A stretch of 64,000 nt of DNA from Actinomycetes bacterium (GTDB lineage: Bacteria > Actinomycetota > Acidimicrobiia > Acidimicrobiales > Acidimicrobiaceae). Position 1 is the first letter of the stretch; every line of letters begins with the position of its first letter. The stretch lies in contig JAKAZZ010000002.1 in NCBI GenBank assembly GCA_021826315.1, positions 1 through 64,000 on the forward strand, in the 5' to 3' direction. The position numbers and the translations under genes were made by a program. This document shows, one piece after another, positions 1-64,000 of the stretch. Below the pieces are notes generated by a model. That model was not told where the DNA came from and did not search any database. It worked only from the letters and a program-made list of their open reading frames with translations.

Positions 1-1
1 G

Positions 2-1324
2 ATCGTCGCCGAAGTCGCGAGGGCTTCTGCAAATGAGGCTCACGCTGCCATCGAGAGGTCCCAGCGCGCCTTTAAAAGCTGGAAGCAGATGGCGCCCGGT
101 AAGCGCGCCGAGCTACTTCGAATCTTTGGAGTCAAAGTCCGAGAAGCTAATGAGGAACTGGCGCGATTAGAGGTTGCGAATTCGGGTCACACCATTGCAA
201 ATGCAAGGTGGGAGGCTAATAACGTAGCCGACACGATCACCTATTACGCCGGGGCAGTAGAGCGAATGACCGGATATCAGATTCCAGTTCCTGGAGGTGT
301 CGACATTACGTTCTTGGAGCCTGTTGGCGTCGTGGGCGTCATAGTTCCGTGGAACTTCCCGATGCCAATTGCAGGATGGGGATTTGCTCCCGCTTTAGCT
401 GCTGGAGCTACAGTTGTGCTAAAGCCAGCCGAGGTTACCCCGCTAACCGCATTGCGTATCGCAGAGTTAGCCCTCGAAGCAGGCATTCCGGAGGACGTTT
501 TCCAAGTTGTAACTGGATCCGGATCAGTCGTTGGTGAGGCCCTAGTTGAAGATCCTTTGGTTCGCAAGATTGTATTTACTGGATCAACAGAAGTTGGGAT
601 AGGAATTCAGCAGAAGGCGGCAAGGCAGATCAAGCGGGTGACTCTGGAGCTCGGAGGAAAGTCGGCTAACATCGTTTTTGCCGATAGTGACATTGCCAAA
701 GCTGCTGCTACCGCACCCTACAGCGTCTTCGATAATGCAGGTCAAGACTGCTGTGCTCGCAGTCGCATCTTGGTTGAAGAGTCGGCTTACGATGAATTCA
801 TGGCTGGCCTTGAAGAGGCAGTTTCTAATCTTCGCGTCGAAGATCCCTCGCACGACTCTTCGGAGATGGGCCCCCTAATTACGGCTGCTCACCGCAAGTC
901 CGTGGAGCGCTACGTCGATGAATCTCTGGTCCTCTTCCGGGGTTCAATCCCCGATGGACGCGGTTTTTGGTACCCCCCAACCGTCATTGGTGGTGTAGAT
1001 CGCGACCATCAGCTCTTCCGTGAAGAGGTATTTGGTCCGGTTGTAACCGTTTCAACCTTCAAAGACGAGGCTGAGGCGATCGAGTTGGCAAATGACTCAG
1101 ATTATGGCCTTTCGGGGTCTATTTGGACCTCTAACTTAGGCAAGGGACTCCGCGTGGCGCGTGGAGTTGAAAGTGGAAACTTGTCCGTCAATTCACACTC
1201 ATCAGTCCGTTATTGGACGCCATTTGGCGGGTACAAGATGTCAGGCCTAGGCCGTGAGCTTGGCCCGGATGCACCAAATGCATTCTGCGAGGTCAAGAAT
1301 GTTTTTATTAGCACTGAGATCTAG
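2..1324 (+). CDS. Aldehyde dehydrogenase, NAD(P)-dependent (5' end cut by window)
   Basis: Oxidises an aldehyde to its acid with NAD(P)+; the substrate cannot be read from sequence. The reading frame is open from base 2, and the residues before the ORF-track start (about 29, ending FKSWKQ) match the usual N-terminal region of the family, so the ATG at 89 is internal and the true start lies left of the window. Visible family signatures are PWNFP, FTGSTEVG in the nucleotide fold, the general-base glutamate in LELGGKSAN and the nucleophile in GQDCCARSR. The C-terminal PFGGYKMSGLGRE segment is complete. An SDR dehydrogenase follows after 49 bases on the same strand, so the pair may oxidise an alcohol or amino-alcohol stepwise. 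Betaine-aldehyde and aminobutyraldehyde dehydrogenases are the nearest types I can name. Confidence 0.93.
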   Translation: MVAEVARASANEAHAAIERSQRAFKSWKQMAPGKRAELLRIFGVKVREANEELARLEVANSGHTIANARWEANNVADTITYYAGAVERMTGYQIPVPGGVDITFLEPVGVVGVIVPWNFPMPIAGWGFAPALAAGATVVLKPAEVTPLTALRIAELALEAGIPEDVFQVVTGSGSVVGEALVEDPLVRKIVFTGSTEVGIGIQQKAARQIKRVTLELGGKSANIVFADSDIAKAAATAPYSVFDNAGQDCCARSRILVEESAYDEFMAGLEEAVSNLRVEDPSHDSSEMGPLITAAHRKSVERYVDESLVLFRGSIPDGRGFWYPPTVIGGVDRDHQLFREEVFGPVVTVSTFKDEAEAIELANDSDYGLSGSIWTSNLGKGLRVARGVESGNLSVNSHSSVRYWTPFGGYKMSGLGRELGPDAPNAFCEVKNVFISTEI

Positions 1325-1373
1325 ATTTATCCTCTGTCGATGACAGATGAAATAGTTAAAAGAGGAGCTTGAA

Positions 1374-2141
1374 GTGATGAAAAGATTAGAAGATAGAGTC
1401 GCGATCGTAACCGGGGGTGGAAGTGGTATCGGTAAAGCTACCGTTGAGCGCTTCGTCTCCGAAGGGGCAAAGGTCGTGATCGCCGACCTCGACATTGCGA
1501 CTGCAACGAGGGTTGCAGATGAGTATGGTCAGGTCGCAATTGAGACTAACGTCGCCGATGAGGCAAGTGTAAATTCAATGGTCGAGCAGGTAATGGCGCG
1601 ATTTGGAAGGATTGACATCGCCTTTAACAACGCTGGTATCTCTCCACCCGATGATGACTCAATCCTTGAAACCTCCGTCGATGCGTGGCAGAGGGTCCAA
1701 GACGTTAATTTGAAGTCGGTCTACCTCTGCTGCAAGGCGGTGCTGCCGCACATGCTAAAGGCCGGCAAGGGATCGATCATAAATACCGCCTCTTTCGTGG
1801 CGACTCTAGGTGCGGCAACTTCACAGATCTCATATACCGCCTCGAAGGGTGGAGTTTTAGCGATGACTCGTGAGCTAGGAGTCCAGTTTGCTCGAAGTGG
1901 AGTTAGGGTCAACGCGATCAGCCCGGGACCTGTGAGCACCCCACTTCTCGTTGAACTCTTTGCGAAAGATCCTGAGAGGGCGGCAAGGCGCCTAGTCCAT
2001 ATCCCGATGGGGCGCTTTGGCCAGGCCCATGAGATTGCAGCAGCAGTGGCATTTCTGGCCTCGGATGACGCCTCGTTCATGACGGCATCTAACTTCTTGG
2101 TTGATGGTGGTATCACGGGGGCATACGTAACTCCACTTTGA
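1374..2141 (+). CDS. SDR-family oxidoreductase (3-oxoacyl-ACP reductase-like)
   Basis: A classical short-chain dehydrogenase of about 255 residues, cytoplasmic, NAD(P)-dependent. The cofactor motif TGGGSGIG is at residues 13-20, NNAG follows the fourth strand, and the catalytic Tyr/Lys pair is in YTASK. The C-terminal FLVDGG is typical. GTG at 1374 and ATG at 1377 are adjacent and both are served by the Shine-Dalgarno AGAGGAG about 8 bases upstream. The ATG may be the true start, giving 254 residues. The gene sits 49 bases after the aldehyde dehydrogenase and a strong terminator follows, so the two probably form the end of one catabolic operon. Substrate unknown; it is unlikely to be the housekeeping FabG, which is encoded at 14.8 kb. 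Confidence 0.9.
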   Translation: MMKRLEDRVAIVTGGGSGIGKATVERFVSEGAKVVIADLDIATATRVADEYGQVAIETNVADEASVNSMVEQVMARFGRIDIAFNNAGISPPDDDSILETSVDAWQRVQDVNLKSVYLCCKAVLPHMLKAGKGSIINTASFVATLGAATSQISYTASKGGVLAMTRELGVQFARSGVRVNAISPGPVSTPLLVELFAKDPERAARRLVHIPMGRFGQAHEIAAAVAFLASDDASFMTASNFLVDGGITGAYVTPL

Positions 2142-2208
2142 AGCTAAATGTGACTCCGGCCAACTATTTGTTGGATCTCGAACTGTGGCAGCTTTGAATC
2201 AAAGTAGA

Positions 2209-2247
2209 AGAGTCCGGCGGCGTAGCGCCTCCGGACTCTGTTTATTT
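2209..2247 (+). terminator. Rho-independent terminator after the ALDH-SDR operon
   Basis: The arms AGAGTCCGG and CCGGACTCT pair perfectly. Inside them, GGCG and CGCC pair around a TAG loop, with one C/T mismatch between the two stems. A T-rich tail TGTTTATTT follows. It lies 67 bases after the SDR stop and overlaps the 60-residue ORF listed at 2185, which I treat as non-coding. Confidence 0.85.
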
Positions 2248-2378
2248 AATCTCTGTCACCTACTTATGGCCCTTATGGGTCATTCGCATTGGCCATTGGA
2301 ACGAAGTTTACCGATATCGGTTGTTCTTGGAACTAGACCTTGCCAAAGTAGCGTTGGTTATGATTGAAGTGGATTTGT

Positions 2379-2433
2379 CACACCTTCATAAAGCGAGGGT
2401 GTTCAAAATCGAACTTTGAAGGCGGAAGGTGTG
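2379..2433 (+). promoter_or_regulatory. Inverted repeat over the ygfZ start region
   Basis: CACACCTTC at 2379-2387 is the exact reverse complement of GAAGGTGTG at 2425-2433. The right arm contains the only GAAGG Shine-Dalgarno-like sequence and one candidate GTG start. If transcription starts upstream of 2379, the hairpin would hide the ribosome site. This is a structural reading only. Confidence 0.35.
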
Positions 2434-3273
2434 GCTTCTTTGAAAGAGCAGGCAATTACTCAAGGGGTCTTTAAGTCCTTCAGCGTTGTAGGCGCTGATG
2501 CGCGAACCTACTTGCACTCGCAACTTACCTGTGATCTGCTAGGAGAGTTTGACTATTCCAAGGGGCTTTTACTAGAGCCAGATGGAAAGCTCATAGATAT
2601 CTTGCACCTATTTCCTATCGAGGGAGGTATTGAGGTCGTTGCCTCATCTCAATCGATTGAAGAGGTGGCAAACAGACTACGTCGATTTCTTCTTCGAACC
2701 AAAGCCACAGTCGGCGAAATAGCGGATGTATCGCTCTACTTAGATGGCGACCTTGAGTTGGCCATCAGTCCACAAAGCGGTGAAGATCTTCCCCTAGACG
2801 AAGGTGAGCTGCTTGCACTTCGACTGATAAATGGAGATGTGGCAAGGGGGCACGACTACCAAGAGGCGCTCTTTCCAAATGCGCTTATCGATATAGATCG
2901 TTACGTCTCATTTACTAAGGGTTGTTACGTTGGACAGGAGTACGTTGAACGTACCCACTCGAGAGGTGCCACTGCTCCAAAGAACCTTGGCCTCTTTGCC
3001 TCCACAAGTGCCGTAAAGGGGCCAATTTTACAGGGGGAATCCGAAGTTGGGGCGACTTTGGTGGGGATGGACCTACTCGCAGTTGACATGCGGGACGAGC
3101 TAAAGAGTGCTCTGAAAGAGAAGTTCGGCTCCTATGACTATCTCTTTTTTGGCATCTACTCAAGGAAGTTGCAGGCCGCTCATAGTTCAGACGTCGCTAT
3201 TCAAGATGAAGTGAAGCCACTTACAGCCGCTAATGAGAGCGGGGAACTAATTGAGGTCTACCGCCTCTCATAA
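2416..3273 (+). CDS. ygfZ: YgfZ/GcvT-domain folate-binding protein
   Basis: Resembles the tetrahydrofolate-binding YgfZ proteins, related to glycine-cleavage T protein, which support iron-sulfur enzymes such as MiaB. The diagnostic motif KGCYVGQE is present about two thirds along, with the key Cys, followed by VERTHSRG. The N-terminal part (DARTYLHSQLTCDL) matches the GcvT fold. At 285 residues it is near the usual family length. The start is uncertain: the ORF track uses TTG at 2416, but GTG at 2431 and TTG at 2440 are in frame, and the latter has GAAGG at a better distance. The next gene is on the other strand, so it is probably monocistronic. An inverted repeat covers the start region (separate entry). 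Confidence 0.82.
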   Translation: MKAEGVASLKEQAITQGVFKSFSVVGADARTYLHSQLTCDLLGEFDYSKGLLLEPDGKLIDILHLFPIEGGIEVVASSQSIEEVANRLRRFLLRTKATVGEIADVSLYLDGDLELAISPQSGEDLPLDEGELLALRLINGDVARGHDYQEALFPNALIDIDRYVSFTKGCYVGQEYVERTHSRGATAPKNLGLFASTSAVKGPILQGESEVGATLVGMDLLAVDMRDELKSALKEKFGSYDYLFFGIYSRKLQAAHSSDVAIQDEVKPLTAANESGELIEVYRLS

Positions 3274-3317
3274 TTTGAGTAATCCCCTCCTTTTTTTTCT
3301 GGGAATTTGCAGGATCT

Positions 3318-4676
3318 TCAGAGGCTGTAGTTCGACTCGTCGGCGATTGGAATCGCAACCAAAATCGAGGTCCCGACTAAAGAGGTTGCCTCAACGGTAA
3401 TCGTAGCCCCCATTGACTTCGAGAGTCTTTCTGCTATCAATAGGCCGTACCCACTCCCTCCTTCCCTACCTCGGTGGTCTCCGGAGTCGATTGGCTCGAC
3501 GAAGAGGCGACTCCGTATGGAATCTGGAATTCCTGGGCCGTCGTCTTCAATCCGAATATTGAGGTGGGCGTCGTTGAGAGTTGACGAAAGTGACACCTTT
3601 GTTCGGGCAAATTTATAGGCGTTATTGAGGATATTTGTGACCACTTGAATAAGGCGGTCGGGGTCAATCTCGAGTGGAACTTCGAGCGACTCTTCGCGAA
3701 CGTTGACTGAAAGTTTGACTTCGCTTCCAGCAACTCTTTGCCCGATGTGAGAGAGCGCAGCGTCGATTATCTCTGTCGATGAGACGCGGCGGATCGATAG
3801 CGAGAAGGTGTTGGCCTGAAGTTTGGCTAGATCTAGCAGGTCTTGGATGAGTCGAGAAAGGCGCTGTGAAGCTCCTTCTATTCTCCTAGCTCCACTTGTT
3901 GGATCTATTGCGCCGTCAATGATCGCCTCGGCGTAGCCTGAGATAGAGGTAAGAGGCGTCTTTAGATCGTGCGAGATCGAGATCAGAAATTGGCTCTGAC
4001 TCGCTTGGGCCTCCTCTAGGCGTTTTGCCATTGAGTTGATGGCTCTTTCGAGGTCTTGAAACTCTTCAATTTGATCGAGACGGGATTCAACGCGGGCTTC
4101 AAAGTTTCCCTCGCTGATTCTCTGTGTCGCACTGACGAATCGGCGGAGATAGCGGGCAAAGCGAGCAGAGAGTATCGCTGCTACGGCTAAACCGACGATA
4201 GTTGCAGCTGCTATAACGACAAGGAGAAATGAGATCGATTTACCAAGTGGTGGTATGGAACGAGTTATCACCAATATCGAAGGTCGCGTCACGAACTGGT
4301 TTATGTGCTGGTCGACGAAGATTGCAGCGTATGCGACATTCTGATAGACGCCAGCTTGTCCTCCACCATTTAGGAAGAGGGCCTTGTTCAAGATTCGTGG
4401 TACCAGGGGTGCCGGGAGTGCTCCACGAATTGTCAATGTGCTCGAATTGACTGGAACTACGACCGCTCCACTCAGCGAAGCCGCGGTCTTTATAACTTGG
4501 AGGACGGCGCCCCTTGTGACGTCGATGTGGCCAGCGAGTGCCTCAGCTTCTGCTCCAAGTTCATGGACGCTTTGACTTTGAACCTGAGAACGAAAGGTGA
4601 GTGCCACCCCAATTCCAGCGATGAAGAGTGCAACGATCAAAACACTCGACATGGCAAGGGCGAATCTACGGCGCAT
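3318..4676 (-). CDS. Sensor histidine kinase (HAMP-HisKA-HATPase)
   Basis: A membrane-bound sensor kinase of 452 residues. A first membrane segment at about residues 9-28 is followed by an extracytoplasmic sensor of about 115 residues without a family I recognise, and a second membrane segment at about 148-170. Then come a HAMP linker, the phospho-acceptor His236 in SISHDLKTPL, the N-box ILNNAYKFA and the G-box DDGPGIPD. It lies 47 bases downstream of the response-regulator gene on the same strand and has Shine-Dalgarno GGAGC close to its ATG, so the two are co-transcribed. The layout is like PhoR or BaeS kinases, but the signal cannot be deduced. A link to the pst genes at 19-23 kb is possible but nothing here proves it. 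Confidence 0.94.
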   Translation of the reverse strand: MRRRFALAMSSVLIVALFIAGIGVALTFRSQVQSQSVHELGAEAEALAGHIDVTRGAVLQVIKTAASLSGAVVVPVNSSTLTIRGALPAPLVPRILNKALFLNGGGQAGVYQNVAYAAIFVDQHINQFVTRPSILVITRSIPPLGKSISFLLVVIAAATIVGLAVAAILSARFARYLRRFVSATQRISEGNFEARVESRLDQIEEFQDLERAINSMAKRLEEAQASQSQFLISISHDLKTPLTSISGYAEAIIDGAIDPTSGARRIEGASQRLSRLIQDLLDLAKLQANTFSLSIRRVSSTEIIDAALSHIGQRVAGSEVKLSVNVREESLEVPLEIDPDRLIQVVTNILNNAYKFARTKVSLSSTLNDAHLNIRIEDDGPGIPDSIRSRLFVEPIDSGDHRGREGGSGYGLLIAERLSKSMGATITVEATSLVGTSILVAIPIADESNYSL

Positions 4677-4723
4677 CTATGCTCCTTCGAGGGTGAAAGC
4701 CAACATGAAAATCTCTCCGCGCC

Positions 4724-5398
4724 TCAATCTAAACGATATCCAATCCCCCATATCGTTGCTATTGGAAAGTCTTCACCTAGTTTTTTACGTATTTGGCGGA
4801 TGTGAACGTTGATGGTTCTTTCGTCGCCAAAGAAGTCAGTGCCCCACACGCTCTCTAGTATCTGCTCACGAGTGAGTGCCAGGAAGCGATTCTCTACCAA
4901 TAGCGCAAGGAGTTCAAATTCCTTTGTGGTAAGCGTCGCCTCTTTGCCTTCCTTGGTCACCCGGTGACTCGAGAGGTCAATGACCACGTCGCCGATTTGG
5001 GTCGTTCGATCGAGTCGAGGTGACTCTTTGTAACTTCGTCTGATGATTGCTTTGACTCGTGCGACTACCTCCCGAGGGGAAAAGGGCTTGGTTATGTAGT
5101 CGTCTGCCCCTACATCGAAACCGGTGATGCGGTCTAATTCGCTATCCCTGGCCGTGACTATGAGTACTGGGATGTCGGAGGTGGAGCGAATGTAGCTCAA
5201 GACGCCAATTCCGTCAATAGCTCCAGGAAGTCCGATGTCAACTAGGGCTAAGGCGATCTTCTGTTGGTCAAGAATCTCCTTGGCCCTCTCCCCATCTCCA
5301 GCAATGAGAGCCCGAAATCCCTCCTTCCTAAGGTACGAATTCAATAGATCCGCGATATCCATATCGTCCTCGACGATCAACACACTTATCTCGTCCAC
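4724..5398 (-). CDS. OmpR/PhoB-family response regulator
   Basis: A 224-residue transcription regulator. The receiver domain (about 1-120) has acidic residues VEDD near the start, phospho-acceptor Asp54 in LVDIGLPG and the conserved Lys in TKPFSP. The C-terminal winged helix (about 130-224) has the typical LTTKEFELL and the ending ERTINVHIRQIRKKL. The start is GTG at 5398, with GGAG 6 bases before it. The kinase follows on the same transcript. The gene is divergent from trpC, with 164 bases between them that must hold both promoters. The target genes are unknown. Confidence 0.94.
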   Translation of the reverse strand: MDEISVLIVEDDMDIADLLNSYLRKEGFRALIAGDGERAKEILDQQKIALALVDIGLPGAIDGIGVLSYIRSTSDIPVLIVTARDSELDRITGFDVGADDYITKPFSPREVVARVKAIIRRSYKESPRLDRTTQIGDVVIDLSSHRVTKEGKEATLTTKEFELLALLVENRFLALTREQILESVWGTDFFGDERTINVHIRQIRKKLGEDFPIATIWGIGYRLD

Positions 5399-5423
5399 GG
5401 TAACTCCATCGATGGTAACTCCA
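5399..5423 (-). repeat. Direct repeat GGTAACTCCA containing the regulator's Shine-Dalgarno
   Basis: GGTAACTCCA occurs at 5399-5408 and again at 5414-5423 (15-base period), joined through the palindrome CCATCGATGG. On the minus strand each copy carries GGAG and the one nearer the GTG is the ribosome site. It could be a duplicated translation-initiation site or half sites for a regulator. Confidence 0.4.
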
Positions 5424-5562
5424 CAATGTTATTTCTAATAGTTATTAAGGATCTGTTATAGAAAGACCATAGACCTTGGATTCGAATGGGTCATGCGACT
5501 AGTACTATCGTCGTTGGTCGATTATCCTGTAGGTATCTTGACGTTGTCTGGTAGCTTTTGAG

Positions 5563-6366
5563 ATGGTTAAAGTGGTTGCAGAAGGTACCTATTTAGAACG
5601 GATTGTCGGTTGGCACCTCGAACGAGCGAGGAACGACCAACGAAAGCTCGAACAACTCATGGAAGGCGCGAGGCGAAGTCCTCGTTCGCCAAGTTTCTCT
5701 ATCGCCATTGGAACAGATGATCTCTCGCTGATTGCTGAGTGCAAGAGGCGATCGCCTTCGCGAGGGGATCTAAACATCGACCTTGTTCCAAGCGAAATTG
5801 CAGTCTCCTATAGAGATGGGGGCGCCTCCGCACTTTCAGTACTGACCGATACCGAACACTTTCATGGCTCGGTTGATGACCTCAAAGAGGTCAGGTCTGT
5901 GGTTGATATTCCTATCCTGCGGAAGGACTTTACTGTCGATCCACGTGACATCGCCGATGCCAAGATCATGGGAGCATCTGCAGTTCTCCTAATCGTTGCC
6001 GCCTTAGACCCAATACAACTAGAGGACTACCTTGCTCTTGCGCAAGAATTAGAGTTGGATGCTTTAGTGGAAGTACACGATGCAAAAGAGATCGAGGTGG
6101 CTCTTGAAGCCGGAGCCTCAATCGTTGGCATCAACCAGAGGAACCTTCATGACTTTTCGATCGATACGTCTTTGGCTAGCTCGCTTCGTTCGATGATTCC
6201 GGTCTCGGTTCTGTCAGTTGCCGAAAGTGGAATCATGGAGTTAGATCAAGTTTCCAGCCTCGCCAAAGATGGCTTTAGTGCGGTGCTCGTAGGTGAGGCT
6301 CTAGTTACTTCAGGAGACCCCGAAGGCCAGAGCCGCAGGTTTGTTACGTCGGGTATCAGAAGGTAG
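5563..6366 (+). CDS. trpC: Indole-3-glycerol-phosphate synthase
   Basis: Converts carboxyphenylamino-deoxyribulose phosphate to indole-3-glycerol phosphate in tryptophan synthesis. It is a (beta/alpha)8 barrel of 267 residues. Family motifs in order are IAECKRRSPSRGD (catalytic Lys), ASALSVLTD, PILRKDFTVDP (second Lys), DALVEVH, VGINQRNL, VAESGI and AVLVGEAL. The ATG at 5563 has only a weak ribosome site; GTG at 5572 is an alternative. It is first in a tight trpC-F-B-A unit, with trpF 13 bases downstream. No leader peptide, T-box or other attenuator is visible in the 164 upstream bases. trpE, trpG and trpD are not in the window. Confidence 0.96.
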   Translation: MVKVVAEGTYLERIVGWHLERARNDQRKLEQLMEGARRSPRSPSFSIAIGTDDLSLIAECKRRSPSRGDLNIDLVPSEIAVSYRDGGASALSVLTDTEHFHGSVDDLKEVRSVVDIPILRKDFTVDPRDIADAKIMGASAVLLIVAALDPIQLEDYLALAQELELDALVEVHDAKEIEVALEAGASIVGINQRNLHDFSIDTSLASSLRSMIPVSVLSVAESGIMELDQVSSLAKDGFSAVLVGEALVTSGDPEGQSRRFVTSGIRR

Positions 6367-6379
6367 TAGGGTTCAATAG

Positions 6380-7063
6380 GTGTTCATTAAAATCTGTGGG
6401 ATCACGAATGAGGACGATGCTCTTCTGTCGGTAGCTTTAGGCGCTACCGCCCTTGGTTTCGTCTTTGCTCAGTCGCCTAGACGAGTCGACCGCGAGATTG
6501 TAAAAGACATCGTAAAGAGAGTCCCCTCCGAAGTGCTAACCATTGGAGTATTTCGCAACGACAACCCCCTCAAAGTAATCGAGACTGTCTACGACTGTGG
6601 GCTAAGCGGGGCCCAACTCCACGGTGACGAAGACGGGCACGACGTCGCTCTAGTTAGATCCAAGGTGAGCTTCGTCATCAAGGCCGCGAGTGCAGATGCA
6701 TTCTCTATAGGTGAATACGAAGAGTACCCTTGCGATGCTCTCCTGCTCGACTCACCCCAACCAGGATCGGGGAGTGCTTTCGACTGGTCGATCGTAGAGT
6801 CACGTTTTGTATCGAAGCCGCTGATTTTGGCGGGAGGCCTTAATCCTTCCAATATCGAAGAGGCGGTCTCGATCGTCAAGCCCTTTGGGGTCGACGTATC
6901 CTCAGGGGTAGAAGCCAAGTTAGGCAAGAAGGACCCAGTTGCTCTGAAGTCATTTATCCAAAGAGCGACTACTGCTTTGAGTAAAGTAGAAGCGGAATTT
7001 GCAGCTAAAAGCCGAATGGTTGAATCAATGGGTTCACCATATGATTGGGAGGAAAGCATTTGA
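6380..7063 (+). CDS. trpF: Phosphoribosylanthranilate isomerase
   Basis: Performs the Amadori rearrangement that makes the TrpC substrate. The N-terminal IKICGIT contains the catalytic Cys. AQLHGDE, LLLDS with GSGSAFDW, LAGGLNPSNI and GVDVSSGVE (the phosphate-binding end of the barrel) follow in the normal order. At 227 residues it is slightly long because of about 20 extra residues at the C-terminus. The start is GTG with a weak ribosome site, 13 bases after trpC. Its stop TGA overlaps the TTG start of trpB as TTGA, which implies translational coupling. Confidence 0.95.
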   Translation: MFIKICGITNEDDALLSVALGATALGFVFAQSPRRVDREIVKDIVKRVPSEVLTIGVFRNDNPLKVIETVYDCGLSGAQLHGDEDGHDVALVRSKVSFVIKAASADAFSIGEYEEYPCDALLLDSPQPGSGSAFDWSIVESRFVSKPLILAGGLNPSNIEEAVSIVKPFGVDVSSGVEAKLGKKDPVALKSFIQRATTALSKVEAEFAAKSRMVESMGSPYDWEESI

Positions 7064-8244
7064 CGGTCGACCACGAAGTTGATTTAGCGGCCGACTTTGA
7101 CGGAAAGTTCGGACCCTTTGGTGGCAGATATGTCCCTGAGTCGTTGATGGCAGCCCTCTCTGAACTCGAAGACGTCTTTAATGATGCTACGCGAGATCCA
7201 GTTTTCATGGCAACCTATCGCGAGATTCTCAGGAGTTATGGTGGACGCCCATCACCCATAACCAAGTGCCACAATCTTTCGCGTGAACTAGGAGTCGATC
7301 TCTACTTCAAGCGAGAGGACCTCAACCACACCGGTTCGCACAAGATAAATAACGTGATTGGCCAGGCGCTACTGACCCAGCGAATGGGAAAGAGCCGCAT
7401 GATTGCTGAGACTGGCGCGGGCCAACATGGAGTTGCTACCGCCACAGCAGCGGCCCTTCTTGGTTTGAAGTGCACTGTTTACATGGGTGAAGTCGATACC
7501 GAGAGGCAGGCCTTAAACGTCTTTCGTATGAAGCTTTTGGGCGCCGAAGTCATCGCGGTTAAGTCCGGTTCGCGAACCCTCAAGGATGCCATCAATGAAG
7601 CTATGAGGGAGTGGGTTGCATGTGTAGAAGATACCCACTACTGCATTGGCTCAGCGATGGGACCACATCCATATCCCTATATGGTTCGACAATTCCAACG
7701 GATCATCGGCGACGAGGCTAAGCAGCAGCTTCTTGACGAGTATCAATTATCGCCGGACTACGTCATCGCCTGTGTTGGTGGGGGTTCCAACGCCATTGGA
7801 ACATTTACTGCATTTGTCGATACTGACTCAAAGATTGTAGGCGTAGAACCTGAAGGTGGCGCAGCAATCGGTAGAGGTGTCTTAGGTGTAATCCATGGAA
7901 TGCGCTCTCAATTTATTCAGGATGAGTTTGGTCAACTTGAAGAGGCCCATTCAATTTCAGCGGGCCTTGACTATCCAGGTGTCGGCCCAGAACACGCTCA
8001 CCTCGCGCAAAGTGGACGTGCAACCTATGCCACGGTGAATGATCAAGAGGTACTAGATGCCTTCCAGCGCTGCTCGCGCAGTGAGGGAATCATTCCAGCA
8101 TTAGAGCCAGCCCACGCCCTCGCCTATCTCTTCCGCGAAGCTGGCCGTGAGATCCCTCTAGGCTCAAGTATCTTGCTAACTATGTCGGGGCGGGGCGACA
8201 AAGACTCCGAGCAAGTCGCGAAGATACTAGGTTATCTCAAGTAA
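7060..8244 (+). CDS. trpB: Tryptophan synthase beta chain
   Basis: PLP enzyme that condenses indole with serine to give tryptophan, working as an alpha2beta2 complex with TrpA. The cofactor lysine is in HTGSHKINN (about residue 95), the phosphate-binding loop is GGGSNAIG, and FGPFGGRYVPE marks the N-terminus. I place the start at TTG 7060 rather than 7045: GGGAGGA lies 6 bases upstream and the TTG overlaps the trpF stop. The product is 394 residues, the usual length. The sequence is of the ordinary TrpB1 type. The gap to the trpA start is 30 bases. Confidence 0.96.
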   Translation: MTVDHEVDLAADFDGKFGPFGGRYVPESLMAALSELEDVFNDATRDPVFMATYREILRSYGGRPSPITKCHNLSRELGVDLYFKREDLNHTGSHKINNVIGQALLTQRMGKSRMIAETGAGQHGVATATAAALLGLKCTVYMGEVDTERQALNVFRMKLLGAEVIAVKSGSRTLKDAINEAMREWVACVEDTHYCIGSAMGPHPYPYMVRQFQRIIGDEAKQQLLDEYQLSPDYVIACVGGGSNAIGTFTAFVDTDSKIVGVEPEGGAAIGRGVLGVIHGMRSQFIQDEFGQLEEAHSISAGLDYPGVGPEHAHLAQSGRATYATVNDQEVLDAFQRCSRSEGIIPALEPAHALAYLFREAGREIPLGSSILLTMSGRGDKDSEQVAKILGYLK

Positions 8245-8274
8245 ATTCAACTCTTTTTGAATAGGAAATTAGCT

Positions 8275-9066
8275 GTGGAGTCGTACGGTTCACTTGAGAC
8301 GCATTTAAGGAAAGTTAGGTCTGGCGGGCGAAAGATATTGGTACCGTACGTAACCGCGGGATATTCGCCCGAGTGGATCGATACCCTTCACCACGTTGCC
8401 GCCGCCGGTGCTGACGCCATCGAGGTCGGAATTCCATTTTCCGATCCGATCATGGATGGGCCAGTTATACAAGCAGCATCAACTATGGCGCTAGGTAGGG
8501 GAGTTACGCCGCTCTCTCTCTTGAGTGAGCTCTCTTCGGAGTCGTTTGACGTTCCACTGGTCGTGATGACCTACTGCAACCTACTCTTTCACGCTGGCAT
8601 TGAGCGCTTTGGCGGTTGGCTATCTGAGGCCAAGGTAAGTGGCACCATCTTTCCCGACCTACCTCTTGAGGAGAGCGAGGAGTGGTCTAACTATGCGGCA
8701 TCAAAAGACATAGACAATGTGATGCTCGTATCTCCCGTTACCTCTGAGGAGCGTGCTAGAACGATTGCGAGTCGATCTCGTGGCTTTGTCTATGGCATTG
8801 GACTGATGGGAGTAACTGGAGTTAGAAGCACCCTTGAAGAGAGTGCCTCTCAGATTGCTACGAGACTCAAAGCTGTTACTGATCGCCCTGTTCTCGTTGG
8901 TATTGGTATCTCAAATAAAGATCAAGCCCATACCGTTGGTTCGATAGCAGACGGAGTAATCGTGGGTTCAGCTTTAGTAAAGCTTCTCATTAATGGTGGT
9001 GGCCCTCAAGGAGCCTTCGACTTTATATCCTCGCTACGAGAAGGTTTGGACGAGATCGATGGCTAA
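8275..9066 (+). CDS. trpA: Tryptophan synthase alpha chain
   Basis: Cleaves indole-3-glycerol phosphate to indole, which is channelled to TrpB. The motif EVGIPFSDPIMDGP carries the catalytic Glu region, FPDLPLEE the catalytic Asp, and GLMGVTGVR, VGIGISN and GVIVGSALV form the phosphate site. The ORF track starts at TTG 8257, but GTG 8275 has AGGAAA 6-7 bases upstream and gives a normal 263 residues. The last 8 bases overlap the next small gene. Confidence 0.95.
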   Translation: MESYGSLETHLRKVRSGGRKILVPYVTAGYSPEWIDTLHHVAAAGADAIEVGIPFSDPIMDGPVIQAASTMALGRGVTPLSLLSELSSESFDVPLVVMTYCNLLFHAGIERFGGWLSEAKVSGTIFPDLPLEESEEWSNYAASKDIDNVMLVSPVTSEERARTIASRSRGFVYGIGLMGVTGVRSTLEESASQIATRLKAVTDRPVLVGIGISNKDQAHTVGSIADGVIVGSALVKLLINGGGPQGAFDFISSLREGLDEIDG

Positions 9067-9355
9067 GGATAGCAACTGTGAGCTGTGTAGCGAAGCACGC
9101 ATCTCTCCATGGTTGTTTGAAGACGATAGGCTCTTCGTCGCTATTTGCATTTCGTGTAACCTTCCAATGATTGTCCTTCGAGATCATCGTTGCAATATTG
9201 ACGAAGATGAAGCTGTGACTATGAGGCAGATTTTGGCTCGTGAGGCAAAGGAATACTTTGGTGAGGCCCCTTTCTTCATTGATGAGGTCATGCGGCAAAT
9301 TCCGGACCATAAGCATATGCACGCACGTCGTCGCCCGCAAGTGCCAAACTTTTAG
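9059..9355 (+). CDS. Small double-CxxC protein coupled to trpA
   Basis: Encodes 98 residues from ATG 9059, which overlaps the trpA end by 8 bases; the ORF track lists it with an earlier start inside trpA. Two cysteine pairs, CELC near residue 7 and CISC near residue 31, look like a metal knuckle. The C-terminal part has a histidine-rich PDHKHMHARRR. The segment from the first pair to IVLRDH has the rhythm of the N-terminus of HIT-family nucleotide hydrolases, but a clear HxHxH triad is missing. I do not assign a function. Its position as fifth gene of the trp unit suggests co-expression with tryptophan synthase. Confidence 0.75.
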   Translation: MAKDSNCELCSEARISPWLFEDDRLFVAICISCNLPMIVLRDHRCNIDEDEAVTMRQILAREAKEYFGEAPFFIDEVMRQIPDHKHMHARRRPQVPNF

Positions 9356-9368
9356 TGAGCCTAAGGAC

Positions 9369-10241
9369 CTAGCCGCTTATTGAATCGTCAGCCACAACCG
9401 ATGAGCCGTAAAGCTCTCGGTCGATGCGTCGAGCTTTGCGTTCTTCGGCGCGAATCCACTCAATGAATATAGGCACTATTCCAACGAAGATCACGACCTC
9501 GCTGATTATCCAGAGCAGTTCGCCTCCCGCGTGAATCTGCGAAAGGCTATACATTGGAGCCAAGGTTGTCTTGCGGCTCATTATCGCAACGCCTAGGAAT
9601 GATTCAAAGGGCACGCCGATAGCGAGCGTTAGGAGTTTGAAGCCGTAGTTCATCTTGAAGTGAGTAATTGGATCTTTTGAGATGAGCGGCCACCAAAAAC
9701 AGGTCGATGCGAAGAAGAAAGCCACATTGAAGATGTCCATTATGAACATCTGATCCATGGCGGTCTTTATTAGGGATGAATTGTAAAAGCCCCACATAAG
9801 GCCGTAGTAGGTGAACCAAGTCGTAATGGGATTTGTAAATGCTACAAAGATCGGTGAGCGAAGGACCCTAGACCAAAGTTGGCGGTACTTCTTGGGAGCA
9901 GTCTGAAGGATCATTGTTGAAGGGTTCGAAAGCGCAAGTAGGGCCGGCGCAGCAATCATCAGTAGTAGATGTTGAATAATGTGTGCTACAAAGCTGACGT
10001 TAACCAGGTAGGCGATCGAACTTTGTAGCGCAATGTCAAGCGATAGAATTCCAGCAATGAATGACACCACTCTTCCAAATGGCCAGCGGTGGTTCTTGGC
10101 GCGTTGTATCTTGTAACCCTTCAGGTACAGATAGATCGCCGAAATCGAGAATAAAAATACCAACAAGGGGAACGGTCCCCATTGCCATCCGGTAACTAAA
10201 AAGCTAAGAGAGTACGGATCGGCAACTTGGTTCATCTTCAC
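9369..10241 (-). CDS. CtaG-like cytochrome c oxidase assembly membrane protein (copy 1)
   Basis: A 290-residue polytopic membrane protein with about seven hydrophobic segments. The family hallmark of histidines inside a helix is seen in HIIQHLLLMIAAPALL, with TWFTYYGLMWG and QIHAGGELLW further on. The family (caa3_CtaG) is linked to copper delivery or assembly of cytochrome oxidase. The start is GTG 10241 with AAGGAG 11 bases upstream; ATG two codons later is possible. A related protein lies 65 bases upstream on the same strand, so this is the second gene of a tandem pair. It converges with the trp unit, with only 13 bases between the stops and no visible terminator. Confidence 0.85.
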   Translation of the reverse strand: MKMNQVADPYSLSFLVTGWQWGPFPLLVFLFSISAIYLYLKGYKIQRAKNHRWPFGRVVSFIAGILSLDIALQSSIAYLVNVSFVAHIIQHLLLMIAAPALLALSNPSTMILQTAPKKYRQLWSRVLRSPIFVAFTNPITTWFTYYGLMWGFYNSSLIKTAMDQMFIMDIFNVAFFFASTCFWWPLISKDPITHFKMNYGFKLLTLAIGVPFESFLGVAIMSRKTTLAPMYSLSQIHAGGELLWIISEVVIFVGIVPIFIEWIRAEERKARRIDRELYGSSVVADDSISG

Positions 10242-10306
10242 TTGATGCGTCTCCTTCCAATCTTCGACACTACATCGTCCTTAGGCCATTGCCAAATGCA
10301 CTTTAA

Positions 10307-11212
10307 CTACGCCTTTGTTTGGTTCTTGATCCAAGGTTTGAAAGGATCGAAGAAGGCGCCCTTAGTATCTGCGTCGTCGGATCGAGCTAAGAAAAGTTTG
10401 ATGTTGTAGTATCCGGTGTAAAAGAATGGCTCCATGCATAGAACCCAAATGATAGATGCGGCTATCTGCTGGTCACCAAGCGATGATAGGGTTCGGATAG
10501 AAGTTGCAGCATAAGAAGGGTAAAGGGGCGATGAGAAGGCTAGGAACATTGCGGCAAACCAACTCGCTACCCCAGCACCCAGTATGTGTAGAAGTCTGGT
10601 TATTGGAGAAGGTACCCTACTAACGTAGGGATCGGAGTCGACCATGTTGATGAAGAATGCCATGCCAGATGTTACGAATGTAAAGTGCATGAGCTGCATG
10701 CCAAGCTGGCTTGAGAGGGCAAAGCTCATCATGGAAGGGATAAACCAACTCCACATTGTTGCTACGAAGTATAAAAGTGCAACCCTAGGTTCTGATATGA
10801 AGGTGAAGATAGCCTTCGAGATCTTAGACGTAGCAGTGAAGGCTTTTGAAGATTTTATTGAAGTCGGTATCCCAGCCCAGATCGCCTTCCACGGCTTTGA
10901 ACCCGCGATAAGTGGTGGAGCAACGATCATAACTAGAACGTGAATGAGAGCGTGAACCCACAGATAGGCCATCGACCAGAACATCATTGGCGAGTTGAGC
11001 GGAATGGCAAGGATTACCATTCCACCAGCGAACATGATCGGACGACCGTGCTCCTTCTCACTTACCCGAGTGAATCCTCGAACGTAGAGAATTACCGGTA
11101 TAAAGATCGCAAGAAATGAGGTAGGGAAGCCTAAAGACCACCCCTCGATAACGTACTTTACGAAGAATCCCGCGTGAAGGGTCAGTAGACCCATGTTCAT
11201 ATTCATGTGCAA
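10307..11212 (-). CDS. CtaG-like cytochrome c oxidase assembly membrane protein (copy 2)
   Basis: A 301-residue polytopic membrane protein of the same family as its downstream neighbour. The in-helix histidine pattern appears as VHALIHVLVMIVAPP, followed by a proline-rich cytoplasmic loop as in copy 1. The N-terminus is methionine-rich with histidine (MHMNMNMG), which could bind copper. The start is TTG 11212 with GAGGAG 8 bases upstream; ATG 11206 is an alternative. The two copies have diverged strongly and may serve different oxidases or two halves of one assembly step. No oxidase subunit gene is in the window. Confidence 0.83.
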   Translation of the reverse strand: MHMNMNMGLLTLHAGFFVKYVIEGWSLGFPTSFLAIFIPVILYVRGFTRVSEKEHGRPIMFAGGMVILAIPLNSPMMFWSMAYLWVHALIHVLVMIVAPPLIAGSKPWKAIWAGIPTSIKSSKAFTATSKISKAIFTFISEPRVALLYFVATMWSWFIPSMMSFALSSQLGMQLMHFTFVTSGMAFFINMVDSDPYVSRVPSPITRLLHILGAGVASWFAAMFLAFSSPLYPSYAATSIRTLSSLGDQQIAASIIWVLCMEPFFYTGYYNIKLFLARSDDADTKGAFFDPFKPWIKNQTKA

Positions 11213-11232
11213 GGAACTCGTCTCCTCAAGAC

Positions 11233-11259
11233 CGAAGTAGTAACTTAAAGGTTACTTCG
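11233..11259 (-). promoter_or_regulatory. Hairpin/inverted repeat upstream of the CtaG pair
   Basis: CGAA-GTA-GTAAC-TTAAAG-GTTAC-TTCG: GTAAC/GTTAC and CGAA/TTCG pair with a three-base bulge. It lies in the 129-base leader just upstream of the CtaG ribosome site, so it is either an operator or a leader hairpin. Confidence 0.35.
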
Positions 11260-11341
11260 TCGAGAGTGGTATCTATGTTCGCTAGGGACAAGCCTTGGCT
11301 TAACTAAATGGTACTTCACTTGTAACCTTTGCTCCTAGGTT

Positions 11342-13075
11342 CTACTTTTTTGTTAGCTTTTGGGCGACACTGGTAGCACTACGGAGTGCCTTGGAGGTTG
11401 ATTTGGTGATCTTTGAAAGGGCTGATCTATTTTCGGCGCGCTTCGAGTTTCGTCTAGCGTTCTCTTCCATCCGGGTTCTAATGGTCTCTCGTCGTTGGCG
11501 AAGCTCGCGGTAGGTTATTGCCTCTGTCTCAGCGTCAAGTCCAAGACTTCCTCGGACTCCATCTAAGTCGACTGCACGTTCGCGAGGATCGATGCCTACC
11601 TCGGCTGCGATGCGAGCCCCATGCTTACTTGTAAAGTAAGTTGCCAGGTACATGATCTCAGCGAAGAGGTCGACGTCAGGCGCAAGGCGTGAAAGGGAAG
11701 CGTCTAGGAAGATCATGTTCTTGATAAATAGCATGAGCTCTTTTGGAAGTCGAGCGCCATAGCCTAAAAGCGCCTTTGTAAGCTCGCGTATCTCTTTAGT
11801 CAATTCATCCGGCGACATTGTAGTTGGGTCCTTGGCTGGCTTGTCCAAACCTAAGTCGCTAATTACTGCTTCAATGTCTGTATCTTGTGGCAGTGCTCCT
11901 AAATCTCGAAGAGCTGATGTCTGCATCTTGATGTCGTTTATCGTCCCGCCCATCAAGAGCCTTAGGAATGCTAGGCGCTTGAACTCTCCGAGTCGTCCGG
12001 TAATTCCGTAGTCAAGAAGTGCCACCTTGCCGTCTTCTTGAACCATAAGATTTCCACCGTGGAGATCTCCATGAAAGACGCCGTAGAGTATTGCACCCTC
12101 CATGAATGCAACTAGAGCCGCGCGAAGGACCTTGGAGGTGTCGATTCCAGCGTTCCGCATTCCCTCGGCGTCATCCCAAGAAAATCCTTGTAGTCGCTGC
12201 ATTACCATCACTCGCTTGGTCACATACCGAGGGTGTGGACGCGGAACAACGATAGATCGTTGGTCAGTTTCGGCAAGAATTCGTGCGATGTCGAGCATAT
12301 TTGCCGCTTCGAGCCGGAAGTCAAGCTCTTCAACGATCGTCTCGGCGAATAGATCAACTAGGGCCGGTGGGTTTGCTAGTGCTGCTACTGGTATCCGCCC
12401 AACTAGAGCCGGTGAGAACCACGCCATGGCTGCGAGATCGCGCTTTACGAACTCAGCAACTGTGCTTCTCTGTACCTTTACTACGACCTCTTCGCCGGTT
12501 CGAAGGGTTGCTAAATAAACCTGGGCGATCGAAGCCGAAGCTATTGCTACTGGATTGAAGGAAGAAAATACCTCTTCAATCGTTGCGCCTAAATCTTGCT
12601 CAATAGTCTTCCTCACCTTGTCGAATGGTTCGGGTGTGACCTTATCTCTCAGTTCTTTGAATTCAGTTACTAGTTCAGTGGGGAATATCCCCTCTCCGGA
12701 AGAGATGATTTGTCCAAGCTTGACGTAAGTTGGCCCTAAGATTTCGAAGGCGATCTTTAGTCGTTTTGATAGACCTTCGCGTGAAGTTGGATTGCCTTTA
12801 GGTCTTTCGACGAACCTCCACATAGCAAGGGCCTTACCGAGGTGCCATCCCACCTTGACTACTCTCGCACCAGGGGGTAGTAGCTGTCGCTTTATCAACT
12901 TGGGTATCGAGGCGGCATTTCTTTGACGTAAAGAGTCCACCTGTGGCAGCCATAGGATCTTTGAGGGGTCGACTATCCAGGGTCCTACCTCTGTGAAGGA
13001 GCCAACCTTACTGTCATCAAAGGCGTTTGCGCTATTCAAATCGATGTCCACTCGTCCAAGCCTGTCCGTATGCAT
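11342..13075 (-). CDS. AarF/UbiB (ABC1) family atypical kinase
   Basis: Member of the ABC1/ADCK/UbiB protein-kinase-like family, associated with quinone or lipid metabolism. Motifs are KLGQIISSGEGIFP (the KxGQ region near the N-terminus), VVVKVQRS, the catalytic loop GDLHGGNLM and the metal-binding LLDYGITG. Hydrophobic stretches near the C-terminus may anchor it to the membrane. The ORF track starts at TTG 13147, which lies at the foot of a 17-bp terminator hairpin, so I prefer ATG 13075, giving 577 residues. No convincing ribosome site precedes either start. Upstream lies the fatty-acid operon, separated by that terminator. Confidence 0.88.
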   Translation of the reverse strand: MHTDRLGRVDIDLNSANAFDDSKVGSFTEVGPWIVDPSKILWLPQVDSLRQRNAASIPKLIKRQLLPPGARVVKVGWHLGKALAMWRFVERPKGNPTSREGLSKRLKIAFEILGPTYVKLGQIISSGEGIFPTELVTEFKELRDKVTPEPFDKVRKTIEQDLGATIEEVFSSFNPVAIASASIAQVYLATLRTGEEVVVKVQRSTVAEFVKRDLAAMAWFSPALVGRIPVAALANPPALVDLFAETIVEELDFRLEAANMLDIARILAETDQRSIVVPRPHPRYVTKRVMVMQRLQGFSWDDAEGMRNAGIDTSKVLRAALVAFMEGAILYGVFHGDLHGGNLMVQEDGKVALLDYGITGRLGEFKRLAFLRLLMGGTINDIKMQTSALRDLGALPQDTDIEAVISDLGLDKPAKDPTTMSPDELTKEIRELTKALLGYGARLPKELMLFIKNMIFLDASLSRLAPDVDLFAEIMYLATYFTSKHGARIAAEVGIDPRERAVDLDGVRGSLGLDAETEAITYRELRQRRETIRTRMEENARRNSKRAENRSALSKITKSTSKALRSATSVAQKLTKK

Positions 13076-13146
13076 AAGAGTAACAAAGTTACGTTTCGAT
13101 GTCGTTAACGTAGCTAGTGTCTTTATTATGCCCTCGTTGAAGCCCA

Positions 13147-13183
13147 AAAGAGAGAGGGCACGTGTCGTGCCCTCTCTCTTTTG
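13147..13183. terminator. Bidirectional rho-independent terminator after fabF
   Basis: A perfect 17-bp stem AAAAGAGAGAGGGCACG/CGTGCCCTCTCTCTTTT with a TGT loop. The T-run lies within the base of the stem on either strand. It ends the minus-strand fab operon (fabF stop at 13224) and lies just upstream of aarF. Confidence 0.92.
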
Positions 13184-13223
13184 CGTAATTATGCCAATTT
13201 CTCAGCCGTGGACTGGTGTGAAT

Positions 13224-14426
13224 TTACGGCTTTGTAAATACCAAGGAGCCGTTGTGGCCACCGAATCCGAACGAGTTCGAGATGATCGCTCCTGTGCCGA
13301 GTTTGCGAGGCTCCCCGATTACTACATCGATGTTCATCTCTGGATCGATGTTGACGGTATTTGCTGTAGGAGGAATGATGCCGGTTTCAAAGGTTAGACA
13401 CGCGGCAACGGCTTCGATTGCGCCAGCAGCTCCGAGGGAGTGGCCAAGCGCGCCCTTGATTGAAGTAACGGGTGGTCGAGTGGCGCCGAAGAGCTTATCG
13501 ATTGCTTCCGCTTCGCCTTTGTCGTTTAATGGCGTCGACGTGCCGTGGGCATTTACGTGAGCTATGTCGTTAGGAGATAGTCCGGCATCTTCAAGAGCTG
13601 CCTCCATGCAAGCAATAGCTCCTGCTCCGTGCGGTGCTGGTGCAGTGATGTGATGCGCGTCTGCATTGGAGCCGTAGCCGGCCACGATTGCGTAGATGTG
13701 AGCACCTCGGGCGAGTGCATGGCCAAGCTCTTCTAGAACAACAACCGCTGCCCCTTCAGCCATAACAAAGCCATTACGTTCGGCATCGAACGGGCGAGAA
13801 GTAGCCGTCGGTGAAGCCGCGGTCATGTTATCGAAGCCAGCGATAGCCGTTGGCGTCGTCGCAACCTCAGCACCACCTGCGAGCATGATGGTCGCTCGTC
13901 CAGACGAGATCTCACGTGCAGCGTTACCAATCGCTTGAGTTCCAGCAGCGCATGCCGTGGCGGTCGTTTGGCACGTGTTCGTAAAGCCAAACTTCATCGA
14001 AATGGTGGCTGCATTGGAGTTCGCCATCATCATTGGCACTAAGAAAGGCGACACGCGGTCTGGACCGCGGCCGTGGCAGATCAATATCTGTGCCTCAAGT
14101 GTGGTGAGGCCACCAACGCCAGTGCCCATCCATACACCAGCCTTCGCTGGATTTACCTCTGGATTGCCGGCGTCTTCCATGGCCAGCATGGAAGCGGCTA
14201 ATCCAAGTTGGTTGTAGCGATCTGCTCGTCGAGCTTCTTTGACGTTCATGAACTGGGACGGATCAAAGTCGTCGATGAGGCGGGATCCGCTGTAAGTGGA
14301 CTTAAGAATCCCACTCCAAAAAGCATCTTTTCCTATACCAACCGACGAGAGGACGCCAACGCCAGTAATTGCAACCTGAAATGGTGATTCAATTGCTTCA
14401 CCATCAGCGGACCAACCTAATTTCAT
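13224..14426 (-). CDS. fabF: 3-oxoacyl-[ACP] synthase II
   Basis: Elongating condensing enzyme of type II fatty-acid synthesis. It has 400 residues, a complete Cys-His-His triad in ATACAAGTQ (Cys159), VNAHGTSTP and LGHSLGAAGA, and the C-terminal glycine-rich SNSFGFGGHN. It is last in the fab operon. The ATG overlaps the acpP stop as ATGA, so synthase and carrier protein are translationally coupled. A strong terminator follows. Confidence 0.96.
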   Translation of the reverse strand: MKLGWSADGEAIESPFQVAITGVGVLSSVGIGKDAFWSGILKSTYSGSRLIDDFDPSQFMNVKEARRADRYNQLGLAASMLAMEDAGNPEVNPAKAGVWMGTGVGGLTTLEAQILICHGRGPDRVSPFLVPMMMANSNAATISMKFGFTNTCQTTATACAAGTQAIGNAAREISSGRATIMLAGGAEVATTPTAIAGFDNMTAASPTATSRPFDAERNGFVMAEGAAVVVLEELGHALARGAHIYAIVAGYGSNADAHHITAPAPHGAGAIACMEAALEDAGLSPNDIAHVNAHGTSTPLNDKGEAEAIDKLFGATRPPVTSIKGALGHSLGAAGAIEAVAACLTFETGIIPPTANTVNIDPEMNIDVVIGEPRKLGTGAIISNSFGFGGHNGSLVFTKP

Positions 14427-14665
14427 GCAACCTTGCCCTTTACAAGGTCGAAGGCTGCACCAACGGTGTCGACGCCTTCGAGTTCTGATTCATCTACTTT
14501 GATAGAAAAGGAGTCTTCGAGCTCCATAACGAGCTCCACGATGTCGAGGCTGTCGGCGTCTAGGTCGTCAGCAAAGTTTGCCTCAAGAACGACCTTGTCG
14601 CCGTCTACGCCTAGAACCTTTACGGCACATGCCTTAAACTGATCAAACAACGCTGCGTCGTCCAT
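14423..14665 (-). CDS. acpP: Acyl carrier protein
   Basis: Carries the growing acyl chain on a phosphopantetheine arm attached to Ser39 in DADSLDIVELVMELE. I choose ATG 14665 because AAAAGGA lies 6 bases upstream; this gives 80 residues, the normal length, and removes 10 residues from the ORF-track version. The preceding 108-base gap to fabG is A+T-rich and could hold a separate promoter, as is common for this highly expressed protein. Confidence 0.95.
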   Translation of the reverse strand: MDDAALFDQFKACAVKVLGVDGDKVVLEANFADDLDADSLDIVELVMELEDSFSIKVDESELEGVDTVGAAFDLVKGKVA

Positions 14666-14773
14666 TTGTATCCTTTTCTCGTAACTAATGGCCAATCGCT
14701 TGGCCTAACTCATACGCAATTAAAAATATTCAATTACGTAACCGGGTAAATGCTAGTCGAATTTCATTGCCGA

Positions 14774-15505
14774 CTAGAACCCCATAGAGAGGCCACCATC
14801 GACCGGAATTAGGGTTCCTGTTATGTAATTTGCCCTATCTGACGATAGGAAGTCGACAATTCCAGAAATATCAGATGGTTGAGCCATTCTTCGCATAGGA
14901 ATTGCCCCCACCATCTCCTCCATACGCTTTTCGGTGAGGCCTTCTGTCATGGCCGTTGCGACTGCCCCTGGAGCGATCACGTTTGCTGTTATGTTTCGTG
15001 TGGCGACTTCACGGGCCACGGATCTTGCAAAGCCAATAAGTCCCGCTTTTGATGCGGCATAGTTGGCCTGACCTGGAGCACCCATGCCAGCAATTACCGA
15101 AGACATATAGATTATTCGACCCCAGCGACCACGTACCATCTGTGGTAACACGCGCTTAGTAAGGAGGAAGGCGCCCTTTAAATTCGTGTCGATAACTTTG
15201 TCGAATTGCTCTTCGTCCATTCGAAGAAGGAGCGTGTCAGCGGTCATGCCAGCGTTTACAACCAGTATCTCGATTGGACCAAACTTTTCTTCAACCACTT
15301 TTATGGCTGCATCGATTGACTCTGAGCTAGCAACATCGCAGGAGACTTCAAGGAGTTGATCTCCCCACTTTTGTGAAATCTCCGGATCGATGCGCCGCGA
15401 TCGAAAAGTTACTGCAACCTTGTGGCCCGCCTCGAGGAGATCAAGCGTGCACGCTTGACCAATCCCCGTGGAACCACCGGTAATGAATGCGACCCTTGAC
15501 GTCAT
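14774..15505 (-). CDS. fabG: 3-oxoacyl-[ACP] reductase
   Basis: NADPH-dependent reduction of 3-oxoacyl-ACP. It has 243 residues, with TGGSTGIG, NAG at 84-86, the catalytic Ser136, Tyr149 and Lys153 (YAASK), and the FabG-type NAGMTADTLLLRM. Its ATG follows the fabH stop directly (TAA then ATG). Position and motifs make this the housekeeping reductase rather than the SDR at 1.4 kb. Confidence 0.95.
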   Translation of the reverse strand: MTSRVAFITGGSTGIGQACTLDLLEAGHKVAVTFRSRRIDPEISQKWGDQLLEVSCDVASSESIDAAIKVVEEKFGPIEILVVNAGMTADTLLLRMDEEQFDKVIDTNLKGAFLLTKRVLPQMVRGRWGRIIYMSSVIAGMGAPGQANYAASKAGLIGFARSVAREVATRNITANVIAPGAVATAMTEGLTEKRMEEMVGAIPMRRMAQPSDISGIVDFLSSDRANYITGTLIPVDGGLSMGF

Positions 15506-16441
15506 TTACTGCGATACCCACTTTATGACCGCCGCAGACCATGTCATTCCTGCACCGAAGCCACAGAAGAGTACGTAGTCTCCGTCCTTTAGCCTTCCGT
15601 CGTCGGCGGCACCGCCGAGTGCTAGAGGAATTGATCCCGAAGATGTATTTCCCGTCTTGTGCAAGACGATTGCCGCCTTTTCGATGGGTATTTCGAGGCG
15701 TTTAAGCGCAGCTTCGATAATCCTAAGGTTTGCTTGATGGGGAACTACTAACGATATCTGATCTGCGGTTACCCCGGAGCGTTCCATTGCGTTCTTCGCC
15801 GATGAAACCATAGAGAGGACTGCCTTTTTGAATACTTCGCGCCCCTCCATTTTGAGGTAGTCGCCGTGGTCGCAGTAGAGAATTGGAACGAGCGAGCCGT
15901 CGAGTCCTAGATCCCACCCGAAGAAGGCATTCTCATCTGCAGATGTTTGCTCCATCACAATCGCGCCGGCGCCATCTGCGAACAATACCGCGGTGGAACG
16001 ATCCTCTTGGTCGGTGATCTTGCTTAGAGTGTCGGATCCTATAACGAGGATTCTCTTAAGGCCGGTTGTAATCATCGAGTTGGCTACGACCATGGCATAT
16101 ACGAAGCCTGCGCAAGCAGCGTTGATGTCGAATCCACCGCACCTCAGCCCCAATTCTGCTTGAACGACGGAAGCCGTCGCTGGAACAGTCTGATCAGGGG
16201 TGGTAGTGGAGAGGATGAGGAGGTCAATATCTTCTGGCGAAAGACCAGCGCTCTTTATCGCATTGCGACCTGCTTCGACTGCCAGTGATGAAGTTGTACC
16301 GCCGAAACGCCTCTCCTTGATGCCGGTACGCTCGGTGATCCAGGCATCGTTTGTATCAAGCCGGGCCTCAAAGTCAGCGTTCGTAACAATCTTCTCGGGT
16401 AGAGCAGTACCCCATCCCGTAATCTTTGAACCGTAGGTCAC
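15506..16441 (-). CDS. fabH: 3-oxoacyl-[ACP] synthase III
   Basis: Starts fatty-acid chains by condensing an acyl-CoA with malonyl-ACP. It has 311 residues. The triad is Cys110 in INAACAGFVYA, His in VVPHQANLRI and Asn in KTGNTSSGSIP. The GTG start abuts the fabD stop (TAA then GTG). Acyl-CoA preference (acetyl or branched) cannot be read with confidence. Confidence 0.95.
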   Translation of the reverse strand: MTYGSKITGWGTALPEKIVTNADFEARLDTNDAWITERTGIKERRFGGTTSSLAVEAGRNAIKSAGLSPEDIDLLILSTTTPDQTVPATASVVQAELGLRCGGFDINAACAGFVYAMVVANSMITTGLKRILVIGSDTLSKITDQEDRSTAVLFADGAGAIVMEQTSADENAFFGWDLGLDGSLVPILYCDHGDYLKMEGREVFKKAVLSMVSSAKNAMERSGVTADQISLVVPHQANLRIIEAALKRLEIPIEKAAIVLHKTGNTSSGSIPLALGGAADDGRLKDGDYVLFCGFGAGMTWSAAVIKWVSQ

Positions 16442-17632
16442 TTAGCCTTCCAATTTCGTTCGCAACCATGCAACTGGTTGTCCTATAATTACTCTTTCTC
16501 CATCAGCTGCGAGATAACCGCTGACATGACCTTCAAATGCGGATCGCACCTGTTCGCCTGAAACTTCACCGAGGGCATCTCCGACTCTCACTTTGTCTTT
16601 GAGATGTACATTTGACGACGAAGTAAAGACACCTGCCGCGGGTGAAACAACGATGCGTTCGAAGGCATAAAGGTGTTCCCCGCCGCGAATTTCTGAAGGT
16701 ATGTGTATGGTCGCACTCTCTTCGACCGCCATGATCAGCTTGTCCAGGTCGTCTGGAGTTTGAATAGAGATAGCCCGAATGTCCGGTGTCGTACGCTTTG
16801 CGAGACCTGTTAATACGTTCCCAGGTCCGATCTCTACTAACAGAGAGGTACCTTGGTCACGGAGACGATTTAGCGACCGGGTCCACATTACGGGTGAGGT
16901 AAGTTGTTGGGCTAGTAGGCGGATCCAATCGGCTGCACGTCGATAAGGAAACGCGTCGACGTTTGCTATAACCGGAATTTCCGCGTCATAGAAGCGAGAC
17001 TCGAGTATCGCACGACGAAGTCGTTGCCGCGCGTTCTCCATGTACGGCGTATGGAATGCGCCATTTACGGGGAGAATCATCGCCCTCTTTGCCCCTAAGT
17101 TCTTCGCAATTTCAATTGCCTTTCCGAGAGCATCTTTCGCTCCGGATAGTACGACTTGACCAGGCGCGTTGTAGTTTGCAACCCACACATCGCCGCCAGC
17201 TTCGTCGCAAGCCTTTTCAGCTCCGTCGTCGTCGATGCCAAGGAGAGCTGCCATTCCGCCTGGGTTTTGTTGTGCTGCAATTTGCATTGCTTCAGCTCGC
17301 TCAGCTACCAACTTTGCGCCGGTATCAAATGGAAGTGATCCCGCTGCGACGAGGGCACAGTATTCGCCGAGTGAGTGACCCGCGCAAATCGATGGCGAGA
17401 CGCCGATACGTTCTACTGCATCGAGAACCAGCATTGACATGGCGTACGTAACTAGCTGTGTATTTCTAGTTTGCGATAGCATCTCTTGGTCGGCAGACGT
17501 AAGCAGTTCAGCTATGTTTCGCCCAGTAGCTTCGGAGGCCTCTTCAATAACCTCCCAACTGGGATGATCGAGCCATGGCAGCCCCATTCCTGCCTTTTGC
17601 GAACCCTGTCCTGGGAAGGTGAAAGCAATCAA
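16442..17632 (-). CDS. fabD: Malonyl-CoA:ACP transacylase with extra C-terminal biotinyl/lipoyl-like domain
   Basis: Transfers malonyl from CoA to ACP. The transacylase domain spans about residues 1-305, with FPGQGSQ, the nucleophile Ser87 in GHSLGE, and His194 in GAFHTPY. Most FabD proteins end near 310 residues, but this one has 396. Residues 321-396 look like a barrel-sandwich fold: VVSPAAGVF, DKVRVGDALGEV, FEGHVSGYLAADGERVIIGQPVAWL. The attachment lysine of true carriers (MKM or DKA) is absent, so it is probably a non-modified binding or scaffold domain. First gene of the fab operon. The stop touches the fabH start, so the extension is not a frameshift artefact of the next gene. Confidence 0.93.
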   Translation of the reverse strand: MIAFTFPGQGSQKAGMGLPWLDHPSWEVIEEASEATGRNIAELLTSADQEMLSQTRNTQLVTYAMSMLVLDAVERIGVSPSICAGHSLGEYCALVAAGSLPFDTGAKLVAERAEAMQIAAQQNPGGMAALLGIDDDGAEKACDEAGGDVWVANYNAPGQVVLSGAKDALGKAIEIAKNLGAKRAMILPVNGAFHTPYMENARQRLRRAILESRFYDAEIPVIANVDAFPYRRAADWIRLLAQQLTSPVMWTRSLNRLRDQGTSLLVEIGPGNVLTGLAKRTTPDIRAISIQTPDDLDKLIMAVEESATIHIPSEIRGGEHLYAFERIVVSPAAGVFTSSSNVHLKDKVRVGDALGEVSGEQVRSAFEGHVSGYLAADGERVIIGQPVAWLRTKLEG

Positions 17633-17861
17633 TTTATTACCTTTCGGTCAAACGTTGATCGAAACGTCGAGTTCTTAATCGAGCCGACTTTTTTCGATGC
17701 CTTTAGAAGGTCACCGGTTGTTGGTCGCAAGAAAGCCTTGAAGTTATATTGACTATAACTTGCCATTACAGGTTACATGAATATGTCGGAGAATAAAAGA
17801 AAATTCACTTATCGTTTCTGAGTCGACCAACTTCGAGTTCGATATATGCTTTATAAAGCTT
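17633..17861. other. Fab promoter region and upstream tRNA spacer
   Basis: 229 A+T-rich bases between the divergently read fabD and tRNA-Leu. They must contain the fab promoter (minus strand) and the tRNA promoter (plus strand). TATATG and TTTATAAAG just before the tRNA are -10-like, but I cannot fix a matching -35. No ORF worth keeping. Confidence 0.4.
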
Positions 17862-17944
17862 GCCCGGGTGGTGGAATGGTAGACACGGAGGACTCAAAAT
17901 CCTTTGCTCGCGAGGGCGTGCGGGTTCGAATCCCGCCCCGGGTA
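17862..17944 (+). tRNA. tRNA-Leu (anticodon CAA)
   Basis: An 83-base class II tRNA. The acceptor GCCCGGG pairs with CCCGGGT (the first pair is G-U). The anticodon stem GAGGA/TCCTT encloses loop CTCAAAA, so the anticodon is CAA, reading UUG. A long variable arm lies between the anticodon and T stems, and the T arm is GCGGG TTCGAAT CCCGC. CCA is not encoded. UUG is also used frequently as a start codon in this window. Confidence 0.96.
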
Positions 17945-18191
17945 CTCAAAGCTCATTCCATACTTTTTGTCGCTTGCACTTTTGATGGAAGTACGGATTT
18001 AGTCCCTCGCCATAATTGACTTCCTCTAAACGATCGTTTTCCCCGCTTGTTGGTTCCATTAAATCGTCATGGGAAAAAATCTTTTTCAGCCCCAAATGTC
18101 TTAAAGTAACTTTTTCGTCGTGACGATAATGGCTTTAGATTGGCAATTTGAATATTGCCTAAAGGCATAAGCAAATAACGGGGGTTTTCCA

Positions 18192-18995
18192 TTGTCTCTC
18201 TTGCGTGACGGAACACGTATCTTCGTTGACACCTCTACAAGCTCCCGTTATGGTGAGGCGGCATTCGTACTTCCAGCGACCGCGCGCGCTGCCACACTCA
18301 TGTACTTAGCTGGTAGATCCGCTCGGATAATTATGGATGGTGGTCAGCCTCCTTTGGCCGGTACGAATGGTGTCATCTACCGAAGGATAAAGTTCGGCCT
18401 TTTTGCTGCCCCCGTGACATTTTCTGCAGCTGATGTTTCTGGGTACCGTGCGTTCGAAGCGGTCCTTTTGAATCCTGGAGCGGTTCTACAAAGGCGTGAG
18501 TACGTTAGAGTCCCGACCGTTCTTGGAATTTCCGTCTTTGCAATGGAAGCTGGTAAAGCCCGATCAAACTTCACGACCGTTGCTATCGATATCTCTCAAG
18601 GCGGTATGCGTATTCGTTCCCGGGAGAATGTGAAGGTCGGCCAGCAACTCAAGATCTCTTTCCTGATTGATGGATCTGCAGTTGGATTGAATAGCGTCGT
18701 TAAATCAAACTTTCCTGATGGCACATTGGGAGTGGAGTTTGTGGACGTCCCTCCTAACGTCGCAAAGAGCATCTGTCGTTTGGTCTACAAGACCCAGGTC
18801 TCCCAGAACCCCAATCTTGGCCGAGATCTCAAGAACAGCAAGCAAGGTGTCGAGATCTGCCAAGACCTCACCGACGCTGATGATTACTGGGATATCTTCA
18901 GTGAAGGTACCCTCGAGTCGATAGCGGTCTCGACTGACTACAACGAATTTAACAAAATAGTTTTTGGTTCGTTTGGTACCGCATTTTCGATGTAA
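18192..18995 (+). CDS. PilZ-domain protein (YcgR-like, c-di-GMP binding)
   Basis: 267 residues. The N-terminal part (about 1-95) has the flagellar-brake/YcgR-N pattern. The PilZ domain follows, with the RxxxR motif RREYVRV at 101-107 and D/NxSxxG as DISQGG at 133-138, so the c-di-GMP contact residues are present. A tail of about 60 residues after the PilZ barrel is rich in charged and polar residues and unassigned. The start is TTG 18192, with GGGGG about 9 bases upstream. The gene stands alone between tRNA-Leu and the pst operon. No flagellar, pilus or GGDEF/EAL gene lies nearby, so the controlled process is unknown. Confidence 0.87.
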   Translation: MSLLRDGTRIFVDTSTSSRYGEAAFVLPATARAATLMYLAGRSARIIMDGGQPPLAGTNGVIYRRIKFGLFAAPVTFSAADVSGYRAFEAVLLNPGAVLQRREYVRVPTVLGISVFAMEAGKARSNFTTVAIDISQGGMRIRSRENVKVGQQLKISFLIDGSAVGLNSVVKSNFPDGTLGVEFVDVPPNVAKSICRLVYKTQVSQNPNLGRDLKNSKQGVEICQDLTDADDYWDIFSEGTLESIAVSTDYNEFNKIVFGSFGTAFSM

Positions 18996-19044
18996 AGCGT
19001 GCGCCATTGAACTTTACCGCATACCGTAGCGTTTTGAAAAGAGC

Positions 19045-19090
19045 AAAAAAAGAGATGCTCTGAAAGTTTTTCAGAGCATCTCTTTTTATT
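19045..19090. terminator. Bidirectional terminator between the PilZ gene and pstA
   Basis: AAAGAGATGCTCTGAAA and TTTCAGAGCATCTCTTT pair perfectly around a short GTT loop, with A-runs before and T-runs after. It serves both convergent genes. Confidence 0.9.
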
Positions 19091-19137
19091 TCACCGGAAG
19101 GCATCCACTACCTTGCCTTCTTGAAGCATCGTTCTTC

Positions 19138-20016
19138 CTAGCGGCGGGTCTCAGCGTGTCTTTGCGTCTGCGCAACGATTATGCGGGAGATCCCAATTAG
19201 CAGAAGGATCAGTACCATTATCACCATGCCAGCATCGTAAGAGAGTTGCAATGCTGTCTTATTTGGCTGATTGTAGAAGGTCCAGACGGCATAGGTCAGA
19301 TATCCAAGGGGGGAGTGCGTTATCGTCAGCTTTGGAAGATTCTGCGAATAGCCAGCGGTGTAGAGAAGAGGCGCGGTCTCTCCAACCGATATTGCCATGG
19401 CAACTATAAGCCCGGTTGTGATTCCTGGAAGTGCGGTCTTCAATGTAATACGCGAGAGAATGCGGGTTGGCTTGAATCCCAGAGCCTCAGCACCTTCGAT
19501 GTAGTTGATGGGAACTTGACGGAGGGCTACTTCTGTCGTCTTTGCAATGTAAGGCATTACAAGTACGGAAAGTGTTATGACTCCAGCTCCAAGAGAGAAT
19601 CCCCAGTGGAATCCGACAACGAGTGCCGAATATCCGACGTAACCTAAGACGATCGATGGAATACCCGCGAGGATATCTGACGCCGCCCTCAGAATTGAGG
19701 CGAAGCGCCCTTTGGCATATTGCGCAAGGTAGATCCCTGACAGTATCCCTATGCTTCCGGCTACGATAACGACGCCGATTGAGATCACGGCGGTGCCGAT
19801 GATTTCGTTCTTCAAGCCTCCGTCTAGGCCAACTCCACTCTTTGTAAGCACCGAAAGGCCAAAGTGCGGAAGCGCTTTGTGGAGAATTTGAAAAACGATC
19901 CAAATCGAAGGAGCAATGACGGCGAGCAACGCGATTGAACTGAGAGTAAGCACAACGCCGTTTGCCAAGCGGCGCGAGGTGGAGCGTTTCTTGTGATTGC
20001 TGATTTGGTAAGACAT
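19138..20016 (-). CDS. pstA: Phosphate ABC transporter permease PstA
   Basis: Inner-membrane permease of the high-affinity phosphate importer, paired with PstC. 292 residues, about six membrane helices, and the cytoplasmic coupling motif EGAEALGFKPTRI contacting PstB. The ATG overlaps the pstC stop by one base (TAATG). It is last in the operon and is followed by a terminator. Confidence 0.94.
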   Translation of the reverse strand: MSYQISNHKKRSTSRRLANGVVLTLSSIALLAVIAPSIWIVFQILHKALPHFGLSVLTKSGVGLDGGLKNEIIGTAVISIGVVIVAGSIGILSGIYLAQYAKGRFASILRAASDILAGIPSIVLGYVGYSALVVGFHWGFSLGAGVITLSVLVMPYIAKTTEVALRQVPINYIEGAEALGFKPTRILSRITLKTALPGITTGLIVAMAISVGETAPLLYTAGYSQNLPKLTITHSPLGYLTYAVWTFYNQPNKTALQLSYDAGMVIMVLILLLIGISRIIVAQTQRHAETRR

Positions 20017-21077
20017 TAGAGTCCCTTTCCTATGGGAAGCGAAGTTGATGAGACGCGCTTCACCAGGTAACGCGCAGCTACGTTGGCGAGGAGTGTGACC
20101 GCCATCAGAATTAGCGCTGCCTCGGCGAGTGTCTCTACTGCTAGGCCAGTCGCATCCGTAAGCGCTGAGTCAAGCTGGGTGACTATCGCAGCGGCGATTG
20201 TTGAATAGGTTGAGTAGATGGTATGGGGCACAGTGCCGAGAACGGCACCCGAGACCATGGCAACTGCCATCGTCTCTCCCAGAGCGCGAGCAAATCCAAG
20301 GACCGTGGCGCCAATGACCCCAGCTGAAATCCAAGGAAATGTTACCTTTCGAGTGATTTCCCACTCCGTGAATCCCAGTGCAGCCGCTCCCTCTTCAGTG
20401 AGACGCGGTACTGCTGTAATTAGGTCGCGAGTCGTCGATGCGATAATCGGTATGACCATGATTCCAAGGACTAGGGCCGAAGTAAGGAGCCCTTCGCCGT
20501 TTCCTGTATTTCCCCGAAAGAGTCGAAAGAAGATGATGTTTGGTGCGTGGTGTGCAAAGAAGGGGTAGATGTGCTTTGAGAGAATTGGGCCAAGCGTGAG
20601 CGCGCCCCAGAGGCCGAAGATAACGCTTGGGATGCCTGCGAGGAGTTCTAGGAACGTACTAGCAATTGAACGGAGTCTCGGTGGAAGTTTTTTGGCGACA
20701 ATAAATGCTGCTCCGACTGATAGTGGAAGGGCGAAGATTAGGGCAATGATCGATGATTCCAGAGTTCCAGCCAGAAGGGGCCATACGCCGTACTTGGCCA
20801 AGATTGGGTGCTCGACGCCGTTGGTAACGACTGGATTCGCGTAGAAGTTACCTGGGTTCCACGCTGTTGAGGTGAGGAAGTGAACGCCGTTGTATTTGAT
20901 GGCGGGGAGAGCTTTGGAAAGTAGAACCAAGAGTACGGCTATGACTGCTATTGCGGGAACCGTTGTGGCTATCGCTGAAATTATGGCTATCGGCGTACGC
21001 CTGCCAAGAAGGTTGGGGTGAAAGCGTCCTGTGGCATCATTCTTGGCATCGTCGGCGCTCGTCTCTACGATTGACAT
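20016..21077 (-). CDS. pstC: Phosphate ABC transporter permease PstC
   Basis: The second permease, about six helices, with coupling motif EEGAAALGFTEWEI. The ORF track gives 427 residues, but its first 74 are compositionally odd and cross the terminator hairpin at 21110-21141. ATG 21077 (MSIVETSADD) has GGAGACC about 8 bases upstream and gives 353 residues, typical for the family. It is translationally coupled to pstA. Confidence 0.94.
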   Translation of the reverse strand: MSIVETSADDAKNDATGRFHPNLLGRRTPIAIISAIATTVPAIAVIAVLLVLLSKALPAIKYNGVHFLTSTAWNPGNFYANPVVTNGVEHPILAKYGVWPLLAGTLESSIIALIFALPLSVGAAFIVAKKLPPRLRSIASTFLELLAGIPSVIFGLWGALTLGPILSKHIYPFFAHHAPNIIFFRLFRGNTGNGEGLLTSALVLGIMVIPIIASTTRDLITAVPRLTEEGAAALGFTEWEITRKVTFPWISAGVIGATVLGFARALGETMAVAMVSGAVLGTVPHTIYSTYSTIAAAIVTQLDSALTDATGLAVETLAEAALILMAVTLLANVAARYLVKRVSSTSLPIGKGL

Positions 21078-21097
21078 CTTCAGGTCTCCGGATTCTC

Positions 21098-21141
21098 GTT
21101 TGAAAAAAGTGAAGGCAGCTTGACATCTGCCAAGCTGCCTT
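21098..21141 (-). terminator. Intercistronic terminator between pstS and pstC
   Basis: On the minus strand, GAAGGCAGCTTG and CAAGCTGCCTTC form a perfect 12-bp stem with an 8-base loop, followed by CACTTTTTT. It lies between the pstS stop and the pstC start, so it should end most transcripts after pstB-pstS and let a fraction read into pstC-pstA. This would give more binding protein than permease. Confidence 0.85.
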
Positions 21142-21175
21142 CTAAGGCGCTTAGGCACCTTCGTTATTAGTTTGA

Positions 21176-22345
21176 CTAACCTGCTTGGATCTTGTTGATC
21201 TGCGCAAGGGAAAGTCCAGCAACTGAAGACGGCAGTGGCTGGAATCCTACCTGAGAAAGGTAAGAGGCAGCATTGCCGTGTGCTGGATCGATTGCCCAAG
21301 TTAGTAGGGCTCGGATTGCCTGGGCCTTGTTGGCGTCAGTCTGTGCCGAGTTGACGATCGCATATTCGAAGTTGATGATCGGATAGCTAGTAGCACCAGG
21401 TCCGTATACGAGTGAGATCGCCTCATTCGTTGGTACTTGGCTAATGAAGCTCTGAGAATCAGCGAGGATACCAGCGGCACTTGGCGTTAGGTACTTGCCA
21501 GCAGCGTTTGAAATTGCTGCTACTGCGAGCTTTGCAGCAGTTGCCTGCTGGGCAAAGGAGATACCTACATAGGCGATACAGCCAGGGGTTGCACCACAAG
21601 TTGTTACCATTCCACCGTTGCCGTTAGCGGTCAAAGCACTTGAGACGCTCGGCCAGGCGACTGTTGTACCGTACGAAACGTTGGCACCCCAGCCATTTGG
21701 GTCGGCCTTGGAGAGGTATTGGGTGAAGATGAAGGTATCACCCGAGCCGTCAGAGCGGTGTACTGGAACGATAGCAAGGTGAGGAAGAGTCAGCGATGGA
21801 TTGAGAGCCTTGATGGCTGCGTCGTCCCAGAAGCTGATCTTACCCTGGTAGATCTGTGAAATCACCGATCCTGAAAGATCAAGCGTTCCAGATAGACCCG
21901 TTATGTTGGTGACGATCTCCTGAGCCGAAATGGCAAGAGGAATGTTTAGTAGCGTTGGGGTCTTAGCTACCTGTGTCTGCGACAGATAGGCGTCGGAAGC
22001 GCCGATGTCTACAGTTCCTGCTGAAGCGTCTGCGATACCTGTACCAGAGCCAGTTCCAGCGGTCGTGATGGTGATATTGCTGTAAGCCTTTTGATAGTCA
22101 GGTGCCCACAGGTTGAATAGCGGATAAAGTAGGGTAGACCCTGTTTCTTGCAAGGCAACTGACGCTGTAGGAGGTGTCTCGGTTGCAGCAAAGCTTGGAG
22201 CAGTAGTCGTCGTAGCTTGGGTAGTCGCAACTGCGCCCGTGGTAACTGTAGTTGAACTTGAAGAGGTTGAACTACCACATGCGGATGCGACTAGCCCGGC
22301 TGACAAAAACATTCCAGCCAGCGCTAGTGGTTTCTTCGGCGACAT
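21176..22345 (-). CDS. pstS: Phosphate-binding lipoprotein PstS
   Basis: Extracytoplasmic phosphate receptor. The N-terminal signal peptide ends in a lipobox (LVASACGSS), followed by a Ser/Thr-rich linker. Phosphate-site signatures are visible as GSTLLYPLF, GTGSGTGIADA, DIGASDAYLS and HRSDGSGDTF. I choose ATG 22345 because AAAGGAAA precedes it, giving 389 residues; the ORF-track ATG five codons earlier lacks a site. It is second in the unit, after pstB. Confidence 0.95.
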   Translation of the reverse strand: MSPKKPLALAGMFLSAGLVASACGSSTSSSSTTVTTGAVATTQATTTTAPSFAATETPPTASVALQETGSTLLYPLFNLWAPDYQKAYSNITITTAGTGSGTGIADASAGTVDIGASDAYLSQTQVAKTPTLLNIPLAISAQEIVTNITGLSGTLDLSGSVISQIYQGKISFWDDAAIKALNPSLTLPHLAIVPVHRSDGSGDTFIFTQYLSKADPNGWGANVSYGTTVAWPSVSSALTANGNGGMVTTCGATPGCIAYVGISFAQQATAAKLAVAAISNAAGKYLTPSAAGILADSQSFISQVPTNEAISLVYGPGATSYPIINFEYAIVNSAQTDANKAQAIRALLTWAIDPAHGNAASYLSQVGFQPLPSSVAGLSLAQINKIQAG

Positions 22346-22388
22346 GCCGTTTCCTTTCATTAATGGGACGGGAGTTTTACTTCGGTCA

Positions 22389-23228
22389 CTAACCCATGCG
22401 ACCCGAAATATAGTATTGAGTCTCCGGCATCTGAGGATCGGTGAAGATATTTTCGGTCTCTCCCGACTCCATCAATTTGCCGTCGTAGAAAAACATTGTG
22501 TGATCCGATATTCTCCTCGCTTGCGCAAGGGAGTGGGTCACAACAATGAATGTGATCTCGGGTACGAGTTTTCTCAGTAGGTTTTCTACTGCCTCTACCG
22601 AGATCGGATCCAGTGCTGATGTGGGTTCATCGAGCAGCAGGACTTCTGGTTGTACAGCAAGGCTCCGAGCTAGACAGAGCAATTGCTGTTGTCCGCCGGA
22701 TAGGCGGAATGGGGAGTCATTGAGTCGGTCTTGTACGGCCTTCCATAGGCCAACCTTCTCTAAATTTTCGCGCACGATTTCATCGTGCTGACTTTTCGGT
22801 GCGAGTCGGTGTGCTTTGACGCCGGCTAGGACATTTTCCTTGATCGACATTGGGAACGGATTTGGCCGCTGGAATAGCATTCCGACCTTGCGGCGGAGCT
22901 CTAGGAGGTCTGTATCCTTAGAAAGCAACTCTTCACCTTGTAGGGAGATGGAGCCCTTCGTCCAAAATCCCGAGATCTTGTCATTCAGGCGATTGACGGA
23001 GCGGAGAAATGTGGTCTTTCCTGAACCAGTAGGTCCGATCAGCGCTACGACGTGGCCTCTAGGCATGTCGAGGTTTATATCGCGTATGACTTTTTTGGCA
23101 TGGAAACCAATTTCGAGGTGACGTACAGAGAGAACGGCGTTCTCAGATTGCGTAAGCGATCCTTCGTCCAACTTTTTTACATCTCCATCGAAACTAGGCG
23201 TATCGTGTAACATATGCCCCTCGTGCAC
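22389..23228 (-). CDS. pstB: Phosphate ABC transporter ATP-binding protein PstB
   Basis: ATPase of the Pst importer. Walker A GPTGSGKTT, Q-loop LFQRPNPFP (the PNPFP is diagnostic for PstB), signature LSGGQQQ and Walker B VLLLDEPTSALDP are all intact. It has 279 residues. The start is GTG 23228, with GGAG about 6-8 bases upstream; ATG 23213 is an alternative. Unusually it is the first gene of the operon (B-S-C-A), and no phoU follows. A possible PhoP box lies about 45 bases upstream. Confidence 0.95.
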   Translation of the reverse strand: MHEGHMLHDTPSFDGDVKKLDEGSLTQSENAVLSVRHLEIGFHAKKVIRDINLDMPRGHVVALIGPTGSGKTTFLRSVNRLNDKISGFWTKGSISLQGEELLSKDTDLLELRRKVGMLFQRPNPFPMSIKENVLAGVKAHRLAPKSQHDEIVRENLEKVGLWKAVQDRLNDSPFRLSGGQQQLLCLARSLAVQPEVLLLDEPTSALDPISVEAVENLLRKLVPEITFIVVTHSLAQARRISDHTMFFYDGKLMESGETENIFTDPQMPETQYYISGRMG

Positions 23229-23270
23229 CTCTCACTCCAAAAATCAAAGCGCAGGAATGAACCTATAGAG

Positions 23271-23292
23271 CCATGTTTAACTACAGGTAAAC
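23271..23292 (-). promoter_or_regulatory. Candidate PHO box upstream of pstB
   Basis: On the minus strand, two successive 11-base units GTTTACCTGTA and GTTAAACATGG resemble the actinobacterial PhoP direct-repeat units (GTTCACC type, 11-base period). A weak -10-like TATAGG lies a few bases downstream. Position and spacing fit phosphate control of pstBSCA; the match is partial. Confidence 0.5.
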
Positions 23293-23471
23293 AAGACGTA
23301 TGTTTTTTGTCTACCAACTCATGAAAGTTGAGTATAAAGTTTATTTCACACGGACTTTTCGTGCCCGTAAAATTTATTACCGTCATTTAATTTCCCATTG
23401 CAAATAGTCTTTCGGTAGGTTATTTTGACATTTGTTTCATAACTCGTTCTTTAACAATCATCAATTGAAAG

Positions 23472-24716
23472 TTGCGGCGATTCATGGAGTTTTCAGGGGT
23501 TTTCCCCGAGTCGTTTGACGTAGTCCGATGTGCCTTGCCCCTTTTTGATCATCACCGGTCGACGGTATCGCCTAACCGCTTTAAAGAAGCGGTTGTAGTC
23601 GTAGCCAGGTATGGTGCCGATGCGGGCTTTGGCGAGCTATCACCCTTAGTAAAGCCGCTCTATGAGGAGCAGTTTCTAGATGCTGCCCAGTCAGTGCTCT
23701 TGGATCTCTTGGCGGAGCTTTCGAGAAAGTTCAAGCCAGGTTCAAGCTTCGATTTCGAAATGTATCGCTCTACTATCGATAGTGTGCGAGGTTGGTCATC
23801 AGCCAAGTTTGCGATTGACACAGCTCTCGCAGATCTAAATGGAAGGCTGTCTCGTCTTGGTCCGTTTGGGTCAATCTTGAACTGGTTTAGCGAAAGCGAT
23901 CCTTCAGTAGTTCTAAGAGAACGAATCGTAAACCTCGATCGCAAAGTGGGAGTTAGTGACTTCAATGTTGCACCACACGGAACCTCCATCGGTGACTTCA
24001 CCGTCGTTGTTCCCGATTTCATAGATGTATCTAGGTATCGGCGTGTGAAAATTAAAGTCGATGCAAAAGTTTGTGAAGATCCCAGTTGGCTAAGTCAGCT
24101 CAGCACCTTCGTACGTGATGTTCCAAACTCAATAGACGTGGTGGTCGACTTCAATGAGTCGGCGCCAAGTACTGCGGTTCTTGCTGCACTTTCAGATGAG
24201 CCGATCAAATTTTTAGAGGCACCGTATGGAGTGAAGACCGTTGAAGAAGGTCTGAGAATTTTTCGAGATCGGCAGTATAAAGTCGCATTCGATGAGTCGT
24301 TGGTAGATGAGGCGCGCCTGGTTGACTTCGATAACGCAGGTCTATTCGACATAGCTGTCGTAAAGCCCCATCGTTTCGACTCCGTATCTAGGTTGGTAAA
24401 TGCTCTTGAACGCCTTTCGGCTGGTCGAAGTGGAACGAATACATTTGGTCACTTCTACATGGGCGGTATGTATGACCTGCCCGTTCTACGACGATTGATA
24501 GCAGTTTTGACAACGATCTTTCCTGATGGTGAAGCTAGTGACCTCGGACCGGATGTAGATTATTTTTCCGCGCCGTTGCTGCCCTCTGTTGTGGCTGGAG
24601 TTGGAACTCTGAAAGTAATTGGAGGAGTGGGGCTTTCGGGAGCATTTGTTCCGAATCGCGAATATGTCTCAACGCGATGTCGAATTGAAGATGGTCAAAT
24701 CACCAAAGTAGATTGA
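23472..24716 (+). CDS. menC: Enolase-superfamily enzyme, o-succinylbenzoate synthase-like
   Basis: A 414-residue member of the mandelate-racemase/muconate-lactonising group. The catalytic order fits MenC: VKIKVD (KxK acid-base), metal ligands in VVDFNES and LEAPY, AFDES, and a second Lys in VVKPHR. The length exceeds the usual 320-370, with extra material before the KxK strand. OSB synthase in menaquinone synthesis is the best guess, but no other men gene is near and the assignment could be a related dehydratase or epimerase. The start is TTG 23472 or ATG 23484; neither has a strong ribosome site. It is divergent from pstB across a 243-base A+T-rich gap. Confidence 0.7.
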   Translation: MRRFMEFSGVFPESFDVVRCALPLFDHHRSTVSPNRFKEAVVVVARYGADAGFGELSPLVKPLYEEQFLDAAQSVLLDLLAELSRKFKPGSSFDFEMYRSTIDSVRGWSSAKFAIDTALADLNGRLSRLGPFGSILNWFSESDPSVVLRERIVNLDRKVGVSDFNVAPHGTSIGDFTVVVPDFIDVSRYRRVKIKVDAKVCEDPSWLSQLSTFVRDVPNSIDVVVDFNESAPSTAVLAALSDEPIKFLEAPYGVKTVEEGLRIFRDRQYKVAFDESLVDEARLVDFDNAGLFDIAVVKPHRFDSVSRLVNALERLSAGRSGTNTFGHFYMGGMYDLPVLRRLIAVLTTIFPDGEASDLGPDVDYFSAPLLPSVVAGVGTLKVIGGVGLSGAFVPNREYVSTRCRIEDGQITKVD

Positions 24717-24759
24717 TCGGAAGTTATACGAGCTAAGTAGCTGTAGGTGACCGGCTAAC

Positions 24760-25461
24760 TCAGCTTAGAAACTCGGCGATAAACGGGTTGGTTCGACGTT
24801 CGTCGCCAATCGTTGTCGTTCCGCCGTGGCCAGGAAGAACGAAGACTTCGTCGCTGAGAGGCAAAATCTTGTCGACCATTGAATCCCTGAGCTTCGTGAA
24901 CGACCCACCCTCCAAGTCCGTTCGTCCAATACTGCCTTTGAAGAGGTGGTCGCCACTGAAGAGAAGTTGGGGGTAACCTTCTAAGTCGACCAAGAAGCAC
25001 GTAGATCCTGGAGTGTGTCCTGGAGTGTGAATTGCCTTGAAGGTTACGTCAGCAGATCCGAATGTAACGTCGTCATCTATGTACTCGATGAGTTCGGGCT
25101 CTTTCGTGGATAGCCCTGCCTCCACTAAAAGTTGTCCCAGGCTCGAGGAGTTATCCAGTGGAGCTTTAACGTAGTGAGCGTCATCACGATGAATCTTTAG
25201 TTCGACCCGCTGGTGCATGGTGCCGTCGAGATTTGATGGATCTTCTACGAATGTAGGAACTCCTCCGATGTGGTCGATGTGACCATGAGTAGCCACGATC
25301 GCAACTGCCTTGAGCCCTTCACGTGCCAAGAAGTCAATGACAGCATTGGGATCAGGGGGTAGGTCGACGATTACCACTTCGCGGGCGTTTATCGACGATC
25401 TTACGACCCAGAAGTTGGTAGACGCTACCCATAGTGGCTGGCCATATACGAGTTCCAACAT
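24760..25461 (-). CDS. MBL-fold metallo-hydrolase (glyoxalase II-like)
   Basis: 233 residues with a full metal-binding set: THGHIDHIGG (HxHxDH), the His in HTPGHTPGS, the Asp in FSGDHLFKG and a late His in LPGHGG. This fits the glyoxalase-II/YcbL-type hydroxyacylglutathione or thioester hydrolases; the substrate is unknown. The start is placed at ATG 25461 with GGAG just before it; the ORF-track TTG at 25473 has no ribosome site. Single gene, convergent with menC and divergent from the ANTAR regulator. Confidence 0.85.
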   Translation of the reverse strand: MLELVYGQPLWVASTNFWVVRSSINAREVVIVDLPPDPNAVIDFLAREGLKAVAIVATHGHIDHIGGVPTFVEDPSNLDGTMHQRVELKIHRDDAHYVKAPLDNSSSLGQLLVEAGLSTKEPELIEYIDDDVTFGSADVTFKAIHTPGHTPGSTCFLVDLEGYPQLLFSGDHLFKGSIGRTDLEGGSFTKLRDSMVDKILPLSDEVFVLPGHGGTTTIGDERRTNPFIAEFLS

Positions 25462-25643
25462 TACTCCAATCAAGTTATCGGCGCGGTTGCCGATGACACC
25501 GCTTGTCCTGCGGGGCGTTGGTACGCCGTTTGCGAGACCTTGCGACTAGTATCCTATGTTTTATCGCCCGCAACTTCGCTAAAGTTCTAGGCGTTACGCT
25601 TAGTGCTAAACGATCTATTGCGTCACCTCGATAGGAGACATTC

Positions 25644-26258
25644 TTGACTCGTGTTGTAATAGCTGAAGACGAAGCAATCATTCGCCTTGACCTAAAAGAG
25701 GCTCTCGAAGAGCTCGGCTATGAGGTCGTTGCAGCTTGCGCGAATGGACAGGAAGGTCTGGAGAGAGTCCGGATCGAACGCCCTGATCTAGCTATATTCG
25801 ACGTCAAAATGCCGATCATGGACGGGCTAGAGGCCGCCGCAACGATCGACAAGGAGCGGATCTGTCCGGTTATCATCCTTACAGCTTTTTCGCAGAGGGC
25901 ATTAGTCGAGCAAGCCCGGGATGCCGGTGCGCAGGCCTATCTGGTCAAGCCATTTCAACCTGCTGACCTAGTGCCCGCAATTGAGATTTCTGTCGCCCGC
26001 TTTGCCCAAGCAAGAGCCCTCGAGGAAGAGATTGCGAATCTTGAGGATAAGAGCCAGACGTTGACTACGCAGCTCGAACTTCGTAAGATTTTGGACAGAG
26101 CTAAAGGCAAGCTCATGGAGAAGTACGATCTCTCGGAACCAGAAGCCTTTGCGTTTATACAAAGGCGCGCGATGGATACACGAAGTCGCATGAGCATTAT
26201 CGCTCAGGGGATTATCGATGGCGAAATCACGCCGGAGGCGGACGGTTCTGACGCATAA
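25644..26258 (+). CDS. pdtaR: ANTAR-domain response regulator (PdtaR-like)
   Basis: An antiterminator of the AmiR/NasT type that binds RNA hairpins once phosphorylated. The receiver has VIAEDEAIIRLDL, phospho-acceptor Asp53 in IFDVKMP and Lys in LVKPFQP. A coiled-coil linker at about 125-145 leads to the ANTAR helices (KLMEKYDLSEPEAF, then RSRMSIIAQGII). The start is TTG 25644, with AGGAGA 7 bases before it. It is 57 bases upstream of polA, the same neighbourhood as Mycobacterium pdtaR. The partner kinase PdtaS is not in the window. Confidence 0.9.
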   Translation: MTRVVIAEDEAIIRLDLKEALEELGYEVVAACANGQEGLERVRIERPDLAIFDVKMPIMDGLEAAATIDKERICPVIILTAFSQRALVEQARDAGAQAYLVKPFQPADLVPAIEISVARFAQARALEEEIANLEDKSQTLTTQLELRKILDRAKGKLMEKYDLSEPEAFAFIQRRAMDTRSRMSIIAQGIIDGEITPEADGSDA

Positions 26259-26315
26259 TTTTGCGGGTAGGTTTATTTCGTAAGTAAATGGCTTACCCAC
26301 TTTTAGGAGTACCTA

Positions 26316-28991
26316 TTGTCCGGTCGCCTCGTCGTCGTCGACGGTTTCAGCCTCGCATTTCGAGCTTTCTTTGCGATTCCACCAGAGTCGATGACAAATT
26401 CGAATGGCTTCGCGACTAACTCGCTCTACGGATTCGTCTCCATGCTCGATGGCCTTCTCGAAGAGTTTCAGCCGAGCCACTTCGCTGTAGCGTTAGATCG
26501 ATTTGAACCAACCTTCCGTGATGAACTGAACGACAAATACAAGGGTCACCGACCTCCAACTCACCCGGCTCTCTTGGCGCAGTTGGAGATGATGGAGTCT
26601 GTTCTCGACCAATTGTCTATTCCCAAGGTGTCTCACGCTGGCTTTGAGGCAGACGATGTAATTGCTACGTTGGCGGAACTTGGCGCTTCAGAAGACTTTG
26701 AAGTGGTCGTCGTTACAGGAGACCGTGACTCCTTTCAGTTAGTTAGAGATCCATCAATTTGGGTGCTCTACAACAGGCGAGGGGTAAGCGACTACCAAAA
26801 GATGGACGAAGCCGCGGTCCATGCAAAAGTTGGTACCACTCCGTTGCTATATCCCTTTCTAGCTGCAATGCGTGGTGATCCCTCCGACAACTTGAAGGGC
26901 GTTACTGGCATAGGCGAAAAGACCGCGGCAAAGTTCGCGAATACCTATCAAGATGTTGAGACGTTATATGCAAACATTGACGCACTTTCACCAAAGATTG
27001 CCCAAGCACTTCGAGACGAAGAGGAAAATCTTCGCCTCAATATGGCTCTAACTCCCCTGAAGAGGGATGTTCCGATCGGACTCTCGATGGGTGACCTAGC
27101 ACTTGGCGAATTTGATGTGGATAAGGCGAATCAATTCTTTGACTTTATAGAGTCCAAGCGGCTAGCTTCGCGAACGACTGCAGCTAGGTCGTACATTGGA
27201 ACTTCTGCAACGGCAGTTGCCCCTGCGCGTACCTCTATCAAGGTCGGGGTCGCTAAATCCATAGATGATGTTTTGGCTAAAGGTGATGGAGGCGTTGAAA
27301 ATGGTATTTCAGCTGCTTTCTTGGGGGAGGCCGGTCGCTCGCCAATCACAGCTATTTCTCTTGCCCGTCGTCTAAGTAGCGACACGTTTAGTTCGATCGT
27401 TATAGAGGTGCAAGACGATAGAGGCGATATGGGAGTATTGCTCGAAGCAATCGAAGGTGCCGAGTTAGTTGGCTTCGAGATGAAGGAGTTGCTAAGACGA
27501 ATAGCAACGATTGGCCATCGCCTGCCCAAGGTTGCCCTTGACTTAGGCGTAGCCTCCTACTTGGTCGACTCAAATAGTGGACATTACCGCCAGAGTGATG
27601 TTCTCACCACTTATCTCGTAGAAACTGAGATTGATGCGAGTGCATTTGGTGCAGAGGACAAAGATCAGGGCCAAGACCTCTTTTCACAGGGTAAAATCGA
27701 CCATCGCTCATTAGCACATTCGTCGGTCGCCGCTCTGTTGCTCGCTGACATTCTCCGAAAAGAACTTGAGGCGACAAAGGCAACGTGGCTGTACGACGCA
27801 ATTGAGAACCCCTTACTTTTGGCCCTAGCGAAGATGGAAGCAGTTGGAGTTGCAGTCGATAAGCCTTATCTCCAGCATCTTGCTCAAGAGTTGACAAACG
27901 AGGTCGCAACCCTAACTGTGAAGATTCATGAGTTGGCTGGCAAGAAGTTCAACGTCAATTCCACTAAGCAACTTGCCGAGGTGCTCTTCGTCGATCTTGG
28001 GCTTACGCCGCCCAAAAAGACTAAGACTGGATTCTCCACTGACGCCCAGACGTTAGAGAAGCTGTCAGATTCCCACCCGATCATCCCGGCGATTTCTCGC
28101 TATCGCGAGGTCGAGAAGTTGAGAAGTACATATGGAGAGTCGCTCATTGCTGAAGTCGCTGAAGATGGAAGGATCCACGCTACATTCAATCAAATGGTGG
28201 CACGCACCGGGAGATTGTCATCAGATCATCCGAATCTTCACAACATCCCAATCCGAAGTGACGACGGAAAAAAGTTTAGATATGCATTCGTCGCACCCGA
28301 AGGTCGGAAACTCATTGTCGCAGATTACTCGCAGATCGAACTTCGTGTAATCGCCCATTTGAGCGGTGACCCCGGTCTTCTTGAAGCGTTCTCGAGTGGA
28401 CAAGATATCCACACAGCTACTGCATCAAGAGTGTTTTCGGTGCCGACGAGTGATGTAACTGGATCTCAGCGTAGTAAAGCGAAGATGGTAGCGTACGGCT
28501 TGGCATATGGGATGGAAGCGTACGGCTTGGCGCAAAGGTTGAACGTTGACGTAAAAGAGGCCGAAGGTATTTTGAAGAGCTTCTTCGCTGCGTTTCCCAC
28601 TTTACGGCAATACATGGATGACGTCGTTGAATTGGCGGCAAAGCGAGGATATAGCGAAACCGAATATGGTCGACGCAGGCCGATGCCAGACCTTTCGAGC
28701 TCAATCTTTAGGGTCCGTCAGGCAGCTGAGAGACAAGCAATGAACTCCGTCATTCAAGGCTTGGCCGCTGACATCTTCAAGATCGCCCTTGTCAACCTAG
28801 ATGAGCAGCTTGCTATGACTCCTGCTAAGACCGTGTTGCAGATTCATGACGAAGTCGTAGTTGAGGTAGATATCGATCGTGCTGAGGAGGTTGCCGCTAT
28901 TGTCGTCGAAACAATGGAAGGGGCTGCTTCACTGTCGGTTCCCCTCGTTGCGAATTGTTACATAGTTGACTCTTGGGGAGAGGCGAAATAA
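26316..28991 (+). CDS. polA: DNA polymerase I
   Basis: Replication and repair polymerase, 891 residues. The 5'-nuclease domain (about 1-290) has GDRDSFQLV and GDPSDNLKGVTGIGEKTA. The central 3'-5' exonuclease fold lacks the usual DxE metal residues, so proofreading is probably lost. The polymerase domain has motif A DYSQIELRVIAHLSGD, motif B RSKAKMVAYGLAYG and motif C QIHDEVVVE. The YGLAYG form is typical of actinobacteria. The start is TTG with TAGGAG upstream. It works with the uvr genes of this window in excision-repair resynthesis. Confidence 0.97.
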   Translation: MSGRLVVVDGFSLAFRAFFAIPPESMTNSNGFATNSLYGFVSMLDGLLEEFQPSHFAVALDRFEPTFRDELNDKYKGHRPPTHPALLAQLEMMESVLDQLSIPKVSHAGFEADDVIATLAELGASEDFEVVVVTGDRDSFQLVRDPSIWVLYNRRGVSDYQKMDEAAVHAKVGTTPLLYPFLAAMRGDPSDNLKGVTGIGEKTAAKFANTYQDVETLYANIDALSPKIAQALRDEEENLRLNMALTPLKRDVPIGLSMGDLALGEFDVDKANQFFDFIESKRLASRTTAARSYIGTSATAVAPARTSIKVGVAKSIDDVLAKGDGGVENGISAAFLGEAGRSPITAISLARRLSSDTFSSIVIEVQDDRGDMGVLLEAIEGAELVGFEMKELLRRIATIGHRLPKVALDLGVASYLVDSNSGHYRQSDVLTTYLVETEIDASAFGAEDKDQGQDLFSQGKIDHRSLAHSSVAALLLADILRKELEATKATWLYDAIENPLLLALAKMEAVGVAVDKPYLQHLAQELTNEVATLTVKIHELAGKKFNVNSTKQLAEVLFVDLGLTPPKKTKTGFSTDAQTLEKLSDSHPIIPAISRYREVEKLRSTYGESLIAEVAEDGRIHATFNQMVARTGRLSSDHPNLHNIPIRSDDGKKFRYAFVAPEGRKLIVADYSQIELRVIAHLSGDPGLLEAFSSGQDIHTATASRVFSVPTSDVTGSQRSKAKMVAYGLAYGMEAYGLAQRLNVDVKEAEGILKSFFAAFPTLRQYMDDVVELAAKRGYSETEYGRRRPMPDLSSSIFRVRQAAERQAMNSVIQGLAADIFKIALVNLDEQLAMTPAKTVLQIHDEVVVEVDIDRAEEVAAIVVETMEGAASLSVPLVANCYIVDSWGEAK

Positions 28992-29168
28992 TTAATGATG
29001 GAACCCCGTCTCTTCATGGGTCTCTTGATAATTTGGCCAATTGTAAACCTCTGTTAACCATCGTTCGGTCGTTTCAGAGTGTGGAACTCGTTATGCTAGC
29101 TAATGGCGTATTTTAATTCTTTCGTTTAAATGCGCCTGAATACTACCTAAAGAAAGCGTTTTGTATAC

Positions 29169-30500
29169 ATGTCCGATTCGGTAATTATCCCCAGTGGCGA
29201 GGAAGAATCCTCCGAGCAGGGTGCACCGCGAGTTATTGCATTCAACGACCTCGGCGATCTTACGTTCGACGAAGCTATCGCGCAGACAATTGTGCGCTTT
29301 GATGATGGTGACATCGTCAAAGGAAAGGTCGTTAAGGTTGATAAAGACGAAGTCCTTCTAGACATTGGCTTCAAGTCAGAAGGCGTTATCCCAGCCCGCG
29401 AGCTATCCATTCGTCACGATGTCAACCCATTCGAGGTTGTTAAAGTTGGCGACGAGATAGAAGCTCTTGTCATCCAAAAGGAAGACAAGGAAGGGCGCCT
29501 TATCCTCTCGAAGAAGCGTGCACAATACGAGCGTGCGTGGGGTTCTATCGAGGAGATAAAGGAGCGAAACGGATCTGTAACCGGTGCAGTAATCGAGGTC
29601 GTCAAAGGCGGCCTGATCGTCGACATTGGTCTTCGTGGATTTTTGCCCGCATCTCTCGTTGAGACGAGGCGTGTTCGCGACCTTACTCCTTACATTGGCA
29701 AGGTCATGGAAGCCAAGATCATTGAGCTTGACAAGAACCGAAATAATGTTGTTTTGTCCCGTCGGGCTTGGCTCGAAGAGACCCAAAAGGGTCAGCGTGA
29801 GGCGTTCCTCGCCGATCTCGCCCCTGGCGACGTTCGTCGTGGAGTTGTCTCCTCGATTGTTGCATTCGGTGTCTTCGTAGATCTCGGTGGCATGGACGGC
29901 CTTGTACACGTCTCCGAACTCTCTTGGAAGCATGTTGACCATCCTTCTTCAGTCGTGCAAGTTGGCGATGAAATCGACGTTCAAGTTCTTGAGGTCGACC
30001 GTGACAAAGAGAGAATCTCGTTGTCACTCAAGGCGACACAACGTGATCCATGGGCAGAGTTTGCATCAGCTCACAAGCCGGGCGAGCTAGTTTACGGCCG
30101 CGTCACGAAGCTTGTTCCATTCGGTGCTTTTGTTCAAGTTGCTGAAGGTATTGAAGGCCTTGTCCACATCTCTGAGATGTCCTTCCAGCACGTCGACTCT
30201 CCTGAGCACGTAGTTGAAGTTGGCGAAGAGCTATGGATTAAGATCATCGACATTGACCTCAGTCGTCGTCGCATCAGCGTCTCGATCAAGCAAGCAGCCG
30301 AGGGTGGCGAAGTTGCAGCCGAGTACCAAGACATCTATGGTGAAAGCGCATACGACGCCGATGGCAACTACGTAGGAAACTACGAGTTCGCAGGTGAGTT
30401 TGTTCCAGAATCCGAAGCTCAAGCTGCATGGCTTGAAGATCTCAAGGGTTACGGAAAGAACGCAGAGGGCGCAGAGGTCGTAGAGGGCGAAGAGGCGTAA
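29169..30500 (+). CDS. rpsA: 30S ribosomal protein S1
   Basis: 443 residues with four S1 (OB-fold) repeats at about 38-110, 125-195, 210-280 and 295-365, such as VDIGLRGFLPASLV, GVFVDLGGMDGLVHVSELSW and GAFVQVAEGIEGLVHISEMSF. The acidic C-terminus (AEVVEGEEA) is unstructured. It binds mRNA for translation initiation, perhaps important here as many genes have weak ribosome sites. The ATG follows a 177-base leader after polA with no clear Shine-Dalgarno, as is common for rpsA. A strong terminator follows. Confidence 0.96.
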   Translation: MSDSVIIPSGEEESSEQGAPRVIAFNDLGDLTFDEAIAQTIVRFDDGDIVKGKVVKVDKDEVLLDIGFKSEGVIPARELSIRHDVNPFEVVKVGDEIEALVIQKEDKEGRLILSKKRAQYERAWGSIEEIKERNGSVTGAVIEVVKGGLIVDIGLRGFLPASLVETRRVRDLTPYIGKVMEAKIIELDKNRNNVVLSRRAWLEETQKGQREAFLADLAPGDVRRGVVSSIVAFGVFVDLGGMDGLVHVSELSWKHVDHPSSVVQVGDEIDVQVLEVDRDKERISLSLKATQRDPWAEFASAHKPGELVYGRVTKLVPFGAFVQVAEGIEGLVHISEMSFQHVDSPEHVVEVGEELWIKIIDIDLSRRRISVSIKQAAEGGEVAAEYQDIYGESAYDADGNYVGNYEFAGEFVPESEAQAAWLEDLKGYGKNAEGAEVVEGEEA

Positions 30501-30545
30501 ATCATTCGAGCCTTCGAGTGAAGTTCGCAAATTGAAGTTCTTATT

Positions 30546-30580
30546 GAACCGGACGCAAATGGCGTCCGGTTCTTTTTTTT
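30546..30580 (+). terminator. Rho-independent terminator after rpsA
   Basis: GAACCGGACGC and GCGTCCGGTTC form a perfect 11-bp stem, followed directly by eight T. Confidence 0.95.
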
Positions 30581-30632
30581 ATTTACCATCAAGGTGCGAC
30601 AAAGTTGAATCGGTCCACTTTAGGATCGAATC

Positions 30633-31250
30633 ATGGCTTTAGTTGGACTAACGGGTGGAATAGGTTCTGGAAAGTCGGCAGTGGCCTCGATTTTGACGGC
30701 TCGAGGTTATCAGCTTGTCGACGCTGATTTGGTTGCTCGGTACGTCGTAGAGAAGGGTTCACCAACTCTGCTAAAGATTGTTGAGACCTTTGGCCCTGAT
30801 GTACTTACGCAAGAGGGATATTTGGATCGTCCAAAGCTCGGTGCGATCGTCTTTGGAGATAGTTCAAAGTTGGATAAGCTAAATTCGATTATCCACCCAG
30901 CTATAGCTGCTGAGATGCAGAGGCGTATTGAGGCTTCGCTTGAGTTAGATTCCCTGGGCATTGTCTTTGTCGATATTCCTCTCCTTGTTGAGACAGGTGG
31001 CAAGGACCGTTATCGTCTTGACTACGTAGTGGTCGTCGACGTACCACGCGAGACGCAGTTGCACCGCCTCACTCGTATAAGGGCGCTTAGTGAAGATGAA
31101 GCCAGCGCGAGGATCAATTCGCAAGCAAAGCGGGAGGACCGCTTAGCGATGGCTGATTTCATAGTCGATAATACGGGTTCGCTCTCCGACCTTGATGAGC
31201 GTGTGGATGAGATGCTCGCTCAATTACTGAGAGCAATTGAGCGCGGTTAG
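30633..31250 (+). CDS. coaE: Dephospho-CoA kinase
   Basis: Last step of coenzyme A synthesis. 205 residues, P-loop GLTGGIGSGKS at 5-15, DADLVARYVV, and the lid region typical of CoaE (RLTRIRALSEDEASARI). It has its own transcription unit start after the rpsA terminator and lies 34 bases before uvrB, which it probably shares an operon with. Confidence 0.94.
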   Translation: MALVGLTGGIGSGKSAVASILTARGYQLVDADLVARYVVEKGSPTLLKIVETFGPDVLTQEGYLDRPKLGAIVFGDSSKLDKLNSIIHPAIAAEMQRRIEASLELDSLGIVFVDIPLLVETGGKDRYRLDYVVVVDVPRETQLHRLTRIRALSEDEASARINSQAKREDRLAMADFIVDNTGSLSDLDERVDEMLAQLLRAIERG

Positions 31251-31284
31251 ACATTTATCTTTTTCCATCCTTTAGGCTTATAAC

Positions 31285-33288
31285 GTGACTCAATTCAAGG
31301 TGGTTTCTTCCTATCAACCAGCAGGTGATCAACCTAATGCAATCGCGGAATTGGCGGCCGGAGTAGAAGCCGGTGAGAAGTTTCAGACGTTGCTGGGCAT
31401 TACCGGTTCGGGTAAGAGCGCAACTATTGCCTGGACGATAGAGAAGGTACAAAGGCCAACCCTTGTGATCGCTCCGAACAAGTCACTAGCAGCTCAACTT
31501 GCTAGTGAGTTCAGAGAGTTTTTTCCTGAAAATAGAGTTGAGTACTTTGTTTCGTACTACGACTATTACCAACCTGAGGCATATCTACCTTCATCGGATA
31601 CTTATATCGAGAAAGACTCGTCGGTAAACGACGAGATCGATCGCCTTCGTCACTCAGCTACCTCGGCTCTGCTAACGAGGCGCGATGTTATCGTTGTAGC
31701 GTCAGTCTCGTGTATCTATGGACTCGGATCACCGATCGAGTATCAGGATCGTATTGTTCACCTCCAAGTAGGGGAACAATACGATATGCGTCACGTACTC
31801 CGTAGGTTGGTCGATATTCATTACGATCGAAATGACGCTAACTTGCTTCGTGGCAAATTTAGGGTCCGGGGGGACACGCTAGAAGTCCATCCAGCTTACG
31901 AGGAGTTCTGCTACCGTTTTGAATTTTTTGGCGACGATCTCGAAGCTATTTTCACCTACGATCCATTGACGGGTGAGATCCTTTCGCAACTCGATGAGTA
32001 CGTCATATTTCCTGCGACCCACTATGTGGCCGGTGACGAAACGATGCGCAGAGCGATCTCCTCAATTGAGAAGGAGCTAGCTCAGCGCCTCAAGGAGTTT
32101 GAGACCGAGGGGCGACTCTTAGAGGCACAACGACTTAGAATGCGGACCGAATTTGATCTAGAAATGATGGCAGAAGTCGGATTTTGTAACGGGATTGAGA
32201 ACTACTCGCGCCACTTGGACGGTAGGAATCCAGGCGAGCCTCCCTTTACTCTTTTGGACTACTTTCCTAAAGATTTCCTGCTCGTTATAGATGAGTCTCA
32301 CGTTACCGTTCCCCAGTTGCATGCTCAACACGCTGGCGATCGAAGTCGAAAGGAGAATTTGGTTGACTTTGGTTTTCGCCTTCCTTCGGCCCTTGACAAC
32401 CGCCCTCTTCGATTTGAAGAGTTCTATGAGCACGTAAATCAAGCGATCTTTTTGTCGGCGACGCCATCTGCATACGAGATGAATCAATCATCGCGCATCG
32501 TTGAGCAGATCGTTCGTCCAACCGGTCTTTTGGACCCCAAGGTAGTAGTTCGCCCCACCAAGAATCAGATCGATGACCTGATCGGCGAGATTAGAGGTCG
32601 GATCGAAGTCGGGGATCGGGTAATCGTCACCACTTTAACTAAAAAAATGGCTGAGGACCTTACCGACTACTTACTTGAGCAGGGATTACGTGTTCGGTAT
32701 CTTCACTCAAATATTGATACTCTCGAGCGAGTCACTATTTTGCGCGATCTAAGGCTCGGTGAATTTGACGTCATAGTGGGTATAAACCTACTTCGTGAGG
32801 GTATTGACTTGCCCGAGGTCTCGCTTGTGGCAATCCTCGACGCTGACAAGGAAGGATTCCTTCGCTCTGAGACGTCACTTATCCAGACGATCGGTCGAGC
32901 GGCTCGAAACTCCGATGGATATGTCATCCTTTACGCCGACCAAATTACGCGCTCGATGGCAAATGCAATGTCTGAGACTGAACGTCGCCGTGAACTGCAA
33001 ATTGCCTATAACAGAGAGAATAACATCAACCCTACGACCATTCGTAAGGCGGTCACAGACATTCTTGACCAGTTACGCCCCTCGAAGAGTGCGCCGCTAC
33101 CAAACGCATCTAAAAAGAGTCGCCATGGTTCGGAGTATGCAAAGCTAAACGCTGGCGAGATCGTAGGGTTGATACAAACCCTCGAAGCCGAGATGGCTGA
33201 GGCTGCGGCCGACCTTAGGTTCGAATACGCCGGACGGTTACGGGATGAGATCAAAGAGTTGAGAAAATACCTCAGCGACATTGGTTGA
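31285..33288 (+). CDS. uvrB: Excinuclease ABC subunit B
   Basis: DNA damage-verification helicase of nucleotide excision repair. 667 residues. Walker A is GITGSGKSA, the beta-hairpin region [12 protein letters not shown] is intact, DESHV is motif II, motif VI is QTIGRAARN and the C-terminal UVR helix pair (about 625-660) binds UvrC. The start is GTG 31285. It partners UvrA and UvrC encoded 9-12 kb further on. The final bases adjoin the methyltransferase gene. Confidence 0.97.
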
Positions 33289-33313
33289 TCGCTGTGACTC
33301 CGAAAGGATAGTT

Positions 33314-33952
33314 TTGTCACATATTTTTCTACCGAAGACCCTCGAAGCCGTAATGGACCCAATTGGCGGCGTCGTAGATGCTGGCCATCCAATGCGCGCG
33401 GTTGTCAAGGGGGCGGCCTTTGGTGATGGAAGTTGGAACGGCGTACGGGCAAAGAAGGTAGCTGACCTCTTTGATTCAATGGCGCTTGAATGGAAAGATC
33501 GAGAAAATGAGGGCTGTTCGATTGTGATGGACTCTTTTGATCGTATCCAGTTCACGACGGGGCGCGTTCTAGAGGTTGGATGCGGAACTGGAGAGGTTCT
33601 CGAGGTGCTCAAAGGGTACTTCGATGAGGCTATTGGAATTGATATCTCTAATGCGATGCTTCGCAATTCAAATTACCCCCAAGCAGATCAGGCAAATTGC
33701 GACGGCGCCCACCTTCCCTTTCCATCAGCCAGCTTTGACGCCGTTGTGATCGTGAATTCCCTGTTGTTTCCATCGGAGGTCGATCGCGTTTTAAAGGTAG
33801 GAGGAACATGCTTCTTCGTCTCTACGAAGGGAGCAGGAACCCCCATCTACCTTTCCCCTTATGACGTTCGAAGAGTACTTGGGGTAAAGTATCAAGCCTT
33901 TACTTCGGCCTCTGGAAACGGAATTTGGACCGCTTTGCACAAGAGCGCATAG
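33314..33952 (+). CDS. SAM-dependent methyltransferase (class I)
   Basis: A Rossmann-type methyltransferase with motif I VLEVGCGTGEVLE and IGIDISNAML after it; the substrate is unknown. The ORF-track start at 33281 overlaps uvrB. TTG 33314 has GAAAGGA 5-6 bases upstream and yields 212 residues. It follows uvrB by 25 bases and precedes the NYN gene by 16, so the three are likely one transcript. Confidence 0.78.
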   Translation: MSHIFLPKTLEAVMDPIGGVVDAGHPMRAVVKGAAFGDGSWNGVRAKKVADLFDSMALEWKDRENEGCSIVMDSFDRIQFTTGRVLEVGCGTGEVLEVLKGYFDEAIGIDISNAMLRNSNYPQADQANCDGAHLPFPSASFDAVVIVNSLLFPSEVDRVLKVGGTCFFVSTKGAGTPIYLSPYDVRRVLGVKYQAFTSASGNGIWTALHKSA

Positions 33953-33968
33953 TTGAGAGGTTCGTTTT

Positions 33969-34880
33969 ATGGACGGTAGATATGCCGTTTTTGTAGATGC
34001 TGGATACCTATGGGCCGCTGGTATTACTGCAGTCTTTGGTGATAGCAAAGAGGTGGAGAGTTACAACCGATCAAATGTCAAGATCGATTACCGCGACTTG
34101 ATTCACATGATAAAAAGCTTCTCCAAGAAGATGGCTAACGATCGTGAACTACTCCGCGTCTATCGGTATGACGCTGCTCCTGATCGGGTGCCTACCAAAG
34201 AGCATCAGAAGATCAATGTCTTACCTGAGGTAAAAACGCGAATAGGTCATTTGACTGCAAATGGAGTACAAAAGAACGTAGACACGATGTTGCTACTTGA
34301 CCTCAATGCACTAGCTAGGCAAAATTCGATTTCAACTGCGGTTATTTTAGGAGGAGATGGTGACTTTGTCGAAGGCGTCGCTACAGCTCAAAGCTTCGGC
34401 GTAAAGGTCTACATAATGGCGATTGGAAGTGACGGTAACTCCCTCTCGCCGGAACTGCGTGCCGAGGCAGACGACGTTCTCCTTTTGGGCAGGAGCGATT
34501 TGACTAAGTACTTCACGCTTCCGCCGAAACCCCAAACGGCGAAGCCTAAGTGGGCACCATTAGAGCTCATTGGCTCTGAATCGGTTGAGATCGCTGTTGA
34601 ACAGGAGGCGGTGTACCAGCCTCGAAGTGAACAAGTTACAACGCAGGATGTGGCGATAGTCGGTGGGAACTTCGCCCGTAGGTACAAGATGATGGCTAGT
34701 GCTGGTGAGGTTGAAAGTACGTTGCGGAGCAAGCCTCAGGTTCCTGATAGTACGCACTTTCGTCTTCTGCGCTATACGTTAGAGTACTTTGATATGCCAT
34801 GGGGCACGCTTTTGCCCTCTCACTTGGCTGAAGCTATGCGCGAAGGATTTTGGCTCGAGCTCGAAGGAAGGGCTAAGTAA
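33969..34880 (+). CDS. NYN (PIN-like) domain protein
   Basis: 303 residues. The N-terminal two thirds form a NYN/LabA nuclease-like fold: Asp in AVFVDAGYL, Asp in TMLLLDLNAL and Asp in ILGGDGDFVEG, the acidic set expected for a metal-dependent RNase. The C-terminal part (about 235-303) resembles a small helical domain of the kind seen fused to LabA proteins. The ribosome site AGAGG precedes the ATG. Possible role in RNA turnover; function unproven. A terminator follows. Confidence 0.82.
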   Translation: MDGRYAVFVDAGYLWAAGITAVFGDSKEVESYNRSNVKIDYRDLIHMIKSFSKKMANDRELLRVYRYDAAPDRVPTKEHQKINVLPEVKTRIGHLTANGVQKNVDTMLLLDLNALARQNSISTAVILGGDGDFVEGVATAQSFGVKVYIMAIGSDGNSLSPELRAEADDVLLLGRSDLTKYFTLPPKPQTAKPKWAPLELIGSESVEIAVEQEAVYQPRSEQVTTQDVAIVGGNFARRYKMMASAGEVESTLRSKPQVPDSTHFRLLRYTLEYFDMPWGTLLPSHLAEAMREGFWLELEGRAK

Positions 34881-34943
34881 GAAGCTTGTGTCTTATCCCC
34901 GAAGCGTTCAAGATGGCCAATCTGGAACTGCTGAAATAGATAG

Positions 34944-34990
34944 AGGCCCGTAGCACGCAATAGCGAGCTACGGGCCTTATTGGTTTTTTA
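34944..34990 (+). terminator. Rho-independent terminator after the uvrB-methyltransferase-NYN unit
   Basis: AGGCCCGTAGC and GCTACGGGCCT form a perfect 11-bp stem with a 12-base loop, then TATTGGTTTTTT. The T-tract touches the stop of the convergent MBL-rhodanese gene. Confidence 0.88.
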
Positions 34991-36355
34991 GGCAGTTATT
35001 TGCGTTGCAACAAGGGAGCGAGCCTCTTCGGTGTAACTATCCCGCACTGCAATCGCGTCGAAGCCAAGTTTTTCGAGGATAGATGCGCCAAAGACGGATC
35101 GATAACCTCCAGCACAGTGGACATAGAGAGTCTGATCCTTTATGCCGTCGAGCTCACTATGGCGTTCGGACAAGTTGTGCACGGGAATATTGATCGCTCC
35201 AGGAATCGATGATTCCCGATTTTCGTTTTTACGCCTTACGTCTACGATCGGAGCCTTCTTCTTGGAGAGAGCTTCGGCGAGTCCCGGAAATGTAACGAGC
35301 TCCATCGAAGCTCTCTTTAGTACATTTGAGTCCGTCTTAGGAAAGAGGGTGTACCCGACGACGTTTTCGATTCCAATTCGTGCAAGCTGGCGCTTAGCTT
35401 CGAGTACTTGGGAGAGATCTGAGGCGACAAATGCAATCGCTTCGCCCCAAGGGTAGGTCCAGCCTAGGTAGGCAGAAAAACTGTTACTTATCCCTAAGGC
35501 TAAAGTTCCAACGATATGTTCGGCCGCGAAGGCTTCGCCGTCGCGAAGGTCCACTACGTATGCTCCATCGTTGATGAGTTTTGCAAGCTCGTCGTCTGAT
35601 AGTAGCGATGGTAGTGAATCAAAGTATGACGATGGACCCGATTGGTTCAACGGTCCCATATGTGCATAATAAGCCGGCCACTCATCGAGGCCGGCGAGGA
35701 GTGTCTCTTTGAATTCGTCCTCATCGGTTATGGTAAGAGCGAAGTTGTACTCCTTTTCTTCACCGATAGTCGAACTGTTAGAAACTTCGCACGTGTTCGA
35801 GGAGCAGAATGATCCAAAGCCATGGGTAGGAGCTACAGCAAATTCATCTGGAAGGGTAGCGGCGAGGTGGTTGACGCTGCGGAATTGGCTTCGAGAAAGA
35901 AAGTCAACCAAGTCGGGGCCGAGTAGATCAGGGCGCCCTACAGATCCGTATAATAGCGACCCACCTGAGAATATCGTTCCACTGCCGTCTTTTCCTCTTA
36001 CTTCAAACGAAATGTGGGTGGGTGTATGGCCGGGTGTGGCGATAACTTTAAGATTTAGCTCTCCAATATTCATGGTAAAGCCATCGGAGACGCCAACGCG
36101 CTCGAACGAAACTTCATCTTTTTCGTTTACGAGGTAAGGTACTCCAAGCAGTGTCGCCAATTCGTATCCACCAGTCACGTAATCGTTGTGCATGTGTGAT
36201 TCGGCTATAGCTACGATCTCAACACCAGCGTTACTTGCAGCCTCGATTACACGTTCGATGTCGCGTTGCGGATCAATTACTAGAGCTTTTTGTCCGTCGT
36301 GGACGATGTAACTTCTATCTCCAAGTTCTGGAGTGCTTAGGATGATTGTCTCCAT
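34988..36355 (-). CDS. Persulfide dioxygenase-like MBL protein with two rhodanese domains
   Basis: An ETHE1/CstB-type protein of 455 residues for oxidation of sulfane sulfur. The MBL domain (about 1-220) has SHMHNDYVTGG (the usual final His is Tyr, as in many actinobacterial members), TPGHTPTHIS and FSGGSLLYGSVGRPDL. Rhodanese 1 (about 270-350) has DLRDGEAF but no active-site Cys. Rhodanese 2 (about 365-455) is intact, with Cys in VHCAGGYRS. I choose ATG 36355 because GAGAGGA lies 8 bases upstream, removing 19 residues. Divergent from a TauE/SafE exporter, so the pair could turn persulfide into sulfite and export it. Confidence 0.88.
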   Translation of the reverse strand: METIILSTPELGDRSYIVHDGQKALVIDPQRDIERVIEAASNAGVEIVAIAESHMHNDYVTGGYELATLLGVPYLVNEKDEVSFERVGVSDGFTMNIGELNLKVIATPGHTPTHISFEVRGKDGSGTIFSGGSLLYGSVGRPDLLGPDLVDFLSRSQFRSVNHLAATLPDEFAVAPTHGFGSFCSSNTCEVSNSSTIGEEKEYNFALTITDEDEFKETLLAGLDEWPAYYAHMGPLNQSGPSSYFDSLPSLLSDDELAKLINDGAYVVDLRDGEAFAAEHIVGTLALGISNSFSAYLGWTYPWGEAIAFVASDLSQVLEAKRQLARIGIENVVGYTLFPKTDSNVLKRASMELVTFPGLAEALSKKKAPIVDVRRKNENRESSIPGAINIPVHNLSERHSELDGIKDQTLYVHCAGGYRSVFGASILEKLGFDAIAVRDSYTEEARSLVATQITA

Positions 36356-36462
36356 GGTCGTTATCCTCTCTTCAGGTTCAGCGTTGTCTATGCCACTTAT
36401 CGATCTGTTCATTATTACTTAGCTACATTTCGTCAGAGTTATCTTCGTACAGTTTTATACAA

Positions 36463-36521
36463 ATATTCTAATCGATCGCCATAAATGTACGTACATTATT
36501 ACATTTAGAACGTTAGAATAT
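36463..36521. promoter_or_regulatory. Operator-like elements between the persulfide dioxygenase and TauE genes
   Basis: ATATTCTAA at 36463-36471 is the reverse complement of TTAGAATAT at 36513-36521. Between them lies the perfect 14-bp palindrome AATGTACGTACATT (36484-36497). The same ATATTCTA/TAGAATAT arms occur in front of the ArsR-rhodanese gene at 61 kb. The region is strongly A+T-rich and serves both divergent promoters. Confidence 0.5.
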
Positions 36522-36572
36522 AACTAAATAGTTTCGAGTTGTTTTTTCTGACGTTGCTTAGGTGGGTTTTGT

Positions 36573-37388
36573 ATGGATGTAGTCCTCATTCTCTTGGGCT
36601 TGCTAATGGGCGGAGCTCTAGGTGCATTGGGTGGTGGCGGTTCGATTTTGGCCGTTCCTATGCTCGTTTACATAGCTGGAGAGAGCGTCAAGATTGGAAC
36701 GGCAGCCTCTTTGGTTGCAGTTGGGTCTGCTGCGCTCGCGGGAGCGATCGGTCATTACTTTGGAGGGCGAGTAAGGGTGAGCCGTGGTCTCATCTTTGGC
36801 GTAATCGGCTCCGGCGGCTCAATTATCGGCTCTTTGCTTAATAAGCACATCAATCAATATGTGCTTTTGATTCTCTTTTCGGCGTTGATGTTCTTCGTCG
36901 CCTCAAGGATGGTTAGAGTCAACTCTCCAAGAGTTGCACAAGCTGCTACGGGTGAATTGGACGAATTAGCTCCTGTCGCTAACAGTGGTGTTTTGCCACT
37001 TGACCTGTCACCTAAGGCGATACTTAAGCTGGTACTCGCTGCAAGCGGAGTCGGTTTTCTTACAGGATTTTTTGGCGTCGGTGGCGGGTTTGTAGTGGTG
37101 CCAGCTCTGGTGCTGTTTCTCGGGTTCAAGATGGACGAAGCTATTGGAACGTCTCTTCTTGTCATCTCGGTCAACTCCGCGGTAGCACTGCTCTCTCGTC
37201 TCGGTCAAGCGCATATGGATTGGGGCGTAATCCTTTACTTTTCAGCCGGAGCATTTGCAGGGTCCCTCATAGGGTCACGGCTGATGGCGCGCCTTCAAGG
37301 CAAGGCTCTGAAGAATGCTTTTGTCGTTCTGCTGGTAGTTCTGGCTACCTACATGGCCGGTAACTCGATCTTCCATTTGGTGCACTAA
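36573..37388 (+). CDS. TauE/SafE-family sulfite or sulfoacetate exporter
   Basis: 271 residues with about eight membrane helices in two homologous halves, each marked by a glycine-rich repeat (GALGALGGGGSILAVPML and GFFGVGGGFVVVPAL). The family exports sulfite and other organosulfonates. Its place beside the persulfide dioxygenase supports sulfite as cargo. The ATG has AGGTGGG upstream. It ends at a terminator. Confidence 0.9.
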   Translation: MDVVLILLGLLMGGALGALGGGGSILAVPMLVYIAGESVKIGTAASLVAVGSAALAGAIGHYFGGRVRVSRGLIFGVIGSGGSIIGSLLNKHINQYVLLILFSALMFFVASRMVRVNSPRVAQAATGELDELAPVANSGVLPLDLSPKAILKLVLAASGVGFLTGFFGVGGGFVVVPALVLFLGFKMDEAIGTSLLVISVNSAVALLSRLGQAHMDWGVILYFSAGAFAGSLIGSRLMARLQGKALKNAFVVLLVVLATYMAGNSIFHLVH

Positions 37389-37402
37389 TCGGTGCATCAA
37401 TG

Positions 37403-37445
37403 GCGCCCGTAACCTCTCCAAACCGGGTTGCGGGCGCTTATATTT
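37403..37445 (+). terminator. Rho-independent terminator after the TauE/SafE gene
   Basis: GCGCCCG-T-AACC pairs with GGTT-G-CGGGCGC (one mismatch, short loop), followed by TTATATTTTT. The tail overlaps the stop of the convergent DUF167 gene. Confidence 0.85.
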
Positions 37446-37791
37446 TTAACGCAGTCCGCAGAGCCCTCTCTGCTTGATCCTTGCTGGTTCCGTCTATCGC
37501 GACTACCTTTGATCTCGAATGCTCCCCACTAGCTATTTCGATTCGTGCTGACTTGACTCCGAATACTTCACTGAACAGTGATATAACCGCTCGGTTGGCT
37601 CTGCCATCGACGGCGGGAGCAGCTATATCGACTTCAATTCCCCTAGTGCTCATGGCCTTTAGCCGACTCTTGCCCTTGGAAGTTGCGACATGGATCTTCA
37701 TGTGTACGTAGTTTTCGGTATCGGTGATCGCTTCTTTGATGAGGTCATCCACGTTGTTACTGTGCTCCGTTGGTACGTCTCGTGCGCTCAC
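37438..37791 (-). CDS. DUF167 (YggU-like) protein
   Basis: The ORF track merges this into a 268-residue frame, but only the last 117 residues are meaningful. The DUF167 domain starts at MKIHVATSKGKS and contains the diagnostic VDGRANRAV and IASGEHSRSKVV. GTG 37791 overlaps the stop of the upstream MFS gene as GTGA, giving a 117-residue product with about 31 residues before the domain. The family is small, widespread and without an established function. Confidence 0.82.
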   Translation of the reverse strand: MSARDVPTEHSNNVDDLIKEAITDTENYVHMKIHVATSKGKSRLKAMSTRGIEVDIAAPAVDGRANRAVISLFSEVFGVKSARIEIASGEHSRSKVVAIDGTSKDQAERALRTALKI

Positions 37792-39167
37792 GCTATTGCG
37801 CTTTTTATATGAGCGCGGATTTTTCCAGATGTCGCAATGGTAAGTATGAAGATGGCAGCCGACATGAAAGTTCCAATGAGTACGCCAGCACTCACCACGT
37901 GGGCCGCATGCATTGTAGAGGCGACGGATACGAAGGTTCCGACGACGCCTGTTCCTACTGCGATCCCAGTCGTATCGGCGAGGGCAATGGCCGATGTTGC
38001 TACCTCGGTCTCCTCGTCGGGCACGAAGTCGAGTGTGGCAACGGATATAGTTGCATAGACTCCTCCCATTCCTAAGCCGGTTATGGTCCATGACGATACG
38101 ACCAAGAGAGTGGAAAGATTGAATAAAATCGACGCCGCGGTACCAATCACGCCAACTAAGGCGACTAGCGACCCGACCCAAAGGATTAGGGAGCGACGAC
38201 TCTTGCGAGTGAATTTTGAATTTACCCACGAGCCGATGCTCCACGATATGGCTGCTGTCGTTAGCGTTGCTCCAGCGGCGGCTAATGAGAGATGTCGATC
38301 TTGAAACAGCAGTAACGGCAAAAGGCCATCGACGCCAAAGAAGGCGATATCGGTTACGAACCTAAAGATGATGAGCCATTTGAGCTGGCGAGCAACTCGT
38401 ATTGCTTCAAAGGGAATTAGCCCGTATCCACCTACCCCCGCCAAGATTAGTAGCGGAACCGCAAGCGCATAACTTATGGCTGTTACGTTGCCATTGGAAA
38501 GTCGTAGCGCGAGCGACAGTCCAACTGAGAGCAAGAGTGCGGCCAAAATTCTTTTAGTTGAACTTTGGATCTCCAATCTCGTTGGAGTAACGTATGGCTG
38601 ACTCTTGAGGGTATTCGCCGTGAGGATGGTAGAGATGATCGAAATTGGTAGTACGATCAGAAATGGAGCCTGCCACCCGAGACTCTGAGCTAAAAGTCCA
38701 GAGAGCGCGGGGGCAAAGAGCGACGGCAGCACCCAGGCGAGAGAAAAACCGAAGAAGATCTTTGGTCGTTCCTTTTCGTCGAATACGTCCTTGATGATCA
38801 CGTATCCGATTGAACCAAATGTTCCACCTCCTATGGATTGAACTATTCGTGCAAGTAGGAGCATGGTTATAGACGGACTTATTGCAACAAGCACTATTCC
38901 GATTTGAAAGAGTAATATTCCAGAAAGCGCAGCCCTTTTTTGGCCGAACCGCCTCGAGGCTTCTCCGAGTGCTACGATCCCGAGTACCTCTCCTCCTAGG
39001 TAGAGGCTTAAGATGAGGGGCAAAAGGGTAGTAGTGTGAAAGTGCTTACCGATTGCCGCAAGGTCTGCGGTTGTGGCTAAGTTTTCAAATGCAATCGTAG
39101 ACACAACTGCAATTAGGGAGACGCGAAGTAAGGACTTATCGCGTTTGGAGTACAATTGGCTGCTCAT
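37788..39167 (-). CDS. MFS drug/metabolite exporter
   Basis: 459 residues with 12 to 14 membrane helices. The motif-A-like loop is GEASRRFGQKRAALSG and motif C-like glycine spacing follows, so an exporter of the DHA group is likely. The ATG at 39167 has AAGAG upstream. It is followed without gap by the DUF167 gene. A second MFS gene lies upstream on the same strand, and a perfect stem-loop separates them. Substrate unknown. Confidence 0.85.
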   Translation of the reverse strand: MSSQLYSKRDKSLLRVSLIAVVSTIAFENLATTADLAAIGKHFHTTTLLPLILSLYLGGEVLGIVALGEASRRFGQKRAALSGILLFQIGIVLVAISPSITMLLLARIVQSIGGGTFGSIGYVIIKDVFDEKERPKIFFGFSLAWVLPSLFAPALSGLLAQSLGWQAPFLIVLPISIISTILTANTLKSQPYVTPTRLEIQSSTKRILAALLLSVGLSLALRLSNGNVTAISYALAVPLLILAGVGGYGLIPFEAIRVARQLKWLIIFRFVTDIAFFGVDGLLPLLLFQDRHLSLAAAGATLTTAAISWSIGSWVNSKFTRKSRRSLILWVGSLVALVGVIGTAASILFNLSTLLVVSSWTITGLGMGGVYATISVATLDFVPDEETEVATSAIALADTTGIAVGTGVVGTFVSVASTMHAAHVVSAGVLIGTFMSAAIFILTIATSGKIRAHIKSAIA

Positions 39168-39310
39168 AAAGACTCTTCAACTTCTTGATCGGCGCAATTG
39201 AGCCGGATTGGTAGGGGACTATTCCTCAACGTTTCACACCCCGATTAGTCGACCCTTTGAAATGTCAGAGGATGAGGCGTGGTTGTGAAAATCCCTCTCT
39301 TCACTCTAAC

Positions 39311-39351
39311 ACGAAGACCAATTGACCTAGTTGGGGTCAATTGGTCTTCGT
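39311..39351. terminator. Perfect 16-bp stem-loop at the end of the second MFS gene
   Basis: ACGAAGACCAATTGAC (39311-39326) and GTCAATTGGTCTTCGT (39336-39351) pair completely with a 9-base loop. The right arm encodes the last residues of the MFS protein. No T-tract follows on either strand, so it may be an mRNA-stabilising hairpin or factor-dependent terminator rather than an intrinsic one. Confidence 0.5.
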
Positions 39352-40568
39352 CCCGATACGTCATACTTTGTAAATCCCGTAAGGCGCATCGCCAAAAAGG
39401 CAGTAAAAACAATGCACGCTATCCCGCCAGAGACCACGGCGAATGTCGTTCCACCTATCGATCCCGCAATTCCGGACTCTAAATCTCCCAGGCGAGGTCC
39501 ACCGGTCACGACCAAGATCTGAACCGCGTTTAATCGCCCCAGGGTCTCCTTAGGTGCCGAGTATTGCAAGAGGGAGTTTCGGAGAATCGCTGAATTTACG
39601 TCACTGTAGCCAGCTAGGGCGAGCATCATGAGCGCCAGGGCGATTTGATGGGTGATCCCAAAGAGTGCAATTGCAAGTCCCCACACACAGACGTTTATCT
39701 CTATCGAAAGCCCTAGTCGTCCTATGGATGCTAGCCATCCAGACGAGAGAGCTGCCACCATCGAACCTCCACCTAGGGCGGCGTACATATATCCAAGGAG
39801 GGCGGGTCCTCCATGAAACTGATGGATCGCGAGTGCTGGAAACAACGCTCTTGGCATCCCGAAGACCATGGCAATTAGGTCGACCGTGTAGATGCCAAGG
39901 AGTGAATGGCTCGCCTTTACTGCACTGTATCCATCTTTGAGTCTGGTTCGACGTTGTGAATTTGATTGCTCTGGTGGCAGAGGTTTGAGGACGAGCGTAA
40001 TTGCCAATCCTACAAAGAAAGAGGCGGTATCGATGAAAAATGCTAATGAAACTCCACCTTTAGCAATTATGATTCCGGCAATTGCTGGTCCAGTAATTGC
40101 GCCAATTTGAAACATAAGCTGCCGTAAAGCTGCTGCTGCCGTTATTAGGTGATCGCCAACAATGCCAGTAACCGTTGCATTTTGAGATGCTCTTACCAGC
40201 GATGATGCGCCTGCTATGAGCGCTGGAAAGAGGTAAAGAGGCCACAATATGACTTTTGCGCGTGAGATATCGACAACCGTGCCGATCGACAGAAGCCCCG
40301 ATAATAAATAGCCACCGAGCATTAGTTTGCGCCTATCAAGGTGGTCCACTAGCCCTCCGCCAAATATAGATACAAGCGCCAGTGGCAGTAGTTGAGCTAC
40401 GCTTACTGCTCCGACCTGAAATGATGAACCCGTGATGTGGTAAACCTCGTACGCAACACCTACTGCGCTTAATTGATCACCAAAGTTGGAGACGAGCTGC
40501 GATGAAAACATCTTTCGGAATTGACTGCTCTCCCTTATCGGGCGTAGGTCGATTAAATAACGCTTCAC
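39327..40568 (-). CDS. MFS transporter (EntS/MFS_3 type)
   Basis: 413 residues, about 12 helices. The N-terminal LISSQLVSNFGDQLSAVGVAYEVY pattern and the loop GGLVDHLDRRKLML are typical of the EntS-like MFS_3 group that exports siderophores or drugs. ATG at 40568. The upstream 155 bases to the FAD-oxidase gene are A+T-rich and divergent. No siderophore gene lies nearby, so the cargo is open. Confidence 0.85.
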   Translation of the reverse strand: MKRYLIDLRPIRESSQFRKMFSSQLVSNFGDQLSAVGVAYEVYHITGSSFQVGAVSVAQLLPLALVSIFGGGLVDHLDRRKLMLGGYLLSGLLSIGTVVDISRAKVILWPLYLFPALIAGASSLVRASQNATVTGIVGDHLITAAAALRQLMFQIGAITGPAIAGIIIAKGGVSLAFFIDTASFFVGLAITLVLKPLPPEQSNSQRRTRLKDGYSAVKASHSLLGIYTVDLIAMVFGMPRALFPALAIHQFHGGPALLGYMYAALGGGSMVAALSSGWLASIGRLGLSIEINVCVWGLAIALFGITHQIALALMMLALAGYSDVNSAILRNSLLQYSAPKETLGRLNAVQILVVTGGPRLGDLESGIAGSIGGTTFAVVSGGIACIVFTAFLAMRLTGFTKYDVSGRRPIDPN

Positions 40569-40723
40569 TCAGAAATCTCGATTCTGGGTCTCGATGAAAT
40601 TTGGCCGTCGAAGGTATGTAAATAGGAAATATCGTTAGGAACTGGCATTTTAATTTAATTGATTTGAATGTTTTTCATCTGAATGTGGTTTTTTTGTGTC
40701 GTAATATCGTTTAATTAGCTCTC

Positions 40724-42106
40724 ATGATCCACAACCTTGAAATAGCGAAAGTCATCTCTTTGGAAACTAAATCGAGCAGTCATTTCGTCGACTCGTTGAA
40801 AGAGACGATACCCGAGGTACTCGTGGATGACCCCGACGTTGTTCGGGCATGCAACGTTGATTGGACCGGCAAAGTTGTTGGCGGTGCTCACTTTTTGCTA
40901 AGGCCCTCGTCCTCCGCGCAGCTCGAATTGATCTTAATGTTAGCCAATCGCCTTCGGACTCCGATTCACATTCAGGGGGGGAACACATCTTTGGTTGGCG
41001 GTGCGACGCCTGTTAATTCTGACTTCATCCTAACCACCTCTAAATTGAAGCGGATCCGTCACTTCGATAGTCAATTGGGTAGGGTCACCTGTGAGGCTGG
41101 GGTGACGCTAGGCGAACTATCTGAGTACCTCAGGGGAACCGGGTATCACTTTGGCGTTGATCTTGCTTCTCGTGAAAGTGCTACGGTCGGGGGAATGATT
41201 TCGACCAACGCAGGAGGAATTCACTTTATTCGACACGGTGGATTCCGCGATCAGGTTGTTTCACTTGACCTAGTGACGCCGGCGTTCGGATTGATCTCTG
41301 CCTCTTCAAAGTATCTAAAGGACAATACCGGCATTGACGTTGGCCGAATCGCAATTGGAGCAGAGGGAACCATCGGCGTTGTCACAAGTGCAACTCTCAG
41401 GTTGATCCCTAACTCCGCCTCGAGCTATACGGTACTCTTCGGTGTTGACACCTTTAGCGATGCGCTTGAAAAGCTTCGCTTTGCGCGGCAATTCGCGACG
41501 CTTTCCGTCGCCGAGTTCTTTACCTACGATGGCGTTGTTCTCGTCGAAGAGGCAATTGGCGCGAGAGTTCCATTTCGATCCCGCTATTACCTTCTTTTCC
41601 AATTCGATGGTGGCCATCTCATGGAGCAGGAGCTTTCAGATGCATTTCGAAATATTGAAGGAAACGTAGCGGTCGCATCGGACGCAGTTAGCGCCAAGAA
41701 GTTATGGGCCCTTCGCGAGCACCATACTCTTGCGATATCGACTCTTGGAAAGGTCGATAAGTACGATGTTTCATTTGAACTTGGCCAAATTGAAGAGTTT
41801 TGGAGCAGTGCGAACAAGCGGCTTGAGTCCCTTACCTCTAGCGCAAAGGCTTATATCTTTGGTCATTTGGGCGATGGAAACGTCCACTTGAATGTCGTTT
41901 CGAGACTATCGAGTGCTGTAGTTGACGAAGCCATTATTGGCCTTACCCTTGAAATGGGCGGTTCCATCTCGGCTGAGCACGGAATTGGGACCCTAAAGAG
42001 TGGTTATCTCTCTAGGGCGAAAAACGATGCGCAGTTGCAGGCGATGCGAGCAATTAAGGCTACCTTTGATCCAAACGGAATCTTAAACCCGGGCGTGATT
42101 TTTTAA
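40724..42106 (+). CDS. FAD-linked oxidase, GlcD/D-lactate dehydrogenase-like
   Basis: 460 residues. The FAD-binding PCMH domain (about 50-230) has IQGGNTSLVGGATP, GMISTNAGGIHFIRHGG and EGTIGVVTSATLRL. The C-terminal oxidase domain carries HLGDGNVHLNV and EHGIGTLKSGYL, with the terminal DPNGILNPG. It oxidises a 2-hydroxy acid such as glycolate or D-lactate; which one is not visible. No clear Shine-Dalgarno at ATG 40724. It is convergent with uvrA, 28 bases apart, with no terminator seen. Confidence 0.88.
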   Translation: MIHNLEIAKVISLETKSSSHFVDSLKETIPEVLVDDPDVVRACNVDWTGKVVGGAHFLLRPSSSAQLELILMLANRLRTPIHIQGGNTSLVGGATPVNSDFILTTSKLKRIRHFDSQLGRVTCEAGVTLGELSEYLRGTGYHFGVDLASRESATVGGMISTNAGGIHFIRHGGFRDQVVSLDLVTPAFGLISASSKYLKDNTGIDVGRIAIGAEGTIGVVTSATLRLIPNSASSYTVLFGVDTFSDALEKLRFARQFATLSVAEFFTYDGVVLVEEAIGARVPFRSRYYLLFQFDGGHLMEQELSDAFRNIEGNVAVASDAVSAKKLWALREHHTLAISTLGKVDKYDVSFELGQIEEFWSSANKRLESLTSSAKAYIFGHLGDGNVHLNVVSRLSSAVVDEAIIGLTLEMGGSISAEHGIGTLKSGYLSRAKNDAQLQAMRAIKATFDPNGILNPGVIF

Positions 42107-42134
42107 GTAAGTTAGAGCCCTTGCCAGCTTGCAG

Positions 42135-44981
42135 TTAATACTTCTTTGCGAGTAGCTCAACTAGGAAGTGCCCCGTATGGCTCTCTTGGTTCTTCGAAAG
42201 CTCAAGAGGAGTTCCAACACCAACGAGGCGTCCACCTTTGTCCCCTCCTTCTGGGCCAAGGTCGATCAAGTAGTCGGATGACTTTATGACGTCGAGGTTA
42301 TGTTCGATGGTAAGGACTGTGTTGCCGTTATCGACTAGACGCTGAAGTACGGTGAGAAGGCGTCGCACATCCTCGAAGTGCAAGCCTGTGGTTGGTTCGT
42401 CGAGAATGTAGAAGGTGTGCCCCGTTGGTCTCTTTGCGAGCTCGCTTGCGAGTTTGACTCTTTGTGCCTCACCGCCCGATAGCGTCGTAGCGGGTTGCCC
42501 CAACTTTATATAACCAAGGCCAACTTCGGAGAGAGTTGATAGGTGGCGTTCAATGGCGGGGATCGCCTTGAAGAAGGTAAGGGCCTCGTCAACTGGCATA
42601 TCAAGCACTTGTGCTATGTTCTTGCCTCGGTATTCAATTTCGAGCGTGTCCCGGTTATATCGACTACCTTTGCACGCCTCACAGGGTACATAGACGTCTG
42701 GAAGAAAGTTCATCTCGATACGTAGAGTTCCATCACCGCTACAGGTCTCGCAACGACCGCCTCGGATATTGAATGAGAAGCGTCCCTGTTCATAACCTCT
42801 GACTCTTGACTCGGGAGTGCCTGCGAATAGCGCTCGGATTTTGTCGAAGACCCCGGTATAGGTGGCAGGATTGGAACGCGGAGTACGACCTATGGGCGAT
42901 TGATCGATGTCTACGACTTTATCGATGTTCTCCATGCCAATTATCGCCTTATGCCTTGCGGGTGGCGTCTTTGATCGGTATATCTTCTGCATCAATGCAT
43001 TACGAAGGATGTCATTTACGAGGGTTGACTTCCCCGAGCCCGACACTCCAGTGACGGTGACGAATAGGCCGAGTGGTATATCTACGTCGACCGCTTTGAG
43101 GTTGTTCGCGATCGCACCTTTGATAGAGATAGATTTTTCACCTACGAAGCGAGGTTCTCGAATAGGCGCGACGTGACGCCTTCCGGCGAGATAGTCGCCC
43201 GTGATCGACTCGGGTGAAGCAATGATGTCATCTACACTGCCTTCGCCGACGACGCGACCTCCATGGATACCAGCTCCGGGACCGATGTCAACAACATAAT
43301 CTGCGGCACGAATTGTATCTTCATCGTGTTCAACGACGATTACCGAATTATCGAGGTCGCGTAAGCGTTCGAGTGTTTTGATGAGGCGCTGATTGTCGCG
43401 TTGATGCAGTCCGATTGAAGGTTCGTCTAGGACGTAAAGAACTCCGGTAAGCCCCGATCCAATCTGCGATGCCAAACGAATTCTCTGCGCCTCTCCACCC
43501 GAGAGGGTATTGGCAGAACGATCTAGCGTGAGGTAGTCCAATCCAACGTCTATGAGAAAGCGAAGTCGAGCACTTACCTCTCGCAGAATTGGGTGAGCGA
43601 TAATGGTGTCTCGATCGTCGAACTTGATCTCGGACATTGTATCCATGCAGTTGGCGATCGAAAGAGATGAGATGTGCGCTATTGAATGGTTTCCAACAAG
43701 CACTGCGAGCGACTCGGCCTTCAGACGATGCCCTCCGCAGGTAGAACATGCGATATCGCTCATGTACTGGCGTACTTGCTCGCGCGCCCCCTCGGAGGTT
43801 GATGTCTCATATCGCCGCCGTAGCCAGGGGATTACCCCTTCCCACTTCATGCTTACTTCGCCGCGAGAGTAACGCGACGAAAGGTTGACCTTGAGTTTGG
43901 TGGACTTTTCGCCGCTCAGGATTTCATTCCGAGCTTTTTCAGGAAGATCTTGGAATGGCGTCCTGAGGTCAAACCCCATCTTGGCTGCCAATGCTTCGAG
44001 GCCAGAGAGATAGAAGTCGCTCTTCATGGAAGCCCAAGGCGCAATGGCTCCCTGAAGTACGGAAAGGGTTGGATCTGGGATAACTAGGTCTTTATCGACT
44101 TCGACGGTTACACCTAAACCATCGCACGCATCACATGCTCCATACGGAGAGTTGAAGGAGAAGTTTCTTGGCGCGAGTTCCGAGAAGCTGATACCACAGT
44201 TGTTACATGCCAGGAGTTCCGAAAACACAACTTCAATCTCTTCGGTCTGTTCACCATTTGGTAGCAGAATTACTTTGAGACGGCGGTTTCCAAGTTCGAG
44301 TGCGCTCTCTACCGAGTCGGTAAGGCGTGATTCGATGCCTTCGCGGCGGGTGAGGCGGTCGACGACTACGTCGATGTGGTGGTTCTCATAGCGATTGAGG
44401 TCAAAGTGAGTAGCTTGGGCTACGTCTATAATTTCGCCGTCTACTCGTGCTCTAGAGTAACCCTTACGTGCTACTTCGTGAAGGAGGGTGGCAAATTCGC
44501 CCTTTCTTCCCTCGACCAGAGGTGCCATGACCATAAACCGCCCGCCCTCGTCGATCTCCATGAGGCGATCGACGATCTGCTGTACGCTTTGACGCTCTAC
44601 CTTTTCGCCACAGACGTGGCAATACTGCGTACCTACGCGAGCAAATAGCAGGCGTAGGTAGTCGTTGATTTCGGTAACCGTTCCGACGGTGGAGCGAGGA
44701 TTTCGTGGTGCAGACTTTTGATCGATCGAGATCGAGGGCGATAAGCCTTCTATCGACTCAACATCGGGCTTATCGAGTTGGCCGAGAAATTGTCTTGCGT
44801 AGGAAGATAGAGATTCGAGGTACCTTCGCTGGCCTTCTGCGAATATGGTGTCAAAGGCTAGCGACGATTTGCCCGAGCCAGAGAGGCCGGTAAATACGAC
44901 AAGCTTGTTCCTGGGCACTGAAAGGTGGACGTCTTTCAGGTTGTGTTCTTTTGCACCTTTTACGATTAGCTTTTCGGACAC
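42135..44981 (-). CDS. uvrA: Excinuclease ABC subunit A
   Basis: Damage-recognition ATPase dimer of nucleotide excision repair. Two ABC modules have Walker A GLSGSGKSS and GVSGSGKST, and signatures NTLSGGEAQR and TTLSGGEAQR. Zinc-binding pairs are visible in CNNCG with CDACDG, and in CETCSGDG with CEACKGSR. The ORF-track start at 45086 adds 35 residues unlike UvrA; GTG 44981 (VSEKLIVKGAKEHNLKD) gives the normal 948. No strong ribosome site. Divergent from uvrC over about 266 bases; I see no LexA box there. Confidence 0.96.
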   Translation of the reverse strand: MSEKLIVKGAKEHNLKDVHLSVPRNKLVVFTGLSGSGKSSLAFDTIFAEGQRRYLESLSSYARQFLGQLDKPDVESIEGLSPSISIDQKSAPRNPRSTVGTVTEINDYLRLLFARVGTQYCHVCGEKVERQSVQQIVDRLMEIDEGGRFMVMAPLVEGRKGEFATLLHEVARKGYSRARVDGEIIDVAQATHFDLNRYENHHIDVVVDRLTRREGIESRLTDSVESALELGNRRLKVILLPNGEQTEEIEVVFSELLACNNCGISFSELAPRNFSFNSPYGACDACDGLGVTVEVDKDLVIPDPTLSVLQGAIAPWASMKSDFYLSGLEALAAKMGFDLRTPFQDLPEKARNEILSGEKSTKLKVNLSSRYSRGEVSMKWEGVIPWLRRRYETSTSEGAREQVRQYMSDIACSTCGGHRLKAESLAVLVGNHSIAHISSLSIANCMDTMSEIKFDDRDTIIAHPILREVSARLRFLIDVGLDYLTLDRSANTLSGGEAQRIRLASQIGSGLTGVLYVLDEPSIGLHQRDNQRLIKTLERLRDLDNSVIVVEHDEDTIRAADYVVDIGPGAGIHGGRVVGEGSVDDIIASPESITGDYLAGRRHVAPIREPRFVGEKSISIKGAIANNLKAVDVDIPLGLFVTVTGVSGSGKSTLVNDILRNALMQKIYRSKTPPARHKAIIGMENIDKVVDIDQSPIGRTPRSNPATYTGVFDKIRALFAGTPESRVRGYEQGRFSFNIRGGRCETCSGDGTLRIEMNFLPDVYVPCEACKGSRYNRDTLEIEYRGKNIAQVLDMPVDEALTFFKAIPAIERHLSTLSEVGLGYIKLGQPATTLSGGEAQRVKLASELAKRPTGHTFYILDEPTTGLHFEDVRRLLTVLQRLVDNGNTVLTIEHNLDVIKSSDYLIDLGPEGGDKGGRLVGVGTPLELSKNQESHTGHFLVELLAKKY

Positions 44982-45247
44982 GACGGAGATCGATCTTTCA
45001 GAGGAATGACAGCAATTAGAGCCCAAAGGATCTCTAAAGTATGGAACAACTAAATATAGCCCTAATGCTATTCCCAATGGCGACAAGACCTCTCGATTGG
45101 GTGTAGCGGAAGGGTTGGTTGCATAGCCTGAACTGATGCATTTTTCTGCTCAACTTCGTGCTGAAGCGATCTAAAGGGCAACTCACTGTAGGTTTAGCGT
45201 TAGTCTCATCTGCAGGCGATCAGTTGATATTGGGTTAGGAGGTAGCG

Positions 45248-47197
45248 GTGCTCAAGTGGATTGACCTTGGTAAAGTCCCTGATCTACCAGGCTCTTACCA
45301 ATTCAAAGATGGCGACGGCAGAGTGATCTACGTTGGCAAAGCCAAGTCGCTCCGGTCCCGACTTTCAAATTATTTTGCGCCGATTGAAACACTTCACCCT
45401 CGAACCGCAGCGATGGTTAGTAGCGCAAGTGATGTGGAATGGATCACTGTCGCCAACGACCTCGAGGCATTGATGCTCGAATATACGCTTATCAAGAGAT
45501 TCCGACCGCGGTATAATGTGCGTCTTCGGGACGATAAGAGCTATCCGTTTTTAGCGATCTCTGCGAGCGATGAGTGGCCACGAGCCTTTGTAACTAGAGC
45601 TAGCCACAGAAAAGGTTTCCACTACTTTGGCCCTTACGCACAGGCATATGCAATCCGTGACTCTTTGGATCTACTGATTCGTACTTTCCCTATCAGGACG
45701 TGTTCTGAGAGTAAATTCAACGCCGCAGTCCGAAGTAAGCGTCCATGCCTTCTCTACCATATAGATCGCTGCTCCGCACCGTGTGTTGGTGCCGTAGACG
45801 CAGAGAGTTACCGAAATATCGTTCGTGATCTTGAAAGCGTACTCAAGGGCAACTCGAAGAAGTTCGTTGAAATGATGCGTACTCAGATGCACCAGGCTGC
45901 AGCTGAGCTTGACTTTGAGACCGCGACTCGAATTCGTGACCGCCTTGGCGCCCTCGAGAAGGCGATTGAACGCCAGGAGATGGTGGGAGAGGAGGCCGAT
46001 AACTTTGATGTTGTTGGGGTTCACTTCGATGAGCTCGAATTTCAAGTTGACATCCTCTCCATCAGGACCGGGAGGGTAAATGGAAGGCGTTCTACGTTGA
46101 TCGATCGCGTCGAAGAGCTATCCGAGGCTGAGATGTTAGAACGTGTCGTCGAGGACGTCTACGCAGACTCGCCTGTAGAGTTGCCGCGAGAGGTCTTGGT
46201 AACCGTAGAACCAACGAATAAAGAACTCCTCGAGGAGTGGATGTCTGCACTTCGTGGTACGAAGGTTGAGATCAAAGTGCCAAAGCGTGGCCATAGGAAG
46301 GCACTTTTAGAGAGGGCAAGCATTAACGCCCATGGAAGCTTTACGCGAACGAGATTGAAGCGCGCTAGTGACCATAACTCAAGGAGTAGGGCTCTAACTG
46401 CGCTCAGCGACGAGCTTGGGTTGCCTATCTTTCCACTTCGGATTGAATGTTACGACATGAGCCACTTGAGTGGTACTAACTATGTGGGTTCAATGGTCGT
46501 AATGGAAGACGGTTTGCCAAAGCGAAGCGATTACCGCCGATTTAAGGTAAACGTTGGCCAAAATGATGACTTTGCGGCTATGTACGAGGTTCTCACTCGC
46601 CGGCTAGCCCACTTGACAGAGGAAGAGGATGAAGAGGTTGAGACTGTACGTCGCCGCTTTTCATATCCACCTTCACTCATCGTTATAGACGGTGGAAAGG
46701 GGCAGTTGTCTATGGCATATAAGGCGCTATGTGAGGCAAATTTGCAAGATGAGATCCCCATGGTCTCGCTCGCAAAGAAGTTCGAGGAGGTCTACCTTCC
46801 TGGTGAGAGTGAGCCCATAAGAATTCCAAGAACCTCCGAGTCCCTCTTTCTGCTACAGCAGATTCGCGACGAGGCTCACCGATTCGCAATTACTTACCAT
46901 AGGTCCTTGCGAGATAAGGCTATGACTAAGTCGATCCTCGATGAAGTCGTGGGCCTTGGCCCTATACGGAAGAAGAAGTTGCTATCACACTACGGGAGTC
47001 TAAAAAAGATACGAGCGGCCTCTCTAGACGAGCTTCAAACTCTCTCCTTCCTGCCGGTAGACGTAGCTACTTCTGTATACAACTTGCTCCATGACGTAGA
47101 TCAATTTGCGGATTCGAAGGCGAGCTTGGATATCGGTGAAGAAGTTGCTCTTGAGGCAAGCACCACTGATGGCAACCTTCGCGATCCGACCGAGTAG
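45248..47197 (+). CDS. uvrC: Excinuclease ABC subunit C
   Basis: Dual-incision nuclease. The GIY-YIG domain (about 10-95) has LPGSYQFKD and VIYVGKAKSLR, a UVR segment follows near 205-240, the RNase H-like nuclease has ECYDMSHLSGTNYVGSMVV and IDGGKGQLSMA, and the C-terminal helix-hairpin-helix has VGLGPIRKKKLL. 649 residues. The start is GTG 45248 with a strong TTAGGAGGT. First gene of the uvrC-rapZ-yvcK run. Confidence 0.96.
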   Translation: MLKWIDLGKVPDLPGSYQFKDGDGRVIYVGKAKSLRSRLSNYFAPIETLHPRTAAMVSSASDVEWITVANDLEALMLEYTLIKRFRPRYNVRLRDDKSYPFLAISASDEWPRAFVTRASHRKGFHYFGPYAQAYAIRDSLDLLIRTFPIRTCSESKFNAAVRSKRPCLLYHIDRCSAPCVGAVDAESYRNIVRDLESVLKGNSKKFVEMMRTQMHQAAAELDFETATRIRDRLGALEKAIERQEMVGEEADNFDVVGVHFDELEFQVDILSIRTGRVNGRRSTLIDRVEELSEAEMLERVVEDVYADSPVELPREVLVTVEPTNKELLEEWMSALRGTKVEIKVPKRGHRKALLERASINAHGSFTRTRLKRASDHNSRSRALTALSDELGLPIFPLRIECYDMSHLSGTNYVGSMVVMEDGLPKRSDYRRFKVNVGQNDDFAAMYEVLTRRLAHLTEEEDEEVETVRRRFSYPPSLIVIDGGKGQLSMAYKALCEANLQDEIPMVSLAKKFEEVYLPGESEPIRIPRTSESLFLLQQIRDEAHRFAITYHRSLRDKAMTKSILDEVVGLGPIRKKKLLSHYGSLKKIRAASLDELQTLSFLPVDVATSVYNLLHDVDQFADSKASLDIGEEVALEASTTDGNLRDPTE

Positions 47198-47309
47198 GAG
47201 GCAGCGCTAGAGTGGATCGGTGCTTGGCATTGCTTAAAGCAGGTGCTGCGATGGCACTACTTGCCCGACACCTCTGAGGTGTATAACGTTTTTGCCCAGG
47301 AGGTAACAC

Positions 47310-48122
47310 ATGGGAGTCTCTGACCACCAAGAAGAGGAGCGCGAAGTCACGGTTGAAGCTGAGACCGGCGACGACTACCTTCGTCGTGAATTTGAACCAA
47401 TCGCATCGGAGTTGTGGTCTCACAATGCCAAGTGGTGGCAAGACGGTTTTACGGCCGGCGCCGACCCAGAGTACGAAGAGCAGATTCTCCCGATCATTGC
47501 TTCCTGGTCACATGGGCGCCGAAGGGTTGTGGAGATAGGTACCGGCGAAGGTCAAATACTTAGACACTTAGCCGAGCTTCAAGAGCGCGACGTTCTCATC
47601 GGTTTTGATCCCACGCTAGAGCAGATCTCCGTCGCGAACGAACGTGGAGTAGCGAGCTACCTTCAAGCGGGGGCTAACGAAGTACCACTCGCCAGTGGTT
47701 CATTTGACCTAGCGATAGCGTGCTTGGTATTTGAACACATCCCCGATATTGACGGTGCTCTGTCGGAGGTCCATCGTCTTCTGGAGGCTGGTGGCAGCTT
47801 TCTATTCTTGCTCAATCATCCTCTCTTCCAGACTCCAGACTCAGGTTGGGTCGACGATACTTCGTTCGGAGAGCAGTACTGGAGAGTAGGTAGATACCTA
47901 GAGGAGCGTCAAAATATCGAAGAAGTGGAGAAGGATGTCTTCATACCCTTCGTCCACAGGGCTCTCTCGTCGTATCTCAATGCCGCAATTGCAAAAGGGT
48001 TGATGTTGGCAAAGATCTACGAACCATCTCCGCCGCAAGGGTTTTTGGATTTGGCCCCTGAATACTATGAAGCTCAATACATACCGCGTCTTCTAGCATT
48101 GCACTTCGTAAAAGGTTACTAG
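47310..48122 (+). CDS. SAM-dependent methyltransferase (class I)
   Basis: 270 residues. The SAM-binding region RRVVEIGTGEGQILRHL is near residue 75, FDLAIACLVFEHIPDIDGAL contains the usual post-motif acidic residue, and the type-11 methyltransferase pattern continues to FLLNHPLFQT. The acceptor is unknown; the overall form is like ubiquinone/malonyl-ACP-type methyltransferases. The ATG has CAGGAGG 7-8 bases upstream. It is inserted between uvrC and rapZ, which are usually direct neighbours. Confidence 0.82.
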   Translation: MGVSDHQEEEREVTVEAETGDDYLRREFEPIASELWSHNAKWWQDGFTAGADPEYEEQILPIIASWSHGRRRVVEIGTGEGQILRHLAELQERDVLIGFDPTLEQISVANERGVASYLQAGANEVPLASGSFDLAIACLVFEHIPDIDGALSEVHRLLEAGGSFLFLLNHPLFQTPDSGWVDDTSFGEQYWRVGRYLEERQNIEEVEKDVFIPFVHRALSSYLNAAIAKGLMLAKIYEPSPPQGFLDLAPEYYEAQYIPRLLALHFVKGY

Positions 48123-48207
48123 CTTATCGGTAGCACCTTGAGTGCGATTTATCTCGCAGATTCTATGAGGTCGGGCGGGAAACTTTGATTGCGTTTAATA
48201 AGGGGGC

Positions 48208-49062
48208 GTGATGACGGAGTACCTCTTTATCGTCGGAATGTCGGGCGCAGGTCGCTCGTCCGGAGCTGCTGCTCTAGAGGACCTGGGTTGGTTCGTAATA
48301 GACAACATGCCAGTCTCTCTGATCTCCAAGGTCTCGGAATTAGCCGACCGCAACAGCAACGCTGAAAAGGTCGTCTTTGTCGTAGGCCGATATGGCTATG
48401 AGGCGATTGATGGAGTTCGTGCCGAGATTGAGCACTTGAGATACCTCGGTGCGAATGTACGAGTACTGTTCCTCGAAGCAACGGATGAGGCACTCATAAC
48501 GAGATTTGAGAGCACTCGTCGGCGCCACCCCTTGGGTGACGAAGGCGTGGCGGTCTCAATAGACAAAGAGCGTAAGTTGCTGATGCCGCTTCGCGAGATT
48601 GCTGACATCATCGTCGATACCTCATCACTGAACATTCATGAGCTGCGTAGACGCATCTCTGAACTGTTCTCGGGGGCAGGCGAGAGTACGGCCTTAACGA
48701 TTACCGTTGTGTCGTTCGGTTTTTCATACGGGACTCCACGCGACGTTGACCTACTCTTTGACTGCCGCTTTTTACCAAATCCTCACTGGATTCCGGAGCT
48801 TCGACCGCATACGGGTCTCGAAGATCCGGTGAAAAACTACGTCATGGAACAACCCGATACCATTGAGTTTTTGGAAAAGCTACGATCACTTTTTGACTTT
48901 TTACTTCCGGCATATGAGAAGGAAGGAAAGTCATATTTGACCATTGCGGTTGGATGTACTGGCGGTCGTCATCGCAGCGTGGTTGTGGCAAATCAATTAG
49001 CTCAATACTTCAGTGATAGGTCGATTTCGCCGCGGGTAATTCATAGGGACGTCGATCGTTGA
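48208..49062 (+). CDS. rapZ: RapZ/YvcJ nucleotide-binding protein (RNase adapter family)
   Basis: 284 residues. The P-loop is VGMSGAGRSS, with Arg for Lys as common in actinobacterial members. GWFVIDNMP follows, and the C-terminal domain has CRFLPNPHWIPELRPHTG and VGCTGGRHRSV. In E. coli RapZ directs sRNA decay; in Gram-positives the role of YvcJ is less clear. GTG 48208 and ATG 48211 are adjacent starts. The stop overlaps the yvcK start as TTGA, so they are coupled. Confidence 0.94.
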   Translation: MMTEYLFIVGMSGAGRSSGAAALEDLGWFVIDNMPVSLISKVSELADRNSNAEKVVFVVGRYGYEAIDGVRAEIEHLRYLGANVRVLFLEATDEALITRFESTRRRHPLGDEGVAVSIDKERKLLMPLREIADIIVDTSSLNIHELRRRISELFSGAGESTALTITVVSFGFSYGTPRDVDLLFDCRFLPNPHWIPELRPHTGLEDPVKNYVMEQPDTIEFLEKLRSLFDFLLPAYEKEGKSYLTIAVGCTGGRHRSVVVANQLAQYFSDRSISPRVIHRDVDR

Positions 49063-49964
49063 GACTTGAAGAAATCGCACCTTCGTATGTTGCCTCACCC
49101 CAAAGAATCCTTGCAATCGGTGGCGGCCATGGCCTTGCAGCGACGTTATCCGCATTGTCAAGAATCGGCCACTTTCCGATCGGGATCGTCTCGGTCGCCG
49201 ACGACGGTGGTTCTTCCGGTCGACTGAGGGAAGCCTTTGGCCAAATACCCCCAGGTGATATTCGCCGTTGCATCTCGGCACTCGCCGATCCATCTTCTAG
49301 CTGGGCGTCGATCCTCGAGTATCGATTCTCTCAGACGGAACTGCGCGGCCACGCCCTCGGAAACTTGATCTTGACCGCACTTATGGCGATCGGAACGACC
49401 CCCGTCGAGGCTTGTGTCGAGCTGTCGCGTCTAGCGTTTGCGAACGGACTGATTCTTCCAGCGAGTAATGAGCCAATAACTTTGATCGGCCATTACGGGG
49501 AGATGGAGATCGTTGGTCAAGCCATGGTCGCTAGTACCGCTGGTTTGGATGCAGTGGCGCTAATGCCCCCAGATCCCGAGGTCCCCGACGTAGTAATTGA
49601 GGCGATTACCGGAGCTTCGACCATCACAATTGGCCCGGGTTCAATTCATACCTCTATTGGGGCAGTCATTGGAATTCCGAAGATCCAAAGAGCGATCGTT
49701 TCCTCTGGGGCAAAGGTGATCTACATTGCAAATCTTTCGCCCCAGGCCGGAGAGGCACAGGACATGTCGGTGGCCGATCACTTTGCTGAGATAGGTCGCT
49801 TTGGATTTGAAGTCGATCAGGTGCTCTACGACGATACTGCCATTGAGCTAGGAGTGGTGGATCGTTCCAAGTGTGAGTGGACTTTTGCTCACTTGAGTGG
49901 AGACGAGAAGCGGATCCACGACATTTCTCTACTGTCTGAGGCGCTGTATAAAATTATTGGGTGA
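49059..49964 (+). CDS. yvcK: YvcK/CofD-like gluconeogenesis and morphology factor
   Basis: 301 residues, UDP-sugar-binding family needed for growth on gluconeogenic carbon and for cell shape in Bacillus and Mycobacterium (CuvA). Motifs are IGGGHGLAATLSAL, VSVADDGGSSGRLR, PPGDIRRCISAL and TIGPGSIHTSI. The TTG start overlaps rapZ. In most actinobacteria whiA follows directly, but here there is only a 234-base non-coding gap before gap. Confidence 0.94.
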   Translation: MRLEEIAPSYVASPQRILAIGGGHGLAATLSALSRIGHFPIGIVSVADDGGSSGRLREAFGQIPPGDIRRCISALADPSSSWASILEYRFSQTELRGHALGNLILTALMAIGTTPVEACVELSRLAFANGLILPASNEPITLIGHYGEMEIVGQAMVASTAGLDAVALMPPDPEVPDVVIEAITGASTITIGPGSIHTSIGAVIGIPKIQRAIVSSGAKVIYIANLSPQAGEAQDMSVADHFAEIGRFGFEVDQVLYDDTAIELGVVDRSKCEWTFAHLSGDEKRIHDISLLSEALYKIIG

Positions 49965-50198
49965 TGCATGCTCGATTGCTGCTGACACTTGAAGCTAGTT
50001 TTGTTTTCTTGGCGATACAAATCTTCGCCCTCTTGCTTCGATGATGGCATGGGATTACTTTGAGTCGATGGCGCAATGTAGATGTCTAAATGGCGTATAG
50101 GCTCTTGCGAAAGATCCCGGATTGTAAGGCATTTGGGATTTTGTATGGGGATATCTTCAACTATTCGTTGTTGAAGAGATGGCTAATTGGAGGTCGCA
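49965..50198 (+). promoter_or_regulatory. Leader region of gap with hairpin near the start
   Basis: No ORF resembling whiA is present. CTTCAAC (50155-50161) and GTTGAAG (50170-50176) form a 7-bp stem 22 bases before the gap ATG. A second small stem GGCGA/TCGCC lies near 50014-50033. The promoter of the glycolytic run is expected here but I cannot fix it. Confidence 0.4.
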
Positions 50199-51221
50199 AT
50201 GGCGATTCGCGTCGGAATTAACGGCTTTGGCCGTATCGGACGTAACTTCTACCGCGCTGTAAAAGAGCAAGGTGCTGATATCGAAGTAGTAGCAGTAAAC
50301 GATTTGACCTCGATTGCTACAAATGCTCACCTATTGAAGTACGATACGACGCACGGTCGTCTCAACGAGAATGTAGAAGCCCTTGAAAACGGAATCAAGG
50401 TAGGAAATCACGTAATCCAAGTCCTCTCTGAGCGTGATCCAAAGGCTCTTCCTTGGGGTGAATTGGGTTGTGACATTGTAATCGAGAGCACCGGAATCTT
50501 CACCGACGGTACAAAAGCTGTAGCTCACATCGATGCGGGCGCCAAGAAGGTAATCATTTCAGCTCCAGGAACGAACGTTGACGCGACGTTTGTAGTCGGA
50601 GTAAATGATGGTGATTACGATAGCGTAAACCACAAGATCGTCTCCAACGCCTCGTGCACGACGAACTGCTTCGTGCCAATGATCAAAGTTCTCGACGATG
50701 CATTCGGTGTCCATAAGGGGCTTATGAGCACGGTCCATGCTTACACCAACGACCAAAATCTACTTGACCTTGCACACAAGGATCTGCGCAGGGCACGAGC
50801 AGCGGCCGCCAACATAGTTCCATCCTCAACTGGAGCAGCAAAGGCTACTGGCCTGGTTCTTCAGGCTATGGCTGGGCGCCTCGATGGAACCAGCCTCAGG
50901 GTTCCAGTTCCAGATGGCTCGATCACAGATGCAACGATTGTTCTCAAGGGAACTTATACCAAGGATCAGATCAATGAGGCTTATAAAGCCGCTGCAACTT
51001 CTGGCCCTCTCTCCAAGGTTCTTGAATACTCAACGGCTCCGCTCGTCTCTTCGGATATTGTTGGTACCCCGTTCTCATGCACTCTCGATGCCAACATGAC
51101 GATGGCTATGGATCTCGAAAATGGAACGACACTTGTCAAGGTATTTGGCTGGTACGACAATGAGTGGGGCTACTCAAACCGCTTGGTTGACCTGACGTCA
51201 ATTATCGGCTCTTCTTTATAG
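50199..51221 (+). CDS. gap: Glyceraldehyde-3-phosphate dehydrogenase
   Basis: 340 residues. INGFGRIGRN binds NAD, and the active-site SNASCTTNC holds the nucleophilic Cys. ATG 50199 has TTGGAGGT 5 bases upstream, so the four extra ORF-track residues are removed. The C-terminus WYDNEWGYSNRLVDL is typical. Followed by pgk, tpiA and secG on the same strand, the classic lower-glycolysis cluster, although a hairpin separates it from pgk. Confidence 0.97.
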   Translation: MAIRVGINGFGRIGRNFYRAVKEQGADIEVVAVNDLTSIATNAHLLKYDTTHGRLNENVEALENGIKVGNHVIQVLSERDPKALPWGELGCDIVIESTGIFTDGTKAVAHIDAGAKKVIISAPGTNVDATFVVGVNDGDYDSVNHKIVSNASCTTNCFVPMIKVLDDAFGVHKGLMSTVHAYTNDQNLLDLAHKDLRRARAAAANIVPSSTGAAKATGLVLQAMAGRLDGTSLRVPVPDGSITDATIVLKGTYTKDQINEAYKAAATSGPLSKVLEYSTAPLVSSDIVGTPFSCTLDANMTMAMDLENGTTLVKVFGWYDNEWGYSNRLVDLTSIIGSSL

Positions 51222-51269
51222 GTTTCGATTTGGGCTTCGGCAGTTGATGCCGGGTAAGTCCCGTTTTTG

Positions 51270-51309
51270 TCAGTGGTCTTACACGAGTTAGTTCGTGGAA
51301 GGCCACTGA
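51270..51309 (+). terminator. Stem-loop between gap and pgk
   Basis: TCAGTGG/CCACTGA form the base and CACGA/TTCGTG an inner stem with small bulges, followed by TTCTTTG. The poor T-tract suggests partial termination or mRNA processing, giving gap a separate transcript. Confidence 0.5.
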
Positions 51310-51379
51310 TTCTTTGAAGCTACCATACCCACTCCATATCTAAAGGGTAGGGGCTCGATTTTTGGAAGCAACTCATATT

Positions 51380-51406
51380 TTGATTACGGGTCTTACTTGC
51401 TATACG
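51380..51406 (+). promoter_or_regulatory. Possible promoter upstream of pgk
   Basis: TTGATT at 51380-51385 and TATACG at 51401-51406 are -35/-10-like but only 15 bases apart, shorter than optimal. It lies about 50 bases before the pgk ATG and after the gap stem-loop. Confidence 0.3.
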
Positions 51407-51453
51407 GCTAGCTAGAGGGACCTCAGTACCTTTTGCGTGAATGGAGTGCATAG

Positions 51454-52596
51454 ATGAACGTGCCAGAGCTTGAGGACCTCGGGGACCTCACTGGAAAGTC
51501 AGTTTTCTTGAGGGCTGACCTCAATGTTCCACTTATCTACGGTGATGACGGCACTGCAGAAGTTGCCGACCCGTTCCGAATCGTGTCAACATTTCCAACC
51601 CTTGAGTTTCTGCTAAATGGCGGCGCCAAGGTGACGATGGCATCTCATCTAGGGCGCCCCAAGGGGCGAGTGGTCGCGAAGTACTCGATGGAGCCAGTGC
51701 GACGCTACATCGAGGAGCGATACAAAGGCGTCGAAGTTGCTGAAAACTTACGCTTTGACCCTCGGGAGGAAGCCAACGACGACACATTCGTCAAAGAGTT
51801 GATCTCGGGCCACGACCTATATGTGAATGACGCCTTTGGCGCGAGCCACAGAGCACATGCTTCGATAGTTGGACCTCCGAGGTACCTTCCATCTGCTGCG
51901 GGTCGACTACTTGCCAAAGAGGCGAACGTCTTAGGGCAACTTCTCACTGATCCAAGGCGCCCCTTTGTCGCAATCATAGGTGGGGCTAAGGTCTCAGATA
52001 AGCTCGCACTTATTGAATCGATGCTCCCGAAGGTCGACGCCCTCCTAATCGGTGGTGCGATGAGTTATACGTTCCTAGCAGCCTTAGGACATGAGGTTGG
52101 TGACTCCCTCTTCGAAGAGGATAAAGTCGAAACTTGCAAGAGGCTTCTTGGATCTTCGGACAAGATCCACCTACCGGTAGATTCTATAGCTCTCGATTCA
52201 AACGGGTCTTTTGGTCGCGGTGCAACTGGTGGGCAGGTTTTGAAGGTAGGACGTGACATACCTTCGGGTTACCGGGGCCTTGATGTAGGGGCAGATACGG
52301 TCGCAAATTACTCGGCCATCATCGCTAACGCCGGTACGATCCTTTGGAACGGCCCAATGGGTGTATTTGAAGATGAGCGATTCTCAAATGGTACCTTTAG
52401 CATAGGAAGGGCAGTGGCGGCCTCGGAGGGCTTCTCGGTTATTGGCGGAGGCGATTCGGCTGCAGCGATCGAGGAGGCAGGGCTCGCGGATCAAGTCAGC
52501 CATCTGTCGACCGGTGGTGGCGCCTCTTTGGAGCTACTCGAAAAGGGTGACCTTCCAGGATTGAAGGCTCTGCGCGATAGCGCTTCAATTAGGTAG
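51454..52596 (+). CDS. pgk: Phosphoglycerate kinase
   Basis: 380 residues, two-domain glycolytic kinase. The N-terminal domain has FLRADLNVPL, VTMASHLGRPKG and LRFDPREE. The C-terminal nucleotide domain has IIGGAKVSDKL, WNGPMGVFE and VIGGGDSAAAIE. Slightly shorter than the usual 395-400 residues. The ATG has GGAG about 9 bases upstream. tpiA follows after 84 bases. Confidence 0.96.
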   Translation: MNVPELEDLGDLTGKSVFLRADLNVPLIYGDDGTAEVADPFRIVSTFPTLEFLLNGGAKVTMASHLGRPKGRVVAKYSMEPVRRYIEERYKGVEVAENLRFDPREEANDDTFVKELISGHDLYVNDAFGASHRAHASIVGPPRYLPSAAGRLLAKEANVLGQLLTDPRRPFVAIIGGAKVSDKLALIESMLPKVDALLIGGAMSYTFLAALGHEVGDSLFEEDKVETCKRLLGSSDKIHLPVDSIALDSNGSFGRGATGGQVLKVGRDIPSGYRGLDVGADTVANYSAIIANAGTILWNGPMGVFEDERFSNGTFSIGRAVAASEGFSVIGGGDSAAAIEEAGLADQVSHLSTGGGASLELLEKGDLPGLKALRDSASIR

Positions 52597-52680
52597 TTAT
52601 CCTCAGCGAGATATCGTGCTCGTTGGAGATTTGAACGTGGAAACCGTAGGACTTTGTCCGGATGGTTGTGAGGAGACGAA

Positions 52681-53490
52681 GTGTCGGCGAAAAAGGGATA
52701 TGAATTAAAGCCAAATCCAGCAACGGGTAGATATCGGTTGATTTCGGGAAACTGGAAGATGAATCTCAATCACCTTGAGGCGATATCGATAGTTCAAAAG
52801 CTTTACTTCGAATTGCGTGACGTTGATTATGCCTTTAGTGAGATTTCAATTCATCCACCGGCAACCTCGCTTCGCTCACTCCAACTACTTATTGAAAGTG
52901 ATAGGATGCGCTTCTCCTTGGGCGCTCAAAATCTTTACTTTGAGCAGAAGGGTGCATTTACAGGTGAGATCTCGGCCAGCATGCTATCGAAGCTGAACGT
53001 ACGCTATGTGATCGTCGGCCACTCTGAAAGGCGCAAATTCTTCGGCGAGACCGATGAAATTGTCAACAAGAAGGTCGCGGCTACCTTTGGCGAAGCTATG
53101 ACACCAATAGTCTGTGTCGGTGAGTCGATGCAGGAGCGCGAAGATGGCAAGACTGACGATGTATTGAGTCAGCAAGTTCGTGGCGCATTCGGAGAAATCG
53201 CTCCGGAGTTGGTTGCCAAGGCGGTCGTCGCATATGAGCCGATTTGGGCCATTGGTACCGGATTAGTCGCTACTCCTGAGGACGCCTCTTCGGGTGCATC
53301 TCTGATACGTGACGAGATTGAGCGCAACTTCGGTGTCGAAGTTGCTAACTCTGTGCGGATTCAATATGGAGGTTCGGTGACTCCTACCACAGCTGCTGAG
53401 CTGCTTGCGGCGGATGGGGTGGATGGTCTTTTGGTCGGTGGTGCTAGTTTGGATGCTGAAGCATTTGCGCGAATCGTGCGTAGTCTTTAG
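52681..53490 (+). CDS. tpiA: Triosephosphate isomerase
   Basis: Interconverts the two triose phosphates. 269 residues, slightly longer than usual because of about 20 extra residues at the N-terminus. Catalytic Lys in SGNWKMN, His in VGHSERRKFF and Glu in AYEPIWAIGTG, and the phosphate loop VDGLLVGGASL. The start is GTG 52681, with GAGGAGA 5-6 bases before. Confidence 0.96.
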   Translation: MSAKKGYELKPNPATGRYRLISGNWKMNLNHLEAISIVQKLYFELRDVDYAFSEISIHPPATSLRSLQLLIESDRMRFSLGAQNLYFEQKGAFTGEISASMLSKLNVRYVIVGHSERRKFFGETDEIVNKKVAATFGEAMTPIVCVGESMQEREDGKTDDVLSQQVRGAFGEIAPELVAKAVVAYEPIWAIGTGLVATPEDASSGASLIRDEIERNFGVEVANSVRIQYGGSVTPTTAAELLAADGVDGLLVGGASLDAEAFARIVRSL

Positions 53491-53513
53491 TGCGAATTAA
53501 TTTGGAGCTTTAG

Positions 53514-53741
53514 GTGTTCACGGCGTTACTGGTTGTTCTTGAGATAATTTCTGCAGTTGCACTCGTTGTGCTTGTACTTCTTCACGCCGGAAAGGGTGGA
53601 GGAGTCTCCGACCTTTTGGGTGGCTCTGTAGGTGCAGCAGCTGCTGGATCTACGGTCGCGGAGAAGAATCTCGACAGGATTACGATCGTCTTCGCTCTTC
53701 TCTTTATGGCGACGGCGATTGCACTTTCGTTGCGACTTTAG
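53514..53741 (+). CDS. secG: Preprotein translocase subunit SecG
   Basis: 75 residues with two membrane helices (about 3-20 and 52-72) around the conserved loop HAGKGGGVSDLLGG. Accessory subunit of the SecYEG channel. The start is GTG 53514 with GGAG 8 bases upstream, 23 bases after tpiA, the normal position for this gene. Confidence 0.94.
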   Translation: MFTALLVVLEIISAVALVVLVLLHAGKGGGVSDLLGGSVGAAAAGSTVAEKNLDRITIVFALLFMATAIALSLRL

Positions 53742-53843
53742 GGTTCATCCCTGGTAACTTGGCTTTAGAGCCACGAATTCAGCTTGTTTGAAACTAACCA
53801 CAGGCCAATTTATCGGTATGGTCCCGGCTTCAGGAGTTAAGCG

Positions 53844-55427
53844 CTGCGTATATTCAAGTACATTTCGCTTTTCGTCGTCGCCGCGCTACTACTAGGCGCC
53901 TGTGGAGGAGCTTCGGTTGCTTCGCCAACTTACTACGGATCGCTAGATGTCTCCGTTCCTTCAATACCGGCGACACTAAATCCTATGGTAGGCGTGGTAG
54001 ATCGATCCGTTACGCGTCTGGTCGATTCATTGCTATTGCCCCGTGCCTTTTACGTTGATTCAAATTCCAACTTCGTCCTAGACACTCGCTATGTCCTCAG
54101 CGCAGAGACGATTTCAGTCAATCCCCAAGTAGTGGTCTACAAGATAAACCAAAAGGCGATCTGGAGCGACGGCCATCCGCTCTCGGCTCTTGACTTTATT
54201 TACACCTGGGAAGCCCTAGATAATGGCCTTGAAGGCAAGGTTCTTCCGTATGCATCTGAATTGGTGGATAACGCGGGCTACTCGGCGATTGCATCTCTCG
54301 TCTCAAATGGCGACGGAAGCGAAGTAACCGTCACCTTCAAACACCCGGTTACCGATTGGCGCAGCCTATTTTCCACAATTTACCCCGCACGCTACATGCA
54401 TCTCCGTGGTTTCATAGCAGGTCTTTCATTTGGGGTGACGAGCGTACCATCGATAACGAACTACCTAGTCAAGTCCTATTCATCGAATAGCATCGTCCTA
54501 TCGACGAATAAGCCCTCGAACTTTTCGACCATCACGTTTAGCGATGGATCATCATTGCCTGCGTCTCTGCACGCAACCGTAGGTACTCCAGGTTCGTTTG
54601 CGCCTGCTTCGGCGGTTACTTCCGGATTTGTTCAAGGATCTGCAGTGACGTCGCTTCTCTTCAATACCTCGAATACATCTTTGGCTTTTCGAAATGGCCT
54701 TGCTTACTCAATCGATAGAAGTTCTCTTTGGTCGAATATCTATGGGACTACTCCACTTGCTAACTATCCTTCTCCGCCGCCTGGGAATAACCTCTACATA
54801 AATTCCGAACAAGGATACGCCGATCATCAGGGTTTTTTCTTGGTGGGTGACTTCGCCAAGGCCATACGTTCATTTGTGCTAGCTGGAATGACCTATGACC
54901 AGTTGGGCTATTTGTCGCTTCCTACGGGGCCAGCAAGGATTTCACTTGCGTATGATGAAAGTTCGCCGGCTGATGTAAAGAGTGCAGCTCTGATCGATCA
55001 CATCTGGAGCTACTTCGGCTTTTTGGTAGACCTTCACCCGTACTCCTCCACCTCATCGCCACAAGTTCTGCTCGACAGTGGGCAATTTACCGCCGTGCTA
55101 TGGGACCTTCCAGCGCTACCGGAGCCATCTGATCGCCTAAAAGTAGTCGTTAATCAATTGAATGCAGCGGATCCGTCAACTTTTGGCGCTACGACGTCAT
55201 ATCAGATCACCCAAGCTAGCGAGGAGGTATATCCACTCGATGCATCAAAACTTTACAACTCTGTGGATAGCCAGATCTGGTCCAATATGGTCGAGCTTCC
55301 CTTGTTTCAGCTCCCCCAACCTGTTTGGTTTGATCATCAGGTCGGTGCAGCCGCGCTCAGCGTGGTTCTTCCAATCGTCACTGGTGGCTCCTTAGGCTCT
55401 TCGTCATTTTTGACTCCAGCTAATTGA
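53844..55427 (+). CDS. Extracytoplasmic solute-binding lipoprotein (SBP family 5), apparent CTG start
   Basis: The ORF track begins at ATG 53985, but the frame is open upstream to a TAA at 53838-53840. The intervening codons encode a clear lipoprotein signal peptide, LRIFKYISLFVVAALLLGAC, and then a normal mature N-terminus. The only plausible start is CTG 53844, with CAGGAG 7 bases upstream. The 527-residue product matches SBP_bac_5 (oligopeptide/nickel binding), e.g. KAIWSDGHPLSALDFIYTWE. No permease or ATPase gene follows, so the partner system is elsewhere or the protein has another role. Confidence 0.8.
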   Translation: MRIFKYISLFVVAALLLGACGGASVASPTYYGSLDVSVPSIPATLNPMVGVVDRSVTRLVDSLLLPRAFYVDSNSNFVLDTRYVLSAETISVNPQVVVYKINQKAIWSDGHPLSALDFIYTWEALDNGLEGKVLPYASELVDNAGYSAIASLVSNGDGSEVTVTFKHPVTDWRSLFSTIYPARYMHLRGFIAGLSFGVTSVPSITNYLVKSYSSNSIVLSTNKPSNFSTITFSDGSSLPASLHATVGTPGSFAPASAVTSGFVQGSAVTSLLFNTSNTSLAFRNGLAYSIDRSSLWSNIYGTTPLANYPSPPPGNNLYINSEQGYADHQGFFLVGDFAKAIRSFVLAGMTYDQLGYLSLPTGPARISLAYDESSPADVKSAALIDHIWSYFGFLVDLHPYSSTSSPQVLLDSGQFTAVLWDLPALPEPSDRLKVVVNQLNAADPSTFGATTSYQITQASEEVYPLDASKLYNSVDSQIWSNMVELPLFQLPQPVWFDHQVGAAALSVVLPIVTGGSLGSSSFLTPAN

Positions 55428-55435
55428 GAAACTTC

Positions 55436-56299
55436 TTAGAGTTGTAGCGCTCTGAATTGTGCACCGATGTTTTCAAGGCGATTCGAGGTAACTTCAATAG
55501 CTTTCGGATTTATATCGCTGACAATGAACCTCCGTCCCATTTCATTCGCGGCGACGGCGGTTGTGCCGGAGCCGCTGAAGAAGTCAGCGACGATATCCCC
55601 AGCATCGCTTGATGCCCCCAAAATTCGACGAAGTATTCCTAGCGGCTTTTGGTTAGGGTAGCCGCTCTTTTCGTGGCCAGTCGGGCTCACAATCGTATGC
55701 CACCAGACGTCAGTCGGGAGTTTTCCTCTTTCTGCCTTTTCTTTTGTCACTAGACCGGGCGCCATATATGGCTCGCGATCGATCTGGTCAGTGTTGAACT
55801 TGTAGTTTTTTCGATCTTTGACATAGAAGAGAATATTGTCGTGCTTGGCCGGCCACCGAGTCTTGGCCTTCCCTCCATAGTCGTAGGCCCAGATTATTTC
55901 GTTGAGGAAATTGTCACGACCGAAGATTGAATCCAAGAGAACTTTTGCGTAGTGAACTTCGCGGTAGTCGAGGTGGAGGTAGAGCGCTCCGTGGTCTTTT
56001 AACCTGCTATGTGATAAGTCAATTACTGGCTTTAGAAACGATTCAATGAAGTCCTCATGGCTGTCAGAGTAGCCGACCGCATCCACGGTCTCCCTTAGGT
56101 ACTTTTTACCGCCAAACCCAGTAACTCCGTCTTCCTCAAGGGTCTGCCGACTCTTGGTTGTTGTCTTGGTTTGCGTAATGCCGGTGTTGAAAGGAGGGTC
56201 AATGTATATGAGGTCTAGAACTCGCTCGTCTAAATTATTGAGGGTCTCTTGGGCAGTGCCTGTAACAACCCAGGAATCTCCTGAATCCAAATTGATCAA
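55436..56299 (-). CDS. Orphan DNA adenine/cytosine-N4 methyltransferase (beta class)
   Basis: 287 residues. The catalytic motif IV DPPFNTG is near the N-terminus and the SAM-binding motif I (FFSGSGTTAVAA) near the C-terminus, the order of the beta group that includes CcrM/HinfI. Both motifs are intact. The N-terminal GDSWVVTGTAQETLNNL fits. No restriction gene is adjacent, so it may have a regulatory or protective role. ATG 56299 has AGGAGAG about 6 bases upstream. Convergent with the lipoprotein gene, 8 bases apart. Confidence 0.88.
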   Translation of the reverse strand: MINLDSGDSWVVTGTAQETLNNLDERVLDLIYIDPPFNTGITQTKTTTKSRQTLEEDGVTGFGGKKYLRETVDAVGYSDSHEDFIESFLKPVIDLSHSRLKDHGALYLHLDYREVHYAKVLLDSIFGRDNFLNEIIWAYDYGGKAKTRWPAKHDNILFYVKDRKNYKFNTDQIDREPYMAPGLVTKEKAERGKLPTDVWWHTIVSPTGHEKSGYPNQKPLGILRRILGASSDAGDIVADFFSGSGTTAVAANEMGRRFIVSDINPKAIEVTSNRLENIGAQFRALQL

Positions 56300-56764
56300 A
56301 TTCTCTCCTCGAATCGATAGAGCGGTTCACAAGCATGATGTTACCCTGCGAAACTTGAGGTCGAACCGAAGATTACCAGCAGTGCTCTATATCTTTACAG
56401 TCATAGCCCACTCGTACATCTTATGGATTTGCATTTCATGGATCCTTATTCTTGTTAAGAGTCCGATGCGATTTTGAATTGTATTTCGGCTTTATTTGCT
56501 CCATTATTTGTTCGGGCAAGATTTCATAAATTGTGATTTTGACGGATCAATAGTGTGCCATGTTTCATATAGTTGTGCAATGCAAATAAAGCCAACGGAT
56601 TTATAAGTCCAGCTTAATGGCGATTTTTTCGAGAATTTCATTGTAATTCTGATTAATTCGATTGTCTTCTTATGTAGGATAGGGACTTTTTACCCCCATA
56701 ATTGATTTGGCAATGGACGTATATTGATAATTAAGTTTCGGTTCGGGACGAATGGAGGAAAAAA
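56300..56764. other. 465-base A+T-rich non-coding region
   Basis: No ORF with coding character. It is markedly richer in A+T than the flanks. It must hold the promoters of the DNA methyltransferase (minus) and the small membrane protein (plus). Near 56704-56733, TTGGCA and GATAAT/TAATTA are promoter-like but badly spaced. No repeat or tRNA seen. Confidence 0.5.
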
Positions 56765-57352
56765 ATGAAAAGACGTGCTTTTGACAAATTGGTTAGTTGG
56801 TTTGGGCTTGTAGTAGTCGTGGTTCTACTCGTGGCCGGTTCGCTTCTAACATGGGGTTCCTCTTTTGCAAACAGTAGCGTTCACGATCAGTTAGCTGCGC
56901 AGAAGATATTCTTTCCATCAGCAGCTGCGTTCGCCCACGCCAAGGCTGGGACAGAGATTACGCCTAGCATGATCCCTTCGGTATCACAATATGCAGGCCA
57001 ACAGCTGCTAACGGGATCTCAAGCCGAGGTCTACGCAAATAGCTTCATTGCGGTCCACCTATCCGAGATGCCTTACGGTGGGGTCTACTCTAAGATCTCT
57101 GCAGCGGCTATGGCTGATCCAAAGAATGCATCCTTAGCAGGGTTGGTAAATACTTCATTCAAGGGAACTGCGCTGAGGGGCTTGCTACTCGAAGCTTATG
57201 CCTTCTCTGTCTTCGGTGAAATTGCGACGTACGCAGCGATTGCAGCCTTCGCCCTTGCAGCGGTCCTGGCGGTCCTAGTTGCCTTTGGCTTCCTCCACTC
57301 TCGCAGAGTTAACGAAGATGCCAAGATTGGCGTAGGTGCCTTGGCGGTATAG
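56765..57352 (+). CDS. Conserved two-helix membrane protein of unknown function
   Basis: 195 residues. A membrane helix at about 13-32, a conserved external section (SQYAGQQLLTGSQAEVYANSFIAVHL, and PYGGVYSKIS) and a second helix at about 150-175. I recognise it as a family widespread in actinobacteria, sometimes mislabelled as ring-opening dioxygenase LigA; no function is known to me. The ATG has a strong GGAGGA. It stands alone and ends at a strong terminator. Confidence 0.78.
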   Translation: MKRRAFDKLVSWFGLVVVVVLLVAGSLLTWGSSFANSSVHDQLAAQKIFFPSAAAFAHAKAGTEITPSMIPSVSQYAGQQLLTGSQAEVYANSFIAVHLSEMPYGGVYSKISAAAMADPKNASLAGLVNTSFKGTALRGLLLEAYAFSVFGEIATYAAIAAFALAAVLAVLVAFGFLHSRRVNEDAKIGVGALAV

Positions 57353-57394
57353 GTAATAACGCGACAGTAAGCGGACAAAATAGATACAGAAGAG

Positions 57395-57430
57395 AATGGG
57401 GCGGGATAATAATCCCGCCCCATTCTTATT
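57395..57430. terminator. Rho-independent terminator after the membrane protein
   Basis: AATGGGGCGGGAT and ATCCCGCCCCATT form a perfect 13-bp stem with a 4-base loop, then CTTATTGTTT. On the minus strand it is followed by less T, so it mainly serves the plus-strand gene. Confidence 0.9.
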
Positions 57431-57501
57431 GTTTGCTGCTGGAGTAACGAAATTTGTGGTACAGCTCGGGGTGGTGTCCCTCGTAGTTCGAATCTTACGC
57501 T

Positions 57502-57948
57502 TTAGTAGGTCCGATACGCGAGGTACTTGCCACTCATTTCAAGCTTGACCCGATCGCCCTTTGGATCGGGTTGACGCGAGATGTCCATCTCAAAGTCGAT
57601 GGCGCTCATAATGCCGTCACCAAATTCTTCGTGGATCAGTTCCTTGATCGTTGTTCCATAGACCATGACAATTTCGTATAGTCGGTAGATAAGGGGATCT
57701 GTCGGAACCTGACTTGGAAGCGATCCACGATACGGAGGAACCTTCAAGAGAGAGATCTCAAAGTCGGTGAGGTCAAAGATCTCACCGATCTCTTGCGCAA
57801 CTCGATCGTCGAATGTCATCTGGCCTAGGCAACCCGCAGTTACCCACTCCTTGGATAGTCCGACTTTGTCGGCAATTTCCGACCATTTAAGTCCCTGAAG
57901 GATCTTCTTTTCCAATATCTTTTCTGTTACCTCAAGCCGAGTTGTCAT
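57502..57948 (-). CDS. cynS: Cyanase (cyanate hydratase)
   Basis: Decomposes cyanate with bicarbonate to ammonia and carbon dioxide, as a decamer. The N-terminal helical domain (KWSEIADKVGLSKEWV) and the catalytic set Arg89, Glu92 and Ser115 (YRLYEIVMVYG and GIMSAIDFEMD) are complete. I choose ATG 57948, with AAGGAGGAG 4-5 bases upstream, giving 148 residues; E. coli CynS has 156. No cynT carbonic anhydrase, cynR regulator or cynX transporter is adjacent. Confidence 0.95.
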   Translation of the reverse strand: MTTRLEVTEKILEKKILQGLKWSEIADKVGLSKEWVTAGCLGQMTFDDRVAQEIGEIFDLTDFEISLLKVPPYRGSLPSQVPTDPLIYRLYEIVMVYGTTIKELIHEEFGDGIMSAIDFEMDISRQPDPKGDRVKLEMSGKYLAYRTY

Positions 57949-58112
57949 GCTCTCCTCCTTATCGTCGAGGCTATAGCTAAAGCGGTCCAAATCAAGGAAA
58001 TTGGAACGGATTTAACAAATCCTTCAACTTTGCTTTTGGATCTAATTTGGGCGGGGGTTCAATTTCGGAACTAACACTTGACTTTTTATTCTGTCAAATG
58101 TGTGATGTCGAC

Positions 58113-59036
58113 TTAATCGTTCGAATTCAGGAACGCTCCTACGATCTCCATATAGCGTTCGCGCTCTTCGTGAAAGGGCATATGCGATGATTGCTCAAAG
58201 ATTCGTACCGCGGAATTTACGATTCCACTAGCAAGTTCGTCCGATAGCCACGGTGCAGCTTCATCGAATTTCCCGCAAACTATGAGGGTAGGGGCTTCAA
58301 CATCGTGGAGACGATCGATAGCCGACCAATCTTTTAGTGTTCCAATCACGTGAAATTCTGACGGACCGTTCATCGTGTGGTATACCGTAGGATCCTTATC
58401 GATCTCTGCGAAACTCGAGGTAATTTCTTCGGGCCACTCTTCAAGGCGGCACACGTGCCTTCGGTAAAAGACATCGCAGGCGTCAAGATACTCTTGACTG
58501 TCTGTCGTTCCGTTCGCCTCGCACTTTTTGAGCGTCTCTTCCACTTCGATAGGGAGCTGAGCTCTCCACTCATTTGCCGCTTGCAGGAAGTGTGGGAAAG
58601 AGGCTGCTGTATTTGATAGGACCATGCTGTTGAGTCCTTGAGGGTGTGCAAGAACGTACTCTTGGGCGAGGAAGCCACCCCAAGACTGTCCGAGAATTGA
58701 ATGATTTTTATCGATGCCGAGAGAAACGACCAGGTTTTTGAGCTCCTCTACGAAGATCGAAGGCTCCCAAAATTCAACAGGAGCATCAGGAAAGTGGCTC
58801 GAGTTTCCGTTTCCGATTTGGTCGTAGAAGATAATCGATCTGTTGTCGACCGCGAGGTCGGCGATGGGAAGGCAGTAGCCATGAGTAGCTCCTGGACCGC
58901 CGTGCAAAACTACGAGGGGTGTCTTTCCCGAGGTTAGAAATTCACTCCCGAATATCTTGCACCAAGTCGTCGCGACGCCAAAGTCGTATCCGAATCTATT
59001 TCCAACTTTAAAGTTTATTAGTCTCTCTTCAATCAC
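58113..59036 (-). CDS. Proline iminopeptidase-like alpha/beta hydrolase
   Basis: 307 residues, peptidase S33 family. The oxyanion-loop LHGGPGATHGY is at 45-54, the nucleophile Ser118 in GQSWGG, Asp in CGKFDEAAP and His in SSHMPFHEE. This matches proline iminopeptidases and L-amino-acid amidases; the exact substrate is unsettled. Cytoplasmic, no signal peptide. Upstream of cynS on the same strand but 164 bases away, so probably separate. Divergent from the TfoX-N gene. Confidence 0.87.
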   Translation of the reverse strand: MIEERLINFKVGNRFGYDFGVATTWCKIFGSEFLTSGKTPLVVLHGGPGATHGYCLPIADLAVDNRSIIFYDQIGNGNSSHFPDAPVEFWEPSIFVEELKNLVVSLGIDKNHSILGQSWGGFLAQEYVLAHPQGLNSMVLSNTAASFPHFLQAANEWRAQLPIEVEETLKKCEANGTTDSQEYLDACDVFYRRHVCRLEEWPEEITSSFAEIDKDPTVYHTMNGPSEFHVIGTLKDWSAIDRLHDVEAPTLIVCGKFDEAAPWLSDELASGIVNSAVRIFEQSSHMPFHEERERYMEIVGAFLNSND

Positions 59037-59220
59037 ACATAAAAGTTACCACTTCGCATTGCTAATGGTGGGCTAAAGTACTCTCTTTGCTGCTCGTGAG
59101 TTCGATCTGTGAATTCGTATTTAATTTAGGCGAACGTGGTCAAGGTGTAGATTCGGATATGGTTTGCAGAGATTCTTGTTAAGCGAGGGAGTGGATTGGA
59201 CAGTGTTGGGGATGGTTTAG

Positions 59221-59601
59221 TTGGTTGACTTACTATTTGCCGAGCGAGTTCGCTCGCACCTAGTCGAGATGGTCCCTTTTGTCGAAAAGAAGATGTTCGG
59301 TGGCATCGGATTTTTAGTCGAAGGAAAGATGGCTGTTGGCGTAAGTAGCAAGGGTGGATTGATCGTTCGAGTTGAGCACGAAGAGACCTTAATTCTCATC
59401 CAGGAAGAGAATGTTGGACCAATGACGTCGAGTGGTCGTATTTCTCGAGGGTGGGTGATCGTGGATCAAGCCGCTTTTTTCAACGACGCGATTCTGCTTG
59501 ATTGGATCGAGAGGGGCGTCTTCTTTGCGCTGCGGAGTGCTGAAGAAGAGGAGCAGCGTCACACTCGTCGAAAGAACTCTCAAGGCAACGACGGCGAGTG
59601 A
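59221..59601 (+). CDS. TfoX N-terminal domain protein
   Basis: 126 residues matching the TfoX_N family: EKKMFGGIGFLVEGKMAVGV, GLIVRVEHEE and SSGRISRGWVIV. In Haemophilus TfoX has this domain and controls competence, but stand-alone TfoX_N proteins are common and functionally unknown. The C-terminal 20 residues are strongly charged. The start is TTG 59221 with weak GGGG upstream. It converges with an MFS gene. Confidence 0.82.
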   Translation: MVDLLFAERVRSHLVEMVPFVEKKMFGGIGFLVEGKMAVGVSSKGGLIVRVEHEETLILIQEENVGPMTSSGRISRGWVIVDQAAFFNDAILLDWIERGVFFALRSAEEEEQRHTRRKNSQGNDGE

Positions 59602-59628
59602 ATACGAATTGGTTCAATTTTTTAGATT

Positions 59629-60885
59629 TTACGGTATCCATTTGAATGCCAGGAATGAAGAGAGGCCGGTAAGTGCGGCTGCGATCAATACTGATGCATT
59701 GAGTCCGGCCACATTTGCGATAATTCCAGCACCAAGGGCACCAACGGCATAACCTAGGTCTCTCCAGAATCTATATACTCCTAGAGTTTTGCTTCGTAAT
59801 GTGGGAGATACCGAGTCGGAGACGGCTGCTATCAGTGTTGGGTAGACCATTGCAGTTCCTATTCCTAACACAATCGATGAGGCGATTCCCGCTAGGAGTG
59901 GCCACTTCAAGAGTGCGATCGCGAGTACAAGCGCTGCCGCTTGAATGGCCATTCCAAGAACGATGAGTGGTTTTCTGCCGATTTTATCTGAAGCTAATCC
60001 GGTGGGAATCTGGCCAAAACCCCATAGGAGAGGGTAAATGCCTTTGATTATGCCTACCGCAGCAACTCCCAAGCCGTGATTGGTGAAGAGTAGAGGGAAG
60101 ACCCCCCATGTGACGGCGTCGTTCAAGTTGTTGATGAATCCAGCTTGACTTGCACCGCGTAATCTTCGATTGCTCCACGTCGTACTCCAGAATATCGAGG
60201 TGAATTTCGCTTGGTCGTGAAGGTTCTTGTTGCCGTTAAATGAATGTTGATGTGAGGCGTGGTTACTAGTCTCGTGCGCTACGTGATGTGCGGTGTCTTT
60301 TACCACGAGGCTCAATGCGAACCCTAGAACAACGAAGATGGCGCCAATTATCTCAGGGGCAGGGCGGAGGCCATAGTGGCTCGCTAAATAGCCGGTCAAA
60401 AGTGCTGTGGCACCGACTGCGCCATAGCCAGCGGCTTCGTTGATACCCGTAGCCAAACCACGCTGCTTGGGTCCAACCAGATCGATCTTCATATTTACGG
60501 TCATGGACCACGTCAAACCTTGGTTCAAGCCGAGAGCAATATTCGCTACGATGATTACCCACCAGTGCGTCGAATAGGCGAGAATAAATGGTACCGGAGC
60601 CCCAACTATCCACCCAGTGATCAAGATGGAACGCTTGGGGTATTTGGCGGTAAGAGGGCCGGCCAACAGATCAGTAGCAGCCTTAGCGACGCCAAAGGCG
60701 ATTATGAAGGAGAAGATTGCAATCGTATTAGCGAGATGAAATACCTCTCTCCCGACCAAAGGTGTCGTCGTACGTTCAAGCCCTACAAGCCCACCTACGG
60801 TTATATTTATGAGGGCGAGAAGGATGAATTGACTAAGGTTCTGCCTGATACCGAGCTTGATTACCCTAGCCGCCTGCTGCTTCAT
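59629..60885 (-). CDS. MFS transporter
   Basis: 418 residues, about 12 helices. The motif-A loop after helix 2 is GPLTAKYPKRSILITG and its second-half copy is PTGLASDKIGRKPLIV. A histidine-rich segment (HHVAHETSNHASHQH) lies in the central cytoplasmic loop and could bind metal. The ATG has GGAGG 10 bases upstream. It is divergent from the ArsR-rhodanese regulator, so it may be its target and part of a metal or sulfur response. Cargo unknown. Confidence 0.85.
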   Translation of the reverse strand: MKQQAARVIKLGIRQNLSQFILLALINITVGGLVGLERTTTPLVGREVFHLANTIAIFSFIIAFGVAKAATDLLAGPLTAKYPKRSILITGWIVGAPVPFILAYSTHWWVIIVANIALGLNQGLTWSMTVNMKIDLVGPKQRGLATGINEAAGYGAVGATALLTGYLASHYGLRPAPEIIGAIFVVLGFALSLVVKDTAHHVAHETSNHASHQHSFNGNKNLHDQAKFTSIFWSTTWSNRRLRGASQAGFINNLNDAVTWGVFPLLFTNHGLGVAAVGIIKGIYPLLWGFGQIPTGLASDKIGRKPLIVLGMAIQAAALVLAIALLKWPLLAGIASSIVLGIGTAMVYPTLIAAVSDSVSPTLRSKTLGVYRFWRDLGYAVGALGAGIIANVAGLNASVLIAAALTGLSSFLAFKWIP

Positions 60886-60989
60886 TAGTTAATACCTCCA
60901 AGGTAATGAATTTGATGAAGATGATTCTCGAAATATGAAACATCGTCGATGTGAAGACTAGAAGTCGATTCGTACAGAGGCTTATTCAG

Positions 60990-61021
60990 ATATTCTAGTA
61001 TTCTTGATAATTATAGAATAT
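60990..61021. promoter_or_regulatory. Operator-like inverted repeats before the ArsR-rhodanese gene
   Basis: ATATTCTA (60990-60997) and TAGAATAT (61014-61021) are exact reverse complements. Nested within them, TATTCT-N10-AGAATA forms a second dyad. The site lies between the divergent MFS and ArsR genes and just before the ATG at 61031, suited to autorepression. The same arms occur at 36.46-36.52 kb. Confidence 0.55.
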
Positions 61022-61030
61022 ACTGTTCAT

Positions 61031-61747
61031 ATGGGTGATGCGCGCAACAAAGAAGATTTATACGGAGCCTTCGCGGAGGTGGGTAAAGTTCTTTCAAATG
61101 GTAAGAGAATCGAGATCCTCGATGTCCTTTCCCAAGGTGAGAGGAGTGTTGAGGTTCTAGCGGAGCGCGTGGGCACTTCGGTTACTACTACTTCGGCGCA
61201 TCTGCAAATCATGCGCAGGAGCGGTCTCGTTTCGACCCGTCGTGAAGGAACTCACATCTATTACAGCCTCGCAAGCTTCGACGTGGTCAAGTTGTTGGAG
61301 ACCTTTCGAAGCGTGGCTCGAATGCATTATGAGCGGGTGGAACCGGCTTTGGAACGGTACTTAGGAAGTAACGAGGCTGAATCGATCGATCAAGGTGATC
61401 TCCAAAGGAGATGGAGTCGCGGCCACATCGTAATTTTAGATGTCCGGCCTCATGAAGAGTATTTGGCAGGCCACATCCCCGGTGCGATTTCGATTCCGCT
61501 AGAACGACTCTCCGATGAAGTTGAAAAGGTCTTCGAAGTAGAAGCCGCATCTCCTTCTTCTTTGCCCGAAAGTGAACAGGGTAGCGTCACTCCAGCAGAC
61601 CTCGAGATCGTCGTTTATTGTAGAGGTGCCTACTGCTCCTTCGCCAATGACGCCCTTGCAATCCTGCAGAGTCGCAAACTCAATACAATTCGCCTTTCCG
61701 ATGGCTTTACTGAATGGAGGATAGCTGGGCGTGAGGTTGAAGTTTGA
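61031..61747 (+). CDS. ArsR-family regulator fused to a rhodanese domain
   Basis: 238 residues. An ArsR winged helix (about 10-95; SVTTTSAHLQIMRRSGLVSTRREGTHIYYSL) precedes a rhodanese domain (about 125-238; ILDVRPHEEYLAGHIPGA and the loop CRGAYCS). The only two cysteines of the protein are in that loop, so sensing by persulfide or disulfide would have to occur there rather than in the DNA-binding part. ATG 61031 replaces the ORF-track TTG 61004, which lies inside the operator-like repeat. No ribosome site is seen, so leaderless translation is possible. Confidence 0.88.
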   Translation: MGDARNKEDLYGAFAEVGKVLSNGKRIEILDVLSQGERSVEVLAERVGTSVTTTSAHLQIMRRSGLVSTRREGTHIYYSLASFDVVKLLETFRSVARMHYERVEPALERYLGSNEAESIDQGDLQRRWSRGHIVILDVRPHEEYLAGHIPGAISIPLERLSDEVEKVFEVEAASPSSLPESEQGSVTPADLEIVVYCRGAYCSFANDALAILQSRKLNTIRLSDGFTEWRIAGREVEV

Positions 61748-61817
61748 CAATACATTGAGTTGCCCAATTTTGCGTATGAGTCTGCCTGCGACCCACTCGA
61801 AGAGGTGAGTATAACTC

Positions 61818-62585
61818 TTAACATCCGCCGGTTGGGCCGGGAGCGCCAACGCCGGAGGCTGGGGCGTCCACTATGCCAACTTCGTTGTTGCGATTAATTG
61901 CGCCTAAGTGTACGACGTACCAAGTGCCTCGCCATGAGATTAGTGAAGCAATTCCGATCGAGTAGGTCTTCCCGTTGACGCTGTAAAGAATTCGTGCGTC
62001 AGGAACCATCCAGTAGCCGAGACGGTTGTAGCATTCACCCGGTGGAACATAGTGAACACTGTTTTTTGGAATGTAAAATCCGGTGTAAGTCGCACTTCCC
62101 TGTGAAGCTATGTAACTATGCGCCGCCTCAACGTCGAGGGTAAATTCGAATACGAGCCTCGCTGCGTAGTCGTAGGCGTCATCTTTGAGGCTCTTGACTG
62201 ATAGGTACGAGTCGAGGGTAAAGAATGACGATAATGCTAGGGAAATTGAGTCCTGGCTTATGCCGTTGAAGAGGTTTTCCATACTGACGCGTAAAGCAGA
62301 ACTGTTACTTGTCGGCCTAGTGTTGGTTTGGGACAAGAGACCTGGATCGATAGTTGTTGTGGTCGAGGCCGACGATAATGGCGACTTTGCGACAACCGAT
62401 TGGGGGTTCCGAAGTATTTTTCTTGTGCTTGTTGCCCTCTTAGAAGGCGCCTGATACAAGTTGACTCCGATCGCAAGGATCACGATAAGAGTGAGAATTA
62501 GTATTATCCTCCTTCTCTTAGCGCTAGCGTTAGCACTCTGGCGCTTTATGGCTGTAACCCTAGGAGATCTGTTCATCTGATCCAC
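61818..62585 (-). CDS. Membrane-anchored protein of unknown function
   Basis: 255 residues from GTG 62585 (ATG 62576 also possible; AAAGGG upstream). A basic N-terminus and one membrane helix (about 26-44) are followed by a Ser/Thr/Pro-rich linker to about residue 100 and then a globular extracytoplasmic domain with several aromatic residues (e.g. GECYNRLGYWMVPD). It ends in a glycine/proline tail with a terminal Cys (PGPTGGC). No family recognised. It converges with the ArsR gene; no partner genes. Confidence 0.72.
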   Translation of the reverse strand: MDQMNRSPRVTAIKRQSANASAKRRRIILILTLIVILAIGVNLYQAPSKRATSTRKILRNPQSVVAKSPLSSASTTTTIDPGLLSQTNTRPTSNSSALRVSMENLFNGISQDSISLALSSFFTLDSYLSVKSLKDDAYDYAARLVFEFTLDVEAAHSYIASQGSATYTGFYIPKNSVHYVPPGECYNRLGYWMVPDARILYSVNGKTYSIGIASLISWRGTWYVVHLGAINRNNEVGIVDAPASGVGAPGPTGGC

Positions 62586-63280
62586 CCTTTGGAGTCAGTT
62601 GATGCGACAGATTACGGGTGGGGTTGAATCTTTGAAGTCTCTTTTGGCCGAGCGTAAAATCAAGTTCTAAAGTAATTTTTACCTTCCCTAAGTTCGACCT
62701 TTGAACACGCAACGACTTATGAAACTTTTTGACCTCGCGTGGGATCGAAAGTAGCGGTGCATTGGAAGATGATAATGCCATTGTCAAAATTTGAGATCTG
62801 CGATGGCGATCTAGGAGCGGTCGCTCTCTCAGTTTTCACTCATCTTCTTGGAATCTGTCACTTGGTCGAAGATTTGCAGTACGGCTGAAATGTTGGTTTA
62901 AGCATGATTCTGAGCTGGTACCCCGTCGATTGACGAAAACATGGGTGTCTGTGGCGCACGGGACTCTAGATGGTGCCGTGGGTGGCTTCCAGTTGCGAAT
63001 TGAACCTTGCTTTCATGTAATGATTTCTTGCGTAGCTGTTCGACTCTAGATGAGGTTGGGCCATAGAAGTTATTCACTTCTATTGGTTCAGCCACAGAGG
63101 CGTTATTGGAGGGTCCCATGCGACAATTACTTACTCCGTCGTAGCGGCTGGTCAGCCTTTGGAGTAAAAGCTAAAAATCTGACCAGCCGCGTTACGAATA
63201 CGCCAATGTACCTTGCTCATCTCCTTGGCTGATGTCGTTTGTCAGTTGGCAAAAGTCGCATTAAGCAAATGACCATTCGA
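62586..63280. other. 695-base region without recognisable genes
   Basis: Small ORFs here lack coding character. An 11-base direct repeat GACTCTAGATG occurs at 62962-62972 and 63042-63052 (80-base period). A perfect 12-bp inverted repeat GCGGCTGGTCAG/CTGACCAGCCGC spans 63144-63190 with a 23-base centre. GCAAATGA/TCATTTGC (63265-63288) overlaps the esterase stop. It could contain a small RNA or remnants of a lost gene. Confidence 0.45.
63144..63190. repeat. 12-bp perfect inverted repeat
   Basis: GCGGCTGGTCAG at 63144-63155 and CTGACCAGCCGC at 63179-63190. No T-run follows on either strand, so an intrinsic terminator is unlikely. It could be a structured RNA element. Confidence 0.5.
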
Positions 63281-64000
63281 TCATTTGCTAATGAAACTTG
63301 CAACGCTCTCAATTGCCTCGTCGGACTCTTTGAAACCTGGGAAAGTGGCATATACGTGCCACATTCCCTCAGCTACGATGAGCTGAGAATCTACTCCTGC
63401 GTCAACCAGCGCGTCGTGGAGGCGCGTCGAATCGCTAAGTAGAATTTCATCGTCGCCAACTATCGTCAAGGTTGGAGGAAGGTTAGAGAGTTCACCAAAA
63501 AGTGGTGAAGCCATTGGATCTCCGGGTGGGGTAGTCCCAAGGTACACGGCTGCCGCAGGTGTTAGAAGGTCTGATGAAAGCCAAGGATCCGCCTCTGCTC
63601 GGTCTTTGACCGAACTCCCAGATGCGGTGAGGTCGGTCCATGGACTTAGGAGTACAAGTTTCGACGGAAGCTCGATATTGTTCTCCTTTAGTTTCAGCAT
63701 TAGGGCGAGGGTCAGGCCACCTCCTGCAGAGTCGCCACCTACGATGATCTTCGAAGCGCCACCGTTCTGAGCGATTATCTCCTTGTATGCCATTAGCGCA
63801 TCTTCAATTGCGGCTGGGAATGGATCTTCAGGGGCGAGACGATATTCCGGTAATAGGGCCTTGACATTAGATGCAGCTACGATCCTGCTAACCATCGACT
63901 GGTGTGTCTTGATGGAGCCTGCCGAATAAGCGCCGCCATGAAGCCATAGCAGCGTTCGATCTGACGAAGTAGTGGCAGGTAGTATCTCGATGGACTGGAG
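63281..64000 (-). CDS. HSL-family alpha/beta hydrolase (esterase), 5' end cut by window
   Basis: The ORF track starts at 63895, but the frame stays open to the window edge and encodes the family's oxyanion-hole motif LHGGAYSAGS, so the true start lies beyond 64000. Further signatures are PEYRLAPEDPFPAAIED, the nucleophile Ser in GGDSAGGGL, the Asp in VGDDEILLSD and the His in GMWHVYATF. A carboxylesterase/lipase of the hormone-sensitive-lipase group, also seen in acetyl-hydrolases; substrate unknown. Confidence 0.9.
   Translation of the reverse strand, partial: LQSIEILPATTSSDRTLLWLHGGAYSAGSIKTHQSMVSRIVAASNVKALLPEYRLAPEDPFPAAIEDALMAYKEIIAQNGGASKIIVGGDSAGGGLTLALMLKLKENNIELPSKLVLLSPWTDLTASGSSVKDRAEADPWLSSDLLTPAAAVYLGTTPPGDPMASPLFGELSNLPPTLTIVGDDEILLSDSTRLHDALVDAGVDSQLIVAEGMWHVYATFPGFKESDEAIESVASFISK

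Follow-up and report, generated by a model that had tools for sequence, protein, structure and literature searches.

The FabD protein encoded in the window (the whole stretch of 64,000 nucleotides that was analysed, from an actinobacterium related to acidophiles) continues past its transacylase core into a C-terminal domain that, judged by profile matches and its predicted structure, is a biotinyl fold without the biotin site. This extension, termed pseudo-BCCP here, probably serves FabD as an accessory docking module with no catalytic role. The gene is followed on the same strand by fabH, fabG, acpP and fabF. The features of the locus are:

16442..17632, minus strand, fabD with C-terminal extension (396 amino acids, TTG start)
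16718..17632, minus strand, malonyl-CoA:ACP transacylase core, residues 1–305 (TIGR00128, invariant columns, Foldseek)
16664..16708, minus strand, predicted disordered linker, residues 309–323 (pLDDT <50)
16445..16681, minus strand, pseudo-BCCP domain, residues 318–396 (conserved motif, model, Foldseek)
16547..16564, minus strand, VSGEQV hairpin, residues 357–362, where BCCP has its AMKM biotinylation hairpin (four residues fewer, no lysine)
15506..16441, minus strand, fabH, beginning immediately past the fabD stop
14774..15505, minus strand, fabG
14423..14695, minus strand, acpP (acyl carrier protein)
13224..14426, minus strand, fabF

The transacylase core and the extended reading frame

Ordinary FabDs have their C-terminus near residue 310. 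The window protein contains the whole catalytic core of this family; TIGR00128, whose curated cut-off is 260.9 bits, matches residues 1–284 with 281.7 bits, and Q9, S87 (within GHSLGE), R112, H194 and Q243, all catalytic, occupy invariant columns across 48 relatives. A Foldseek search with the full-length protein matched solved FabDs, including E. coli 1mla, and the top of the list holds FabD and acyltransferase matches only, the solved FabD chains being ~ 290–326 residues long. At 396 amino acids, the window protein is longer than ordinary FabDs. The first-pass annotation had described an extension past the FabD core that carries two half-motifs. The reading frame and the end of the TIGR00128 match bear this out, as the frame stays open for about 90 residues beyond the core and both half-motifs are present in it. 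An assembly, frameshift or read-through artefact was rejected as the source of the extension, which is present and open in all relatives of the genus and family that yielded a FabD, even at an overall identity as low as 49%.

Fold and homology of the C-terminal domain

AlphaFold2 modelling with 48 full-length relatives gave a mean pLDDT of 90.5 for the window FabD, with six strands between residues 325 and 391. The domain modelled alone is a confidently predicted barrel-sandwich with a pLDDT of 93. Predicted disorder, named at the outset as evidence that would speak against a folded module, is confined to the linker at residues 309–323. The pTM of the full-length model is 0.77, a value that would be expected of a well-folded core combined with a freely placed second domain, and a flexible linker would suit a tethered docking module. 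An alternative, in which the extension stabilizes or oligomerizes FabD and has no further partner, is unlikely. Its fusion to FabD or co-translation with it fits such a role, as does its retention on a catalytically dead FabD described below, but the flexible 15-residue low-confidence linker, the pTM if read as above and the many FabDs that lack the domain all speak against it.

BCCPs are the top Foldseek matches of the domain in the PDB, with TM scores of 0.70–0.84. P. horikoshii BCCP ranks first (TM 0.75/0.82), E. coli BCCP comes after it, and Arabidopsis BCCP1 appears lower in the list. In profile searches the domain matched BCCP 2d5d with an E value of 1.6e-5, or 5.2e-8 with more rows in the profile, and the E values against BCCPs span 5e-8 to 5e-4. 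The domain shares with BCCP (AccB; E. coli 1bdo, P. horikoshii 2d5d/2evb; PF00364) the barrel-sandwich fold and its quasi-repeated halves. It differs in the absence of the AMKM lysine hairpin, in scores that fall short of the TIGR00531 and NF005457 curated thresholds, and in being coded between fabD and fabH or as a FabD fusion. At the position of the thumb of ACC-type BCCP, the alignment places a loop of variable length. The conserved pattern of the domain is GEhL..ERxVVsP..GvF ... V.vG..lG.v ... VRSpF.G.L.g.lA..GERV..GQPiAWLR.

Matches to curated families are weaker. Biotin_lipoyl is the sole Pfam match to the last 92 residues of the window FabD alone, with an E value of 0.013; PF00364 scores the window sequence at 16.3 bits, below the gathering cut-off of 22.1 bits, which four separate-gene relatives pass (23.4–27.1 bits). 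The biotinyl/lipoyl-like character proposed in the first-pass annotation is upheld by profile and fold, although the window sequence alone stays under the Pfam cut-off. TIGR00531 (AccB/BCCP) gave weak matches in 7 of 65 members (best E value 8e-4), short of its curated score, and at an E value of 0.001 it matched none of the nine relatives scanned, with E. coli AccB as a control scoring 241 bits. Leaving aside one HlyD_3 match, whose score lies above the cut-off without a significant stretch, none of the curated families reached its own cut-off for the domain except PF00364 in some of the separate members, and no curated family describes the module. YqeB (TIGR03309), RnfC/NqrA and HlyD also contain barrel-sandwich domains without the modified lysine, with weak profile similarity to the window domain. 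Those domains belong to unrelated proteins, and the YqeB match to the window FabD (E value 4e-7) reaches 29.7 bits, far under the cut-off of 220.

The missing biotin attachment site

Alignment with E. coli AccB shows two kinds of change at the AMKM hairpin. The fused forms have a shorter hairpin, with four residues missing, whereas in the separate forms a hairpin of full length has other residues instead of the motif. Hairpin lysines occur in 11 of the 65 members, at differing positions, and none is conserved; neither is any other single residue of the hairpin. The modifiable lysine, already reported missing from the window protein, is thus absent there and has no conserved equivalent across the 65 members. 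A working carrier domain for biotin, lipoyl or another covalent group, with a displaced attachment site, could be argued from the biotinyl fold and the sporadic lysines. This reading is highly improbable and was rejected, because the attachment residue is not conserved and the hairpin of the fused forms is truncated.

In the genome from which the window derives, the carboxylases have biotinyl domains of the ordinary EAMKM kind, as parts of long chains, and therefore no carrier function is missing. The extension was accordingly ruled out as a substitute for an absent BCCP.

Distribution and gene organization

A profile scan of contigs yielded 71 loci with domain matches. The records are titled Acidimicrobiia, Acidimicrobiales, Acidimicrobiaceae or, more broadly, Actinomycetes, Actinobacteria or Actinomycetota, and the loci include Acidithrix ferrooxidans, Ferrithrix thermotolerans and Aquihabitans. 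A single Bacteroidales match is an ordinary BCCP with EAMKM, and this one pattern-limited scan returned no pseudo-BCCP outside Actinomycetota. The strong matches examined in Acidimicrobiia adjoin fabD and/or fabH, either fused or separate. Departures from the fabD–fabH placement are L031/L125, L091, L106, L121 and loci at contig ends. All 20 of the 20 loci examined in other classes in a search of the phylum lie between fabD and fabH. Over the rest of Acidimicrobiia, as well as in two or more additional classes of the phylum, the usual form of the domain is a gene of its own, of ~ 96 codons, placed between fabD and fabH. Matches were found in 17 of 18 good genomes of one class (that of G155) and in 11 of 27 genomes of another (that of G389), both values being lower bounds as only so many candidates from each genome were scored in the search.

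In genomes without a match, which include families of the same class as the window, fabD is followed directly by fabH or by fabG. Some of these absences may be diverged copies; one genome counted as lacking the domain has a weak 16-bit match between fabD and fabH (L176:1193-1393), and another has a gap of ~ 230 bases at that position (L174). Several further arrangements were observed. Family f19 (L173, L179, L184), of the same order as the window, has a fabD-fabG-acpP-fabF cluster with neither fabH nor pseudo-BCCP. At L091 and L106 the fused FabD is followed directly by fabG, and fabH was not found in the cluster. At L125:5947-6258, in the genome that also contains L031 and L032, a separate pseudo-BCCP gene stands first in a fabH operon from which fabD is absent; the only FabD found in this genome is on another contig, beside two ketosynthase-like genes.

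The gene order bears on the choice of partner. One possibility, to which we give limited weight, is that the domain docks FabH or ACP, bridging FabD to either, so that malonyl-ACP would be passed straight to the initiating condensation. The placement of the gene exactly between fabD and fabH is in its favour, as are the persistence of the extension with fabH where fabD has moved (L125) and the joint absence of the extension and an adjacent fabH in family f19. The clusters L091 and L106 argue against it, as does the lack of a FabH-specific co-evolution signal reported below.

Fused and separate forms

A set of 142 non-redundant FabD loci, picked for having or lacking the domain so that the counts are not prevalences, comprises 76 fused forms, 48 separate forms and 18 loci without the domain. 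On a FabH tree, a quick one with long branches, the fused state requires two or more changes, and the second of these falls in another class, in family f57 (L160, L189, L190); the domain has been fused to FabD at least twice independently. Separate genes begin a median of −4 nt from the fabD stop, and 41 of 55 overlap or abut it (≤ 0), although the start codon taken was the one closest to that stop, a choice biased towards short gaps. The median gap from the extension gene to fabH is 2 nt. Repeated fusion together with tight coupling of the separate genes constitutes the classic genetic signs of physical partnership. Because the domain is repeatedly fused to one enzyme and tightly coupled to it when separate, we infer from gene fusion and synteny that it physically partners FabD and has a docking role. 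Mirror-tree comparison gave no specific co-evolution of the extension with FabD (partial r of −0.09 for separate and 0.22 for fused forms) and no FabH-specific signal, and singled out no partner.

A FabD paralogue offers a further view of this relationship. The genome containing L109 and L121 has a separate pseudo-BCCP gene in its fab operon and, besides it, a second FabD with an intact, fused pseudo-BCCP domain (L121:4984-6240). In the paralogue GHSLGE has become GQGAAA, the active-site His has become Asn and the Gln has become Glu. There is no fabH at L121, and the neighbouring genes look like those of an acyl-CoA dehydrogenase, a phosphopantetheinyl transferase and a P450. The retention of the domain on a dead FabD suggests that partnership rather than catalysis is what counts for it.

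Conservation and selection

In a set of 41 relatives, the extension is present on each FabD that the genus and family yielded, and the domain is conserved in all of the genus, all of the family and most of the order. The clade-wide conservation expected of a genuine domain is thus observed, and absence from close relatives, which would have weakened the proposal, is not. Residues G17, G34, S47, F49, G51, R63, P69, A71, W72 and L73 (domain numbering) are invariant in a 33-member alignment. Between genus pairs in which dS is not saturated, dN/dS of the domain is 0.04–0.22, compared with 0.01–0.03 for the core in genus pairs. The domain evolves more slowly than neutral and faster than the enzyme core, and is under purifying selection. 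Descent from a BCCP-like domain is likely and would be in keeping with a non-functional relic of a BCCP gene remaining in the fab operon, but that reading is scarcely credible. It is contradicted by dN/dS and by conservation of the motif over several classes, and the repeated fusion and the near-universal presence in the class of G155 also count against it.

Proposed role of the pseudo-BCCP

In the proposed mechanism, a biotinyl fold devoid of the biotin-attachment hairpin would act as a non-catalytic docking module of FabD. In many of the lineages that have it, it would be a small separate protein translated along with FabD; a flexible linker would join it to FabD in Acidimicrobiales and, through independent fusion, in other lineages. 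It would most likely hold FabD beside a partner in malonyl supply or initiation, either acetyl-CoA carboxylase (ACC) or FabH with ACP, and would itself carry no cofactor. The predicted fold, the missing site, conservation, selection, synteny, repeated fusion and the disordered linker favour docking. Against it stand the absence of a mirror-tree signal, the L031/L125 extension without an adjoining fabD and the same-class families without the domain. The binding or tethering role suggested in the first-pass annotation is thus supported indirectly, by at least two fusions, coupling, the flexible linker and the dead FabD; ACP, ACC or another Fab protein would be candidate partners.

By analogy, the closest counterpart of the pseudo-BCCP is BADC of plants, which is homologous to BCCP, has no biotinylation motif and acts on plastid ACC (PMC11926652). 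Both are BCCP-like, lack the motif and are linked to fatty-acid synthesis, whereas BADC is a separate subunit of the plastid heteromeric ACC and the pseudo-BCCP is tied to a bacterial FabD. A comparable control or assembly factor, which would bind ACC and either bring FabD to the source of malonyl-CoA or tune ACC, is conceivable but rather doubtful. The lesion is the same as in BADC, the product of ACC is the substrate of FabD, and the fold matches both E. coli and Arabidopsis BCCP. Nonetheless, no free BCCP was found in the window's own genome (~ 90% complete), where the biotinyl domains belong to long chains and the carboxyltransferases are single chains with frames of ~ 460–590 amino acids, so that there may be no BC-BCCP slot of the kind that BADC occupies. 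A search of the fetched fab loci found no gene for an ACC alpha-chain. Because of the missing free BCCP and the single-chain carboxyltransferases, the BADC mechanism cannot simply be assumed.

A literature search for FabD-BCCP fusions or bacterial BCCP-like proteins without biotin found nothing relevant, and the module seems to be an accessory component of fatty-acid synthesis in bacteria that has so far gone undescribed. More tentatively, it could belong to the type II pathway of several Actinomycetota classes as a conserved subunit, one that physically couples ACC or FabH to FabD for malonyl channelling and has been repeatedly hard-wired by fusion.

Type II fatty-acid synthesis is commonly pictured as enzymes diffusing freely, with ACP as the shuttle. 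If the docking reading is true, the genetics of a conserved, carrier-like subunit that has no catalytic role and belongs with FabD would point to an organised supply of malonyl groups, and bacteria would have in it a counterpart in kind to BADC of plants; its separate and fused forms would be ready material with which to test binding.
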